This document shows, in pieces, positions 1 through 64,000 of a stretch of DNA of 64,000 nucleotides. The notes below the pieces were generated by a model. That model was given only the letters and a program-made list of their open reading frames with translations. It searched no databases and was not told the origin of the DNA. The position numbers and the translations under genes are program-made. The DNA comes from Paracyclopina nana (taxonomy: Eukaryota; Arthropoda; Copepoda; Cyclopoida; Cyclopettidae): NCBI GenBank assembly GCA_019096065.1, contig JAGUCH010000002.1, positions 11,978,501-12,042,500 of the forward strand. The letters are read 5' to 3'. Every line of letters starts with the position of its first letter. The first letter of the stretch is position 1.

Positions 1-1
1 C

Positions 2-1976
2 CTCCGGGATGCCATATCAAGTCAGAGGCTTGTCATTACCATACCCTGGATTGTGGAATTTTGCTCAATCCTGGACCCTGTTACTGTCAGAGCCAACTAC
101 TATCAGGATTTATTCAAGAGCCTTGTCGACATTTATAGGCAATTCCTTGTCAAAAAAGAATTGAACATTGCCAAGCTGGAGGATGACAACATCATTGAAG
201 ACATACTTTCCCCTGTTAAAAAAGTTAAGTCTGTTGAGGTTGTTGGTCAAATCAACGAATTCAATGCATTCTTCCTTTGCATTCAATTGGGTTGGTTCTT
301 TGAGAGTTCCATTTTCCCAAGAGAGTTGTTAATTCAAGCTCCCACCTTGCCAACGCTGAAAATGGCCATTTCGAATAAGACTCTGGATCAATCCAGATGC
401 TTGAAACTGAGTCTATTGTACAACTGCTGCCCCTACTTGAGTGAACTGAAGGTGATCCTGTCACAGTTCCACACTGGATTCAAGGCAGCCAAAGTGATGC
501 CAATTCATGACAAGAAAAGTTCCAGCCATATCCTGGAGAAAAAGGCTCTGATCAAGCCTGAACATATGCAAGACGCTTTGGAGGCCAACTTCTTCCACAA
601 CCAGCCCATATCTGTGAAACAAACCGTGGAAATAATTGTGGAAAGAATCACGTCCAATTTTGCCAGAATCATCACGACTGAAGTAATTCCCCACGAGGCT
701 GAGCTTGTCTTGAACGACCTCAAAGCCAACTTGAAGCTCATCTTGGTGGACAAGGAGCTTGGATTTGAGATTGTCAAAGAGGAGCTCCTCAGTCAGGTTC
801 TTGTTATGGCGGATAAATCTCGTGAGATAGTGCAAGCAAAGGCTAGTGATGTCATCCAGGACCAACTTAGGAGGAAAGTTGATCCTGCCTTGTCCAGCTT
901 ACTTTCCGATGACACCAAAGAGAATGTGATCCAACTTTGCCGCAGGATCATTGAAAGGCGAATCAATAGACATTCCAGGCAATGGGTGAGGAAGAACATC
1001 GCCCAGGATTATTTTGTCACCGAGTATAAAAAAGAGTTTGAGAAGCTTTGGCAAGACCACGTCAAGAGTCTGGAATCGGGTCAAGTTCCACTTGCCAAGC
1101 AAACTGCAATGGTAGTTGCCCAAATTGGAGATATCAACCAATCACTTGTCTTGCCTCTCAGCCAGATCTTGATCAGGCTCAAAGTAAGTCCTTTCATTTT
1201 ACCTTCTTTGATGCCTGTTTAAAAATGTCCTTTTTCCAGCTTGAAACGGCTCAAATAGCGAGCAAGGAAAAGATACATTTAGAGGCTAACTCTCTGCTGG
1301 ATTTCCTTGGTCAAATTCAGGCCTCTTTTGCGTACGCTTTCTTGGACTCGACTGCAGATGACAAATCAATCCTGGATGTCAGTGTGAAAGGTTTTGAGCA
1401 CTTGAGCTTTGATTGGATTCTTGTACTGAGTAAGTTAGATTTTTACCATAGAATGCTTCTTATTGCTTATAACTGATTTTTTTACTTGCAGTTGCATTCC
1501 ATCCTTCTGTGGTTACAGCACAAGTTCAAGATGCTTTGATTAGCACTTGGGGAGGACAGGTGAAAGTGACCAAGCCTCTTTTTTGCCTGTCCCAACCTCC
1601 TGCTCCTTTGGTCACCTTATTTTCGGCTCGGAACCTTGCCTTACTTCAATCAAGTGCCGCTCCCAACCCAACCTGGGACAAGTTCGAGGCCTTTGTTGGC
1701 AGGCTCTTGTCAGCTGGCCTTTTGTTACCTATTGGACTGGAGGATCAATGTTTGTCCTTGCTGAAAAAGGAGTGGCCCACTGAGATGCTCAGGAGGTTGG
1801 GGAGTTGTTTGACTGGTGTCATGGAATCATGGAAGAGACAACCCCAGTCGTCTGATGAGTTATCCAACTTCACTCAAGAGTTCCTCGAGTGGTTCGGTTG
1901 GTTTTTTACCAACATGAACAGCCAGGACGAGGACTATGTTGATGATCTGGAGAACTTTCCAGAGTTGAGTTTTTGA
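2..1976 (+). CDS. CDAN1: Codanin-1, C-terminal half (partial, runs in from the left edge)
   Basis: Codanin-1 binds the histone chaperone ASF1 and, with CDIN1, is linked to chromatin assembly and erythroid development in vertebrates; the fly homolog is known as discs lost/vanaso. The reading frame is open from base 2 and starts with the family-typical segment around VITIPWIVEF, followed by a long helical region. Three exons are readable: 2-1183, 1240-1429 and 1492-1976, with introns of 56 and 62 bp; codon phase is kept at both junctions. About 618 residues are visible before the TGA, roughly the C-terminal half of a protein that is about 1200 residues in vertebrates. The apparent start near base 53 is a GTG inside the frame, not a real start. 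Family assignment rests on recognised sequence patterns, not a search. Confidence 0.75.
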
Positions 1977-1978
1977 GC

Positions 1979-1984
1979 AATAAA
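1979..1984 (+). terminator. Polyadenylation signal AATAAA of CDAN1
   Basis: A canonical AATAAA lies two bases after the codanin-1 stop codon, so the 3' UTR is very short. The convergent zinc-finger gene has its own signal about 45 bp further on. Confidence 0.7.
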
Positions 1985-2024
1985 TTAGATTCATACTGAC
2001 ACGTTTCGCCGCGGACTAGTGAGA

Positions 2025-2030
2025 TTTATT
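2025..2030 (-). terminator. Polyadenylation signal AATAAA of the minus-strand zinc-finger gene
   Basis: AATAAA reads on the minus strand about 85 bp past the stop of the gene at 2115-2927. The 3' ends of this gene and CDAN1 face each other with little space between. Confidence 0.6.
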
Positions 2031-2114
2031 GCAGTCTCTCATCATAAAAGTCTCAGAGATGAATGTATGTGTTGCTGTGTATATGGTGGTAGCATTTAAA
2101 AACACGCAGTCTAT

Positions 2115-2927
2115 TTACATAGGCATGGGGTAGGATGAGTGCGCATGTAAATGGTGTCCAATCATGGCACTTGAGTCATCCGTGAAGAAAGGGCACTGGA
2201 GGCAACGAAACGCTTGCTGCTGCTGAGGCTGTTGAGGCTGCGGCTGTCCATTATTATGGCCATTGCTGTGGTTGGTATGAAAGTGCCTCGGAAGGTTGCT
2301 TTGCTGCTGCTGCTGCTGTTGCTGAAAGTTTCTCCCTTGCACATTTGACAAGTAGCTCGACATGCCGGACGACGCGGCGGGCGCAGTAAATCTCTGGTCA
2401 CATTTGTCACAAAAATACTTATTGGCAGTTTTGACAGGTGCTGAGCATACGAGGCAGAGCTGTTGCACATTTTCGGCCACGGCAGCTTTGCTTTTCTTGG
2501 CACTGACAGGCGCGTTGTTGGTCACCGCCGCAGCTGAGGCTCCACTTAGTCTAGTGTCTATCACGGACGTTCCTTCCACTGAGCCATGCATTTTCTTGAT
2601 ATGGCTTAGCAAGTTGAACTTTCTGTTGGCTGTCAGGCCACAATGCGTGCACTGGAAAGGCTTCAGTTTCTCATGCACCGTCCTTATGTGAGCCCTCTGG
2701 TTTCTCCGCTGCGTGAAGCTTTTGTCACAAAAGTCGCACTTGAACTGTTTGGAGTGGTCATTATTTGTATGGGATCTTTGGCTACTGCTGCTGCCATTGC
2801 TGCTGCTGTTATTGTTGTAATTGTTCTGAGCTGCATTGGCTGCTGCAGCGTGAGCGGCCATGCTGCTGAAAAAACCCTCCATTTTGGACAGCAATTTGCG
2901 GGAATTGAGCTTGCCCTTCCGGCTCAT
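2115..2927 (-). CDS. C2H2 zinc-finger protein with polyglutamine run, 5' end uncertain
   Basis: This is probably a nuclear DNA-binding protein; target unknown. From the ATG at 2927 it has 270 residues. An Ala/Asn/Ser-rich N-terminus is followed by two consecutive classical C2H2 fingers (about residues 62-115: CDFC...HIRTVH and CTHC...HIKKMH), a CxxC-CxxC cluster around residue 158-176, a run of eight glutamines near residue 204, and a C-terminal finger starting FRCLQCPF and ending HHLHAH. The frame stays open upstream of the ATG (Gln-rich) to a good acceptor, TTTTTCAG, at about 3047, so this may be a 3' exon with more N-terminal coding upstream or a 5' UTR exon. It is divergent from the zinc-finger gene starting at 3303. 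The last finger resembles those ending two of the neighbouring plus-strand proteins. Confidence 0.75.
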   Translation of the reverse strand: MSRKGKLNSRKLLSKMEGFFSSMAAHAAAANAAQNNYNNNSSSNGSSSSQRSHTNNDHSKQFKCDFCDKSFTQRRNQRAHIRTVHEKLKPFQCTHCGLTANRKFNLLSHIKKMHGSVEGTSVIDTRLSGASAAAVTNNAPVSAKKSKAAVAENVQQLCLVCSAPVKTANKYFCDKCDQRFTAPAASSGMSSYLSNVQGRNFQQQQQQQQSNLPRHFHTNHSNGHNNGQPQPQQPQQQQAFRCLQCPFFTDDSSAMIGHHLHAHSSYPMPM

Positions 2928-3302
2928 TTGTGGCTCATGCCAAAATTGCTCACACTTTTCTTCTTCAAAGGTTTCTAGCTTTTGTTGTGGCTGCTGCTGA
3001 TGCTGCTTTTTTGGCCTGGGCTCATTTGGCTGGGCAATACATTGGGCTGAAAAACGTTACATGCCACTTTTATCTCGGAAAGCGTCGTTTTTAGAACAAA
3101 AAGGCCAAAACTAGAAAAATGAAGTTAGATGGCATAAATTACCAGATGTATAACATTATGAATGTTTCAGGAAAGAGGCTGTTTTGAATAAATTTTCCAC
3201 TTAAACGCAGGATGGTAACTGAAACCGCCGTACATCAACAGCTAATAGAAAATTTATCAAAATAAATAAATTTGCGAAATTGCTGAGGGGAAATTCAGCT
3301 CG

Positions 3303-6300
3303 ATGAAAATGGCTGAAGTAAGCCTGGAAAACCTTAAGCACGAGGTTATACTGCCAGAAGACGACATTCCTGATCTTCCTCATGACGAGAGTAGCCAAAT
3401 TGAACGAACATGTTCGTTCTGCGATGTGATAGGCGACCAATTTACATTCCTGGATTCCACAGCGCTTGAGCATCATCTCCACGAAACTCATGGAATGACA
3501 GAGAAAAAAGTGTGTTCAATGTGTTTTAAAATATCGTGTTCAGCAGCTCAGCTTCGTCGCCATGTCCAAGAAGTGCACGATGGGGTTCGTCATTTTTGCA
3601 CACTATGTACGCAAACATTTGCTAGAAAATTTTACTTGAACGCTCATGTCGCCAAATGTCATGGCGACACTCGAAAGAAGAAGAAAGGCAACGTTTGTCA
3701 ACATTGCTTGAAGCAGTACGCCACGCCCAATATGCTTCGAAGGCATGAACAAGAGGTCCACAAAAATTTGCGCTACCCATGCAAGATTTGCCTGCAAAGT
3801 TTCACCAGAAAATACATGCTGAGAATGCACGTAAAAAAATCGCATCCTGGGGAAGAAATTGATGAATTTGGTGACGATCCTATTGCTTTACCCTATACAT
3901 TGGATTGCAAATTTTGTGATATTGCCCAAACTTTCCTAAACGTGCAAGCTTTGGATGAGCACATTCAAGCTGAACACCAAGACAAAAGGAACATTTGCCC
4001 TCATTGCCCAAAAGAATTCGCCAATGAATCTTTGCTGAAACGGCACTCCAGTGAGACTCACCTTAACGTGAGGCATTTGTGCGCGTATTGCCCTCAAAAG
4101 TTTGTGCGGAAATATTCCCTGAAAGTCCACATGGATAAGAAGCATCCAAATGAGGTGGTATTTATTAGCTGTGAGCCAAAGGTTGTTAGTGTTAAGAAGC
4201 AAGCGGAAAAAGCATGCTCGACTTGTGGGAAAAAGTTTAAGAATAGCAAAAGACTAAAGCGACATTTGGACTATGTGCACGGTGAAAAAGGCAAGCAGTT
4301 TGAGTGTGAAACGTGCGGCAAAAGGCTCTATTCCGAAAGCATGCTAACCGATCATATTAATAGTGTGCATTTGAAGATCAAAAAATTCCAATGCCTCAAA
4401 TGTAACCGAAAATACTACTGGCGCTCCTCTCTTGAAAAGCATGTTTTCGAATGCAACGGATATCCTCTGTGTAAGTATAGAAAAACGTCATTATTTTTGG
4501 TAGTTATCTTTAACATACTGCTTTTACAGATGATGCCAATGGGGACTTGGTTAGAGAACCTCAAGAGCCAGTCACTTGCATATCTTGCAACTTAAAATTT
4601 AAAGATATCCAAAGCATGAGAAAACATGTAGCAGAAACTCATCCCGAAGTTAAAGTTTTCAAATGCGACCTCTGCGAATTGATATTCAGCAAGGATTTCT
4701 ATTTAGCTGAGCATAAGCACAATCAGCACAAGGTGGAGACCGAGAACCAGCAAAGTGTCTGTCCAGTTTGCCAAAGAACCTATTCGGGAATTGGAATGCT
4801 CAAGCTTCACATGTCTGTAGTTCATCCTGAAACATCTGAACAAGGCCTCTCTGTTGCATCCGAGCAATTAGTAAAACCGGGAAAGGAGGAAGTTGACCAC
4901 GAAGAAGAGGAAGGAAAAATGGAGAAAAGACCGTGCTACAAATCATGCTATATCTGTGCCTCGGAATTTGAACAAGCTACTGAATTTGACATGCACATGA
5001 TCAACGTGCACCATAGAACGTTCTTCTGTGATCTGTGTAACAATTGGTATTTGAATGAGGAAAGCCTTAAAAGCCACATCAAAAAGTCTCACAGCATTGA
5101 TACGTGGCTGCAATGTGAAATTTGTGACTACAAAGAGAGAACGAAAACGCTCATGCTTGCTCATTTTAAAGATAAGCATAGGAACATTGATGAACCAGTG
5201 TTTACAGCTATAGATGACTTGCTGCCTTCAAAGTGTGAGACTTGCCAGCAATCTTTTGCCAATGAATGTGACTTCGACGACCACAAGTCCAGGTGTAAGG
5301 CTTTTGTAGTAAAAGCTGAAAAGTTGAGCAGCCAATCATGCGATTTGTGTGGAAAGGATTTTTGTGATTTGGATCAGTATTTGGTCCACATGAAGAGCCT
5401 CCACAACAAAGCTCACGTTTGCTCTGAATGCTTTGCTTGCTTTCAAACTCCTCAAAGTTTAAAGAAGCATCGGAAAAAAGTGCACAATTTTGTGCAGAAA
5501 TATCAATGTGATATTTGCTTACACATCACAAAATCGGTGTTCTTGTTGACTCATCACCAGAAAAAGAAACACTCAGACAAAGGAGCTGCTGACTTGAAGT
5601 ATTCTATCATCAAGGAGGCAAATGGTCCAGTCAATAATCAGCAAGTCGAGTGTAAGATTTGTGGGAAGATATCGCCTAATGCCGCCAAAAATAGAGCCCA
5701 CGTTCTGGCAGCTCATGAGAAATTTAAGAATTACGAATGTACGCAGTGCACCAAACAATTCGGATGCAAGAAAAGCTTGAACAAGCATAACTTGAATTAT
5801 CACAATGGGTCGTCAGAATTCTCCAAACTTATGCCAAAGCCCAAATCTTTCAAAGTTGAGAAGCCTCTCAGCTGTCCTATCTGCGATGTTGGCTTTTCCA
5901 GTAGCAAACCACTCAACAGGCACATTAAGAGTTTTCACCCTCAGCAAAGTAAGGATTTTGTGCCTTTCGTCTTGCCTGCCAAAGGGCCAGCTCATCCCGA
6001 AAGGCCAATGAAATGCCAGGTGTGTGGCAATGGGTACTTGTCAGACAAGTATCGCAAGAAGCATGTGAAAAAAAATCACCCGGAGGTCTTTGATGAGATC
6101 TATGCAAAAAAGTCAGAGTTCTTTGAATGCACACTCTGCTCTGAAAACAATTTTAGCGATTGGTCATCCCTGGTTGACCATTGCAGCCAAGAACATCCAT
6201 GGTTTAACATGGAAGAGCATCCACAAAAGAACTTGCCTGCTAAGTGCGTCAAAGAAAAGTCTTTTAAGTGCAACCTCTGTGAAAAGTCCTTCAAAGGTGA

Positions 6301-6580
6301 GGCCTGGCTCAACAATCATGTGCGGAAGTGTCACTCTACATTTGAGTTTGTCAATGAAGGCCAGTTTTTGGAAGAAGACGAGAATGACGCCAAACCAGTG
6401 CAAGTGCCAGTGAGCCGGCCAAAAAATTTCAAGTGCCACTATTGCTGCATCGCCTACAGCTCGCAGTTATTCTTGGATCGCCACGTGAGGAAAGCTCATG
6501 CCATTTCCAACTGTAATGAGATTGAAACAGACGAAGTGGACCCTCTGGTCATTGTGAAATTAGAAGTTGATGACGAATGA
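3303..6580 (+). CDS. Large multi-C2H2 zinc-finger protein (about 1072 residues)
   Basis: Probably a sequence-specific DNA- or RNA-binding protein; no specific ortholog recognised. Two exons, 3303-4470 and 4530-6580, join across a 59-bp intron (GTAAGT...TTTTACAG) with phase kept. After an acidic N-terminus of about 35 residues, C2H2 fingers run almost end to end, more than 20 in number. Many come in pairs with an H-x(3-4)-H ending such as HVKKSHP or HMDKKHP, and linkers are irregular rather than the TGEKP type common in vertebrate KRAB proteins. An acidic patch near residues 510-540 separates two finger blocks, and the C-terminus is acidic again. It is the first of three head-to-tail zinc-finger genes; the next ATG lies 75 bases after this stop, and no AATAAA lies between. 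Confidence 0.85.
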
Positions 6581-6655
6581 ATCGGGATTCTTTTTTATAC
6601 TGAACTTGCAATAGTAAAAAATTGTGTTCTATTTTTTTCTAGGGAACCGCCTGAA
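6581..6655 (+). promoter_or_regulatory. Short intergenic gap with orphan splice acceptor before the next ATG
   Basis: The 75 bases between the two zinc-finger genes have no AATAAA. They contain a pyrimidine tract ending in an AG at 6641-6642, 13 nt before the ATG at 6656. No donor consensus lies inside the gap. It could accept a trans-spliced leader or a cis-spliced exon from upstream. Confidence 0.5.
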
Positions 6656-9100
6656 ATGGCTACGGGGCCATTGCTTTTGCAGGCAGTCAGCCATGCCTGT
6701 GCAGTGAGACTAGAGCTACCCAAGATTTTTCCTTGTGCACAGTGCTCAAAAGTGTTGGATAGTGAGACCAAGCTAAAAAACCATACTTGCCTTGAAGCTA
6801 GCCAAGACGAAGTCATTGATATTAGCAGTGATGAGGAGAATGGCTTCAAAAAAACCGAAAATCCTGTGACTATCCCATTGATGAGTAAATCAAAGCCAAC
6901 TGTGATTCAGTTAACAAAAACGAAAACTGGAAGTAGTGAAGAAGTTGCCGTAAATCCAACTGGCGACGCGGATGGATTTTGCTCCATTTGCAATAGCACT
7001 GTTTTGAATCCCAAATACCTGCTTTTGCACCAAAAGATGTTTCATCGAAAGGGAAATGCTCAAAATGCCTACAAGTGCCATGTTTGTGGGACAAACTCCT
7101 CATCAAAACAGGGCTATATTAGTCACCAATTTACAACGCACCTTAAAGATGACATTCCCAAAGCAGCAAGAATTTGTCCCATTTGTAAAAGTGATTTTTA
7201 TAGTTGGCCTCGGCTTGCTTCTCATTATAGCAATGTGCATCTAATGAAAACGGTTTCTGCCATTCCAAAAACGAGAAAACGGAAGCACAACAAGAACCAT
7301 CGGATCCAATGTGACTTTTGCCGGCAAAAGTTTATTGACCATAAGTTATTGAAGTGCCACAAATTTGTCAAGCACAATGTGAAATGCAGTCCATCGATTT
7401 TCAAGAGGTGCAATTTTTGTGGCAAAAAATGCGATAGTGCCAAGGATTTTCTTAGTCATGTAAAGAGGAGTCATGTCAAGAATAGTAGCAATGGCTTGAA
7501 AAAGAATGTGGTATCCAAGACAACTGAAGAGAACACTGCTTGTACAAAAACTAGTGATCTTCAAGATATTGATCCCTCTAAAAGCAAGGAGCCAAAGAAA
7601 GAAGGCCGAATGAAGATCAAGAGAAGAAAGTGCCTGCAATGTCGCATTTGCAACTACAAAGCAAAATATCCATCCAACTTTCGTCACCATTTGAAAATTG
7701 CCCATTGCAAGGTGTGTGAGGTTTGCAAAAAGCCATTCATATCTTCAGCCATTCTTGATTGCCATATGCAAGTTGAGCACAGTGCTAATCGCAATTCTAA
7801 CAGCTACGCGCAATGCGATCTTTGTGAGACGAAATGTGCTAGTGCCAAAGAGGTCTTGAGCCATATTGAGAAAGACCACGAACCATCCAAGATGCTTTCA
7901 TCACGAGTGGTTTGGTGTCCATCGAAGCCATCCGCTCTCAATGGTGATAAGTGTGATGGCCGCCAGTTCAAAGCACGTCTCAAAAAGGCGAAGGAAAGCC
8001 AAATCCATAATTCGGATGATATTTCGGGTGAAATGTACAAGTGCTTTATTTGTAAAGTTGTGACTCGCAGTAACAAGACGCTCAAGAATCACATGAAAAA
8101 GCATGCTAAAAGCTGCAGCATATGCGGCCAACAATTTATGTCTCTGAGAACGCTCAAATGCCACAAAATGGTCGTGCACGAGGAGAAATGTGATGCTCAC
8201 AATTACAAAGTATGCAATTTTTGTGGAGAAACGTGTGGGACTCCCCAGAAGTTTCTGACTCATAACGAGTTGGTACATACCTTGGTTAACAACCATTCTG
8301 CAGAAAATTCTAAAGAATCCGGTGATATCAAGATTTCCGACAAAGAAGGCCAAAAAGAAGAGAATACTGTGCAATCAGATATTGCAAAGAGTACGGATAT
8401 TGCACATAAGGACAAATGTGACAAAAGTGAAATTGACCAGCCAAAGGCTAAGAGACTTTTCAAGTGCAACCTTTGTGTACAAAATCAGGTGTCACTGCAT
8501 GCTCTCAAGTGTCACAAGCTGGTCAAGCACAAGCAGAGGTGTCTTCCAAAGTACTACAAAAGGTGTGACATGTGTGACAAGCAATTCTCCACACCTTGGA
8601 GTTGCTTACGTCACATAACCCAACAGCATTCAGACGCGACAGTCAAAAAGCCATTGAACCATTTAAAACATGACGCATTGGTTCATAAGAATAAGAACGA
8701 CTTTTATTGTGATGTCTGTGACAGGTCTTTTTTCGACAAGGCCGTACTGAAGAGGCATATCGTTGTGGTTCACGAAAAGAAAGGCAAATATCCGTGCAGA
8801 AAGTGTGACATGAATTGTCTCGACAGAAAAGACTACTTCGAGCATCAGCAAAAGTGCCTTGGTACTCTTTTAAAATGTGACAAGTGTGAGATGACATCAA
8901 CCTCATCGAAGCTCTTAAAGGAACATTGCGCAAATGTTCATAATATGAAGTATGAGCCAAGTGACAAGATCGGTGTTTACTTTGATATCAGCTACAGATT
9001 CGACTGTTTGGAATGTGCCTATTCCGCTTTTGAGTCCGGCGATTTGATAAATCATCACTTGTTGTCTCATTCGGACTCTGACTTAAAGATCTGGATTTAA
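6656..9100 (+). CDS. Multi-C2H2 zinc-finger protein (814 residues)
   Basis: Putative nucleic-acid-binding protein; ortholog not recognised. One uninterrupted exon of 2445 bp encodes about 17 C2H2 fingers in groups separated by Lys/Ser-rich linkers. Several units repeat a pattern in which a finger with CxxC...LKCH...H is followed by a short CNFCGxxC-type finger, for example around residues 220-270, 480-530 and 600-655; this suggests internal duplication of a two-finger module. The last finger begins FDCLEC and ends HHLLSH, like those ending two neighbouring genes. It lies 75 bases after the upstream zinc-finger gene and ends 29 bases before the next ATG, with no polyadenylation signal on either side. 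Start choice: first ATG after the acceptor at 6642. Confidence 0.85.
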   Translation: MATGPLLLQAVSHACAVRLELPKIFPCAQCSKVLDSETKLKNHTCLEASQDEVIDISSDEENGFKKTENPVTIPLMSKSKPTVIQLTKTKTGSSEEVAVNPTGDADGFCSICNSTVLNPKYLLLHQKMFHRKGNAQNAYKCHVCGTNSSSKQGYISHQFTTHLKDDIPKAARICPICKSDFYSWPRLASHYSNVHLMKTVSAIPKTRKRKHNKNHRIQCDFCRQKFIDHKLLKCHKFVKHNVKCSPSIFKRCNFCGKKCDSAKDFLSHVKRSHVKNSSNGLKKNVVSKTTEENTACTKTSDLQDIDPSKSKEPKKEGRMKIKRRKCLQCRICNYKAKYPSNFRHHLKIAHCKVCEVCKKPFISSAILDCHMQVEHSANRNSNSYAQCDLCETKCASAKEVLSHIEKDHEPSKMLSSRVVWCPSKPSALNGDKCDGRQFKARLKKAKESQIHNSDDISGEMYKCFICKVVTRSNKTLKNHMKKHAKSCSICGQQFMSLRTLKCHKMVVHEEKCDAHNYKVCNFCGETCGTPQKFLTHNELVHTLVNNHSAENSKESGDIKISDKEGQKEENTVQSDIAKSTDIAHKDKCDKSEIDQPKAKRLFKCNLCVQNQVSLHALKCHKLVKHKQRCLPKYYKRCDMCDKQFSTPWSCLRHITQQHSDATVKKPLNHLKHDALVHKNKNDFYCDVCDRSFFDKAVLKRHIVVVHEKKGKYPCRKCDMNCLDRKDYFEHQQKCLGTLLKCDKCEMTSTSSKLLKEHCANVHNMKYEPSDKIGVYFDISYRFDCLECAYSAFESGDLINHHLLSHSDSDLKIWI

Positions 9101-9129
9101 AGCCATTTTTTCTACTTTTTCAGCCCGAA
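9101..9129 (+). promoter_or_regulatory. 29-base intergenic gap carrying a splice acceptor
   Basis: Between the TAA at 9100 and the ATG at 9130 there is a strong acceptor, a T/C tract ending in CAG at 9121-9123, followed by a 6-nt leader. The gap is far shorter than any intron here, so the acceptor cannot pair with a donor inside it. There is no AATAAA. Confidence 0.55.
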
Positions 9130-9738
9130 ATGTCTCGAATGGGGGTACCATTGCGAAAACCGTGTTGTGTGAGGTGTGGCAATGATCGAGACGATCGTCA
9201 GTTCTTATGTTCTTCTTGCTTTGATTGTGTCTTCGGTCAAGGTAATATACTCTCTGTGCCCGAAGATTTGGACGAAGACTATGACTTGGCCCAACTTTTT
9301 GAACAGAATTATGAGAACCTTTGTGACCTAAACGCTATACCTTATTTGGAAAGTGAAAGCCCTGTCGATGAAAATGCCAATGTCCCAAATCTCAGTGCCA
9401 TCAGCACATACCTCAATGTGGATGGCTTTTTAACTATTTCTCCAACCCAAAGCGTAGTTATCGATCCAACAGTTCACCATAGTGATCATGTCAATATCAG
9501 TGAAATGGATGAGTCTTATGGTGCTGATTCTCCGTCCCAAAATGAATCAAATGAGCTTGAATATGTCCCTATTGTCAGGCCAGAACATTGTGATACCAGA
9601 TGTAAAACTACCACTATTGTAGAAACCTTGTTTTCCTGCCTTTCTTGTCCTTTCAGCATTAATAATGCAGATGACTTTTTGCTGCATCATTTCTTGCATC
9701 ACATCACTGATGAACAAATAGCCTTTTTCAATCAATGA
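9130..9738 (+). CDS. Small acidic protein with an N-terminal CxxC cluster and one C-terminal C2H2-like finger
   Basis: Function unknown. This 202-residue single-exon protein begins with a Cys-rich stretch (CCVRCG...FLCSSC, residues 12-31) that could bind one zinc ion. A long acidic low-complexity middle follows, then a single finger-like motif starting FSCLSCPF and ending LLHHFLHH near the C-terminus. That last motif matches the terminal fingers of two neighbouring zinc-finger genes, so this may be a sibling that lost its finger array. It is third in the head-to-tail trio and is followed by the only AATAAA of the group. Start chosen at the first ATG after the acceptor. Confidence 0.75.
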   Translation: MSRMGVPLRKPCCVRCGNDRDDRQFLCSSCFDCVFGQGNILSVPEDLDEDYDLAQLFEQNYENLCDLNAIPYLESESPVDENANVPNLSAISTYLNVDGFLTISPTQSVVIDPTVHHSDHVNISEMDESYGADSPSQNESNELEYVPIVRPEHCDTRCKTTTIVETLFSCLSCPFSINNADDFLLHHFLHHITDEQIAFFNQ

Positions 9739-9777
9739 TGCCATGTGATTCAGAGTTAAGTGGAACAATGATACAAC

Positions 9778-9783
9778 AATAAA
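9778..9783 (+). terminator. Polyadenylation signal closing the zinc-finger trio
   Basis: AATAAA, 40 bp after the stop of the third zinc-finger gene. It is the first canonical signal after 3303 in a sensible position, which fits a shared 3' end for the three genes. Confidence 0.65.
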
Positions 9784-9990
9784 AGTATTTTTGCACCCTC
9801 TTAACCGAGCTTACTTTGCTTCAATTGCAAGTATTTCAAATTGTAGCGCCCACTTATGTTGAACATAGAGACATCAAGCACTTGTTGCTTCTATTATGGG
9901 TTTCTGTAGTTCTATGCTCAATAACTAGAATTTCCAGTGTCAATTCAAGTTAGTTAAGATTGTCAACTCAGTTCAATCACACATGTGAGC

Positions 9991-10515
9991 ATGATGATGG
10001 AATTCCCATTTTTCTTGCTAATCTTGCTGTTTACAAATGCCTCAAGGGGGCAAGAAATGTCAGCTACCAAGCATTGCATTCCATACGCTCAATGTGAGGA
10101 GTTCAAATGGATCATTGATCACCAATCAAGCCTCTCATTGAGTCCCAATGCTCTATTTAGACAAAGAGCATGTGGCTTTAACGGTCAACCATTGATTTGG
10201 TGCAATCAATTGGCAGAGTCTTCAAACTATGCAGTTTTTGATTCATCCAGAACTGCTCAGTGTGTTGGTCAGCTCCACATCTACTTTTACGCAAATGAGC
10301 TTCAATTATTGACGTTGGCCAGCACCACGACCCATTATTTACGATTGAATAGAAGACTGAAAAATGGTAATGTGTATAGGCTCAGTGTGCATGGCAACTG
10401 CTGCTGGCAAATTAACGAGGAAGCTCATTTAAGAGGGGCTTCAGAGGTCTTAAGAATTGGATTCGATAATGACCCACCAATAATATTTGGATCAGCTAAA
10501 GCCATTCCCTGTTAG
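9991..10515 (+). CDS. Small secreted cysteine protein with a CLIP-like N-terminal domain
   Basis: Likely extracellular. It starts with ATG triplets at 9991-9999 (174 residues from the first); an upstream GTG in frame is not used. A hydrophobic signal peptide (MMMEFPFFLLILLF, cleavage probably near SRGQ) precedes a mature chain with eight cysteines. The first part, CIPYAQC...RACGFNGQP..C, has the spacing of a CLIP-like disulfide domain as found in arthropod immune and coagulation proteins. The second part, ending GNCCWQI..EAHLRGASEVLRI and a terminal Cys, looks like one beta/gamma-crystallin-type motif, but I am unsure of this. No protease domain follows. The gene is intronless and convergent with dachs. 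Confidence 0.7.
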   Translation: MMMEFPFFLLILLFTNASRGQEMSATKHCIPYAQCEEFKWIIDHQSSLSLSPNALFRQRACGFNGQPLIWCNQLAESSNYAVFDSSRTAQCVGQLHIYFYANELQLLTLASTTTHYLRLNRRLKNGNVYRLSVHGNCCWQINEEAHLRGASEVLRIGFDNDPPIIFGSAKAIPC

Positions 10516-10680
10516 CTAAAAAGCAATTTTGTCCCAGAATAGGATGATTGAATATAGAATAGGTGGTGATGAAAGCCAAATTTAATACCGGTCACGCACT
10601 TGTGTTCAGCTCAGATTTCATGGAACAAAAATATTCGACTGTATGTGGAATTATGTAACAAAGCATTCAGAAAAGAAGTA

Positions 10681-10686
10681 AATAAA
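10681..10686 (+). terminator. Polyadenylation signal of the secreted CLIP-like gene
   Basis: AATAAA 166 bp after the stop codon at 10515. It lies less than 100 bp from the end of the convergent dachs coding region. Confidence 0.6.
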
Positions 10687-10769
10687 ACAAAGACAAACAG
10701 CATTCTGATGTGTGACTAGATGAGTGTGTATTCATGGCATGATTGTAATGGCACAATAATTGATACCAA

Positions 10770-13700
10770 TTAAAATGGTCTCTTCAATTCCAAATAATGG
10801 AATGGTATGTGGATTGTGTGGTTATGTTTTTCAACCACTAAATGTCCTCTCTGCGAAGAGTTTCCTATCACAACCACAGTCTCTCCTTTTTTGAGAAGGA
10901 TATTTGAAGACGAATCATCTATAAAAAACAATTAACTATTTTCAGATCAAGCACAGATAAAGTAAGGCATTACCAGGATAGGATCTTTGCATAATCCTGG
11001 ACTGAGGAAAAGTAATCTTTCTTCCCCCCATCACAGTGTAAGGCCTACTGGGTGGAACAGGTGGAGGTCTCTCCTGAAATGAAAAAAAGCACTCACACAT
11101 GCAATTTGGCTTGTGAGATTAGATAACTTACCAAGTCAAGTCCAAATAGAGAACAAGTCTGCTGAATGGTCTGAAAGTCACATCTGTCACTCTGAAAGCC
11201 ATCAAAGGGAGGAGGAGTTCTACTGATTGGCTTTGGGCGTTGAGCTCTGCTCCCTGGAGGCATGCTATTCAAATTAGCCTTAGGGTAAGCCATCAAATTC
11301 TTGTTGACTGATTGAGCTTTGTGTGACATAAAGAGCCTTCTTCGTACAATATGACCCCTGAAGAAGGCCTGAATTTTGGTTGCACTCTTGGTTCTTATGT
11401 GTACCCTAAGAAACTCTAGCTGTTGCCTCGCACCTTCACTGAGAAATATGTGCTTTCTGCCATGAGCCCAGCCTTTATTGTTAGGCTGCTGATAGCTCTT
11501 GGGGAAAAACTCATTTGACAGCCTAGAGTAGCTGTCCAGGATGATTTCGCAGTCTTGCATGGACTTCTCTTCAGTTCTGCACAGAATACTTATCGGTCTT
11601 GCCAACATTCGATACCTCCCATTGAAGGCCTTGAATCTCATTCGATGAGGGAAGCCTCTAGCCATGAGACTGACAGTTTCAAGTACTTGCAGTGCTCTTA
11701 CTTGGTTGCTGACATGGGATCTGTCAAACTCTGAATCTGAGTCATGCTCATTAGGAGCAATACATCTGACAAAATGGGGCTTGGCATGGACCAAGGTTCT
11801 CAGTAAATTATCCAGTCTTGTATGGAAGTCTTGAGTCAAGGTTGACACAGGTTCATCACCATTCAGTAAAGTTTCAGTGTTGTTCATTTGCTGGGATGCA
11901 GATGTGGGAGAAATTCGAAAGCTGGCTCCCCTTGGAGAATCCATGTCACCACTCATTGCTATACTTTTCAACTCATTGCCAAATAAATGGGTTGCAAAAC
12001 CAAATTGACAATTGTCACGTGAGAAAATCCAAACTATGTCATCAGCTATGACATCTTTGTTGGTCTCCAGAAACTGTGATGTGTCATAAACTACTGATCC
12101 AGCATAGTGATGAATGCCAAAAGTTCTGGTGATATCACAATGTTTGGGCTCATACAGCTTCTGGTTCTCTTTATGCTGCACTTTTACTTTTTGCACATAG
12201 GTAGCAGGAAAGCCTCTGACAGAGCATTCAACATCGAGCATGCTTAACAAACCAGTCCTCTGTAGATTGTGAAAAAGAGATGTCACATTTCAGTTCTTCA
12301 AAATTAAATTGGGCCAAATGCTTACCAATGACGAGATGAGATCAATACAAGGCACATTGTCAACATATTCAATGACCACATCGGAGTTGATACCCTCATC
12401 ACGACAAGATTCAATTGATGACTTGAATATGTGGGTGTTGTAAAAATGCTGCATGGTTTCAGAGCTTAAATTGATACAAAGTTGTTCCAGCTGGCTGGGT
12501 TTGCTGTCCTCAAAGCCAAACATATCCAAAATACCAATAAAACCATCTGTTGCATGTCTCAAAGCATTGTTCAAAATCTGCATGGAACGGCTTGATTTCC
12601 TAGAATTTGAGGTACCAACAGTTGAAGCATGATGGCTGGCAACCTAAGAATATCCATACATTATGGTTACATAAACAAAACCTTAAGAATCACAATTTCT
12701 ACCTCAAGATGTGTTGACTCGGTAGACTCAGAGCCCATGTTGCCAACTTGATGCCTTCTGAAGCTATTGGCCCTTCTTACAATGGTGGCAACAGTCCTAC
12801 AAAATAATGCTTTTGCCAAAGCATCTCTGGTTGCCTTGCACTAGAATTTAAGATAAACATAATTACTGCATGTTGCTTTCAAGTTTTTCTCAAACATTGT
12901 AATTACCAAGTGGGAATCTGACATTGACTTGATGGGTTGACCTCTGACTGTATGAGTTCTCATAGTCAGACCTTGCCAAAGCATTGTAGGTGAAATTCCT
13001 AATAATTTAGCTACAGAGTTCAGCTCGTCTTTACCAATGATCTCGACATCAAATGCATCATCACAGACTCTAGGAGCAAATTCAATGTTGCCAATTAGTA
13101 GGATGGCAGACAGTACCCTGACAACATCCATAAAAGGAATGCCAAGAATGGCTAAGCTAGCTCTCCAATCATTGAATCTTTTGGCATCTTCTTCCTCGTC
13201 TTGTCGTGTATCACCAATGTTCAAATAAAGAAGATCACTGATCGAATAGCCATCAAGTCCCAATTGAATTCTTTCTTCTGGCAGCAAACCAGCCATCATT
13301 TGGTAAAAAATGTGATATGATTTTTCAGTAGGAGGAGGCCTCACAACCCTTCCCTGCAAAGTAAAATGTAGTCGTTTGGCTTCAGATGAACAAACTTGTA
13401 ATATTTACCTGGTCAAGGAAATAGCAATGAACTTTAGTCCTATAAAGTACATTTTCAGTCACTTGTACTTCTATGAAGTGTCCAATTCTAGATGACTCTC
13501 TATTAGTGGTCGTTTGAGCTGATCCCAAAGACCTCAGGACAGTGAAAGCAGCAGAGATGTGTCTGAAAATGTCTGACTGCTCATGATTGATTCCCTCTGA
13601 CAGGTTGAAAAGGTGCCTTAGCATCACCATAGAGGCATGACTTTTGCCACTTCCACTGATACCAGACACTATGATTGTTTGTGGATATCCAGACTCACTC

Positions 13701-15154
13701 TGAAGTCTGACAGCTTCTTCAGCAACCTTTTTCAGCTCGGGACAAGCATTGGAGGCTTCTTTAGTAGAATCCAAGGTGAGTGGATTGCCAACATGGGCAA
13801 ATGAATTGACAGACAGAACAATAGGACCAACATTAGTCTGAAAAGAAGCAATTGTAATCAATCAATAAAATTAGCAACTGGAAGTTGTGGCTTACAAAGA
13901 ACTTTTTGCTAAAAAATCTTGCTTGTAAAGCCCTCAGTACCACATCTTCACTTAATTGAGGCTCCAAGTGTATCAAATCACTGAGCTCGACTAATTTGCT
14001 TCTGCGAGCCTCCTCAATAGCCATTTGTTCTCTTTTCTTGAGTCTCTCTTCCATTGGAGTTCTTGGTCTACAATTTACTGTCTCGTCACTATTAGGAACT
14101 GGAGGAGGTGGAACATTTGGTGGCAATTGATGTGCTCCAAGAGGACTTTCGGCTAAGCCAGGACTTGCATTAGAGCTCTGAGTTCTGCTTGAAGTCAATG
14201 ATCCCGGATTGGTTGATCTTGCAATAGGATGTTGAATATTAGAGTAGTTATGTTGGATGACTGGCTGCAAAGTTGTTGGCCTAGACTGACTGCTCGATGA
14301 TCCAGATGCTGGATCACTAATGTTAGCAATTGATGTGGCTTCTGCAGTGGTAGCATGACTTTTGCCACTTCTTAGCGTAAATTGGAAATCATCTAAAGGC
14401 AAAATTTGAGTTTCTTAACCATTACAGCATCAAAGGGCAAAGCCCAAAAAATAATTACCATTTTGATAGTTGTTAGATGTGAAGTGATTGATAAATCGCT
14501 GAGATCCAGTTGAAGCTAGAAATCCTGGAGAATCTGTGGAGACAGATTGACTATCTGGGAGGCCATGATGATCATGAATGACACCATGCAGTCGGTTTTG
14601 CAGCGCACCAACATTTGCAGTCTCTCCACTGGTTGTAGTGGCATCTGGAAAACGATTTTTTTCTCACACTATATTCAATTTGATAGACGTACGCTGTAGC
14701 ATATGTAGATGGCCTAAGGCCTCAAGTAAGTGCACTTAAAATCTGAGATACAGATAAAAGCTGAGAAAAAAATGAGTAGCTATTACACTAACTGGTTTAG
14801 CTAGTTGACATTTATGAAGCAGTGGCCTGTTTCTAAGAGGAAAATTTATGGCTTTTCAAAAATTCAATCCTGCTATGAAAAATAAGTCTGATTCTAAGAA
14901 TAAGAAGCATGACTCATAGTTTTAAATCATCAGCTCCTTCAATTGCTTTTTCCTGTACCTAATAAATAATAATCTTGTCAATCAGAATAAACATGCTTTT
15001 AGCTGAAATGGATAAAAAAAGTGACCTTACCTTGCAGTCTTTTTTCGGTGTCCCAAAACTTTTGAAGCTCAGCAAAATACTTATCCAGCATAAAGACCTT
15101 AGACATGCCCACCGCTGCAGTTGTAGCGGAGGAATTCATAGCTGTACCCGACAT
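10770..15154 (-). CDS. dachs: Dachs-type unconventional myosin (class XX)
   Basis: In flies Dachs acts at the apical junction downstream of Fat/Dachsous, regulating Hippo signalling and planar polarity. Ten exons join in phase: 15154-15031, 14644-14459, 14392-13896, 13837-13409, 13353-12907, 12840-12703, 12643-12326, 12259-11132, 11073-10974, 10918-10770; about 1171 residues, a normal length. A low-complexity N-terminus precedes the motor from about residue 240. The P-loop is GISGSGKS (about residue 330) instead of the usual GESGAGKT; switch I reads NRESSRIG, and switch II DMFGFE lies near residue 647. An IQ motif (TKIQAFFRGHIVRRR) sits near residue 1030, then a Pro/Arg-rich linker and a beta-rich SH3-like tail. 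The start is the first in-frame ATG; the frame is open further to about 15361 without ATG. All introns but the first (386 bp) are 55-66 bp. Confidence 0.87.
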
Positions 15155-16621
15155 AGCCGGTAGTACAACCTGTTCAAACCATATTAGAGGCTGAGTCTCG
15201 AAAGAAAAATCTCTGCTTTTTCCATCAGCAGAGCCAGGAATAATAACTTCTTCTACTGCAGCAGTGGTAGTAGCACTGTAGTAGTTGGGTACTACAGTAG
15301 TGGTATAATAACCTGGAAGGAGTGCGCTGTCTCGCAAGGGGGCGCTGCGCCTCGGCCGCACACCCCATTGGAACGTTACCAGTCACGTGACTCAGATCTG
15401 GCTTCGAGATTGGCTAATTTGATCAACAGGTAAGATGATTTTAATGGGGTTCTCCCGCCAGTGCACCTCTTGAGGAAAGAATGGAGCGGGCAGGATTTTT
15501 ACCAGCTTTTTACCATGCTCAACTACTGAGACTCAATGTACATTAGTGAGAGCCTTGCTTATTTTGAATGGTGAAACAAAGCTGAGACACTCCACATCTC
15601 AGCTACTGCGACCAATGCTTGGCTCGGAAACACTGAGATAAGCTCAGGGAGAGATGATTTCCGCGAGCTCTGGTGGAGAGGGGTAGAATTTGAAGCGTTT
15701 TCTGGGCAGGGTGAGTCCAACTATTAAGACGACTTTGGGTGGGAAAGAATGGACAAATCTGACCCCCGGGCCAACTCTCCTACTGTACCTCTACTAACCG
15801 ATTACTGGCAAAACAACGACAAAAGCCAGAGTCCTTCTTTCAAAATGGCTGACAACTAGTCAACATCATGAGAAATATGCGGTTTTTAAACCCTAGGAAT
15901 TTTCTCAAAAAATGATTGAAAAATTATGATGCATGAAAGGAATGAGCTGAACATTTTGAAATGTTTATTGCTATAAAAGGAATTAGGGTCTAGGTTACAA
16001 ATGATTGCCATTTAGATGAAAAATGTCTGTTTGACTTTGATGGAAAGGAAAATAGGTGATGATAATTAAGATTGTTAGTTGCTCTCAGCAACTATTTCTA
16101 GCTTAGTCACATAAAAGCCTTAATTCATCTCACTCTAATGAGATTTATGCTGGCCCAGGGTTGAAACATCAAGATAGCCTAAGCTTGTTTCTAAGTTCAA
16201 TTTTTCCCCTGAAGCTCTTGTTCTACAAAACTGGAATAGCTTTTCAGAAACTACTTAAGGTAGGAAATTAGCGAGCAGGTTACCTATATTTAATTTATTG
16301 TAAACCCTTTCTCAGGCAAGCTACTCCAAATTAATCTTACTTAAGTTGCAAAAAAGCTAATAAGCTAGACTTGTTGTATTGTGAAAAGCTGCTTTTTATA
16401 GCATTATCTGTGAAATCTTTCACTTATTTGATCATTCTTCGCTTCCTTCCCTTCTCAACACAAACTTTAGTTTATCTTTATCGGTTATTGATAAATATAG
16501 CGTGCTAGATGAATTTGAATTATTTGAATTTCCCGCCCTTTTTCAGTAAACAAACAAGTGAAGTAATTTCTAAATTAGCAGAGCATTCGAAAGAAAAATA
16601 ATAAGAAAATCACCAATAAGC
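15155..16621. promoter_or_regulatory. Divergent intergenic region between dachs and TMEM177
   Basis: About 1.4 kb between two divergently oriented genes, probably holding both promoters and the dachs 5' UTR (the dachs frame stays open to about 15361). It is GC-richer near 15300-15480 and AT-rich afterwards. I see no ORF or RNA gene in it. Near 15270 a short hairpin (CTGTAGTA-loop-TACTACAG) lies in the part open in the dachs frame. Confidence 0.4.
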
Positions 16622-17701
16622 ATGATAAACTTGCTTAAATATGCCAAATGTTGGCCAACGCCACTATTATCTAGGATTCCCGCCAAAAAGATGTCAATGG
16701 CATTGAAAGATCAGCAAATGATTAACATTGTGAAACGTAAGCCAAGATGGCATGACATTTTTCTCACTCCTAAAGGAAAAGCTATCAGCGCTGCTCTTGT
16801 CAGCCTTTGTGGCTTTGCCTTTACAGCCATAGAACTTGGTCCTCAGAGCTTTCTTCTGGACTTAATTCAGCCACTTTTTCAACATTTGACTGATGGGCAA
16901 CCTACTATGGTCAAGCCAGAAGTGCAAAAGCTTTTCGAAGAGACACTAATCAGTGTTCTGAATGTGGAAGATTTGGGCAGATTCAAGGCCATAATTTCCG
17001 TGTATTATCTCCAACCTTTGTCCTTTGGGCGAGGCGTGACCAATAGAATACTTGTCCTGCTGCCAGTGTACTATAATTACCTAGAAGAGGAGGACATCCT
17101 AGATGAACATTTGAAAAAATTACTAATAAGTCATGTGGCAGGCGCTAATTGTGAATTAGATCTGGATGACCCCAACACTCAAGTGATAAAGGAGTCCTTG
17201 CTACTGTCAGAGAATGCCAAAAAGTTTGGGATGGCTCGAGAAATCCTGAGGTCTGGGGAGAATCTGGAGATGCAGTCGACCATCATGGCTTGGACATCCT
17301 TGGCAACAGCCTATACCATGTCCAAGTTTGGAAATTATAAGCTCAAGCTGTTCAGTGGCCCGAGAGCTTTGAGGCTGTCATTGTATGCCATGGCAGGTGC
17401 TGTGAACTTTGTCATTTTCAGGCAGTGCTATGGCTTCATTAAGCATAGAATAGATCTGGAGCTTGATGACCAAGTGTCGCGACTCAGCGAAAGCTATGCT
17501 CAAGGTGGAGTGGAGTTTTACACCAAAGTGCAACAAAAGCAATTGGCTTTGCGGGCCTTAATTCCTAACAATGAAGGAGAGAATTTGTTCAACATCTATG
17601 GTGAAGAAATCCAGCCCCTGTTCAGCAAAAAAGCCACACTGACAGAGCGCATAGAAAAATGCAAAAGCATCATTGATCTACATCATGCTGGGCTACAATA
17701 A
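16622..17701 (+). CDS. TMEM177: Transmembrane protein 177 (mitochondrial COX20-associated factor)
   Basis: In human cells TMEM177 sits in the mitochondrial inner membrane and stabilises COX20 during COX2 assembly into cytochrome c oxidase. This single-exon gene gives 359 residues, slightly longer than the vertebrate protein. A basic N-terminus (possible targeting sequence) precedes a first hydrophobic helix at about residues 56-75. The middle holds the family region that in vertebrates reads like a QPVSxG segment (here LQPLSFGRG). Two more hydrophobic helices lie near residues 222-238 and 256-272. The best signature is the near-C-terminal GGVEFYTKV...LALRALI. It is convergent with fumarase; only 63 bases separate the two stop codons. 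Confidence 0.8.
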   Translation: MINLLKYAKCWPTPLLSRIPAKKMSMALKDQQMINIVKRKPRWHDIFLTPKGKAISAALVSLCGFAFTAIELGPQSFLLDLIQPLFQHLTDGQPTMVKPEVQKLFEETLISVLNVEDLGRFKAIISVYYLQPLSFGRGVTNRILVLLPVYYNYLEEEDILDEHLKKLLISHVAGANCELDLDDPNTQVIKESLLLSENAKKFGMAREILRSGENLEMQSTIMAWTSLATAYTMSKFGNYKLKLFSGPRALRLSLYAMAGAVNFVIFRQCYGFIKHRIDLELDDQVSRLSESYAQGGVEFYTKVQQKQLALRALIPNNEGENLFNIYGEEIQPLFSKKATLTERIEKCKSIIDLHHAGLQ

Positions 17702-17702
17702 A
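17697..17702 (+). terminator. AATAAA overlapping the TMEM177 stop codon
   Basis: The last codon and stop read CAA TAA A, so the stop codon TAA (17699-17701) lies inside AATAAA. If used, cleavage would fall within or just past the 63-bp gap to the fumarase stop. Confidence 0.5.
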
Positions 17703-17764
17703 TCTGTCAGATAAACCTCTTCAGAGCCTTCATTACGTAATTTGACTTGGGCATATGCATAAAA

Positions 17765-19574
17765 TTACTTTGGTCCAAGCATGTTTTCAGGGCGGACCCA
17801 TTGGTCGAATTGTTCAGGTGTCAAGTGTCCAAGTCGAACAGCCTCTTCTTTTAAAGTTGTGCCATTCTTATGGGCAGTTTTGGCGATGGCTGCTGCCTTG
17901 TCATAGCCAATGTGAGGATTGAGAGCTGTGACTAACATGAGTGACTCGTGAAGAAGCTTATCCACTCTATCCCTGTTAACTGTGATGCCATCGACACACT
18001 TGTCGGTGAAGGCAACGCATCCATCACCTAAAAGTCGAATTGACCTCAACACATTTGCCACCATCATTGGCTTGAACACGTTCAATTCAAAATGACCGTT
18101 GGCACCACCAAAAGTCACTGCCACGTGGTTGCCCATAACCTGAGCAGCCACCATAGTAATGGCTTCACATTGAGTAGGGTTGACTTTGCCTAAGCAAGTG
18201 AATTTTCAAAGATTTACAGCAATACTGATAAAAGGACATAGTTCTAAATTACCTGGCATGATTGAACTGCCTGGTTCATTTTCAGGCAATGACAACTCTC
18301 CCAATCCACACCTTGGGCCGGAAGCCAAAAATCTCAAATCGTTGGCAATCTTGTTGATGGAGCAAGCAAGGACATTCAGAGCTCCAGATACCTCCACCAT
18401 TGCATCGTGAGCAGCAAGAGCTTCGAACTTATTGGGAGCAGTGACAAAAGGAAGGCCAGTGATCTCAGACACCCGAGAAGCAACTTTCTCATCGAAGCCT
18501 ATGCGAGTGTTCAAGCCTGTGCCAACAGCAGTGCCACCAGCTGCCAACATGTATAGCCTTGGAAGTGTGGCTTCCACCCGAGCAATTCCTGAAAAAGTAA
18601 CATCATTTGGACAGCAGCCCTAGTAAAAATAGAGTAGTAATCGTACCAAAGGCCAATTGTTGCACATAGCCACTGAATTCCTGGCCCAGAGTCAAGGGTG
18701 TGGCATCTTGGGTGTGAGTTCTGCCGATCTTAATGATGTCCTTGAAATCTTTAGCCTTGGCATCCAGAGCATCGTGCAGTTTTTTCAGTCCAGGAATGAG
18801 AACATTGTGAATCTCGACAGCCACAGCAATGTGCATGGCAGTTGGGTAAGTGTCATTGGAGCTCTGAGACATGTTGACATGGTCATTGGGATGCACCGGT
18901 TTCTTCGACCCCAATTCTCCCCCCATGATTTCGATGGCTCTGTTGGCAATCACCTTGACATCAAGACAAATTAGAATTCATAAAAGGAATTTTTAGGCAC
19001 ATTAGCAGTACTTCATTGGTGTTCATGTTGCTCTGAGTTCCAGATCCTGTCTGCCAAATGACCAAGGGGAAGTGGTCATCGTACAGCTTGCCGCTGATGA
19101 CTTCATCAGCAGCTTGGCAAATTGCTTCAGCAACTTTGGCATCCAGGCCAAATTCCTGGTTGACTTGAGCTGCAGCTTTTTTGAGAACACCAAAAGCTTT
19201 GATGACAGGCAGAGGCATTCTTTCTGAGGTAGGATCACCGATCGGAAAATTCATAACAGACCTCAAAGTTTGAGCTCCATAATATTTTTCATTGGGAACT
19301 TGGAGTTCACCTAAAAAAACCTTGTTAATGCAAGCTAGGACAACATCAAATTGGAAAATTTAAAATATAAGAAATGTCAACACGTTAGACCATTGATTTA
19401 AAATAAGGCATGCAAAGATGAATAATGTGTGCTATTACCAAATGTGTCCCTTTCACTCCTGAAGCCCGCCATGGCTGATGTGGAGCTATGCAAGTGCCTA
19501 AAATTGGCGAAATTCGGCAAAAATCGAGATTTCTGCGAAAGGGCACCTCTCACTAGACTGGCAGAAGCAGACAT
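17765..19574 (-). CDS. FH: Fumarate hydratase, class II, mitochondrial
   Basis: Catalyses reversible hydration of fumarate to L-malate in the TCA cycle; homotetramer. Five exons join in phase: 19574-19439, 19310-19012, 18953-18647, 18588-18253, 18189-17765, giving 500 residues, the usual size of the mitochondrial enzyme. The N-terminus ([18 protein letters not shown]) is Ser/Arg-rich like a mitochondrial presequence. Active-site regions are intact: [30 protein letters not shown] and the superfamily signature GSSIMPGKVNP, whose codons are split by the last intron. Start: the first real ATG of exon 1; an in-frame TTG further upstream is ignored. Introns are 58-128 bp. Confidence 0.93.
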
Positions 19575-19826
19575 GCTGAAGCTGTGCAGTTGTAGAGCCC
19601 AAAGAAATGTTGTCAATCCAGATCTGCTTGAAGCAAGATGTCGAAATCAGCGGTAGCTGGTTTTTTTCAAGAAGTAGAAGTCGGAAACAGGCAAAAAATG
19701 CCAGTATGCATGATTTACTTTAGCTTACTAAGCCACTCTAGTTGAGGGACAAACAACAGAGTTACCAGACCACAAGCAATTGTACACAGAATGAGCAAGA
19801 TAGCAACAGTTTTGCAATTTTCATGG

Positions 19827-19832
19827 TTTATT
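19827..19832 (-). terminator. Polyadenylation signal of the LMBR1-family gene
   Basis: AATAAA on the minus strand 11-16 bases past the stop codon. Confidence 0.7.
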
Positions 19833-19842
19833 ATCAGCAAAT

Positions 19843-22195
19843 TTAATCATGTTTGAGGCTAGAACTGGTAGGAGTGATAGCTCCCAATCTATTGGCATTT
19901 GAGCTGGATTGGAGGCTGCCAATGCTGGAAGATCCACTCTTCATGAAAATGGTAGAAATATAGATGTGTAGCCTAAAAATTAAATGTTGATCTACAAAAC
20001 TCTTAATTTTTAGAAGTAATTACCTTCTGACAATTTCTTGCCTAACTCTGACAGTGAACTTGTTAAACAAACACAGTGAGGCTGCGACCGCAAACACTGC
20101 ATTGTACAACAGGACCAGATAGAAATTGCCCAGCCATTTAACTTCACTGAATTTGCCAAGCAAATCAAAATTGGTTATTCCTTGAGAAATGAAATGATAT
20201 TACAACTCACAGAGGCATGTCCGGCATTGCTTACCTAGGATTTTTGCCAATAGAGGCAAAGCAGTAGACAGTATGACATAAATGCAACAGTTCAAGATAA
20301 GGTGGGTCAGAGATGTGGATTTGGGCATGGGTCTGATCCTCTTGATGACTGGAATTGTGTAGAGGCCAACAAGTGAAGTGACAAAAAGGTAGCCTATCAA
20401 AATGACCTCAATGATGACTCCTATTACTCCAAGGGATGACAAACTGGTTATGCCGAGGTCAACGACAGCACTCTGGTAAATGGGCAAGGACCTAAAACCA
20501 GCAACGATCTGTCCCACATTCATTATGACGCACAGCAGGCTCAGCGAAGTTAAGGCTAGAAGGCTAAGCATTATCAATGGATAGCCCAAAACTCGTCTCC
20601 AAGTGGAAGTCCGTCTGGCTTTGTCCAGATTCTCTCTTTTGATGGAGGCTTGACTGAGGGCTTGCTCATAGTAGGCTAAAGCTTCTCCATTTCTTAGGAT
20701 CTTTCCCTCTGGAGATGACACAGGAGTTAACATACTAAAACGAAATAGATATTAGAGCAAAGTAATATTTTTGCTTTAAGGAAAGCTTTTACATGTGATT
20801 CACAGTCATTTTGTAATTTGCCACCTTTTTGACCAAGTTGTCTTCTTCAAATTTAGCTGAGTAGAATTCTTCGTCCAAATTTCTGGACCAGTTCGGTTTA
20901 ATGACCAAATCACCCACAATAGAAAACAGTCGGGCAAATCCAAGAGGAGTGCACAAAAGAAGCATCAAGACTCCAAGGAATGAGACGCACGAGTACAAGA
21001 AAGGCAAGTAGGAATAGACATCTAAAAAGAGCAATCAAAAAACCCGTTTTTAACTTGGAATTAATTTTCCCTTACTGATCAGCCTATCAAAGGAGTCTCG
21101 GTCCCAATCTATGAGTGCAGCAAGAATATACATCATACCCATAATAACACCAGAGAGAAGTACTAGGGTAACCATTGTTTCTTTAGCCCTGGCAGCCAAC
21201 CCCTACAGAAAGAAGGCTTAATCAGTAAAAAAAAAGCAATTAATGCGAATAAGATAGCTTCTCTTTGAGCAGAGAACTAGATCCAAAAATATTCTGATAA
21301 TTGAACCAAGCAAGTTTTCTTCCAAAAAAGCTAGTTGATATGTACCCTTTTGGAGCCGAAAATTGGCAGTCCTTCAGACTCGCAGAATAGGTAAGCAAAT
21401 GGCAGCGCCAGGAAGAGCGATGCGTTGGAGAGAACAAAAATGAGGTTCCAAATTCCATGGATGAGAGAAGTATTGAGCCATTGGATGTACCACGAGGATG
21501 GGTAATGGTGCAGAATTTCATTGGAAATTGACGAAATTGGCAGAAGGAGCACTGATCCAGTACTAACAGCCAACGCGAAGGCGCAGATTCCAAAACTAAC
21601 TTGATACACGATCTTGTCTTCCCACGATATGGGCAGATAGTCGTCTTCTTCTTCATGGTCATTCTTCTTGAGCAAGGACAAAAAAGCGTAAGCTCCAGCG
21701 TACAATATGCAGCCGGCTAATACCAATATCTGGAAAAAATCGTACACACTATGTAATCCTTGGCTAAAATGGAAGACTCTCGCGGGCGAGCACAATCGAT
21801 TTATAAATAGTTTTAGTCATAGGCACTGTATGTTTTTTGACTTGCCATACCCAAATGGCACCGAGTAAATCGTACCGAAACTGTAAAGGCCCAAACAATG
21901 ATTATTTTGCGATTCAGAAACATACTATTTTGTGTGTGGTTTTAGGGATCGATAGCTTTTTTCAGAAAACACTTGCAGCAAAGACTTGTATGACAAAAAA
22001 TCCCTTTAGCAAACTTTTACACACACTAAGCAGCTTAAAAAGAAATTTCATGAGATTTTTGAAACTCAATCCAATGCGCTGGCGAAATCAGCTTACGGTG
22101 ATTTCACGAATTCCATTGTTGAATTCAACTTCTCTAGGGTCAATGTGAGCTCCTTGGTCGTCAAAAGCGTATGGCTGATTGGTAAATGGGTCCAT
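19843..22195 (-). CDS. LMBR1: LMBR1/LMBR1L family multipass membrane protein
   Basis: Family members (limb region 1, LIMR, fly Lilipod) are nine-helix membrane proteins; LMBR1L was described as a lipocalin-1 receptor and Lilipod modulates BMP signalling in the fly germline. Seven exons join in phase: 22195-22097, 21729-21346, 21202-21076, 21021-20793, 20734-20235, 20180-20024, 19972-19843; 541 residues. The first exon, short and easily missed, encodes MDPFTN...EFNNGIREIT and leads into the first helix ILVLAGCILYAGAY. Family hallmarks are seen: LLLPISSISNEIL, YIQWLNTSLIHGIWNL, FCESEGLPIFG, YLPFLYSCVSFLGVLMLLL and WLGNFYLVLLYNAVFA. The Ser-rich tail ends SSSLKHD. Intron 1 is 367 bp; the rest are 51-143 bp. 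Confidence 0.88.
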
Positions 22196-22840
22196 AATTG
22201 TCTTCTTGGTTTTCGCGTCAATTCACAACTCGTTGCAATGTGTTTGTGCTCTTTCCAATTCAGGTTTGACATTTCACTGAGCGAGAAAATATTTTCGACA
22301 TATCGCAGCTTCTCTCTGTTCTTTTGTTGTCAACGCCCGTTCTGGAAATGTTTGGACTGAGATCGAGGGGCGTCGAAAAACAGACAACAGAGTGTCATTT
22401 GGAATTGTACAAAACTTTTTAACAAACTAGCAATGCAATATTAAGAGCAATTGACACCATCTCGATTAGCAAGCTTACAATTTTTTTATATTTCGAAATA
22501 ATTCTTTCGTATTTTTGGGTAGAGATGCCCAACAAAAGTAGGGTCTTAATAATTTTTTGGTTAACTAAACAGTTAGCTTTGCATCGCATCATATCATTGT
22601 TTAACGGCACTGCAACTAAGACATAAATTGTGTTTTTTTTTAAGCTTAGAGATTGCACATAAAATGCAATAAAAATGGGAGCTCAAGGGAAAATGCTGCT
22701 GATCCGGCCCATTTCTGAGCTCTTAGTATTTTGTAAACAATAAAAACTCAAAACTGAGAAGTTATTAATCTCGGCCAAACGCCGGATTTCGATTTTAATA
22801 ATTAAAGAAATGTTACTTTGGTTCTGAAAACATCTTAAAC
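22196..22840. promoter_or_regulatory. Shared divergent promoter region of LMBR1 and CPSF1
   Basis: 645 bp separate the two divergent start codons. The CPSF1-proximal half is AT-rich. No ORF, TATA box in convincing position or repeat is seen; the region can only be labelled as the likely bidirectional promoter. Confidence 0.4.
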
Positions 22841-25800
22841 ATGTTTTCGTTGATCCGCACGCCTCACCCCGCAACGGGTGTAGAGCATTCAGTGCAAGCC
22901 CGATTTTTCGGCCCTTGGGAGAACAATTTGATAATAGCGGGAACAGATAGTCTTCGTGTGTTCCGACTTGTCCCCGACCTGGAGGGACAAGTCATCGGCG
23001 CCGACCGGCCAAAAATGAAGTTGGAATGTCTGTCCACATTCAAATTATTCGGAGAAATCATGGGGTTGGAAAAAGTGACTCTCCCTGGGTCGATCCGTGA
23101 CACAATTTTGGTGTCTTTTCAAGAAGCGAAGATCAGCGTTGTTGAGTACGACCCTGCTACTCATGATTTGAAAACTGTCTCATTGCACGTGTTCGAGGAC
23201 GAGGACAGCAAAGGGGGTTACGTCAACAACTTCTCGGTTCCTCTATTGAGGGCTGACCCTGATGGGAGATGCGCTGCCTTGCTCATCTACGGACGCAAAA
23301 TTGTCATTTTGCCCTTTAAGTACGCTTTTGTTCAAAACTTGCCACGCTTGATTTTAACTTTCTTTTTTTAACAGGCGAGATGGCTCTTCGGCTGTTTTCA
23401 GCTCGTCTGCTGATTTAACTGAAGGCGAAGCTCTTGCACAAAGAACGTCCAAAGTGTTGTCATCTTACACCCTGGATTTGAAGGCTGTCATCCAAACTAA
23501 TCGTGTGGACAACATAATTGACCTCCAATTCCTTCATGGTTATAATCAACCCACGTTGGCCATATTATACGAGCCACTTCAGACGTTTGCTGGAAGGATT
23601 GCTGTTCGAAAGGATACGTGCCGGCTGGATGTCCTCACTCTTGATGTTAAGGAAAGAGTCTCTGCCTTCATTTGGTCGAGAGAAATCCTCCCTTTTGACT
23701 GCGTCAAAATTCTGCCAGTGCCCAAACCGATTGGGGGCATCATGGTTTTCGCAGTCAATTCGCTATTTTTCCTCAACCAAGGCATTCCTCCATATGCAGT
23801 TAGCTTGAACACATTAGGAGACTCAGCCATGGAGGGCATAGCTAGTAAGAAAATAACTTTCCCCCTATTGCAGTCTGATTAACAGTATCGTTTCTAGAAC
23901 CCATGGAAGGAGTGAAGCTAACGCTGGATTGTGCTCAAGCTGAATTCATCACACCGGAACGAGCTGTCATTTCGCTTAAGGGCGGTGAGCTGTATGTACT
24001 GAGTTTAATAGCCGATGCCATGAGGACAGTGCGAGGCTTCCATTTTGACCGAGCGGCTGCCTCCGTTTTGACAACGTGTCTTTCTGTTTGCGATGAGAAC
24101 TACTTGTTTCTCGGTTCGAGACTGGGCAATTCTCTCTTGCTTCAATTCACGGAGAAAGAGATAGGCAGTGTAGTGAATCCTGCCCAACTGAGCGTGAACA
24201 GAGACCAGCCTCCCCATAAGAAGAAAAAAGTTGAGCCCAATTCCGACTGGTTGGCGTCAGATGTGGGCGACATTCATGACATTGATTTGGAAGTGTATGG
24301 CACTCAAATTGACGTGAGCATGACAGCCACTTCCAAAATCACCTCGTACAATTTTGAGGTCTGTGACAGCATCTTAAATGTGGGTCCCTGTGGGCACCTG
24401 GCCATGGGTCAGCCCGCTTTTCTATCTGAAGAACTCATGTCTGCCACAAAGGCAGATCCAGACGTGGAACTGGTGTCCACCTCTGGACATGGGAAAAATG
24501 GGGCTCTGTGTGTGCTGCAGCAAACTGTTCGCCCACAGGTTCTGACCACTTTTGAGCTGGCTGGAGTGAACGACATGTGGACTGTAATTGGCAAGGAGAG
24601 TCAAGTGGAAGATGGTCTAGGTCATGCTTTTCTCATCCTCTCAAGGTAATATATTTCGCGATTGAAGCGTCATCATGATATCATCGAATGTTTCAGAGCT
24701 GAATCCACGATGATCCTCCAAACTGGAAAGGAGATCAATGAGCTTGATCAGTCTGGGTTTTTCACCGAAGGCCCAACGGTATTTTGTGGCAACCTTGGCA
24801 ATAACAAGTACATTATTCAAGTAATGACAAACATGGTTCGCTTGTTGGACGGATCTGTCCAACTCCAAAACCTAAACTTGGACCTAGGATCCCCAATAAT
24901 CCATGTCAGTGCGGCTGATCCCTACTTGGTTGCCATCACTGAAAATGGCCAACTCATTTTGCTCAGTCTGGAAAAGTCTCTCTCCAGGACGGGGACAAAG
25001 CCAGAAATCAGCGTGGTCAAGGCCAACTTGAAGACTAAAGTTCTCACTGCTTGTGCATACAAAGATTGCTCCGGATTGTTCACGACCGACACTCCTGAGG
25101 AAATTGAAGCCACCAAAGAAGCCGCTGAAAGTATTGTCACGAGTGCAAATGCTGACATTGACGACGAGGATGAGCTCCTCTATGGAGAAAGTGCTCCTAG
25201 CTTATTCGAAAAAGCAGCCACTGAAGCAAAGCAAGACAAGTCGTTAGGCTCAAGATCTTGGAAGAGATTCTTGACCACTCCCACTCCAACCTTTTGGACT
25301 TTGGTTCTACGGGACAATGGTACCTTGGAAATCCTATCCCTGCCCGATTTCACAGTGAAATATGTCATACAGAACTTCAACTTGGCCCCGAATATCCTCC
25401 AGGACTCTCTTTTGTCTCCCACCTTGAACAACTCAGTTGAAAATTTGCCCAAAATCAACGAAATCATGATGGTTGGCTTGGGGGATCACCAAAGGAGGCC
25501 TTTGCTATTCGCGAGGACAGCCGATCATGAGCTACTCTTGTATGAGGCTTTTGCATTTTACGACAAGTTGGAAAAGAAGCAGTTGAAGATCCGATTCAAG
25601 AAAGTCAAGCATGGACTCATTCTCCGTGAACGCAAGTCCAAATCGAAGAAAGAACGAGCTCTGGTCAATAAGAGTCAAATGAGGTATTTCAATGACATTG
25701 CCGGCTACGAGGGAGTCTTCTTGTGTGGACCTTACCCCCATTGGATCATTTTGACGGGCAGAGGAGAACTGAGAACTCACCCCATGGGCATTGACTCGAG

Positions 25801-27336
25801 CATACCGTGTTTTGCTTCTTTCCACAACGTGAATTGTCCTCAAGGATTCATTTACTTCAACCGAAAGGGCGAATTGAGGATTTGCGTCCTTCCCACGCAT
25901 TTGTCCTATGATGCTCCGTGGCCTGTGCGAAAAGTGCCTCTGAGGTGTTCTCCGCATTTCGTGGCTTACCATCTGGAATCGAAGACCTATGCTGTGGTTA
26001 CTTCGACAACGGAGACCTCTGAGCAAGTGTGGAAGTTCAACGGGGATGATAAGGAGCTTGTCACTGAAGAGAGAGATGAACGATTTCCTTGGCCATCCGT
26101 GGATACTTTTTATGTCCAGCTCTTCTCTCCCATTTCCTGGGAAGCTATTCCAGGTAAATTATTTTAATGCCATAAAAAATGGCCATTTTTAATGGTTTGT
26201 ACTTGCAGGTACAAAGTTGACTTTGGAGCCTTATGAACGAGTCACTGGGCTCAAGCATTTGTACTTAACCTCGGAAGGACTTCATTCTGGAGAGAAAGGC
26301 TATATTGTTTGCGCCACGGCCTTTTGTTATGGCGAAGACGTCACGCCCCGCGGCTACATTCGCATCTATGACATCATCGAGGTCAATCCTGAGCCCGGTC
26401 AGCCTTTGACCAAAAACAAAATCAAGCCAGTCTACGACAAGGAGCAGAAGGGACCCATCACTGCCATCGACGCTGTGAACGGGTTCTTGGTGGCCACTGT
26501 GGGGCAAAAAATCTACGTGTTCCAGTTTAAAAACAAGGACCTCTTTGGAGTGGCCTTCATCGACTCCCAAATCTACATCCACACTCTGGTTACTATGAAG
26601 AACTTCATCCTTGTTGGAGATGTGATGAAGTCCGTGGACCTGCTCCAGTTTCAGCAAGACTATCGCACTCTGGCTGTCATTTCGCGAGATGCGAGGCCAC
26701 TCGAAGTGTATGGCCTTGAATATGTTGTGGACAATACGACGTTAGCCTTTGCTGTCACTGACGCTGATCGCAACATTGTGCTTTTCATGTACCAACCTGA
26801 GGCTCGTGAATCAGGTGGCGGTCAAAAGTTGGTTCGTAAGGCTGATTTCCATCTGGGACAGCACATCAACCACTTGTTCAGAATCAGAGCGAAAATCACT
26901 GATCCTTCAGCCGGGGGAAGATTGCTCACAGGTATTCATAAATTACTGCTTTTATCACTCATTTGGATATTATTTGAATTTTCGGTTAGGCTGGGAAAAG
27001 AGGCATGTGCTATGGTTTGCCACTCTTGACGGAGCTCTGGGCTACCTATTGCCGTGCAGTGAAAAAACCTACAGAAGGCTGCTCATGCTGCAAAATGTTT
27101 TGGTGACCTCAATTCCGCACGCTGCAGGACTGAATCCAAAAGGATTCCGAACGTTGAAGCAAAGGCGGCGTGAACTGCTCAATCCTTCAAGAGGAATCAT
27201 TGACGGTGAGCTGGTGTTCAAATTCACTGATTTGCCGTTCAATCAGAAATCGGAAATTGCCAACAAAATTGGTACCAAGCCTGTGGACATCATGGACGAT
27301 CTTGCTGAATTGGACAGGATGGCAGCTCATTTTTAA
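22841..27336 (+). CDS. CPSF1: Cleavage and polyadenylation specificity factor subunit 1 (CPSF160)
   Basis: Scaffold subunit of the nuclear complex that recognises AAUAAA, holding WDR33 and CPSF30 for pre-mRNA 3'-end cleavage. Six exons join in phase: 22841-23319, 23375-23844, 23898-24645, 24697-26153, 26209-26931, 26990-27336; 1407 residues against 1443 in human. Three beta-propeller regions characteristic of the CPSF160/DDB1/SF3B3 family are recognisable: GTDSLRVFRL at the N-terminus, SLKGGELYVLSLI, VCDSILNVGPC and SGHGKNGALCVLQQTVRPQ in the centre, and FHNVNCPQGFIYFNRKGEL, YDAPWPVRKVPLRC and LVSRDARPLEVY-like runs later. The C-terminus IGTKPVDIMDDLAELDRM..HF is typical. Intron 2 has two in-frame acceptors; I prefer the 53-bp version over a 41-bp one. 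No canonical AATAAA follows closely. Confidence 0.95.
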
Positions 27337-27538
27337 TCAGATCTACTATGTAACTATTATTATATATCGGAATATAAACGGTTTTGCATCGCGCAACCAA
27401 ATCTCAACACTCATCTCCCTAATAAGCCTGATGAGATAATTACCCTGAGCACATCTCAACTCCTAAATCTCAGCCATTTTGAATTCGCAGTTATTCCTCA
27501 CTTCACTTGAGGTCAGGAGTCGGGCTAGGTCAGTTAAC

Positions 27539-28870
27539 ATGCACAAAAAGGTTTTATCGCTGCTGGCTTTGGCTCTGTTGGGCGCAGCTCGATCCGAAGA
27601 TGTTCTTTGGAACGAAGACAATTGCCAGGGAACCGTGACCGACGCGATCTGCTGCTCTGACCGGCTTTGCGATGACCAGACGCAATTTTCTTGCACCTCT
27701 GATGAGCGAAGGGCCATTTTTTGCGCATGGGACTCGAGTAAGAGCAAGTGCTTGTCCATCAGGGACGCTTCCAACAATGTTTGCTGCCAAACCGAAACCA
27801 AGGCTGGTTGCTCTGATTTGATCAACGGCATTTGTCCCAAGGACTTCCAGGTAATTGCTATCCCCTAATAATTGGATTCTTGATATCGTCATAAGGATTT
27901 TTATTAGGTGCCGGAGAACTGCTGCTCGGAAAATGGCAAAAAGTGGACTCTGTTTTTAAAGGGGATCCAACCAGGCATGGTGTGCTGCAACTCACCCTGT
28001 AAGGAGATGGAGGATAATCAATGCAGTCCTTCGGATTATTGCCTCAAAAAGAAGATTTCCGGTCGGTCATTTGGAGCGCCTACCGTCAATCCGAGGAGTT
28101 TAGGGTTTGCCACCTTGGAATCAAGACAGGTGCCCTATGGCTCCAACTACTTGAATATTTTCAGCAACGACGTCAACAACGCGAATCAGTTCAAGGTACG
28201 GATTTCTTTTATGTTCCAAAATATACTTGATGCTTATTTCGTGCTTCTGTAGGATTTCAAGACGAATGAGGTGACTGTGGATGACATTATCGCCCTGATG
28301 AACGACGCGTTGGCCAATGACCAAGATATTGTCAAAACTGACCAATCTTTGGTGGCTTCTCCTTTTGGCCAGTTCAAGAACTACAACGCCATGCCTTATT
28401 TCGCCAACTACATCAATCCGCAACTGATTGTCAATAAGGCATTCAGTCCTTTCGGTCTGCAAGGATTTCATGGGTATCCCGCTTACAACGGATATAGCCA
28501 ACCTTACGGCCAGTCTTACGGCGGATACGGTCAACAATCGTATGGTGGTTATGGTCAGTCTTATGGTGGCTATGGACAACAGTCTTATGGTGGCTACGGA
28601 CAACAGTCTTATGGTGGCTATGGTCAATCTTATGGTGGCTATGGACAGCAGTACTCCGGATACGGCCAACCTGTTTATGGTCAAGGTTACAGCCAACCTA
28701 ACTATGGTCAATCTGCTTATGGCCAGCCTACCACTCCACCCACCAACTACGGCCAGTCTTCTTATGGGTCGCAGCCTCAGTATGGCCAACAAACAGCCCA
28801 GACTAGCCAACAGTACCGAGCATCTCAAACTGGCTCACAGTCTAGCTCCAAAACGAGCACGAATCAGTAG
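27539..28870 (+). CDS. Secreted cysteine-rich protein with Tyr/Gly/Gln repeat tail
   Basis: No named family recognised. Three exons, 27539-27850, 27908-28195 and 28253-28870, join at phase 0 across two 57-bp introns; 405 residues. A signal peptide ([19 protein letters not shown]) is followed by a cysteine-rich block (about residues 25-150) with several CC pairs, suggesting disulfide-rich whey-acidic or CLIP-like modules, though none is clearly matched. The last exon holds an N-terminal helical stretch and then, from about residue 285, a repeat of Gly-Gly-Tyr-Gly-Gln and Gln-Ser-Tyr units ending in a Ser/Thr/Gln-rich tail. Such compositions occur in cuticle, eggshell, silk and bioadhesive proteins, so a structural extracellular role is plausible but inferred. 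CDS start is the first ATG after an in-frame upstream stretch without ATG. Confidence 0.8.
28500..28680 (+). repeat. Coding minisatellite of SYGGYGQ/Q units
   Basis: Tandem 21- to 24-bp units encode Gln-Ser-Tyr-Gly-Gly-Tyr-Gly-type heptads and octads inside the last exon of the secreted protein. At least six copies are near identical at the DNA level, suggesting recent expansion. Confidence 0.75.
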
Positions 28871-28933
28871 CTATAAGCAATGCATATGTGTTTTTTTAAC
28901 TTTGATTATTTTTCTGTGATATGAGACATGAAA

Positions 28934-28939
28934 AATAAA
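28934..28939 (+). terminator. Polyadenylation signal of the YGQ-repeat gene
   Basis: AATAAA 64 bp after the stop codon. Confidence 0.7.
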
Positions 28940-29388
28940 AGTCCTTTAACAATGCAGACTTGGTGCTTTTATTTGGAGGGGTCATTGATCTACCGCAGAT
29001 GCTGGTGCTTCGAGACAACAAAGAACTTTTTCAAATACTGCCTTGATCTTGAGCAAGTTCAAGTGGGTGGCTTTCTTTTAATTTTTTGGTCTTTGTTGCT
29101 TGTTGGCTAGAGTCCAAAAGGACGACACATAAGGGTGTCGCATATTGTGGGCTTAAAAGTACTATCTACTTGGGTCTTCTTAAAGCAAAACACTGCTTAG
29201 TTTTAGATGTAGCTTCGGTAGCTACGCATCTTTTAGGTGCTTTCACTTGCTATCTGGTGAGGGGCTACAAAAACATGAGAGATAATGAAAGCTCCTGCAT
29301 TCTTACACTGCTGTCCAATCTCCATTGCGCAGTTGACTAAGGAGCTTTCGAAAATGCACAAGTGAATCCTTGGCTCAAAATTAAAAGT

Positions 29389-32300
29389 ATGGCTAGTGAT
29401 AGCAACGAGCATGATAACCTTTGGAGGTGGTTATCCCACTCTGAAGACTCCATATTCTTACTAGATGGACTCAATAACCTCAAAGATCTACTGGTACCAA
29501 CTGCAGAAGAGTTGCCACCGAGTGAAAGTGCCGATTTTTCGTACAGCTCCCAGAAGGAAGATATTACTCAACTGGAAAATATCATCAAAGGTTAATCACT
29601 TATAAGCTCTCTAATGGCTTAATTGGCACTGAAAGTTGGCAATATTCCAGCGTCGTAAAACCTAATTGTACTTTTTTTAGGGTCCGAGTTACTTGCGCAG
29701 GCTTTTAAAATTGAACATATTATAAGTAGGATGCAAAATTTGCATTAGAAAGTTCAACTAAGCTTAAGATTACACTGAATACCGATATAAATGAATATTT
29801 TTTCCAAGTTTACCAAACGTTGAAAAAATCTTATGATAACACATTGAACGGGTTGTCTAAAACCTGCACCGACCCGCACCGACCCGCACTGATCCGCACC
29901 GACCCGCACTGACCCGCACCAAGCCGCACCGACCCGCACCGACCCGCACTAACCCGCACAAACCGGCACCATACCGCACAAACCAATAGAAAACAAAAAA
30001 GCTTAAAAAAGGTTGCTGCCAGCATGAACTTTTAAGCAAAACTTCAAAAGCAATTTCAAACCCGCACCAAGAAGTAACTTTTTTCAAAGTGGTTACTGCA
30101 AAAGTTAGCTGGTAGCATGACCTTTCTGGCACAAGTGGCCTTTTTGGCCTTTGCAAGAAAAGTTACTGCAGTGGCTGGCCAAGAAAGAGCCATTTCTGCT
30201 CTCCTATGTAGCGAAGCAAAACTACAAGTGCGATTTCAAACCCTCGCCAAGAAGTAACTTTTTTCAAAGTGGTTATTGCAAAAGATAGCTGGTAGCATGA
30301 CCTTTCTGGCACAAGTGGCCTTTTTGGCCTTTGCAAGAAAAGATACTGCAGTGGCTGGCCAAGAAAGAGCCATTTCTTTACTGCAACCTGGGGAAAAAAT
30401 TCCCCAGGTTAATTTTTTCCAAATGTAATTGTTTACATTTTGTTTTTCCCTATTACATGCTAGTCTTGGTAGAGAAATGTACTGAGAAGTTTTTGGTAAT
30501 TGAAACCTAACCTGGGATTTTCGGTTTTTGGTAGAGAAAAAGTTTTGTTCATCTGCTTTGCATTAAGCCTTGTTATGGCACAGCTAAAGTTAACATTGTA
30601 AGTCCAACATTTTGAGGTAGGACTTATGAAGTCCAATCAGCAGTTGGGCCTAGAGATGCCTCAAAGTAATTTTTTGACTCTAATAGTTCCCTACTCCTTC
30701 AGCAAAAGTTAGGCCCCAAGAAAAATCCGAGAGGTCGCGAAAAATTTGAGAACTGAGCTACTATTTTTCATCTGAGCGTAGGATTGAACCCTTTTTTAGT
30801 AAAATATGTCTTATTACCTACCGGTAAACCGTAACCGCAAATCCTGGGTGTGCCTTCAATTTCCAAATGCTTCTCAGCTTTTTCTCATACCAGGGTTTAT
30901 TTTTCCCCGGAAAATAAAGTGTCTCCCGACTCACTATTAAGCTAAAAACGATGCCACTCGATTTACTTCAAAACTAAGCAGCAAAACGTTTGTTGCAGGA
31001 ACCTGGGACTGTGTTGCTTGGGCGCCTCCACCCGCCTTCCTGGTGGAAGTCGCATGTATAAGATGATCAGTAAATACATGGCTATACCCTAGTAAACATC
31101 TCTATGCATTATCTCGTAAGAGCGTTGCTTGTCAGGCTAACAGGGTGTTCAAACTCCCACACTTGCTTAGTACAGCATCGAGTTTTTAGAACGGGATAGT
31201 CTTGGAATTTCAAGCCAACAAGGATTTGCGATTACTGGTAGAGAATAAGACATATTTTACTAAAAAAGAGTTCAATCCGTGAGTTTTCTGGCTATTGCCA
31301 ATTTCAACATATATATCAAGTTTTTTGAGTAAGGACTGGTTCTGGACCCTTTTGGACCCTTTGGACCTAACACATGAGGTCCAAACAGCAGTTGGGCCTA
31401 GAAAAGGTCATGCTTCGCTACATAGGTGAGAAGAAATGGCTCTTTCTGTGCCAGCCACTGCAGTAACTTTTCTTGCAAAGGCCAAAAAGTCCAGTTGTGC
31501 CAGAAAGGTAATGCTACCAGCTATCTTTTACAGTAACCACTTTGAAAAAAGTTACTTCTTGGCGCGGGTTTGAAATTGCACTTTTAGTTTTGCTTCGCTA
31601 CATATTAGATCATAAATGGCTCTTTCTTCGCCACCCACTGCATTAACTTTTCTTGCAAAGGCCAAAAAGGCCACTTGTGCCAGAAAGGTCATGCTACCAG
31701 CTATCTTTTGCAGTAACCACTTTGAAAAAAGTTACTTCTTGGCGCGGGTTTGAAATTGCACTTGAAGTTTGGCTTCGCTACATAGGAGAGCAGAAATGGC
31801 TCTTTCTATGCCTGCCACTGCAGTAACTTTTCTTGCAAAGGCCAAAAAGGCCCCTAGTGCATAAAGGGCATACTACCAACTAACTTTTGCAGTAACCACT
31901 TTAAAAAAAGTTACTTCTTGACGCGGGTTGGAAATTGCACATGAAGTTTGTCTTCGCCACATAGGAGAGCAGAAATGCCTCTTTGTTGGCCAGCCACTGC
32001 AGTCACTTTTCTTGTAAAGGCCAAAAAGGCCACTTGTGCCAGAAAGGTCATGCTGCCAGCTATCTTTTGCAGTAACCACTTTGAAAAAAGTTACTTCTTG
32101 GCGCGGGTTTGAAATTGCACTTGAAGTTTTGCTTCGCTACATGGGAGAGCAGAAATGGCTCTTTCTTGGCCAGCCACTGCAGTAACCACTTTGAAATTTG
32201 AAGTTTAAAGATCATGCTAGCTAGCACCTGACATTTCCACTTTAAGTTATGCATTATTAAATAGTTTTGATAAAACCGCTCTATTCATATCCATTTTTGC

Positions 32301-35300
32301 CTAAAAGCTCTAGCTTGCTACTAATTGAAGTGCTTTATCTGCTTTTAGTTAGCTTCTTATTGTTTTTTTTTTGGTTGGTGTGGTATGGTGCGGGTTGGTG
32401 CGGGTCGGTGCGGCTTGGTGCGGGTTGGTGCGGGTCGGTGCGGCTTGGTGCGGGTTGGTGCGGGTCGGTGCGGGTTGGTGCAGATCGGCGCAGCTTTTAG
32501 ACGCGGCCCACATTGAAGTTTGTAGCCATTACCATGCTATGCAATCGCAAAGTATGATCTGATTTTGCTCTCTTCTTTGGTTACTTAGGTGGGATCCACA
32601 AGACAAATCACAGAGCACATGTGTCCCTGTTTAATTACCGGATGCAAGCATTAAATGGGATTTGGAAAGCAAGAAAAACAGCCAAATACATCACTGATGA
32701 ACTTATTGCTGAGAGAAAAAAGAAAGCTGCAGCAACAAAATCTCCCAAGGGATTTGGAAAGATTGCAAGCGATACTTCAGAATTGACACTGCTTATGTTG
32801 TTTCCTCTGATAGAATCACAAACCAAGATTGATCCAGGCTTGAAGTCATCAATCACTAATTTGCTCTTGGACTATTTCATCAAGGCTCAACCTATGAGCA
32901 TCAAAGGGCCTAATAGTCAGCTTGATGGTATTGAAAATTTGCTCATGCACTGGATTGAACAGGATAAGCAAAGCTTACCAACGATTCAAGCCTTGATTGC
33001 ATTGGCATGCTCAAGAGACTCAATTGATACATTGATAAGAACTGCATTTGCCATAATGAGCCTAGACTTGGATATTCTGGAAATGTCAGAATTACTGACC
33101 AGAGTACTGAAATTTGATTATGAGGACAATGAACCAAAAATTTTGGACGTACATTACCATTTGAGAGGGTTCCATTACAATGCAAAGTAAGTATAAAAAG
33201 CTTTGCCCTGAAATTCTAGCAATTATTTATACCATTACATGAACATACTCTGCGCAAACATTTCGATAATTATCTGTTATTAGTCAACCTTTTTGAACTT
33301 AGGAAAATATCAAATTCAAGAAACAATCAATGTGAATGCAAAGAATTGGTCAGGAGGTCCATCATCCCAACCAAAGAAAAGTACCTCATTGTGTCAAATG
33401 CCACTGGATGTCATTTAACTAAGATAGGAACTGGATATGAAGAAACCATTGCAGGCTTAGTGTACACACAGAGCACATCATGTCTAATGCCTAGCCTGTT
33501 TGCAGAAGTAAATGGTGTGACTATTCAAAGACCATGTGACTTTGACAAAAATGCTGATAGATTTGGTTTCATTCTCACTGATGAGCTTGAAAAGGGCATT
33601 GAGATTGGAGTTCCCGAAGAAATGCAAATTCAATCAAAACTTGTCAAGACTATCTTAATTCAAGGCCAAAACAATTACCTTATCTGGCTGAGACTTGTGT
33701 CAACTGCTGACATGACTGATTTTGTGCCTCAGCTAGGCCAGTTTTTGGTAGTCAGTGATTTGTGTTCATTTAATCCAAAAGGAAATATGTGTTTGAAGAA
33801 TCGAAGAATTTTACTCAAGAATTCTGAGACAGGTGAAACAATTGCAAAAATTCTTAAGTGCCTTAAAATGCCACATATGGGGAGAGACACAAGTAATTGT
33901 TCATTTGATTCACAATCTTCTACATCTTGTGGAGTATCGGCATCAAGCTTACTTGAGAGCCAGATTATGATTGATGAGCAATTTATCACCATTGTGACGC
34001 CAAATCCTGAGACAAGGACAGGAAGCAAATTGGTAAGAACTCTGGGAACTACTTATTCTTTTGACTTGGGTACTGGAATTTTACATTCTCAACACGACTT
34101 ACTGCTTGAAACAACCCTTGCACCTCCTTCTTTGCCGAGAGGATTTTCCATTGCTTCTTCAAGCATTGCATATTGTCCAAAATATCACAGGTTCTGGGCT
34201 TTGGCCTACAACAGAATAGACGAATTTTTGGGAACTCCAGGCTATGAGTCAGGATCATACCTTAAACAAAAGTTGTCTGTTCATTCTCAATTACTTCCTG
34301 AGAGCTCCAGAATGTTAACAATCTCTCAGCTGTTGGAACATGCTGCCATACAGATGATGAAAGCTAATGAACCAACTCAGTTGAAGACTGTTCAATCTCT
34401 TCTTAAAATTGTTATCAGCCTTCAAAACTCCATTCCGCAATTAAGCATACTAGCAGTGCAGATTCTTACAAAGGCTAACATTGGCGAGGAGGACAGGGAT
34501 TATGTCAAAAAACACCTTGACTTAATGCTACAAAATATTGATAAAAATTACGTGGAAATGGTGCTTTGCCTAAGATTTAAGCTGTGCCCTCAGTCCATAT
34601 GTGATCAAATTGAAGAGCTTTTGAATGAAAATATTCCAGATGTAGTAACTCATTCATTAAAGATCCTTTACATCAAGAGTATGATCCACCAATTCCCAGA
34701 AGAAGTTGTTATTGAAGACAAAAGTTGGGCAATGTTCTGTAAATTTTTTGATGAAGAGGTTAAAATATGCTCTGCAGCTTTAAGAGTAAGAAAGAAGCAA
34801 TTGGATTTTTTGATTTATGTCATTAGCTCAATAGGAACCAGAGCATTTCAAGATCCAAACAGGTTTAAAGAGCTCTTCAAGCAAGTTTTTACTATGGCAT
34901 GTAGTGGAAGCATGAGTTGGACTGAAAAGTTAGCAAGTTTAAAGATACTAGACTTGGATAAAATAGAAGCTGTTGTGGAAACTTCACTAATTGGACCTAC
35001 ATATCTAGGATGTCTCCTGAGCTTTGCAAAGCAAGTACAATTGCAAGGCAATGACTTCCTTACATTACTGACAGAGCTTTTCAGTAAAATTGCCAGATTA
35101 ATGTCTGATCTTAACATCCCCCAACTCTTGGACTACAAATTAGAAAACCTCCTGCCTTGGGTGTTCAAAAGAACATTCTCCTCATCTCATCCAATAAGTG
35201 AGGGATACAGGCTGCAAGAAACTATTAAGCTTCCTGGCGCCAAGTGCCTTTTACTTTTATTTGATGAGCATTGTTCAACAACTACTGAGAATGACAAGCT

Positions 35301-38300
35301 TTCCCTATATTCAGGGCCAAGCATGTCTGGCAAGAAAATACTAGAATACAGTGGAAACATCAATTCCTCAAGAAGAATAGGTCAGAAGTCCTGGCCAAGA
35401 AAACCTATATTATTCTATGGTGACTGCATCACCATAGACTTTGAAGTGAAAAGTAAGCAAGATTCAGAAATGAGCTGGGGATGTCACATTTCCATAGCCC
35501 ATTGCCCAGCTGATCTTTTTGAAACTTTTCCTTTGAATTCCTTTGTAAATGCTTTACTGATGCTCACACCATTACTATCATATGAAATAACAAAAGCTTA
35601 TAGAGGGAAACCCATATCCCTCCTAGAACTTCAATGTTCACATTTATTGAGCTCAAAAATTTTACAGAGGTGCAATTGGTCAAAATCAAAGCTTGAGCAG
35701 ATGATACATGTAATGAACAAAACAGATCATGATGACATTTTACCTCCAATATCTCTAATTCCCTCAAAAACAATTTCTACTCTAAGAAGTCTGGCTGGAT
35801 TTGGGCTTCCCCTTATGAGAGAAAGCACAAAGAAGCTTTTACAACCTCATCTCCTAGAGGAAGCAATTGTCTCAGTTGTTATCAAACACATGGGGCTTGA
35901 AGCCACACTGGAGTCTTTTTTGCAAGATCAAGATTCCAGTACTCCTGATGGATGCTTATTGAGTGACATCATGCTTGATGTCTACATGAAAATATCTGTT
36001 TTAATAAGAAAGCTACAATCCATAGTTGAAATGGAAACAAAATGGAATAGTGAGGTGCAAAGCTTCAAAAATGGTCTGATTACGCTAAAGGAAGTTTTTT
36101 TCAATGACTATCTGCATCATGAAGAAAGGGCAAAAGAATTGTCCCTGCTCTTCTTTTTAAAGAAAATTAAGGAGGTTAAGCCTCAGAAAGCCATGCAACA
36201 ATTGAAAAGCATCCTCCAACAAGAGGCCTCTTCCCCAACTTTGAATGATGTCACTCAGTCAACTGTCCTTGTCAAAGGATTGTTTTGCAGGCTAGATTTG
36301 CTTCTTCGGGCTGACATTAACTCCCATAGTGAGAAAAGTAGCATGCCAAACAAAATGTCAATGAGCCTGCAGAATTGGCCCTCAAATCATTCAAACCAAA
36401 TGAAAAGGCAGCAATCCCATGAAGTGGACAGATTTTGGGATGATTCCATTTTAAAAATAGCTAAGTTACAGAGGAGTGTATCAAAACTTAGGCAAAGTAG
36501 ATCTATAATAGAGAGCTTTGATACAGTACCTCTAGACCTAGAGTCAAATCCAGAATCAATAGTATCTGAACTTTTTGCTTTCATTGGTAGCAGTCCTGAA
36601 GACTCTGTGCCAGCAGCCGTATTCTTGGAAGCCATCCTAGAAAGACTGATCAGATGTGAAGGAAGACAAAATGCATTAAAAACAATGAACGCTCTTATGA
36701 AAGCAGTTAGAAATATCCCTCAGTGTCTCAAGTATATTTCATGCACATTTTCTGAAATTTTCTCAATTGGTCTGAGATTCAATGAATTGAAATGTTCAAA
36801 ATCAGTCACAAAACTTGTGTTGAGCTCCTTTTCAGAGTGCCTATATGCATTTGTTGCAACTGTTATTCAAAATCCTGAGGAATATTTCACAACTTTAAGC
36901 TACATTTGCATAACACCCTACAACAAAGAAGAAGAAGAACTCATAGTGCAGAGCGGCCTTCTGGCTCTGCTCAATACTCTTTGCGATGGAGTAGAGAGAA
37001 TGTCCACAAGTTTATCATCTTTGAAAACTATGTCTCAATTAGCATGGTATGGGTTCAAAATTCTGGCCAAGCGTTGTGTTGAATGGGAAAATGTCAATCA
37101 GCGTTCTACAGGCATGGAAAAACAAATCTCAAAGGTTCTCTCTGATCATCTTGCTCAAGCAGCTGAGTGTGGGCATAAATCTGTTGGTCAGGATGCTGTG
37201 TGTGAGTCAATTAAGCTTTTGAAAGATTTGTCATCCACAAAAATGGGAAAGGGTATATTAGCACAACCAGCATGCACAACCAATTTGTTGCATATATTAA
37301 TGGATCAAAATGTCTCACCCCACACTATTTATACAGTTATAGTGTTGCTACAGGAATCATTGCCTTTTATGGCTCAATGCAATCTACCTGATATTTCCTC
37401 AACCAACAATTCTACTCAAGAAAGAAGCATTGTAGATTGTTTACTGATAAGGCTGTCAAAGCTGATTACTCCATCTCTTGAAAATGAATGTGGTCCCACA
37501 GAATTTCCAACTTCACTTTCTTTCGATGTACAAGAATGCCTGAATTATCTGGATGATGGAACACAGCAAGCTTTACTGGTTCATAAGAGAGTAGATCAAA
37601 GTGGACATGAGTTAATTCAACAATTGCTGAATGCAAGCTCAGATATTGGGCTCTTTTCAGCCATAGGAAGTGACAGTATGGAAAAGATAATTCGTATAGA
37701 CAAAGACATTAATCAAAAAAATATAGCTGAGGTAATGATTGGTGATGCTACTAAAGTACTAAGAGCTGCAACAAAAATGGCCCAACTTGGGTTTGTTGTC
37801 TCTATATCATCACCAAATGAATTTCATGAAAGTTCAAATGAATGGAGACATAGAGCCACTCAAATATGCAGCCAGAGGAATACTGCAGTGGCTCAAAATC
37901 ACCCAATGAGGCCATTTATAAGCAGCAATGTTGCAAATAAGCTTTCAACTGAAATAATAATTTTGTTGCAAAGATTGGTTCACTCTGAAAACTCAGAAAA
38001 TTGGATGGTTGCATTACAGGCAGCTACTGATGAATCTTTTGGCCAGATACCAACTTTTCTTCATAATTTGCATAAATTATCAAATGACAACTTTTTTGAC
38101 CAAAATATGTTTGAATCAGGTCAAAGAATAGCTGCTGCTCTTGCAGTCTTTGGTGGATTTTATGAAACTATTAAGGTAGGTTCTAATGTTGTTCTAAAGA
38201 GCCTATCTGAAGAATCAAATGTGAGTGATGGGCTTGTTAAGCACATTTACAAGGATATAGGCTGTTTATCTATTTCTGTCAATTCTGGATCTGTTGAAGA

Positions 38301-41300
38301 CACGGTTGATCTAACAATACCAATCAATCAAGTTAAGCTAGAAGAGCTAGTTCAAGAAACATCTCAATCACTCTTTTCATCAGTTGTTAGAAATCATATT
38401 AGCATTATTCAATTGCTTCTCATTCCATCAGACGAAGGTCTGATCGAGCCATTGTCTGTACCCTTACCTGCATCATCGGAAAACAAAAGTGTGTTGGCAT
38501 TAAGCAGATTGGCAGTGGAAATTAGAACTAGATGTTGTCAACTGCTGGCATTACACATGAAAGATTATGAGTTTGCCAAAGCCTTCCTTGAACAGTCCTG
38601 TCAATCAGTCGATATGCTGAAATATTTCTCAAAGGAAGTTTTACCTTCCGACAAACTATGCTGCACTGAATTTGTGTGTGAAAACCTCCGCTGCCAATTC
38701 AAAGACCAAACTAAACCATGTGCTCTTAGTTTACCACTCAATTTGAATTCAAAGCAACTTCCAAATCATTGGAACACAATCCAAGCATTCCCCCCTCTAA
38801 AATCTGTCATTTTTACTCATTACAAAACTGCAGTTACATACCTAGGTACACCAATTACCTCTATAGGTCTTCCAAGAGGAGTGCTGTTACAAGCCACAAA
38901 ACCATTGACTCTTCCTAATGAAAGTCAGCAAGTCACTCTTAGTATTCTGTCATTGGGCCAAGGAGCAGATGAGTCTGGTGCACCAACAATTTCAATTGGA
39001 CTAAGCTTTCAAGGGCTGAAAAAAGATGGTGTTTGGAATCATGCTGAAGGTGCTCTCATGTTGCACAGTAATGGAAGAATAGTGCACTACAAGGGGTCCA
39101 ACTTACTTTCCTGGCACTCTTCACACATAGATCATCTACTTAGTCCTGGGGATGAAGTTACTTTGAAATGGATGCCTAGTGACAACAGTGCTGGAACAGT
39201 TATTTTTGAAGTCAATCATCAGCAAGTTGGAGATGAGTTTGTTGACATGCCTAGTGGACTTTTTCCCACTGTACACATTCAGCAAAATGGTGTGAGGGTT
39301 AAGGCAACATTTTCAGATGTAAAAGAAAGCCTTTCTCTAGCATCTCAAGAAGACACAGTTAACTATTCAAAAGGAAATGAAAAATTAAGCCTGACTAGGG
39401 TCAGTGGTGGTCATAGGAGACAATGTACTCAAACAAATAGGCAAGCAGTCAGAATGAAACCAAGTGATGCATACAATTCTGATCATACTGGATCATTTTA
39501 CAAGCTATCCCTAAACGGCTATGCAAAATTGTCTACTGGTTGTATTCCATCATTCAAACTGGATGAGAATTGGCTTGAAGAAGATGATGAAGAGGAAGAT
39601 AGTGATTACTTTGAGGAAGAGAGATTAGATGACATTAATTTATTGCTAGTCAGATCATGGGAGGAAAAGGTATTTCCAGCTATAAGAAGGAGATTTAGAA
39701 ATGAAAGTGAAAGAAGAGATGGTTTAGATCAAATCAAGGGGGCATTGTCTCTTGGTATGATAGACATAGCCAAGCAAACTGTTGAGTTCTTGTATGAAGA
39801 AAATGGAGGTCTCCCAATTGATTTGAAGCTGCCTGATATAGATGATGTTAAAAAAGATCTCATGTCTCTGTCAGTGGAAAAGTTAAGGCCAAGGATGATT
39901 GTGCACATATGTGAGCAGAATCTGCAGCCATTATTTGCCTGTAAAGAGCAAATCAAGACTTTTGGCCTGGAAGGAGAAGTCATAAGAACAGATGTGCCAA
40001 ATGAGCTTGCAGAGGTGGAAACATATTTAGAAGAGGATGGAATGGTGGTAAGGTATTGGTACCCTGTGGACTCACTGAAAAAGACCTCCAATGACAAGCA
40101 GTGTGCACATTCAAGAAAATCCTCCAATTCAAGTTCAATTGCCCAGTTAGAGTTATTCAATTGTGAGTTCATTCTGTCCCGGCTATACTGCAGAGAAGCT
40201 TACCTACAACTTCTTAAGTGGGCTTGTGATGACAACTGCAGACTAACATCATCTACAATGCTCACTTCATCTCCAGAGAGACAAGCCACCTTAACATCTA
40301 ATGTATTTCTATTACAAGAGTGGGATCTGGAAAATCTTCTATATATCCTGGATTGTAAAACCATGAGTTGCCATGGGTCATTGGCTGAATTTGGTAGCCC
40401 AATGAATTCCCCAGAACAATCAATCAAGCAAATTTCTCCCAAGCTTACTGAAATGGTTCTTCATATGAACTACAACCTAGTGCTTGACACTTTTGCAAAT
40501 ATTTTTGAAAGAATGCAATCAACCAACCCAGTTCTTGCTGGAGAATTAGTAACAGAGATAATTCAGGGATTTAGAGAGCTTGATGCATATATTCCACATG
40601 AAAATATCCACATAAATGACATTTCACTTTTGTCATCATCCATCTATTTTCCAAATTCTTCGTGTGTCCTAGCAGCTTTTAAATTTGGACAGAAGCATGC
40701 ATTACATCCTCCTGAAGATCTGAAAGTTTTGATTCAGCCAATGGAGTTTAGCACCAAGCATAAGGAGTGCCAACATACCATCAACAATCCCACAAAATTT
40801 CCTTCACAGATAAAAGGAGGAAAAAATAGAGCTGTTAGGGCATTTCCCACAGTCCTGTTTTCATCTAATGTCTTAAAAGTTTGCCATGGAGGTGCAGCAG
40901 ACTCTTATTGTCAACTTCAGCTGGTTGGTATACCTAATACTGTCCTTCTAGCCTTAACTTTTGTAGACTTGATGATATACCACCACTCAATAGAAGTTTT
41001 CAAGCCTTCAATTTACATGGATTGCCTTGAGCTCTTAGCCTCATTTTCATTGAAATTTGATATTACTCCATGGGGCAAGATATGCTTTTTCTATTCCATT
41101 TCTCACCTACTTCAATTTATGAAGGATAATGCCCTCAAGATCCAAACAAAGTCAACAGAAATACTGTTAGACAAACTTTTGATAGAGTTTGAAACTCTTG
41201 AGGAAATAGGAACCCATAGTTTAGGTCATCATCAGATAAAGCCATCCTATGTGCAAGCCCTGGCTGAGTTATGCTACCAGCTTCACCCAATTGCTCAATT

Positions 41301-43769
41301 TATGGCTTTAGACTTACCCAAAGCACTTGCTAAAGTAACAGCTACAATGGCTGCACTTCACACGCTTAAAAATCAGCATGAACTTCCCAAAAGTGTGATG
41401 CAATCAATTCCAGTAGTTGAGCAGCCTACCTTTGGATCAAGATATTTGGTATTGACAGGTATACCTAAGCTTCTGTCATCACTTGAGGTGGCATCAGCTC
41501 TTAAAGCAGCTTTAAATTGCCTTTGTGGTCTTCAAGTTATTGAAGTGTACATCACATCCAACTTAAGCCAAGATGTTTGCTCAGGATCTGCAGTTGTTCA
41601 AATTCAAGCTTGCTCCATGCAAGAAGATGCAAAAGTTGTGATGTCAAAAATTCCTGCATTCCACCAGACAAGCAGCTTTGATATACATCATGAAACTGGA
41701 ACTGTGATCCCTTTAACAGTGAGTAAAGTGAGGATGGATCTTCAATGTGAGGAGAGCACATTAAGCAATATTTGGATTGAATTCATAAAATCTAAATTGA
41801 TTGTTTCATCTGGGAAATTGAAAGCAGAAGTAGCTAGCACAGTTAAGAAGATATTTGAGTCAAGTGTAAGGGATTTATCAAAAGAGTCCTTAAAGTTTTC
41901 TGATTTGCTTTTGAAGAAGAAGAGTCCCTTTCTTTCTTTTCTGAATGGAATAAAGGGAAGACCACTGAGTGACATTAGAGATGATTTGAGAGAATATTTT
42001 TCATTATCAAAGGTATATTTGATAGCTATGATGCCAACAACATCTTTTTTTATTCCATGCACTTCTGATAGGACAATGATGATAAACTAACCATTGATTC
42101 TGTGTGGGATCTGGTTGAGAAATTGGCAAAAGAAGAAACTATTTCTTTGCTAAGGGCCTTCCAAGTATGTGGTTATGACCTGGATATGAAGTTCATGGGC
42201 TCTATAAGCAATGCAGAAGACTCTTACACTAGCTGGAGCATTGATGAAGATATTGCTTTGGTAGAGTTCTTAAATCAGTGGTGTGACAATTTCAATCAAC
42301 CCTTCCAAGATATACAGCCAAATGAATTTAGATGGGATTATTGCAATATGAAAGCATCAAGTAAGTCAAAACTGTGTGAAAAGCAAGATGCTGATGTAAG
42401 GTCCAGGATTTGCCTACTAAAAGGAATGAACTATATGGTGGCTAATGATGTTGCTCCATTAGTGAATTTTGACTCTTCTAATGGTCTTTCAAAAGAGCTA
42501 TGTGGCATGAAAAAGATTTTTTTTTCATCATGGAAGAATCAAATGCTTACTTCTATGATCAATTTGACAAATGAAAGAAATGACGACCAGCCTGGAATCA
42601 CCGTAATTCTTGATCCTTTGGAAAACATTGACAGAGGAGGTGATAATTTAAGCTCTACTTGGTTCTTTCAATCATATAAAGTAGTTTCACAAGTACCATC
42701 AAGCTCTCTATGTTCATCTTCTCCTCAATGTGATGATCCACAGTTTCCTCTTGTTATTAAATTGGCTGGAGAAGAGGTTCAAGGAAACAGTGGATCTTTT
42801 AGGCAATTTCTTGCCAAAATTGTAGATGAACTCCAAAGCACTTCAGTGCCTATTTTAATGCCATATATGGGAAATGGTTCTTACAAAGGCATGTACATGC
42901 TTAGACCAGGACCTCTCACTATTCTTGATGAGCAATTGCTGATGTACTTTGGCCAATTGCTTGGAATTGCTGTTAGATCTGGAATACCATTACCTCTTGG
43001 ACTAATCCCTCAGTTTTGGAAGTCCCTCGTTGATGAGCCCATAGATGATCAAGACCTTTTTTGCTTTGATCCCAATTTATACAAGTACATTCAAGACCTG
43101 CTAAGTTTCTCAAGCTCAGAAGCATTTGACATCTTTTTAGATAACCAACAACACCCATCTTTTATGATTCAAGAAGTCTCAGGAGCTAAAACTGAGCTCA
43201 TGAAAGGAGGAGAAAAAGTTATGGTGACTTTTACTAACAGGCTGCAGTACATAGATCTGATCAAATCCTTTAAGAAAAAAGAATTGGAGTGCAAAGAAAA
43301 AGTCAATTGTATCATGGCAGGTATGTGCACTATTCTGCCAATGGGTATTATCAGAAGTCTCTTTACTTGGGAGGAGGTTCAACTTAGAATTTGTGGCTCA
43401 GATGGAATCAACCTCAACCTCTTAAAGAAATGCACTATTTACCAAGTTGGTATAAGCGAAGAAGACCACCACATCCAAAACTTTTGGTCTGTCATTTCAT
43501 CCCTGAATCCATTTCACCTCAAACTATTTCTAAAATTTGCTTGCAATCAAGAGAGATTACCTAAGCCCCAAGACTGTAATAACCTGCCACCCCCATACCC
43601 CATGAAAATTGCTCCAGCAGATGCTAGAGAAGAAATACAGGACAATTTACTAATCAGGGCAGAAACATGCATATTCATGGTAAAAATTCCAAGATACTCC
43701 AACATAGATGTAATGAGAGAAAAATTGTTGTACTCAATCCAATCTGCTGAAGATCCTTTGAGTGGGTGA
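29389..43769 (+). CDS. HECTD4: HECTD4-type giant HECT E3 ubiquitin ligase
   Basis: Predicted E3 ubiquitin ligase that takes ubiquitin from an E2 onto its catalytic cysteine; substrates unknown. Four exons join in phase: 29389-29590, 32589-33186, 33303-42012, 42072-43769; about 3735 residues (human about 4000). A beta-rich segment at about residues 906-1000 is followed by long helical scaffold regions. A SPRY domain lies at about 2140-2270 (SIGLSFQGLKKDGVWNHAEG, GDEVTLKW, FEVNHQQVG), then an acidic loop EEDDEEEDSDYFEEE. The HECT domain is at about 3390-3735, with VQGNSGSFRQFLAKI and the catalytic Cys at codon 43668-43670 in LLIRAETCIFMVKI. The start is the first ATG after an in-frame GTG. Intron 1 (2998 bp) carries a transposon; the other two are 116 and 59 bp. 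Exon 3 is a single 8710-bp exon. Confidence 0.88.
29840..29848. repeat. Left target-site duplication CACATTGAA
   Basis: Nine bases identical to 32509-32517, directly abutting the aligned left terminus of the foldback element. Confidence 0.8.
29861..29984. repeat. Left-arm 10-bp tandem array (ACCGACCCGC type), 12 units
   Basis: Twelve consecutive 10-bp units vary mainly at positions 2-5 of the unit (GACCC, GATCC, AAGCC, AACCC, ATACC). It is the reverse complement of the array at 32371-32490. Open frames reading Val-Arg-Val-Gly-Ala here are artefacts of the repeat. Confidence 0.85.
29985..30380. repeat. Left-arm ~180-bp repeat units (about two copies)
   Basis: The phrase AAGAAGTAACTTTTTTCAAA recurs at exactly 180-bp spacing (about 30070 and 30250). 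Each unit runs through GGTAGCATGACCTTTCTGGC and ends near AAGAAAGAGCCATTTCT. The first unit is incomplete at its outer side. Confidence 0.85.
30385..30410. repeat. 11-bp perfect palindrome with 4-base loop
   Basis: AACCTGGGGAA, AAAA, TTCCCCAGGTT: a perfect hairpin at the inner edge of the left arm. It may mark the junction between arm and centre. Confidence 0.7.
30782..31279. repeat. Inner inverted repeat nested in the element's centre
   Basis: Bases about 30782-30865 and 31203-31279 are imperfect reverse complements; for example ATTTTACTAAAAAAG is shared, with further matches through a GGATTTGCG block. About 340 bp separate them. A direct repeat containing CAGCAGTTGGGCCTAGA flanks this unit at about 30642-30658 and 31384-31400. 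This looks like a second, older palindromic insertion or a folded core. Confidence 0.65.
31400..32200. repeat. Right-arm ~180-bp repeat units (about four and a half copies)
   Basis: The inverted form of the left-arm unit: GTTACTTCTTGGCGCGGGTT recurs near 31550, 31730, 31909 and 32089, spacing 179-180 bp. Each unit carries GCTTCGCTACAT and a GGCTCTTTCT stretch. The last copy is truncated near 32190. Confidence 0.85.
32371..32490. repeat. Right-arm 10-bp tandem array, 12 units with 30-bp higher-order period
   Basis: Twelve 10-bp units of GCGGGTTGGT type. The centre repeats a three-unit block (CGGGTTGGTG, CGGGTCGGTG, CGGCTTGGTG), so a 30-bp superunit has been amplified. It has the same unit count as the left array. 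Confidence 0.85.
32509..32517. repeat. Right target-site duplication CACATTGAA
   Basis: Nine bases identical to 29840-29848, abutting the right terminus. Removing the element plus one copy restores an ordinary intron of about 330 bp. Confidence 0.8.
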
Positions 43770-43872
43770 AATAATGATTGATCAGATGTTAAGTTGGGTA
43801 TTTGATTTGCTGAGTGGCAACAGCTTTGAAATTCGTTTTTTCAATGCTCCAACTTTGGTGTGCTTACCTAAA

Positions 43873-43882
43873 AATAAATAAA
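43873..43882 (+). terminator. Overlapping AATAAA signals of HECTD4
   Basis: Two overlapping copies, AATAAATAAA, about 105 bp after the HECTD4 stop and about 30 bp before the convergent gene's stop codon. The two 3' ends therefore probably overlap. Confidence 0.65.
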
Positions 43883-43910
43883 ATAGTTCTTGATGAATAA
43901 ATATCATCAA

Positions 43911-46900
43911 TTATACACCAGGTTCATACTTTTTAAAACATATTTCTTGAAGGACATGAAGAGCAACAACCATCAAGCCTACTAAGGATAGTCCTGTAGT
44001 CAATTTTAGCCCTAGAACTAGGCTATCTTCAACTAAATGTTCATTGTGAAAAAAAGTTTTCCATGCATTGACACTTTTTGCTTGGTACTTAGAGGCAATC
44101 TTTGACAAAGCTTCTAGCAAATCAAGAGTTTGACTGGCCCTTTCTTTAATGATCTTTAGCGATTTGATTAGATTCATGGCGGCAAGGGCCTCTTGAGATG
44201 AAGATGTCAGTTCATATTGAGTGCTTTGATCAGATTCTCCTACTGATCCTTTAATTAGTGGATACTCTTCAATGTCATCTACTTGTGGAATTATATGTTT
44301 TGTTCTGGATATAGGCTGAAGTGGCTTTGCTACATAAAATGCTTGTTTGTCACTGAAATGTGATTCTTCAGAAAGAGAATCACATTTTAAACTATATTGT
44401 TCATTTAATGGTCTTGGATTATTCAAAGTTTCAGGCTCTTCAATTTTGCCTGAGGCTACTTCATTGAGGCATGAAGCTATTTTTGAATTTTCTTCCTCAA
44501 AAGTTACAATCCCTACCACAATCTTGACATCCTCATCATCTTCTTGTTCTTGCCTATGTATTCCAGAATCATGATGTTCATTCAATGAATATTGATTAAA
44601 TGGCTCATCTCCAGTATTCATTGATACAATCTCTTCATGATGTGGTTCTTTAACATCTTTGCTATCAAATACACAGTCATCATAGCCATGATGAGACTCT
44701 TCAGCAAAGTTTTCTTCATTTCTTAGAAATTGCTCTTGTTGATTTGCTATTTCAAAACAAATCAAATCAGGTAAACTGTCACTAAGTTCATCTTGTGCTT
44801 GATCAACTGTACAATTTAAGAAAGAGCTTTGGTCATCTTTTCTAATGCTCACCTCTTTGACTTTCATTAATTCCAGCTCATCATTTTGCAAGTTTGTCTG
44901 AATAGACCCTGAAACTATTGATGAATAGATGTCTTTTTGAGGGTTTGGTGGCGTCTCATCTATCTTTCTAGGATCAACCAAGGAGATTTGGGTCTCACTT
45001 ATATAATTTTCCCTTGAAGCCTGAGAGAGAGTGCCATTATCTTGGTTGACCGATAAATTTGACTCATCCAATAGTTTTGTTAATTCAGTTGCTATTGCAC
45101 TGAATGGGTCACCAGCAATAACCAAGGAATCATTTATCAACTCATCAGCTCTGGTATTTTCTTCACTGAGGATGCCTGCTTCATTGGTATGATGTTCAGA
45201 TGGGACAAACTCAGCATTTTCAGAATGCTGACAATTAAATGTAAGCTCTGGTTCATTGATTACTACTAGACCTAAATGAGTTTTAATTTCTTCTGCACTT
45301 CTTTTTGTGCAGCCAATATCTTCAGCAAATAATTTTACTGGTTCTTCAGCTTTTGTTTCAATTTCAACGCTAGAATCTTTATCCTCTATGGTTTCAGTAC
45401 ATACCTTTTCATTACTAGATTTAGAGCAATATCTTCCAGGCTCAACTTTGCCAGATACACTTCCAACTTCTTTATGCTTCTTTGCAGTTCCACTTTCCTC
45501 TGTTTCCACAAATGCATACATAGCTTCAGTGTATTTAGAAGTTGCATCCCTATCTTCAATCAAAAATTCAACTTTTTCAGGCATTGCCATGTCTTCATCA
45601 TAAAAAATAACTTTTTCTTTCGTTAAAATTTTGCTTTCGCCAAAAATTGCAAGCTCATTTGCAGAATCAGTTTCCTTGATGATTATTTCACCATTTTCTG
45701 TCAAGAATTCTGTGTCTGTAGAAAAAGCTACAGTGTCATAAGACAAAGCTCCTTTGTCTCCAGTCAAGATTTCTGCATTTTCAGGTATTGTTTTGGCCAC
45801 TTGACAAACCAAATCATTTTCATCAGGTATAGTTTTGATTGCTTCAGGAATTGCATCTTTTTTGTCTGATAATATTTTGACTTTTTCAATTTTAGCTTCA
45901 ATTTTTTCAAGAGCAGCTTCTGCTTCTTCTGCAATTATTCCAATTTCTGTAATTATAGATTTCCCTTCATCATTATCAATTTTGATGTAAGATTTTTCCC
46001 AAAAACTTTCTGTTTCCTCAAAAATAGATTCAGCATCTTTTTTGAATGTTGTTGCTTTTGAAATGATATGCAATTTTGCATTTCCTTCTTCTGTGGTCAT
46101 TGAAGTTATGCCAAATACACCATCTTCAAATGCTCCATTAAATTGAAAATTGGCTTCATCAGAGTTGGATTTTGAGTTTTCTTCAAAATGTTCTTTTTCA
46201 AGTGCTTCCTTTTTTTCACCTTTCTCCTCATATGTTACTTCATTGCTAGCTTCCTTCTCAGAGATAGCTTTGTATACATGAGTGCCATTTTTTTCTTGAA
46301 TAGTCTCTTGAAAATCAATAGCAGTCATAGATGCTTCATAGTCATCATTTGTCATTATAGGATCATTAGTTTTGGTCATGATGCTGAGTTCATTGACAAA
46401 ATTGAGATTATTTGATGGACTCACTTCATCTTTCTGGACTAAGTTTGCATCTTCATTGACATTCCTATGACTTTGAAGAGAATCACAAAAGACATTCTCA
46501 TCTTTAAGTAAAATATTGTCTAAGCCCTTGGTTTGTAAATTAGAGTCAATATCTTCTAGGATGGGTTTCTGACTAAGCTCAATGCCAAATTTATCTTCTT
46601 GATATTCATTGACATGAAGGGCAATGATCTCTGACCCATCATTAGAGCACTCCTTTTGAGTAATTTCTGAAGGTGACATAAAAGAGTAGTTGGCTTGTGT
46701 ATCAAAGCTTTCATGTTTTGATGAAGAAAATTTAAAAATGTTTTCTTCCTTGATTTCAACTTTGGTGTTTTCTTGAATTGGAATTTCTTTTACTATATTA
46801 ACAAGTTTAATTGAGTCTGGAGAGCTCTTAAGTAGATCCATTGGAATATTTCTTATGACATGGACCTTCAAAGGAACCATTTTGACCAAAGATATTTTGA

Positions 46901-49214
46901 CAATCTCTTGCTGACCAATGGAAGCTTCAATGGCCTTAACACATTGAACTTGCTGAATTTCTTTCTGTTCCAACTTCAAGGTATTTGATGCATCATGGCA
47001 TGAAAGATGATCTGACTTCTTTGGTGGCGTTATATTTGAATAAGCCCTCCTGTTTCCCAGGTTTTTTGACTTAAGATCAAAAATCTCAATTTTTTCTCTA
47101 AATGTAAGAAGGTCTTCTTCTTCATTTTCAATGCTAACATTAAGCAGCTCTTTTGCTGTTGTTATAGCATTATCTTTTAGATTTGTCTCAGAAATCTTCT
47201 CTTGGCTTTCAAAAATATTGGGAAAACGTCTAACTGTTTTTCTTTCTTTTACAATTTCTCCTACTTTAGGGCTTTCCTCCTCTGCAAGATTACTCAGGGA
47301 TTCCAAAGAAAGTTCAGGCTGGTTCTGTTCAATAGCCCCTTTTTTCTTACTGAAAGAGGCTTTGTTGCTTATTTTCATTAGTAACACTTCAGGCTCTGTT
47401 TCCTCAATAGGTTTTAAAGGAGATGGCTGGCTCAAATGGTCACTCTCAACCATTTCATTTGTTGGCATTGTTGTAGTTGAGTCAAAATGTGTCAGGATGT
47501 CACTGAATGTTGGTTTGCATTCCTCCAATCCTGAACTGTCCTTGTTGTCCTTAGCATTCTGAAGATCAGCCAATTCTTCTATAAGGAGCTGCTTGACTGT
47601 TGTGACATCATCATCTAGGTGAAGAAATGCAAACCCTCATTGATGGTGAATCCTGACACTTATTTCTGTAGAGTACCAAACCAAGCAAACAATACTCATC
47701 ATTTTATTCTATTTTTTACACATAGACAGGGTCAGAAATGCTGACATCATAAAAAGAGTGGACTGAAACAATTTCAGTCCAAGAAATTACTTGGCCAGTG
47801 AGGTCAATATTTTTAAAAGCAAAATATCTCGCCTTTTGTTGCTGAATTGTCAAATTTTGATTATTTGATGGCTGGTGCTCTACTGAAGTTGAGGATTTTA
47901 TGCACTCACTTGTCTTAGAGGTGGTTTGGTGATGTCTTGCCTTATCTCTTTTCTCTTTGAGAGCTTCCAGATATTCCTTAATGTAAATGGAGTTGAACTG
48001 ATCCTGAGGAATTTCAGTACTGCTCTGAGATAGCTCCCTGTTTATGGTATCATCAATGGTACTAGTCAAAGCTGGTGTAGAAGCATGAAAGCCTTGTCTA
48101 GATCTTGGTTTCTTTAAGGACTGATCCAAAACCGAGGAAGGCCAATTGTGTCTGTCATCTTCCCAAGATTTGATGGGAACAACTAAAGGTTTAGTCTTCT
48201 CTTCAATGATGTTTCTCAATGGTGATCTTGGAGATGGACCTTTTTTAACCTTGCCTAAGTGTGGAAGAGGAGTTGTGAGGGCTGTTTGCTTCATCAGTAA
48301 TGCGTTTTCATCAGGATTGGCCTCAAACTGTTGCTTGAACTTTGCAACCTTGCCTTTTGGTAAATTCCTGAAGGAGTATGTCTTGGAAAAAGAGACAATA
48401 TCATTATTTGCATCCTTTCTCTTCTCAAGATTCTTGATTTTTGGCTCAATTTCATTTTTGCCCTTTTTGATCTCCTTATTCCTCCAGTTCTGCCTCTGCT
48501 GGTTATCATTTTTTTCCAGGCTTACTCTCTCAGCTATTTTTTTGGACAACTCTGCATAGTTTTGAGCTGAGTTCTGCTGAAACTTATAATCTTGTTCATC
48601 TGTAACACCTTCCTCCTTGGCATTGGTACTCTTGGACAATTTTGTTAAAAGTTCAACCCTTGGATGTGATGAATTAAGTAGCAATTTGTTGCCCTCTGAG
48701 TCAGGCCCAGTGACTACTACATCTGGAACCAAATGATGCTGAATCTCTTGGTCATCCTCATCCTCCTCTTCCTCTGTAAGCTCCTCAATTTCAACAAGTC
48801 GGGTTTGCTCTCTTTCAGCTTGCTTAGCAGCCACCAAATCATCCCAATTCTTCTTGATCTCACATGCAGTATCAGCCCAGGATCTGGAAGAAGCATTATC
48901 ATGTATTTTGCTTGATGATATACTGGCAAATGAATTCAGATTTACTTTGAGGTGTCAATCCAATTTTTCATCCATTCCTCAGTTTTGTCCATCCAAGATG
49001 CTGGTGACCACCAATTGATACTTTCATTGGGTATCCAGTCTGGTTGCTCTCCTCTCAAGATTCTAAGCTTGGCTTCAATGTCCAAGCTGGAGATGTCAGG
49101 AGGGGGTGGAGTAAGTTGGTCAATCATCCAAGATGTTGGCCATTGAATGGCCAGAGTTTGTGCGGATTTAATCATGAAGTTTGCTATTGACAGAGCTGAT
49201 CCAAAGCCAGACAT
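43911..49214 (-). CDS. Very acidic tail-anchored protein of unknown function (about 1648 residues)
   Basis: Family not recognised. Three exons join in phase: 49214-48946, 48883-47910, 47614-43911. The N-terminal ~110 residues are Trp-rich (WWSPASWMDKTEEWM, SWADTACEIKKNWDDL), amphipathic and the most conserved-looking part. A charged, disordered region with acidic runs (EELTEEEEDEDD) follows, then about 1200 residues rich in Glu, Ile, Lys and Ser with degenerate repeats such as AEAALEKIEAKIEKVK. Near the C-terminus a single hydrophobic helix (LTTGLSLVGLMVVALHVL) is followed by a short basic tail, KKYEPGV, as in tail-anchored proteins. Exon 2 continues in frame past its donor to a stop at 47716 with its own poly(A) signal, giving a possible 478-residue soluble isoform. 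An acceptor lies 10 nt upstream of the ATG. Confidence 0.75.
47703..47708 (-). terminator. Intronic polyadenylation signal for a short isoform
   Basis: AATAAA on the minus strand 8 bases after the stop codon reached when exon 2 is not spliced at 47910. It lies inside the 295-bp intron 47615-47909 of the long isoform. Confidence 0.55.
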
Positions 49215-50181
49215 GTCACAGAACCTATAGAAGACGAAGGTTGTAAATGCCAGATATGGCATTAAGTTAAGCGAGGAACAATTTTTATTATATTTAAAGC
49301 TAGTGAGGCTCAAGTAAACATCTTATTACGTCCCGATAAAAGTACCACCATGAATTCTTATTTTCTTAACAAGTCTTGATAATAGCTTTAAGGGGATTAC
49401 TTATTTCCAAAGACTTATAGCGAGTGTTAATTAACGACTTGACCGCCTACCAAGATGCTTTTCTTTTCTTTTCCAATGCACCAAAAAAATTATATCCCAC
49501 TGCATTGCATTGGGGAGGAAAGCTTGCTTGATTTTGCTCATTTGGTTTTCCTCCTAAAAGCTTTATTACATTATTACAATTTCAACTCTATTTCTAGTAC
49601 GCCAGCACAAGATTTGCAATGATTTACCTAAAGGTTTGCGCAGCTTGATCCCGTGAATTTAGCTATACCTTAGAAATTCTCTTAATAGGACGGTTTGCTA
49701 GAAAAATTTTACTGAAAGAAAATTTTCGTTTGTGTCAACTTTTTTGCTTCCTATAGAAGTCGTAGCTGAGCAACTTTTAATTACTTGCCTGCATGATTGT
49801 CTTTGAGCCCTGTCAAGTCACGAATGAATCTGGATCCTGACATTTGTGGCCCAATTGTTAAGTAGAAATCATAGAAATGCCAAAATCTTCTTTTTGCTTA
49901 GCTGCTTAAGGGATCAGCAACCTGAAACTGCCGGACTTCTTGTGACCAATTTCCTTCACAGCAATCAATCACCTTAAGATGGGAATCTTAAGTTTCACCT
50001 CAACCTATGTAGAGAAAAAAAGAAAACTTGCTCCAAAATTCCAGACATACCAGCTTAAGGTATGTGGATGGGCACTACGAAGCTATACATGGCTGGTGTG
50101 GCTTAAAAGGTCAATTACTCTCTTAGGGCCAAAATAATCATGCTTCAAAACGTTGTTGAAGAAATAATCACGCATAAGCTC
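49215..50181. other. Intergenic region, no gene seen
   Basis: About 970 bp, AT-rich, between the 5' end of the acidic gene and the 3' end of the MYND gene. It must hold the promoter and any 5' UTR exon of the acidic gene. No ORF, repeat or RNA gene was found. Confidence 0.4.
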
Positions 50182-50187
50182 TTTATT
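50182..50187 (-). terminator. Polyadenylation signal of the MYND gene
   Basis: AATAAA on the minus strand about 27 bases past the stop codon at 50214-50216. Confidence 0.7.
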
Positions 50188-50213
50188 TAAGCATTGGGTT
50201 TGAGCAAGGATTT

Positions 50214-51817
50214 TTACTTTTTGTCAAGGAAATGGTTGATGTATTGAACAGCCCAGGGAAGTCTGCTGATGATCTTGGTGGCATGAAAAAGCAAGTCATC
50301 TCTGCGTTGGGGTTGCGGGGGAGAGGACAACGTCTGCAAGATTTCCATTTTGTTTGCCTTTTTCAACAGTCCTTCAACAATTGATTCCACATCTCCTTGC
50401 TTCCATTCATTGTAGACTTCACCGAAAATGTATTTTTGAATTGTTCGCTACAATTTCCAAGTTACAATCTCTATAACTATTTTCTACTTAAAAACTTACA
50501 AGTACGATGGCCACATTTTGGATTTTCTTGGCTTGGGATCCGTCAGGAGCTTGATGCAATGCATCAAAAAAGGATTCGCAGCACTCCTCGCCTTTCTTGA
50601 CCAAATCCCAGACCACGAGCCAAACGGCCAATCCAGAGGCTATAATCAGAGGCTTGTTGGTGTTTACATAGCCACCTCTCTTCACAACATCTTTGTAGAT
50701 GAAGAGAGCTGCACCAATTCTTCCTGTCAAATAGAAATAGCCTTAAAAATGCTGCGTAACGTTGGTAAAAAAGTGATCTACCAACATCCAGATGAACACA
50801 AATGTCGGAGACATAGAGCAAAGGAAACATCTCTGCTGGTCTTAAACCATCTTCATACATCGAGTCAAGGTAAACTTCCAAAATTTGAAAATAGTCATAA
50901 GACAAACCAATGGATCTGGTCGCAATCACCAGTCTCTGAGTGGCACTCTTTCTCACATCCTGATCAAAAGCTTTGTCTACGTCAGCGATGCTTTCAGCTG
51001 AAAGAGAGTTACAAAAAGATGAAAGGAACCCGAGCCGAGAAAGGATTTTTTCACATGTTTGAGGTCTGCCCCCAAAGGATGTTGTTGGGCAAATGTGTTG
51101 ACCTCTGCTTTTAGAGCCATTGTGAGCATTAATAAGCCAAAAATATTTTCAATCCCGACTTACGTTCAGTGTTTTCCATAACTCTTGCCATAGAGATGCC
51201 AAGGATAACGCTCGCTCGGTTATGTTGCCACAACATAGGGCAGTCAAGTCCGAGCGACATGACTGAAAATAAAATAAACGGGCATACAAAAATGAAGGAC
51301 AAGGTTTGGCATGCAATATATTTTCAAGTAAATTGTTCACGAATAGTTGACAGCTGAACTGTTTCTCTCAGTTCTCAAAAACAATTTAAGAAGCTGATTT
51401 AGCTATTCAATTTTTTTGTCATTTTTGAGCTGTCAAGCCGCAAGATGATTTTAAAATTCAACTATCAATTTGGAGAACTTTAGGACGAAATTAAGTTTTC
51501 GAAAGCTGTTTTATGAATTCTGCTTAATGAAATGATTCTGTGTAATTTGCACAAACCCTCGTAGATTTTAAGCTTTCGATTATTCCGTAAGATATTCCGT
51601 GCACTAGTAATTTGATTGATTTCAAACGTTATAAAAATGTTTCACCTTTACGGTAGAAATTGATGTCCCCACAATCGCTCTTATGGACATCGAAATGAGC
51701 TTTTTGGCACGTTTTAGAGCAATACGTGATGATCAAGCAACGTGCGCAGGTCTTGATATCAGCAGCATCTTCCGCTTTGCGACAATAAACGCAAAATCGC
51801 GCCTTGGAAAGACTCAT
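50214..51817 (-). CDS. MYND-type zinc-finger protein with helical C-terminal region
   Basis: Function unknown. Five exons join in phase: 51817-51646, 51262-51164, 50997-50782, 50723-50500, 50447-50214; 314 residues. Residues 8-50 form a MYND finger (CVYC...CARC...YCSKTCQ...H...C), usually a protein-protein interaction module. The rest is helical with a hydrophobic stretch, ASGLAVWLVVWDLV, and ends ..YINHFLDKK; I do not recognise its family. An alternative start exists: exon 2 has an ATG two bases after its acceptor (51260), in the same frame, giving a 256-residue protein without MYND. The 383-bp intron between is the gene's longest, so MYND and body may be separate transcripts. Exon 1 has two in-frame donors (51646, 51652). 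Confidence 0.65.
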
Positions 51818-52770
51818 TGTCAGAACTAGGTAGCCTTGCTACTTAATTTTGAGAATCCAAATTTGAAATTTGAATTTTCCGTTAGTTTCGGGCTCAACCA
51901 GCTGTTGCTTGTTGACGTGCCTAAATGTTAACATCGTTACCAGATTTATTTTTAGTGTCTTGGATTCGGCCGGGCATGTCTTTTTTGCGCAAGTTTCGGC
52001 TCAAAACAGTGCTATCCGTTTGGAAATTAATGATCTCGTTAGCTGTCAAGGCGTCAACGGTCAAACTCAACCAAAAACTGACATCAGATGCGTGGTGTGT
52101 TTGTGAAATAAATGTCTTCCTCGGTGATCAAAAAGTTTAGCATGGAATGTGCTTGAAAAGCAGGATAGGTGAGTGGAATGTCGTATTTTTGGCGCGCTGC
52201 TGCCCAAGAACCGGTATTTTATTGGTGTCTTTCTCTTTGAGCGGAATAATTATTGCAAAAGATTGCACCACATTCTTGGCTAGACGTTTTGTTACCAAGT
52301 TGAATTCATGGCTATGCCTCCCAAATTTGCAAAATACAAGCTGAAACTCTTCAAGTACTCGCTCTAAATAATTGCGCGGTTTTTATTAATTGTTAGCAAA
52401 GTTTTGAATTGTGTGGCCTTTATTTTTCATGCAGTGGCATTGAAAAAATGCCAGACAAGGCAGGATCCATGTTGGGGTTTTGGAGCACACAGGGGTCATT
52501 TGCTGCAAGTTTTCGGGCGGTGAAAGTAGGATAGTGATATGGTTGCTCACTCTCACATGCAACACTGTGGGGCCACTCAAATCTCAAATCCTTGCTTGCA
52601 CTGACCTTTTTGGCTGCAACTTTCACCCCACCGTACATGGCAGCTACCCAGGTCAATTCCAAGAGCTTGGCCTGATTTCCTCATGTTCAGACAATGCAAT
52701 GTGCATGAGAGAGGGTATAATTTTATGCCAGATTTTTTCCCTTTTTCTTCTACTCCGCATGCAGATCATC
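51818..52770. promoter_or_regulatory. Divergent region between the MYND gene and the Tejas-like gene
   Basis: About 950 bp separating two divergent start codons. Just before the Tejas-like ATG lies a T/C tract and CAG at 52762-52764, so part of this is either a 5' UTR intron or a trans-splice outron. No other coding sequence is supported. Confidence 0.4.
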
Positions 52771-54214
52771 ATGGCAAATCTAAGTATCTCGACTCTTGAT
52801 TCCGCTCCCTTGATGATTTCCAATGACGATGCTACCCAAATCAAAACTGAGCTGGCCAGACTGCAAGATTTGCTTTTCTTGTGTGCCAAAGAGGATGGCA
52901 TAACTGCAGAAAAATTGAGGAGCAAATACGAGAAAAAGCACAAAACGGGTCTGGAGATGCTTGATTTCGAGAGCAAATTGCAGCGCATGAATATTGTCAC
53001 CATTGAACTAGGGCATGGAGTGACATACCTAAAACCGAACCAGTCGTTTACCAAGCGGTTTTTGGCGGCCAAGAAACGCGCACTTGTTGACCCTTTACAT
53101 GTAGGTACTTTACTGATTAGGCCAGTTTCTTGCACTCATTATTTCACTTCAAGCTTTATGGTCGAGACTTGCACATTTCCGAGTTGTTGACGGCAGAAAT
53201 CGCGTTTGAACCCATCCCAAAGGTGGCCTTGCATGAGCATGTGACAATCGGCAGCCTTTTTGAAGCCTTCATCTCTGAAGTGCACTCCCCTGGCAATTTC
53301 CATATTCAGCTCCGGTCTTCGAGCAGGGCATTAACCTCGCTGATGCTAGATTTGGACAAATTCTACTCAAGCCGCGACTCTAACAACTACACAATTCCAT
53401 ATATTATGCCTGGCCTCTGTGGACTTCCTATTGCTGCTATTTATTACGACAAAAGCAAGGGGACATCAGAAGGCTGGCATAGGGCTGTGGTGAAGAAATT
53501 GGTCAACATCAAGGAAGTCACTGTGTTTTTCATCGACTTTGGAAGCGTGTCCACGATTGGCTTGAACAGTTGCAGATTTTTGCACAGGCGTTTCGCATCA
53601 CTGGAGGCTCAAGCTGTCAACGTCAAGTGTGGTGGCATCCGTGCCCAAAAGCTGAAAAAAGGCCAATCCGGTTGGGCTCCATTGTCAAGTGCCAGATTCC
53701 ATGAATTTGCCTATCCGACGAATGTGCCAAGGTGATTTTCCCAATCGTTATCTTATCTTAATTCAAAGCCTTTTCATTTCATTGCAGGTCAACTGGCACA
53801 GGAATCGTAGCTCAGGTCATGAGCCTCGACGGCTACAAGAACCGACCTCAGCTTATCTGCTACGACACAGTCACCAATGATATCCCTAAAGGTATCAACC
53901 TCAATGATGTGTTGATAAAAGAGGGGCTGGCAGCTAAAGATCCAGCCTGGATCAAGCAAGGTTTGCTGCCATGGGAATATCCTGCCCTGCAAAGAGAGTC
54001 GATCAAGCATGTGAGCAATTGTGCTCCCAACGTGGGCAGCTCTGTGGATGACAGCAAACAAGTTGAGCCAGAGGAGAATGAGCTTGCCAATATGAAAGTT
54101 GTTCCAATTGACATCATGCAACAATCGGTCGCTAAAGTGTCACAATGGCTGAATTGTATTGACCCGAAAGCAACGCTAGAAGACGACCTCGAAGGCATAC
54201 TCATGATTGACTAA
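52771..54214 (+). CDS. tej: Tejas/TDRD5-like protein: LOTUS-type N-terminus plus extended Tudor domain
   Basis: Tejas and TDRD5 are germ-granule (nuage) proteins of the piRNA pathway; LOTUS binds the Vasa helicase and Tudor binds dimethyl-arginine. Three exons join in phase: 52771-53100, 53154-53731, 53788-54214 (introns 53 and 56 bp); 444 residues. Residues about 25-95 form a helix-rich winged-helix-like segment (LCAKEDGITAEKLRSKY, then a beta hairpin), compatible with one LOTUS domain. Residues about 125-370 hold an extended Tudor domain: GNFHIQL, LCGLPIAAIYYD, GWHRAVVKKL, VTVFFIDFGS. One LOTUS plus one Tudor matches Tejas better than TDRD5/7, which have three LOTUS. An acceptor lies 6 nt before the ATG. 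No canonical AATAAA follows closely. Confidence 0.65.
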
Positions 54215-57200
54215 AGGCTATGGATATGCTTTAGAATTATATTCCGCAGTTATTTTTGCTGAAAGTGGCGTCGTGCTTGATTTATCTCGAGGGCTTCAGA
54301 AGTGTGGCTTCATTAGCATTAAAGCGTAATTAGTCAAAAAAATGAGCGTGGCCTTGGCTCCATAAAGTTGCCGCATTTCCATTTCTAGTCGCTTTTATGC
54401 AATTTGTTTTTGCAGAATTTTGCATATTACATCAATGCAAGCGTGCAATGTGGTCGTTTTGCACATTTATCAGGAAAAAAGCAGCATCAAAGTGTTCTTT
54501 GCTCATCTCCATTTCGAAGAAAAGCTAAAGACCTGTAATTTCTTCGAAATTGTGCTTCATTGAAAAAAGCCCCTCACTTTTGGTCTTTTGATGAGCCTAA
54601 CTAGCATGATGCAATGAAAAGCAAATTGCCTCACAATCATCTCAATCATTTCATAACAAGGAAGCTGCTAAGTAACAAAAAACTTTTGAGTCAGAGGAAA
54701 CGTTTTCTTCCAAGGTGTGAAGGTAATTATGGGGCCGACTCCACCTTGGCAATTATCACCATTTTTTAAGCCGATGCTCATTTCTATGATTGGAGCTGCC
54801 AATAGGGAAGGCAAACCAAGGCAACCATTTTGCATAGAGTTCGGAGCCCAAGTTGGGTCAAGAGTTTCACCTGAGTTTTGCACCACTCTTAACATTGCAT
54901 GAGCAGATTTTGAGCAGCTACCGCTCGAGTCATTTCGCTTGCAAAAAAAACCGCCATATTCACAACAGGCTTTGCGCGCGTTGAAATCTCCCCGCTTTTG
55001 CCAACAAGAGTCTAGATTGGTTGGATAAGCTTATAAAGCCAATTCAGTATTTTCTGTACTTGATGATTTCTGGCACTGTTCCACGTGCACATAAGGGGGT
55101 AAATGCCGACGTCACACATAGCCCAAGTCCAGGTGTACACGATCCTTTTGCCTCCGGCCAAGTTTCTCCTTATACACTCTACACACTCTTGGTCCCATTC
55201 ATACTCGAGTTACCAAATGCAAAAAAGTGATCCCTCATTCATCATAATACTCCATAGGGTAAAAGCAATTCGTCATGTTGCAAAACATGTTTTTATGGAG
55301 CGGTAGCTGATGGCTTCTTGCAATATTCAATTGTGGCCCTCTTCGCATTTTCAAGCTGCAAAAGTGGGACAAATGCTATATTTTTGGCAGGAAATAGGAC
55401 ATGTAAGCGTGCAGTCAATTATGAGGCCAATAGTAATTATTGGAAGATTTTCACCTTTTCGATTCCCCCCCAAGAGTCGATCCTTGTTTGCCCAGTTTGC
55501 TGCAGCAGTAGAAATTCATTCTTCATTCTCAGAATTCCATGGGAAAATATTTTTATTGTGAGAATTTCAAAGGATTTTCTCCTCTATGATTTATGTAGTA
55601 TTATCCTTGGCAGTAAAAATTCCTCTTGGGTGGTGGCTTGAATGAAGAAGATGATGACTCAATTTTCATGGCCAAAATGTCAGCTTGAATTAGCCATGCA
55701 CATGTCAGATGTGTATGAAAAGCAAGTTTGCATTTCGGATTCTTTCCATAACTATGTACCATAGCTTGTACTGGCATATATGACATCATTCCACAATTAT
55801 GACTTGTGTGAGGAATTGTAGCATTTTCTGAAGTCTAGTGTCAATTATCCGCCTTAAGGCTTATGAAATTATGTGGGAGTCGAGAAAATGGGACATTTAT
55901 AGTTATTTCTTGTAGCAAGGGAAAACAGCCTAGGCCTTGTGCTCTCAAATTGCAGATTATCACTAAGCAAATCTCATATTACTCCCAAGGTTGGGTAGCT
56001 CACACCTGAGCACTCGATTGCATGTTTCCATGCGCAAAACGCATTCACTCAAGAAGTGGAAAGCGCGAAAATGCCTAAATAAAGGCATATCTCGCGCGCA
56101 AAGTTCGTGAAATGCGAAAACTTATATGGCAGCACGTGCGTGGATCTGCTGCAATTTCGCGAAGACCAGCATAAATAATGCTGCCAATGTTGCGCAATTT
56201 TCCTCGTCACGAAATGTAATGGGTCAAATTCAAATTTGGGCCCCCATTATTACAGGGGCTTCAATTTGTCATAATGGTATGCAGATGTGCAGCCATTACT
56301 CCGCCCTTAATTCAAGCGTTTAGAGTCCCACACTGGGGATTTAGGGCAAGAAAAGCTTTTACTTTTAGAATCGTATCTGATGCTTTTTCGAAATTATTAA
56401 GTATCTACGTTGTGGAAGTTTTTTTCCGAGGGATGGCATCCCGCACGTGCTTTTTTGCCTCTCTTGATGATGATTAGAAAAAGGACCTTGAACTGGCTAA
56501 TGACGGAAATCATAGCGGTCCACTTTGAATTTTCTCCGGAGAATAAAAGGATCATCAAGCATCTTCTCGAGCAAAAAAGCTTGGCTTGGAAAAAGACCTT
56601 AGCATCCTACCTGAAAATACTAAAATTCAAGATCTTTTGTCCTTCAGAGATGCTTTAGATATCAAAAGTAATTTTATGGCATATATTTTATGTCTTGTGT
56701 GAAATAAGATCTTCAATGCGTTCAAGGCTTCTGCAGAGGAAGCTGATAGCATTGTCAGGCTGATCAACAAAGAAGAAAATGGGAGTGAGGCTGGAAGAGA
56801 AGCATTTTTATGGAGAAATCCACGTAAAAATTAATGGCCGTTTTCATGGCTCAAAGAGTCATTTCATGGCTCAAGAAGCAACTTAGACCATGGGAACATT
56901 TACATCTCTTCTTCTTCTTTGTGCAGAAATTGAATGGCCATTTTTCAGCACAAAAAAAAAATCCGTGTCCACGCCGGCTGCTAAAAGAGAAATCTTCATG
57001 GAAAATGTCGTCAAAAGAGCCATTTTTGAGCTGTTTCACTACATGTACTACAACAATGAATGTGTATATGCCCAAAACAAACATTGCATTCTCGAAAGTG
57101 AAACGCTCCTAATGATCATCAGATGGAGATAAAATTGCGCATTTTCTTCTTTTTGTAGGCAGTAGGAAATCATGATCAAAAATGCTACTTTAGGGCATTA

Positions 57201-60200
57201 TTTGTGGAAGCGCGCGCGCGCCTCACCCACGCAAATAACAACTTGTGATGGATTTGGCAATAATAATCATCTTAGTGAGGCATTGCAATTCAAAAGAAGG
57301 GATTTATCCCTCCAAGGACAATAATGATTTCCCCACCACCTTCATCATCATCACAATTCTAGCCCAATTTATCATGGGGATGAATTGGGTCTGGAAAAAT
57401 CCATTGTTCTTACAAATTGACGCACAGTGGGGCATCTAATAATAAATTCTCTCAATATGGCTTATATTATATCAGCGCCTGTACAAAATCAAAAGTGCGA
57501 CTTTGAGCCTTGAATGAGTCGTCAAATTTGTCTTTGTCATCGCTTTAATGGGATAGATATCACAAAAGCTCCCTAAAGCTCAAGAGCTACTTCTCATAAG
57601 TCACAACCTCTCCATATAACAGAGAATGGCCGCATTTTTTGCTCCAATTCAGCCCTCCTTTTGATATCGGTACTTGACGAGTGCAAAAAAGGGGAGAACG
57701 GCAAAAAATCATGCAGCACAATGGAAATGCTGCGAGATCTCTCTTTTGAGGGGGAATTTCCCCCCTATAAGGCAATGCTGCTGGTGATTGAATATGGTTA
57801 AGACGAAAAATTATTCATGAGAAAGTGAAACTTTTTGTCATACTTCTACTACACTTGCATGCATTTTCCCTGCCAAGAGGGAAGTAATTGTTCTCTTGGA
57901 GAAAAATGCCCAGAATATGTTACACTATACTATGCTGCACAAAACATGTCAAGAAGAAGAAGCCACAAAACCACAACAGCAGCAGCTTTTAAGTTTAAAA
58001 ACGCACTTCAGTCGTCGATGCACCTCGTTTCTCTTTCATGAACATGCTTTTTGCCATCTTTTTATGGCATATATCTTGGGTGTGCAGATAGAATTTAATG
58101 CACCAGGCAAGGAAAGTGAACGCGTATCATCATTGTAATCATGGAGCCCACGAATTTAACAATCGATTCAGAAATATTGCGTGAGTTTCTTGCTGAGCTC
58201 AGATCGAGTGAAATCTGATTGCAGACAGTGAAAAAAAAAATAATGCAGGCTAAACTTGTCGTTGGCATGGAGTATCTTAACTAGTCAGGCTTTAGGGCTT
58301 TTAAAGAAAATTGCTCTTTTGCTATCTTCGAGAGTGTGCTTGGGTGGGAAATGAAGCAAACGAACATCTTATCGGAAGAAGACAAATAATTTCGAGATGT
58401 GGAAATTGCTTATCATTATCAGCTTGTCAATGGGGGACCGTTTAATTGCAAAGTTTCCCTTTGCCGAATGGCCAGAGATAATTTGAAGACAAAGCCCCTC
58501 AATACCACTGCTACACATGCAAGTGGCCAGAACAGGAAAGTCTACATTTTTTTCCACTCAGATCTCCAGGAATTGATGATTGGCAAAAACCTGGTTTGCA
58601 CCCAAAATAACTGTGCACCAACTGGTTACGGATGACTTATTCACATAAAGAATGCTGAAAAAATAACTTCAGTTAAACATGCCAGATATTATTGGCCGGA
58701 TTTGAGCTGGCAAAAGAACAAAACTAATTAAGGAGCCTAATTGGCTTCTGCGATCAAGGCTTCTCAAGTTTAGGTCAAATGTCTGATTGACGTGACCTCA
58801 TCCATCAATACATTACTTTTGTAGCGCATTGTGTGAAAACATGTGTGGAAAAATTGAGGTTTTTCTCAACTGCCCACTGCAGCTCAAGATTAAGATGCAA
58901 CCACTCCGAATGTCAAATGATCCAGCCATGTTTCCGCATTGACAGCAGTAGGGCGCAAAAAACATGGCATGGTCATTTGGCATTTCTAAGCATCGATTGC
59001 AAAGCTGAATCTGAGGCGAGCAGTTGCAAAAAAGGCCAATTTTTCTTCGCATGTTCATGAGCTGATTCGTAACCACGCAATTTGATGTGAAATGAGCATG
59101 GCGATTGAAAGCCTGCTATTAGGCGAGATTTCAAGTTCATTCGCCCATTTTTTGTGGCGACTTCTCCTCTCAGGTCCATTGATTAGAGGTTGCTCAATTA
59201 TTGCGCAACATCATAGTGTCCAGATGCCCAAAATAGTCCAGCCCTGAAAAAAAGCCCAGAGGGGCAATCAATGCCTTAAATGAGGTAACAGTAAATAGTG
59301 CTACTGCAGCCAATAATCGGCTTCCACTGCTGGAGGAGTGACAAATTGTTTCAATGGCTGGTGATACATTACTAATCTCATTTGGTGTCAATTCTCCTGC
59401 CGTTAAGGAAGGAGCCCAAGTTGGCTAAAGATGGCATCTTTTGAAATGCACCCATAATCATGCCTTAACAAATCCAGCATTTCGGGCCATCATTATCCGA
59501 GAGTTAGTGGTACGTGGTGATTTTGTGACGTGGAACCTACCCCCAATAAGTGAAAGTGTTTTATTGCCTGCATTCCATTCCCTGCAGAGGTTGTGCAATT
59601 TTTTAGTGTACAATTAAGGTAAGCTTTGACTGTTTTCTTTTCCTATGGAGTTGTCACAAAGTCAACCACCCATTCATTCATCGGAGATTGTGCAACGTCT
59701 GTGGCACAAAAAAGGCCACTCAGCTTTGTAGCCGCATGCAGAGCGCCATGGTGATGAAAATTGAATTGCTCAATGTGGTATTTTTTGCCACTCGGGTTTC
59801 ACACTAGGCTCTGTGACAAAAGTCATTTTTATGGCAGCAAAAACATGGAAGCCCCCTATGAAGATTAGTATTTTGAATGGAGGCTTGTGGTACGCTATCC
59901 AAAAGTTGAAAAGGGTTCATAGCCTTTTCTGGGCCTTTTTTTTTTGGGTCATTGGATACAGTTTGAAGGTGAATTGCACCGCCAATCGGGGAGTGGCCAG
60001 GATTGCCAGCCAAATAAGGAAAAAATAAATCAATTTTGAAATTGAGCCTCCTCTCAAGAAAACCGCTGGAATTAAGTCTTTTTGCTCGTGCCTGAGCTGT
60101 TTTTAAAAATAAATTAGAGGTCGCACCCAAAATTACTTTTGTCCAAGTTAACTTAACTTTAAAAAAACACACACACAAAATATCATGCAAACTAAATATT

Positions 60201-60420
60201 AAAGTCTAGCTGGCCTTCCGCGCTTTGCTACACTTAGCTCAATTCAAGAATGTGTTATTGCTCGGTCGCACGAAACAAATGGGATTTCCGCATTATCCCA
60301 ATTTTGGTTCGACTTTACGGGGATGATGCCGAAAATTGCAAATAAATAGCGGAAATGTTGCGGTTACCACAAGATGTGTCCTGTGCGCACCTTTAAAGAC
60401 GGAGGGTGGAAAATTCACGC
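54215..60420. other. 6.2-kb gene-poor stretch
   Basis: No ORF here shows a recognisable domain or joins to another in a splice-consistent way; the longest open frames are below 130 residues and lie in AT-rich sequence. I found no tRNA, rRNA, snRNA or known microRNA by eye. It contains an alternating GC tract at 57210-57221 and a CA tract near 60167-60178. It sits upstream of the coiled-coil gene, so it may hold distal regulatory DNA. Confidence 0.4.
57210..57221. repeat. (GC)6 dinucleotide tract
   Basis: A 12-base alternating GC run in AT-rich sequence; such tracts can adopt Z-DNA. Confidence 0.7.
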
Positions 60421-60452
60421 CTGAAATGGTTGCATGCAACGGGCTAAGCCTT

Positions 60453-60469
60453 GCGCGCGCGCGCGCGCG
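60453..60469. repeat. (GC)8 dinucleotide tract near a putative 5' exon
   Basis: A 17-base alternating GC run ending about 140 bp upstream of the putative first exon at 60607. It may lie in a promoter. Confidence 0.75.
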
Positions 60470-60606
60470 TAGACCTAGCCGAAAAATTGGGGCCAGCCAA
60501 GAATTTTCATCATCCTTAGTAGTCACAAACCAGATTCCGCACCAGCAATTTCACCGCAGCCATTTGAAACTTGTGAATATTCCAGAATTGTGACCAGGAA
60601 AGCAAC

Positions 60607-60621
60607 ATGACTGATATTAAG
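60607..60621 (+). other. Possible 5' exon with short reading frame MTDIK
   Basis: ATG ACT GAT ATT AAG is followed directly by a consensus donor GTAGGT. Joined to the acceptor at 62151-62152 it would form a short upstream ORF ending in TGA before the main ATG at 62190. Joined at phase 0 to the exon at 62754 it would give an alternative N-terminus for the coiled-coil protein. Both readings are inference. Confidence 0.35.
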
Positions 60622-62152
60622 GTAGGTCATTTAAAGAACTCTTTTAGCACAAGCATATAAAAATGGTAGTTAAAATAGATAATTATCCTGAGTGAAGTAA
60701 TTGCCATCTAAGAAGATCTAAGAAACTCATCTTTGCTTTGAATGCATTTTTCAACTAAAACAAGTTTTTGCAACCATTTTCAATATCCTAGCATGTAAAA
60801 AGCTAAAAGAACTGAAAATGCATCATTTGCATTAAAATGTCATTGCATGGGACATTTCGTAGCTTATACTGCCAAACATTGCTCAACGTTGACCAAGATG
60901 CACCTCGCACTTTTTGTCGGGTGTCATGTCCCGTTCCCTGCTAAAATAGATTTACTGCCATATCTGAATGTGTAATCAATTTCTCTGCAGGCATGATTTG
61001 CAAAAAGTCATGCCAAGGCCTTGCAAAAGGAAACTCCTCTTTTAGCACATCATGGCCCTCTTCCACTACTATGCCTCAATTTTTTTTCGGAACACAACTG
61101 TGGATTTGTATTTGTTAGGAATTGGCTCATCAAACCAGTTCTCACATATTTTCCCTTTTAATATGAACTGATCATCGCGTAAAAGCACTTAGTCAGAGTA
61201 GACAAGACTGAATTGCCAATTTTATGCATTTTCACCTGGCCATTGCTTGATTAGCATATTCATTCACAGATGATAAAATGTGATTAGACCAGCGCAGCAG
61301 CTAGTTTCTTGGCCTTCAAGGCCAACCACGATTTCTTTTTTGATTACTGTGCTCATTTAAATGAGAGCTGGCAATGCTCTGCTGGCGGCTACTGAAATGG
61401 TAAAAGTTAATGGTTTTGTCACGACAATTGAACAGGGCACATTTTTAGTCTAGTATTTTATAGGGGTGGTTGATGTGGGAATTGTCAACCTAATTTCCTG
61501 CAGGTAGTTAGTAATAATGAGAGCTTTAATGACAAATAGACAAGAAAATGGAGTTTTGTGCAATTTAACGAGGTCCATAGGCAAACTCCTGTTCATGCCA
61601 TATCTATATGCAGATATTTTGATTTTGACATGCAAAAATGGCATTAGCCCCTAAGCAGGGCATAACTTTATCAAACAATGTCCACGTGGTTAATTAAGGC
61701 AGCAACAATCTGCGGTGCTTAAAGAGGAAACAGGAAGAAGAAGTGGAGTAGTACAAGACAATGTAATGTCAAGAATGCGTGTGACCTTTTAGGAATCTTG
61801 CGCAACCTTTCTTTTTGTCACATATTTTAAAATGTTGGTGGGGCCTTGGAAGAGAAAAACCTTTTTTGGCCATAACTTACCCAAAGATTTTCACCTCAGA
61901 TTTCTTTGTCAATTTGTTGATGGATGAATTTTCGATCCTATCATGACCTGTTAAGGTCAAATGCTTTTTATTGTACAATTCATCTACGGCACTACGCTAA
62001 TTTTGGGCATGATACCAATTTTGTTAAATGTGTAATCTCATTCAATTTTGCATCAGAGGTCATATTCCATTTTTATGCCTTTTTGATACTAAAGCGTTTG
62101 GAAACTGACCGCAAAATGTTATCTATGAAAATCCCATTTTCCTCTATTGCAG
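60622..62152 (+). other. Putative 1.5-kb first intron
   Basis: Runs from donor GTAGGT at 60622 to an acceptor, TTCCTCTATTGCAG, at 62152. No coding sequence with support lies inside; it is AT-rich without clear repeats. If the donor is not real, this is simply upstream intergenic DNA. Confidence 0.35.
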
Positions 62153-62189
62153 AAACTTAACATGAAAGGGAGGAGGGTTTGAGGGGAAA

Positions 62190-63794
62190 ATGTCAGTACC
62201 TCCAGTGATCTCCGCCCCCACACTGGTGACCTCCACCAACCCAGCCACCACAATGGCCTCCAATGATACCCACAACGAGGACTCAGATTTTTGGCATTGC
62301 AAGTATTTGGAGGCCAAAATCAATTACAAGAAGTTGAAGAGCCAAATGAGGGAACAAGCCAAGAAATCGAGGATTTTGATTGTGGCGGTGAAAAATATGC
62401 TGGAGCAAGAAGAATACAAGATGACCAAGGTGATTTTTAACATGAATTATGATAGTAGAGAAGAGGTGAAAGTTGGCAAAATTCTCATTAGCATTTTTGC
62501 ATCAATGCCTTTTGTCACATGTACACTCTTTGAGAGGAGGAACAATGGGAGCTTCAATTATATAACCTTTTTGTAAAGATGGAAAGTTTTTGGCTCATTT
62601 TAGCAATTTTGGAAGTACTCTGACGTTCAAAGAGTGGTTCTAAACCCCAGCAAATCATTTCAAGCAAGATATAGGCAAGCCTATGCACATTCAAGGAATT
62701 TTCGTTTGCTAGCTTATTTTTGGCTCTTTTTAATGCTTTTTTGCTCCTTTCAGCTGAAGGAAGCCCATGACATAGAGCTGAGTTCACTGAGTCAGCAACT
62801 AACCTCTCTCCAAGCATCAATGCTGAGAGAGCAGCTGAGGGTGGAAAAACTACTGAGAGAAAAAGATCAGCTCATCTCTAAAAAGAATAGCCTGGATCAT
62901 CTTGAAAATTGTGTCAAAATCACTCCTACACCTGCACCAACTTCAGCAGTTACTGGAGGATCCATAAGGATTCATGGCAGCTTTAGGCAGTACAAGAAAG
63001 ACAGAGAAAAGTCCAGACAAATCCACCACAAGGTGATCAGTGACACATCCTCTGTGTCATCTGGAATCAATGTCAACAGCTCAGAAGAGAGCAGTTCCAG
63101 CCCAAGCACATTGCCCAGGACTCAAAAGCCAGCCCTGAGACAAACTGTCAGTGCTGAACACCAAGTCCATAAAACTATTTTGAAGGCAACATCAAGTGTG
63201 GACAACCCTGGAAGCACCAAAACCATCCTTGACAACCTTCAACAGCTGATTGAAAATAACAAGACCAATGTCATTAAGGTCAACCAGGACGATTCTGGAA
63301 GGGAGAGTGATGATATTGAACAGTCATCAGCCAATGTCTCTTTGGTCACTGTGGTGTCAACTGACAGTGCCAACAGCTCATTTGATGCCTCTGATCCAAA
63401 TGTAGTCAAGATCATCCAGACACCCATTCCTCCTCCAAAGCCTGGTGTGAAGAAGGCAAAGCCTCCTCCGCCTCCAAGATCAAGTCAGACCAAGCTTTCT
63501 ACTGTTCCCAATGCTGCGGCTTCAATCAAGCCAACCAAGTCAATCCTAAGTCCCACTTCCAGCCTGACCATGGAGCTCAGTCCAACTGAAGCTTTGGATA
63601 ACCTGATCAGGAACGTGGACAAGCTAAGGCATAGTGAGAAAAAGAAACGGGTGAAATTCAATCCCAAGGTGGATACTGATGAAGCCATCAAGCCTTTGGA
63701 TGAATTTTCCTTGCCCAGGTTAAGCATTGCCAGGGACAACAACAACATTCTAGATCAGAAAAACAACTTCTCTTACTATGAACCATACTTGTAG
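62190..63794 (+). CDS. Coiled-coil, proline-rich protein with PP1-docking-like motif
   Basis: Family not recognised. Two exons, 62190-62429 and 62754-63794, join at phase 0 across a 324-bp intron; 426 residues. A Ser/Thr/Pro N-terminus leads into a charged coiled coil spanning the junction (residues about 32-130, YLEAKINYKKLKSQMREQ, then LKEAHDIELSSLSQQL). The middle is Ser-rich and probably phosphorylated. A polyproline segment near residue 310 (PPPKPGVKKAKPPPPPR) could bind SH3 or EVH1 domains, and KKRVKFNPKV near residue 382 fits the RVxF consensus for PP1 docking. This suggests a cytoskeletal or signalling adaptor, an inference. A short in-frame-terminated ATG lies upstream at 62162. The AATAAA is at 63832. 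Confidence 0.75.
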
Positions 63795-63831
63795 TAAGAT
63801 CAAGCCATTCACTCTGATAATTTAGCTTTCC

Positions 63832-63837
63832 AATAAA
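63832..63837 (+). terminator. Polyadenylation signal of the coiled-coil gene
   Basis: AATAAA 38 bp after the stop codon. The remaining ~160 bases of the window are AT-rich and hold nothing else that I can see. Confidence 0.7.
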
Positions 63838-64000
63838 AACTATATTATTGTTTTTTTCACTCAATCTCTTATGAAAAGAAAATCATTGCATTTTGAAAAA
63901 GAAAGTTTTTTGCTACAGATTAATTTGCCCCCTTAACTATCATTTCATGATCGAATGTATTGTCTTAGACAATATTCTGTTTATGTAGTATTTAAAAATT

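Follow-up and report, generated by a model that had tools for sequence, protein, structure and literature searches.

A foldback transposon family with inverted arms of 10-bp and 180-bp tandem repeats, one copy of which occupies an intron of a HECT-domain gene

Results

Host gene and window copy

The window, that is, the whole 64,000-bp stretch of DNA analyzed here (C2:11978501-12042500), belongs to a genome of 91.95 Mb in 10 contigs. Upstream of the element described below sits a gene with a CPSF_A domain (Pfam), and downstream of it lie very long open reading frames (ORFs), the last of which carries a HECT domain (PF00632, E=2e-48) and has HECTD3 as its best solved relative. The first-pass annotation had called the host gene HECTD4; the HECT-domain part of this claim is borne out by the profile match, and the name itself is plausible for a gene of this length with such a domain. 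The first exon (29389-29590) and the exon starting at 32589 form one continuous reading frame, the split codon being judged by eye, and therefore the intron between them runs from 29591 to 32588 (2,998 bp). Within it, an element of 2,660 bp (29849-32508) lies between perfect 9-bp copies of CACATTGAA. The features of this region are as follows:

29591-32588, plus strand: intron of the HECT-domain gene, which holds the element (GT...AG; continuity of the exon frame)
29840-29848, no strand: left copy of the target duplication, 9 bp, CACATTGAA, identical to the right copy
29849-29864, plus strand: left tip CGGGTTGT followed by CTAAAAC (left-end pattern, 0 mismatches)
29861-29984, plus strand: left 10-bp repeat array, 12.4 copies, consensus AACCCGCACC, 0% indels, strict register
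30034-30378, minus strand: left arm, 1.9 copies of the 180-bp unit, inverted relative to the right arm
30379-31410, no strand: core of about 1 kb, non-coding, parts of which recur in other copies at 93-96% identity
31411-32186, plus strand: right arm, 4.3 copies of the 180-bp unit, inverted relative to the left arm
32373-32491, minus strand: right 10-bp array, about 11 copies (10.9), inverted relative to the left array
32492-32508, minus strand: right tip, read on the minus strand as GGCCGCGT followed by CTAAAAG (right-end pattern, 0 mismatches)
32509-32517, no strand: right copy of the target duplication, 9 bp, CACATTGAA, identical to the left copy

From each end inward, an 8-bp tip is followed by CTAAAA, the 10-bp array, a linker and the 180-bp units, with the core between the two arms. 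The 8-bp tips are unlike each other (CGGGTTGT on the left, GGCCGCGT on the right), and CTAAAA is common to both ends. The terminal arms (29855-30001 and 32356-32502) align without gaps over 147 nt at 82% complementarity, and the longest inverted pair in the 180-bp arms spans 345 nt at 93% complementarity. No ORF of at least 100 aa was found outside the 180-bp units of the window copy, and an Rfam search of 29800-32600, up to E=1, gave no match. The earlier description of a foldback element with a perfect 9-bp duplication was thereby confirmed to the base, together with its ends as ungapped inverted repeats, its arms combining a 12-unit 10-bp array with inverted units of about 180 bp, and its non-coding center. 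Moreover, once the element and the second target copy are subtracted, the intron measures 329 bp, in agreement with the empty length of about 330 bp that had been predicted.

Copies in the genome and their target sites

Searches with the two tips, allowing up to 3 mismatches, returned 34 left and 33 right ends genome-wide, compared with 0 in the reversed controls. Pairing of these ends gives 28 elements, between 509 and 15,488 bp in length, with 6 left and 5 right ends remaining single. The target duplication was scored in 27 pairs, since one of the 28 paired elements is without a flank and one row of alternative pairing was left out; it is exact over 9 bp in 20 pairs and over 10 bp in one, and the six pairs without an exact duplication match at 7, 7, 5, 4, 3, and 1 of 9 bases. 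When flanks were combined in mismatched fashion, a mean of 2.9 of 9 bases matched, and a 9/9 match appeared in 1 of 756 combinations, which proved to be an element set against an alternative row of itself. Chance is excluded as the source of the duplication because 9/9 matches occur in 20 of the 27 true flank pairs, against that one mismatched combination. The target sites share an AT-rich middle and no fixed sequence. We regard the smallest pair (C4:8183091-8183599) as doubtful; its duplication is poor.

The further copies anticipated from the window element therefore exist, with the same boundaries and different 9-bp duplications, and they display the features of the foldback class, namely long inverted arms of tandem repeats in a discrete mobile unit with a target duplication. 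Empty sites and array spacing were analyzed in the 16 elements with both ends within the sequence retrieved, and uninterrupted empty sites were recovered for two of these, both in neighboring tandem repeats. The element at C1:8353375-8360730 is inserted in an array of 191-bp period; when its flanks are joined over a single target copy, they agree with two neighboring units at 180 of 180 bases. The right-hand duplication copy of this element now has two differences. The element at C4:9377422-9380812 adjoins related repeats, one of which spans the junction with a single CAAAAAACG (160/177). A weak third match, for C6:828258 (79% over 76 bases), was left out of the count. As expected of an insertion, the target is present once in both of these paralogous empty sites, which demonstrates that elements insert whole, with duplication of 9 bp. 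The other 14 of the 16 elements say nothing against insertion, since most flanks are not repetitive. The element thus inserts as one discrete unit whose ends are fixed and unlike, duplicating 9 bp of target.

Arms and local growth

The arms are inverted arrays of 10-bp and 180-bp repeats whose length is very different among copies. All 32 arms (16 elements) have their first 10-bp repeat at a distance of 17 bases from the tip, and 328 of the 329 steps within the arrays of these arms are multiples of 10 bp, distances past the end of each array having been removed by eye before the spacing analysis. The 180-bp unit accounts for 112,552 of the 145,097 element bases read (78%, with overlapping loci counted twice), a sample drawn from 21 of the 28 elements, some of them partial. 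One copy, 15.5 kb long, contains 76 full units.

Such an abundance of the unit, the most conserved 22-mer of which has 729 occurrences genome-wide with up to 1 mismatch, might suggest an ordinary dispersed satellite whose inverted array junctions give the look of a foldback element. We find this explanation barely credible, since it is contradicted by the fixed, unlike tips, the exact duplications in 21 of 27 pairs and the empty sites. Furthermore, among the matches listed (100 places), 98 sites of the 22-mer fall in paired elements, C1:10039870 and C1:10040470 being the two outside them. All 587 full units extracted also fall in element intervals (matches covering fewer than 165 bases were excluded; two intervals are single-tipped and were bounded by hand), a figure that is biased because the loci were chosen around elements.

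Units share a mean identity of 0.951 with others in their arm and of 0.950 with those in the opposite arm of the same element, compared with 0.9385 for units of different elements. The nearest relatives include a unit of the same arm for 319 of the 587 units, vs. 4.3% expected, and for 234 units they occur only in other elements. Taken with the identity levels, the share of same-arm relatives indicates local growth of the arrays, superimposed on shared ancestry. A 359-bp double unit suggested by TRF found no support, as the similarity of every second unit barely exceeds that of neighbors (0.956 vs. 0.954). Finally, the consensus 180-bp unit contains TTGGCGCGGGTTTG, which is like the 10-bp array at 12 of 14 positions and has the same orientation towards the tip; this likeness was equaled by 1 of 500 shuffles.

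Search for a transposase

ORFs and transposases were surveyed in 21 of the 28 elements, several of them incompletely, the parts outside the survey including nearly all of C1:14358581-14365680 and C4:8489712-8495575 and the outer parts of two C6 elements. In the parts read, no transposase belonging to the family was found, and no PHD-finger transposase was seen among the ORFs between the ends. The remaining long frames within elements proved to be translated minisatellites in C9:4277991-4289758 and short frames, none of them with a Pfam transposase match; one such repeat frame scored above the cut-off for PF07382 and PF24158, matches that we attribute to low complexity. Profile searches of the genome gave 0 matches for IS1595/Merlin (PF12762), with a control that matched in one named genome, and 0 for hAT (PF05699), a search that proves nothing because its control gave no match either. 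The first-pass annotation had proposed to look for a MULE, P or hAT transposase within the same ends; the first two domains are indeed present in the genome, with 5 matches for MULE (PF10551) and 11 for the P type (PF21787, whose control matched in 0 named genomes), and none of either set lies in the paired elements.

One copy, C1:10001507-10010406, has the family tips and a few 180-bp units and contains a 378-aa ORF with zinc-finger-like cysteines. We first favored this ORF as the family's own transposase, of an unrecognized kind, as it is intact, lies between a left and a right tip of the family, occurs at full length once in the genome, and has no Pfam match. However, it is enclosed by 259-bp inverted repeats (96.5% identical) flanked by the 4-bp ATGA, as judged by eye, and no duplication of at least 6 bp was found around these repeats. 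A second repeat family, with inverted 24-28-bp arms and 113 matches in the genome, surrounds the whole; in addition, the first residues of the ORF match a repeat found elsewhere, and its frame breaks after 378 aa. Because of this nesting, the ORF was not counted as the transposase of the family, and we keep it as a rival that seems quite improbable.

P-type elements generate target duplications of 7-8 bp, which are shorter than the 9 bp observed in 20 of 27 pairs. This difference, together with the location of all 11 P-type fragments away from the paired elements, makes it unlikely that the same passenger elements are moved by a P-type transposase, as is the foldback-like Galileo of Drosophila, where a THAP domain binds the sites of the tandem arms. 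In favor of a P-type mover are the presence of those fragments in the genome and the arms of Galileo, described in the part of the report available to us as long, internally repeated, and provided with several transposase binding sites (PMC3688188).

For MULEs, the accessible part of one paper gives target duplications of 8-11 bp (PMC6446971), a range that includes the 9 bp of 20 and the 10 bp of 1 of our 27 pairs. Among the MULE matches, that at C5:6359976, which comes with a RING-like finger just under the Pfam cut-off, is bordered by short tandem repeats in inverted orientation, has unlike tips, and shows a duplication of 10 bp, CATCAGTATG. At C2:6668156, the inverted arms measure 99 nt (75% complementary) and the duplication, GCTGCTAG, 8 bp; the outer 11 bases are unlike, followed by CTAAAC at both ends. 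The tips of these two elements resemble those of the foldback family in plan and little in sequence, and the other three matches had no clear ends in the stretches examined. The Mutator-like assignment made at the outset is upheld in part: since no MULE gene lies between these ends in the parts read, membership rests on duplication length and shared architecture.

Discussion

In brief, our data point to a non-autonomous foldback family that is probably moved by a MULE-type transposase acting in trans, with the tips and arrays as its putative sites, arms that grow locally, and the window copy as a passenger of an intron. The superfamily of this transposase is most likely Mutator (MULE), as we infer from the length of the duplications and the build of the ends. 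In the mechanism proposed, the trans-supplied enzyme, most likely a MULE, would cleave at the two tips, the 10-bp arrays would offer putative transposase binding sites on one face of the helix, and each 180-bp unit would add one more site-like motif. The 180-bp arrays may lengthen or shorten locally by unequal exchange or slippage, and such local lengthening would give rise to elements of up to 15 kb in which the tips and the duplication are preserved. The window copy would ride in its intron and presumably be spliced out.

A more speculative extension, which we advance tentatively, is that the 10-bp array acts as a helix-phased docking rail, presenting about a dozen putative transposase sites from 17 bases inside each of the unlike tips, and that each 180-bp unit adds a similarly oriented site. 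Selection for capture of the transposase could then drive the growth of a satellite of nucleosome length, seeding arrays at landing sites. The origin of satellite DNA is an open question, for which transposon arms are one proposed source. Here, stages of such a process may be compared in one genome, from copies with a handful of 180-bp units to one with 76, with tips kept throughout, duplications mostly exact, and empty sites. Transposase binding and satellite growth are linked in a testable way by the 10-bp register together with the array-like motif of the 180-bp unit, and if the docking rail were true, the family would seed new satellite arrays at every site of insertion.

FB of Drosophila melanogaster also has foldback arms built from short tandem repeats, and Phantom, a group of MULEs, makes 9-bp duplications; the likeness of the present family to both is one of general description, not of sequence. 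Phantom is also named in the available text on Tm1 (PMC3169594), and the MULEs of arthropods were surveyed in 2026, according to the part of that work at hand (PMC13359780). A word-based literature search recognized no paper describing this family, and because it used words and not sequence, a database entry may exist. We classify it as a new family within a known kind of element, a placement based on description.

The nearest published relatives, set beside it by description and as far as the accessible parts of the papers go, are Tetris, Tm1, and Galileo. Tetris/DAIBAM of Drosophila virilis is likewise a foldback element with 8-10-bp duplications, a non-coding middle, and a transposase that was not found, and the tandem repeats of about 220 bp in its arms grow into satellite arrays (PMC4079207). 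Its repeats differ in length and sequence, the two being likened by description, whereas the present family places a separate 10-bp array between the tip and the long repeat and retains exact duplications around elements of up to 15.5 kb. Galileo, whose repeated arms are similar in kind, differs in its P superfamily transposase (PMC3688188). Rehavkus shares the 9-bp duplications and has a minisatellite before its 3' inverted repeat, but it is defined, in the portion of the source available, by a PHD-finger transposase, which was not found in the parts read of the present family, and the repeats of the latter occur in both arms (PMC6446971). Tm1 of root-knot nematodes also has unlike outer motifs (7 bp), short tandem repeats, 9-bp duplications, and a majority of non-autonomous copies; it differs in repeats of 13-15 bp and in a known copy with a Phantom/MULE transposase, and the available portion of its description mentions no 180-bp satellite (PMC3169594). 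In these terms, the present family is a Tm1-like end joined to a Tetris-like arm.

Nested repeats and neighbouring genes

Inside C1:10001507-10010406, a nested copy of the main foldback family, we observed a second foldback-like repeat family, distinct from the main one and with inverted arms of 24-28-bp repeats, for which a genome-wide search returned 113 matches, including six near-equal ones, all on contig C5 at 7.01-7.35 Mb. The same copy harbored an element whose 259-bp inverted repeats were 96.5% identical to each other, with ATGA read by eye as a 4-bp duplication; its ORF was zinc-finger-like, without a match in Pfam, and a decayed relative was identified at C9:4940585.

Features (L numbers denote contig stretches)
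L040:720-1260 and L037:4800-5180: second foldback-like family, repeat arms
about C1:10002809-10008937 (spanning L040 and L037): element with inverted repeats and 378-aa ORF
about C5:6359712-6361861 (L031 and L036): Mutator-type (MULE) transposase gene with RING-like finger

Another minisatellite (L022:6341-7414) was contained in the main-family copy at C9:4277991-4289758, presenting long open frames in several reading frames, one of which passed the cut-off set in Pfam for a histone H1-like family, a match that composition probably explains.

In the window, an uninterrupted ORF of 2,914 aa (33346-42090), for which Pfam gave no match, was located upstream of the HECT domain. Furthermore, the gene directly upstream of the foldback element carried a tandem repeat within its coding sequence (28505-28652; period about 24-69 bp), encoding a stretch rich in tyrosine, glycine, and glutamine.

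Tandem repeats in inverted orientation flanked the C5 MULE gene, together with a 10-bp duplication.
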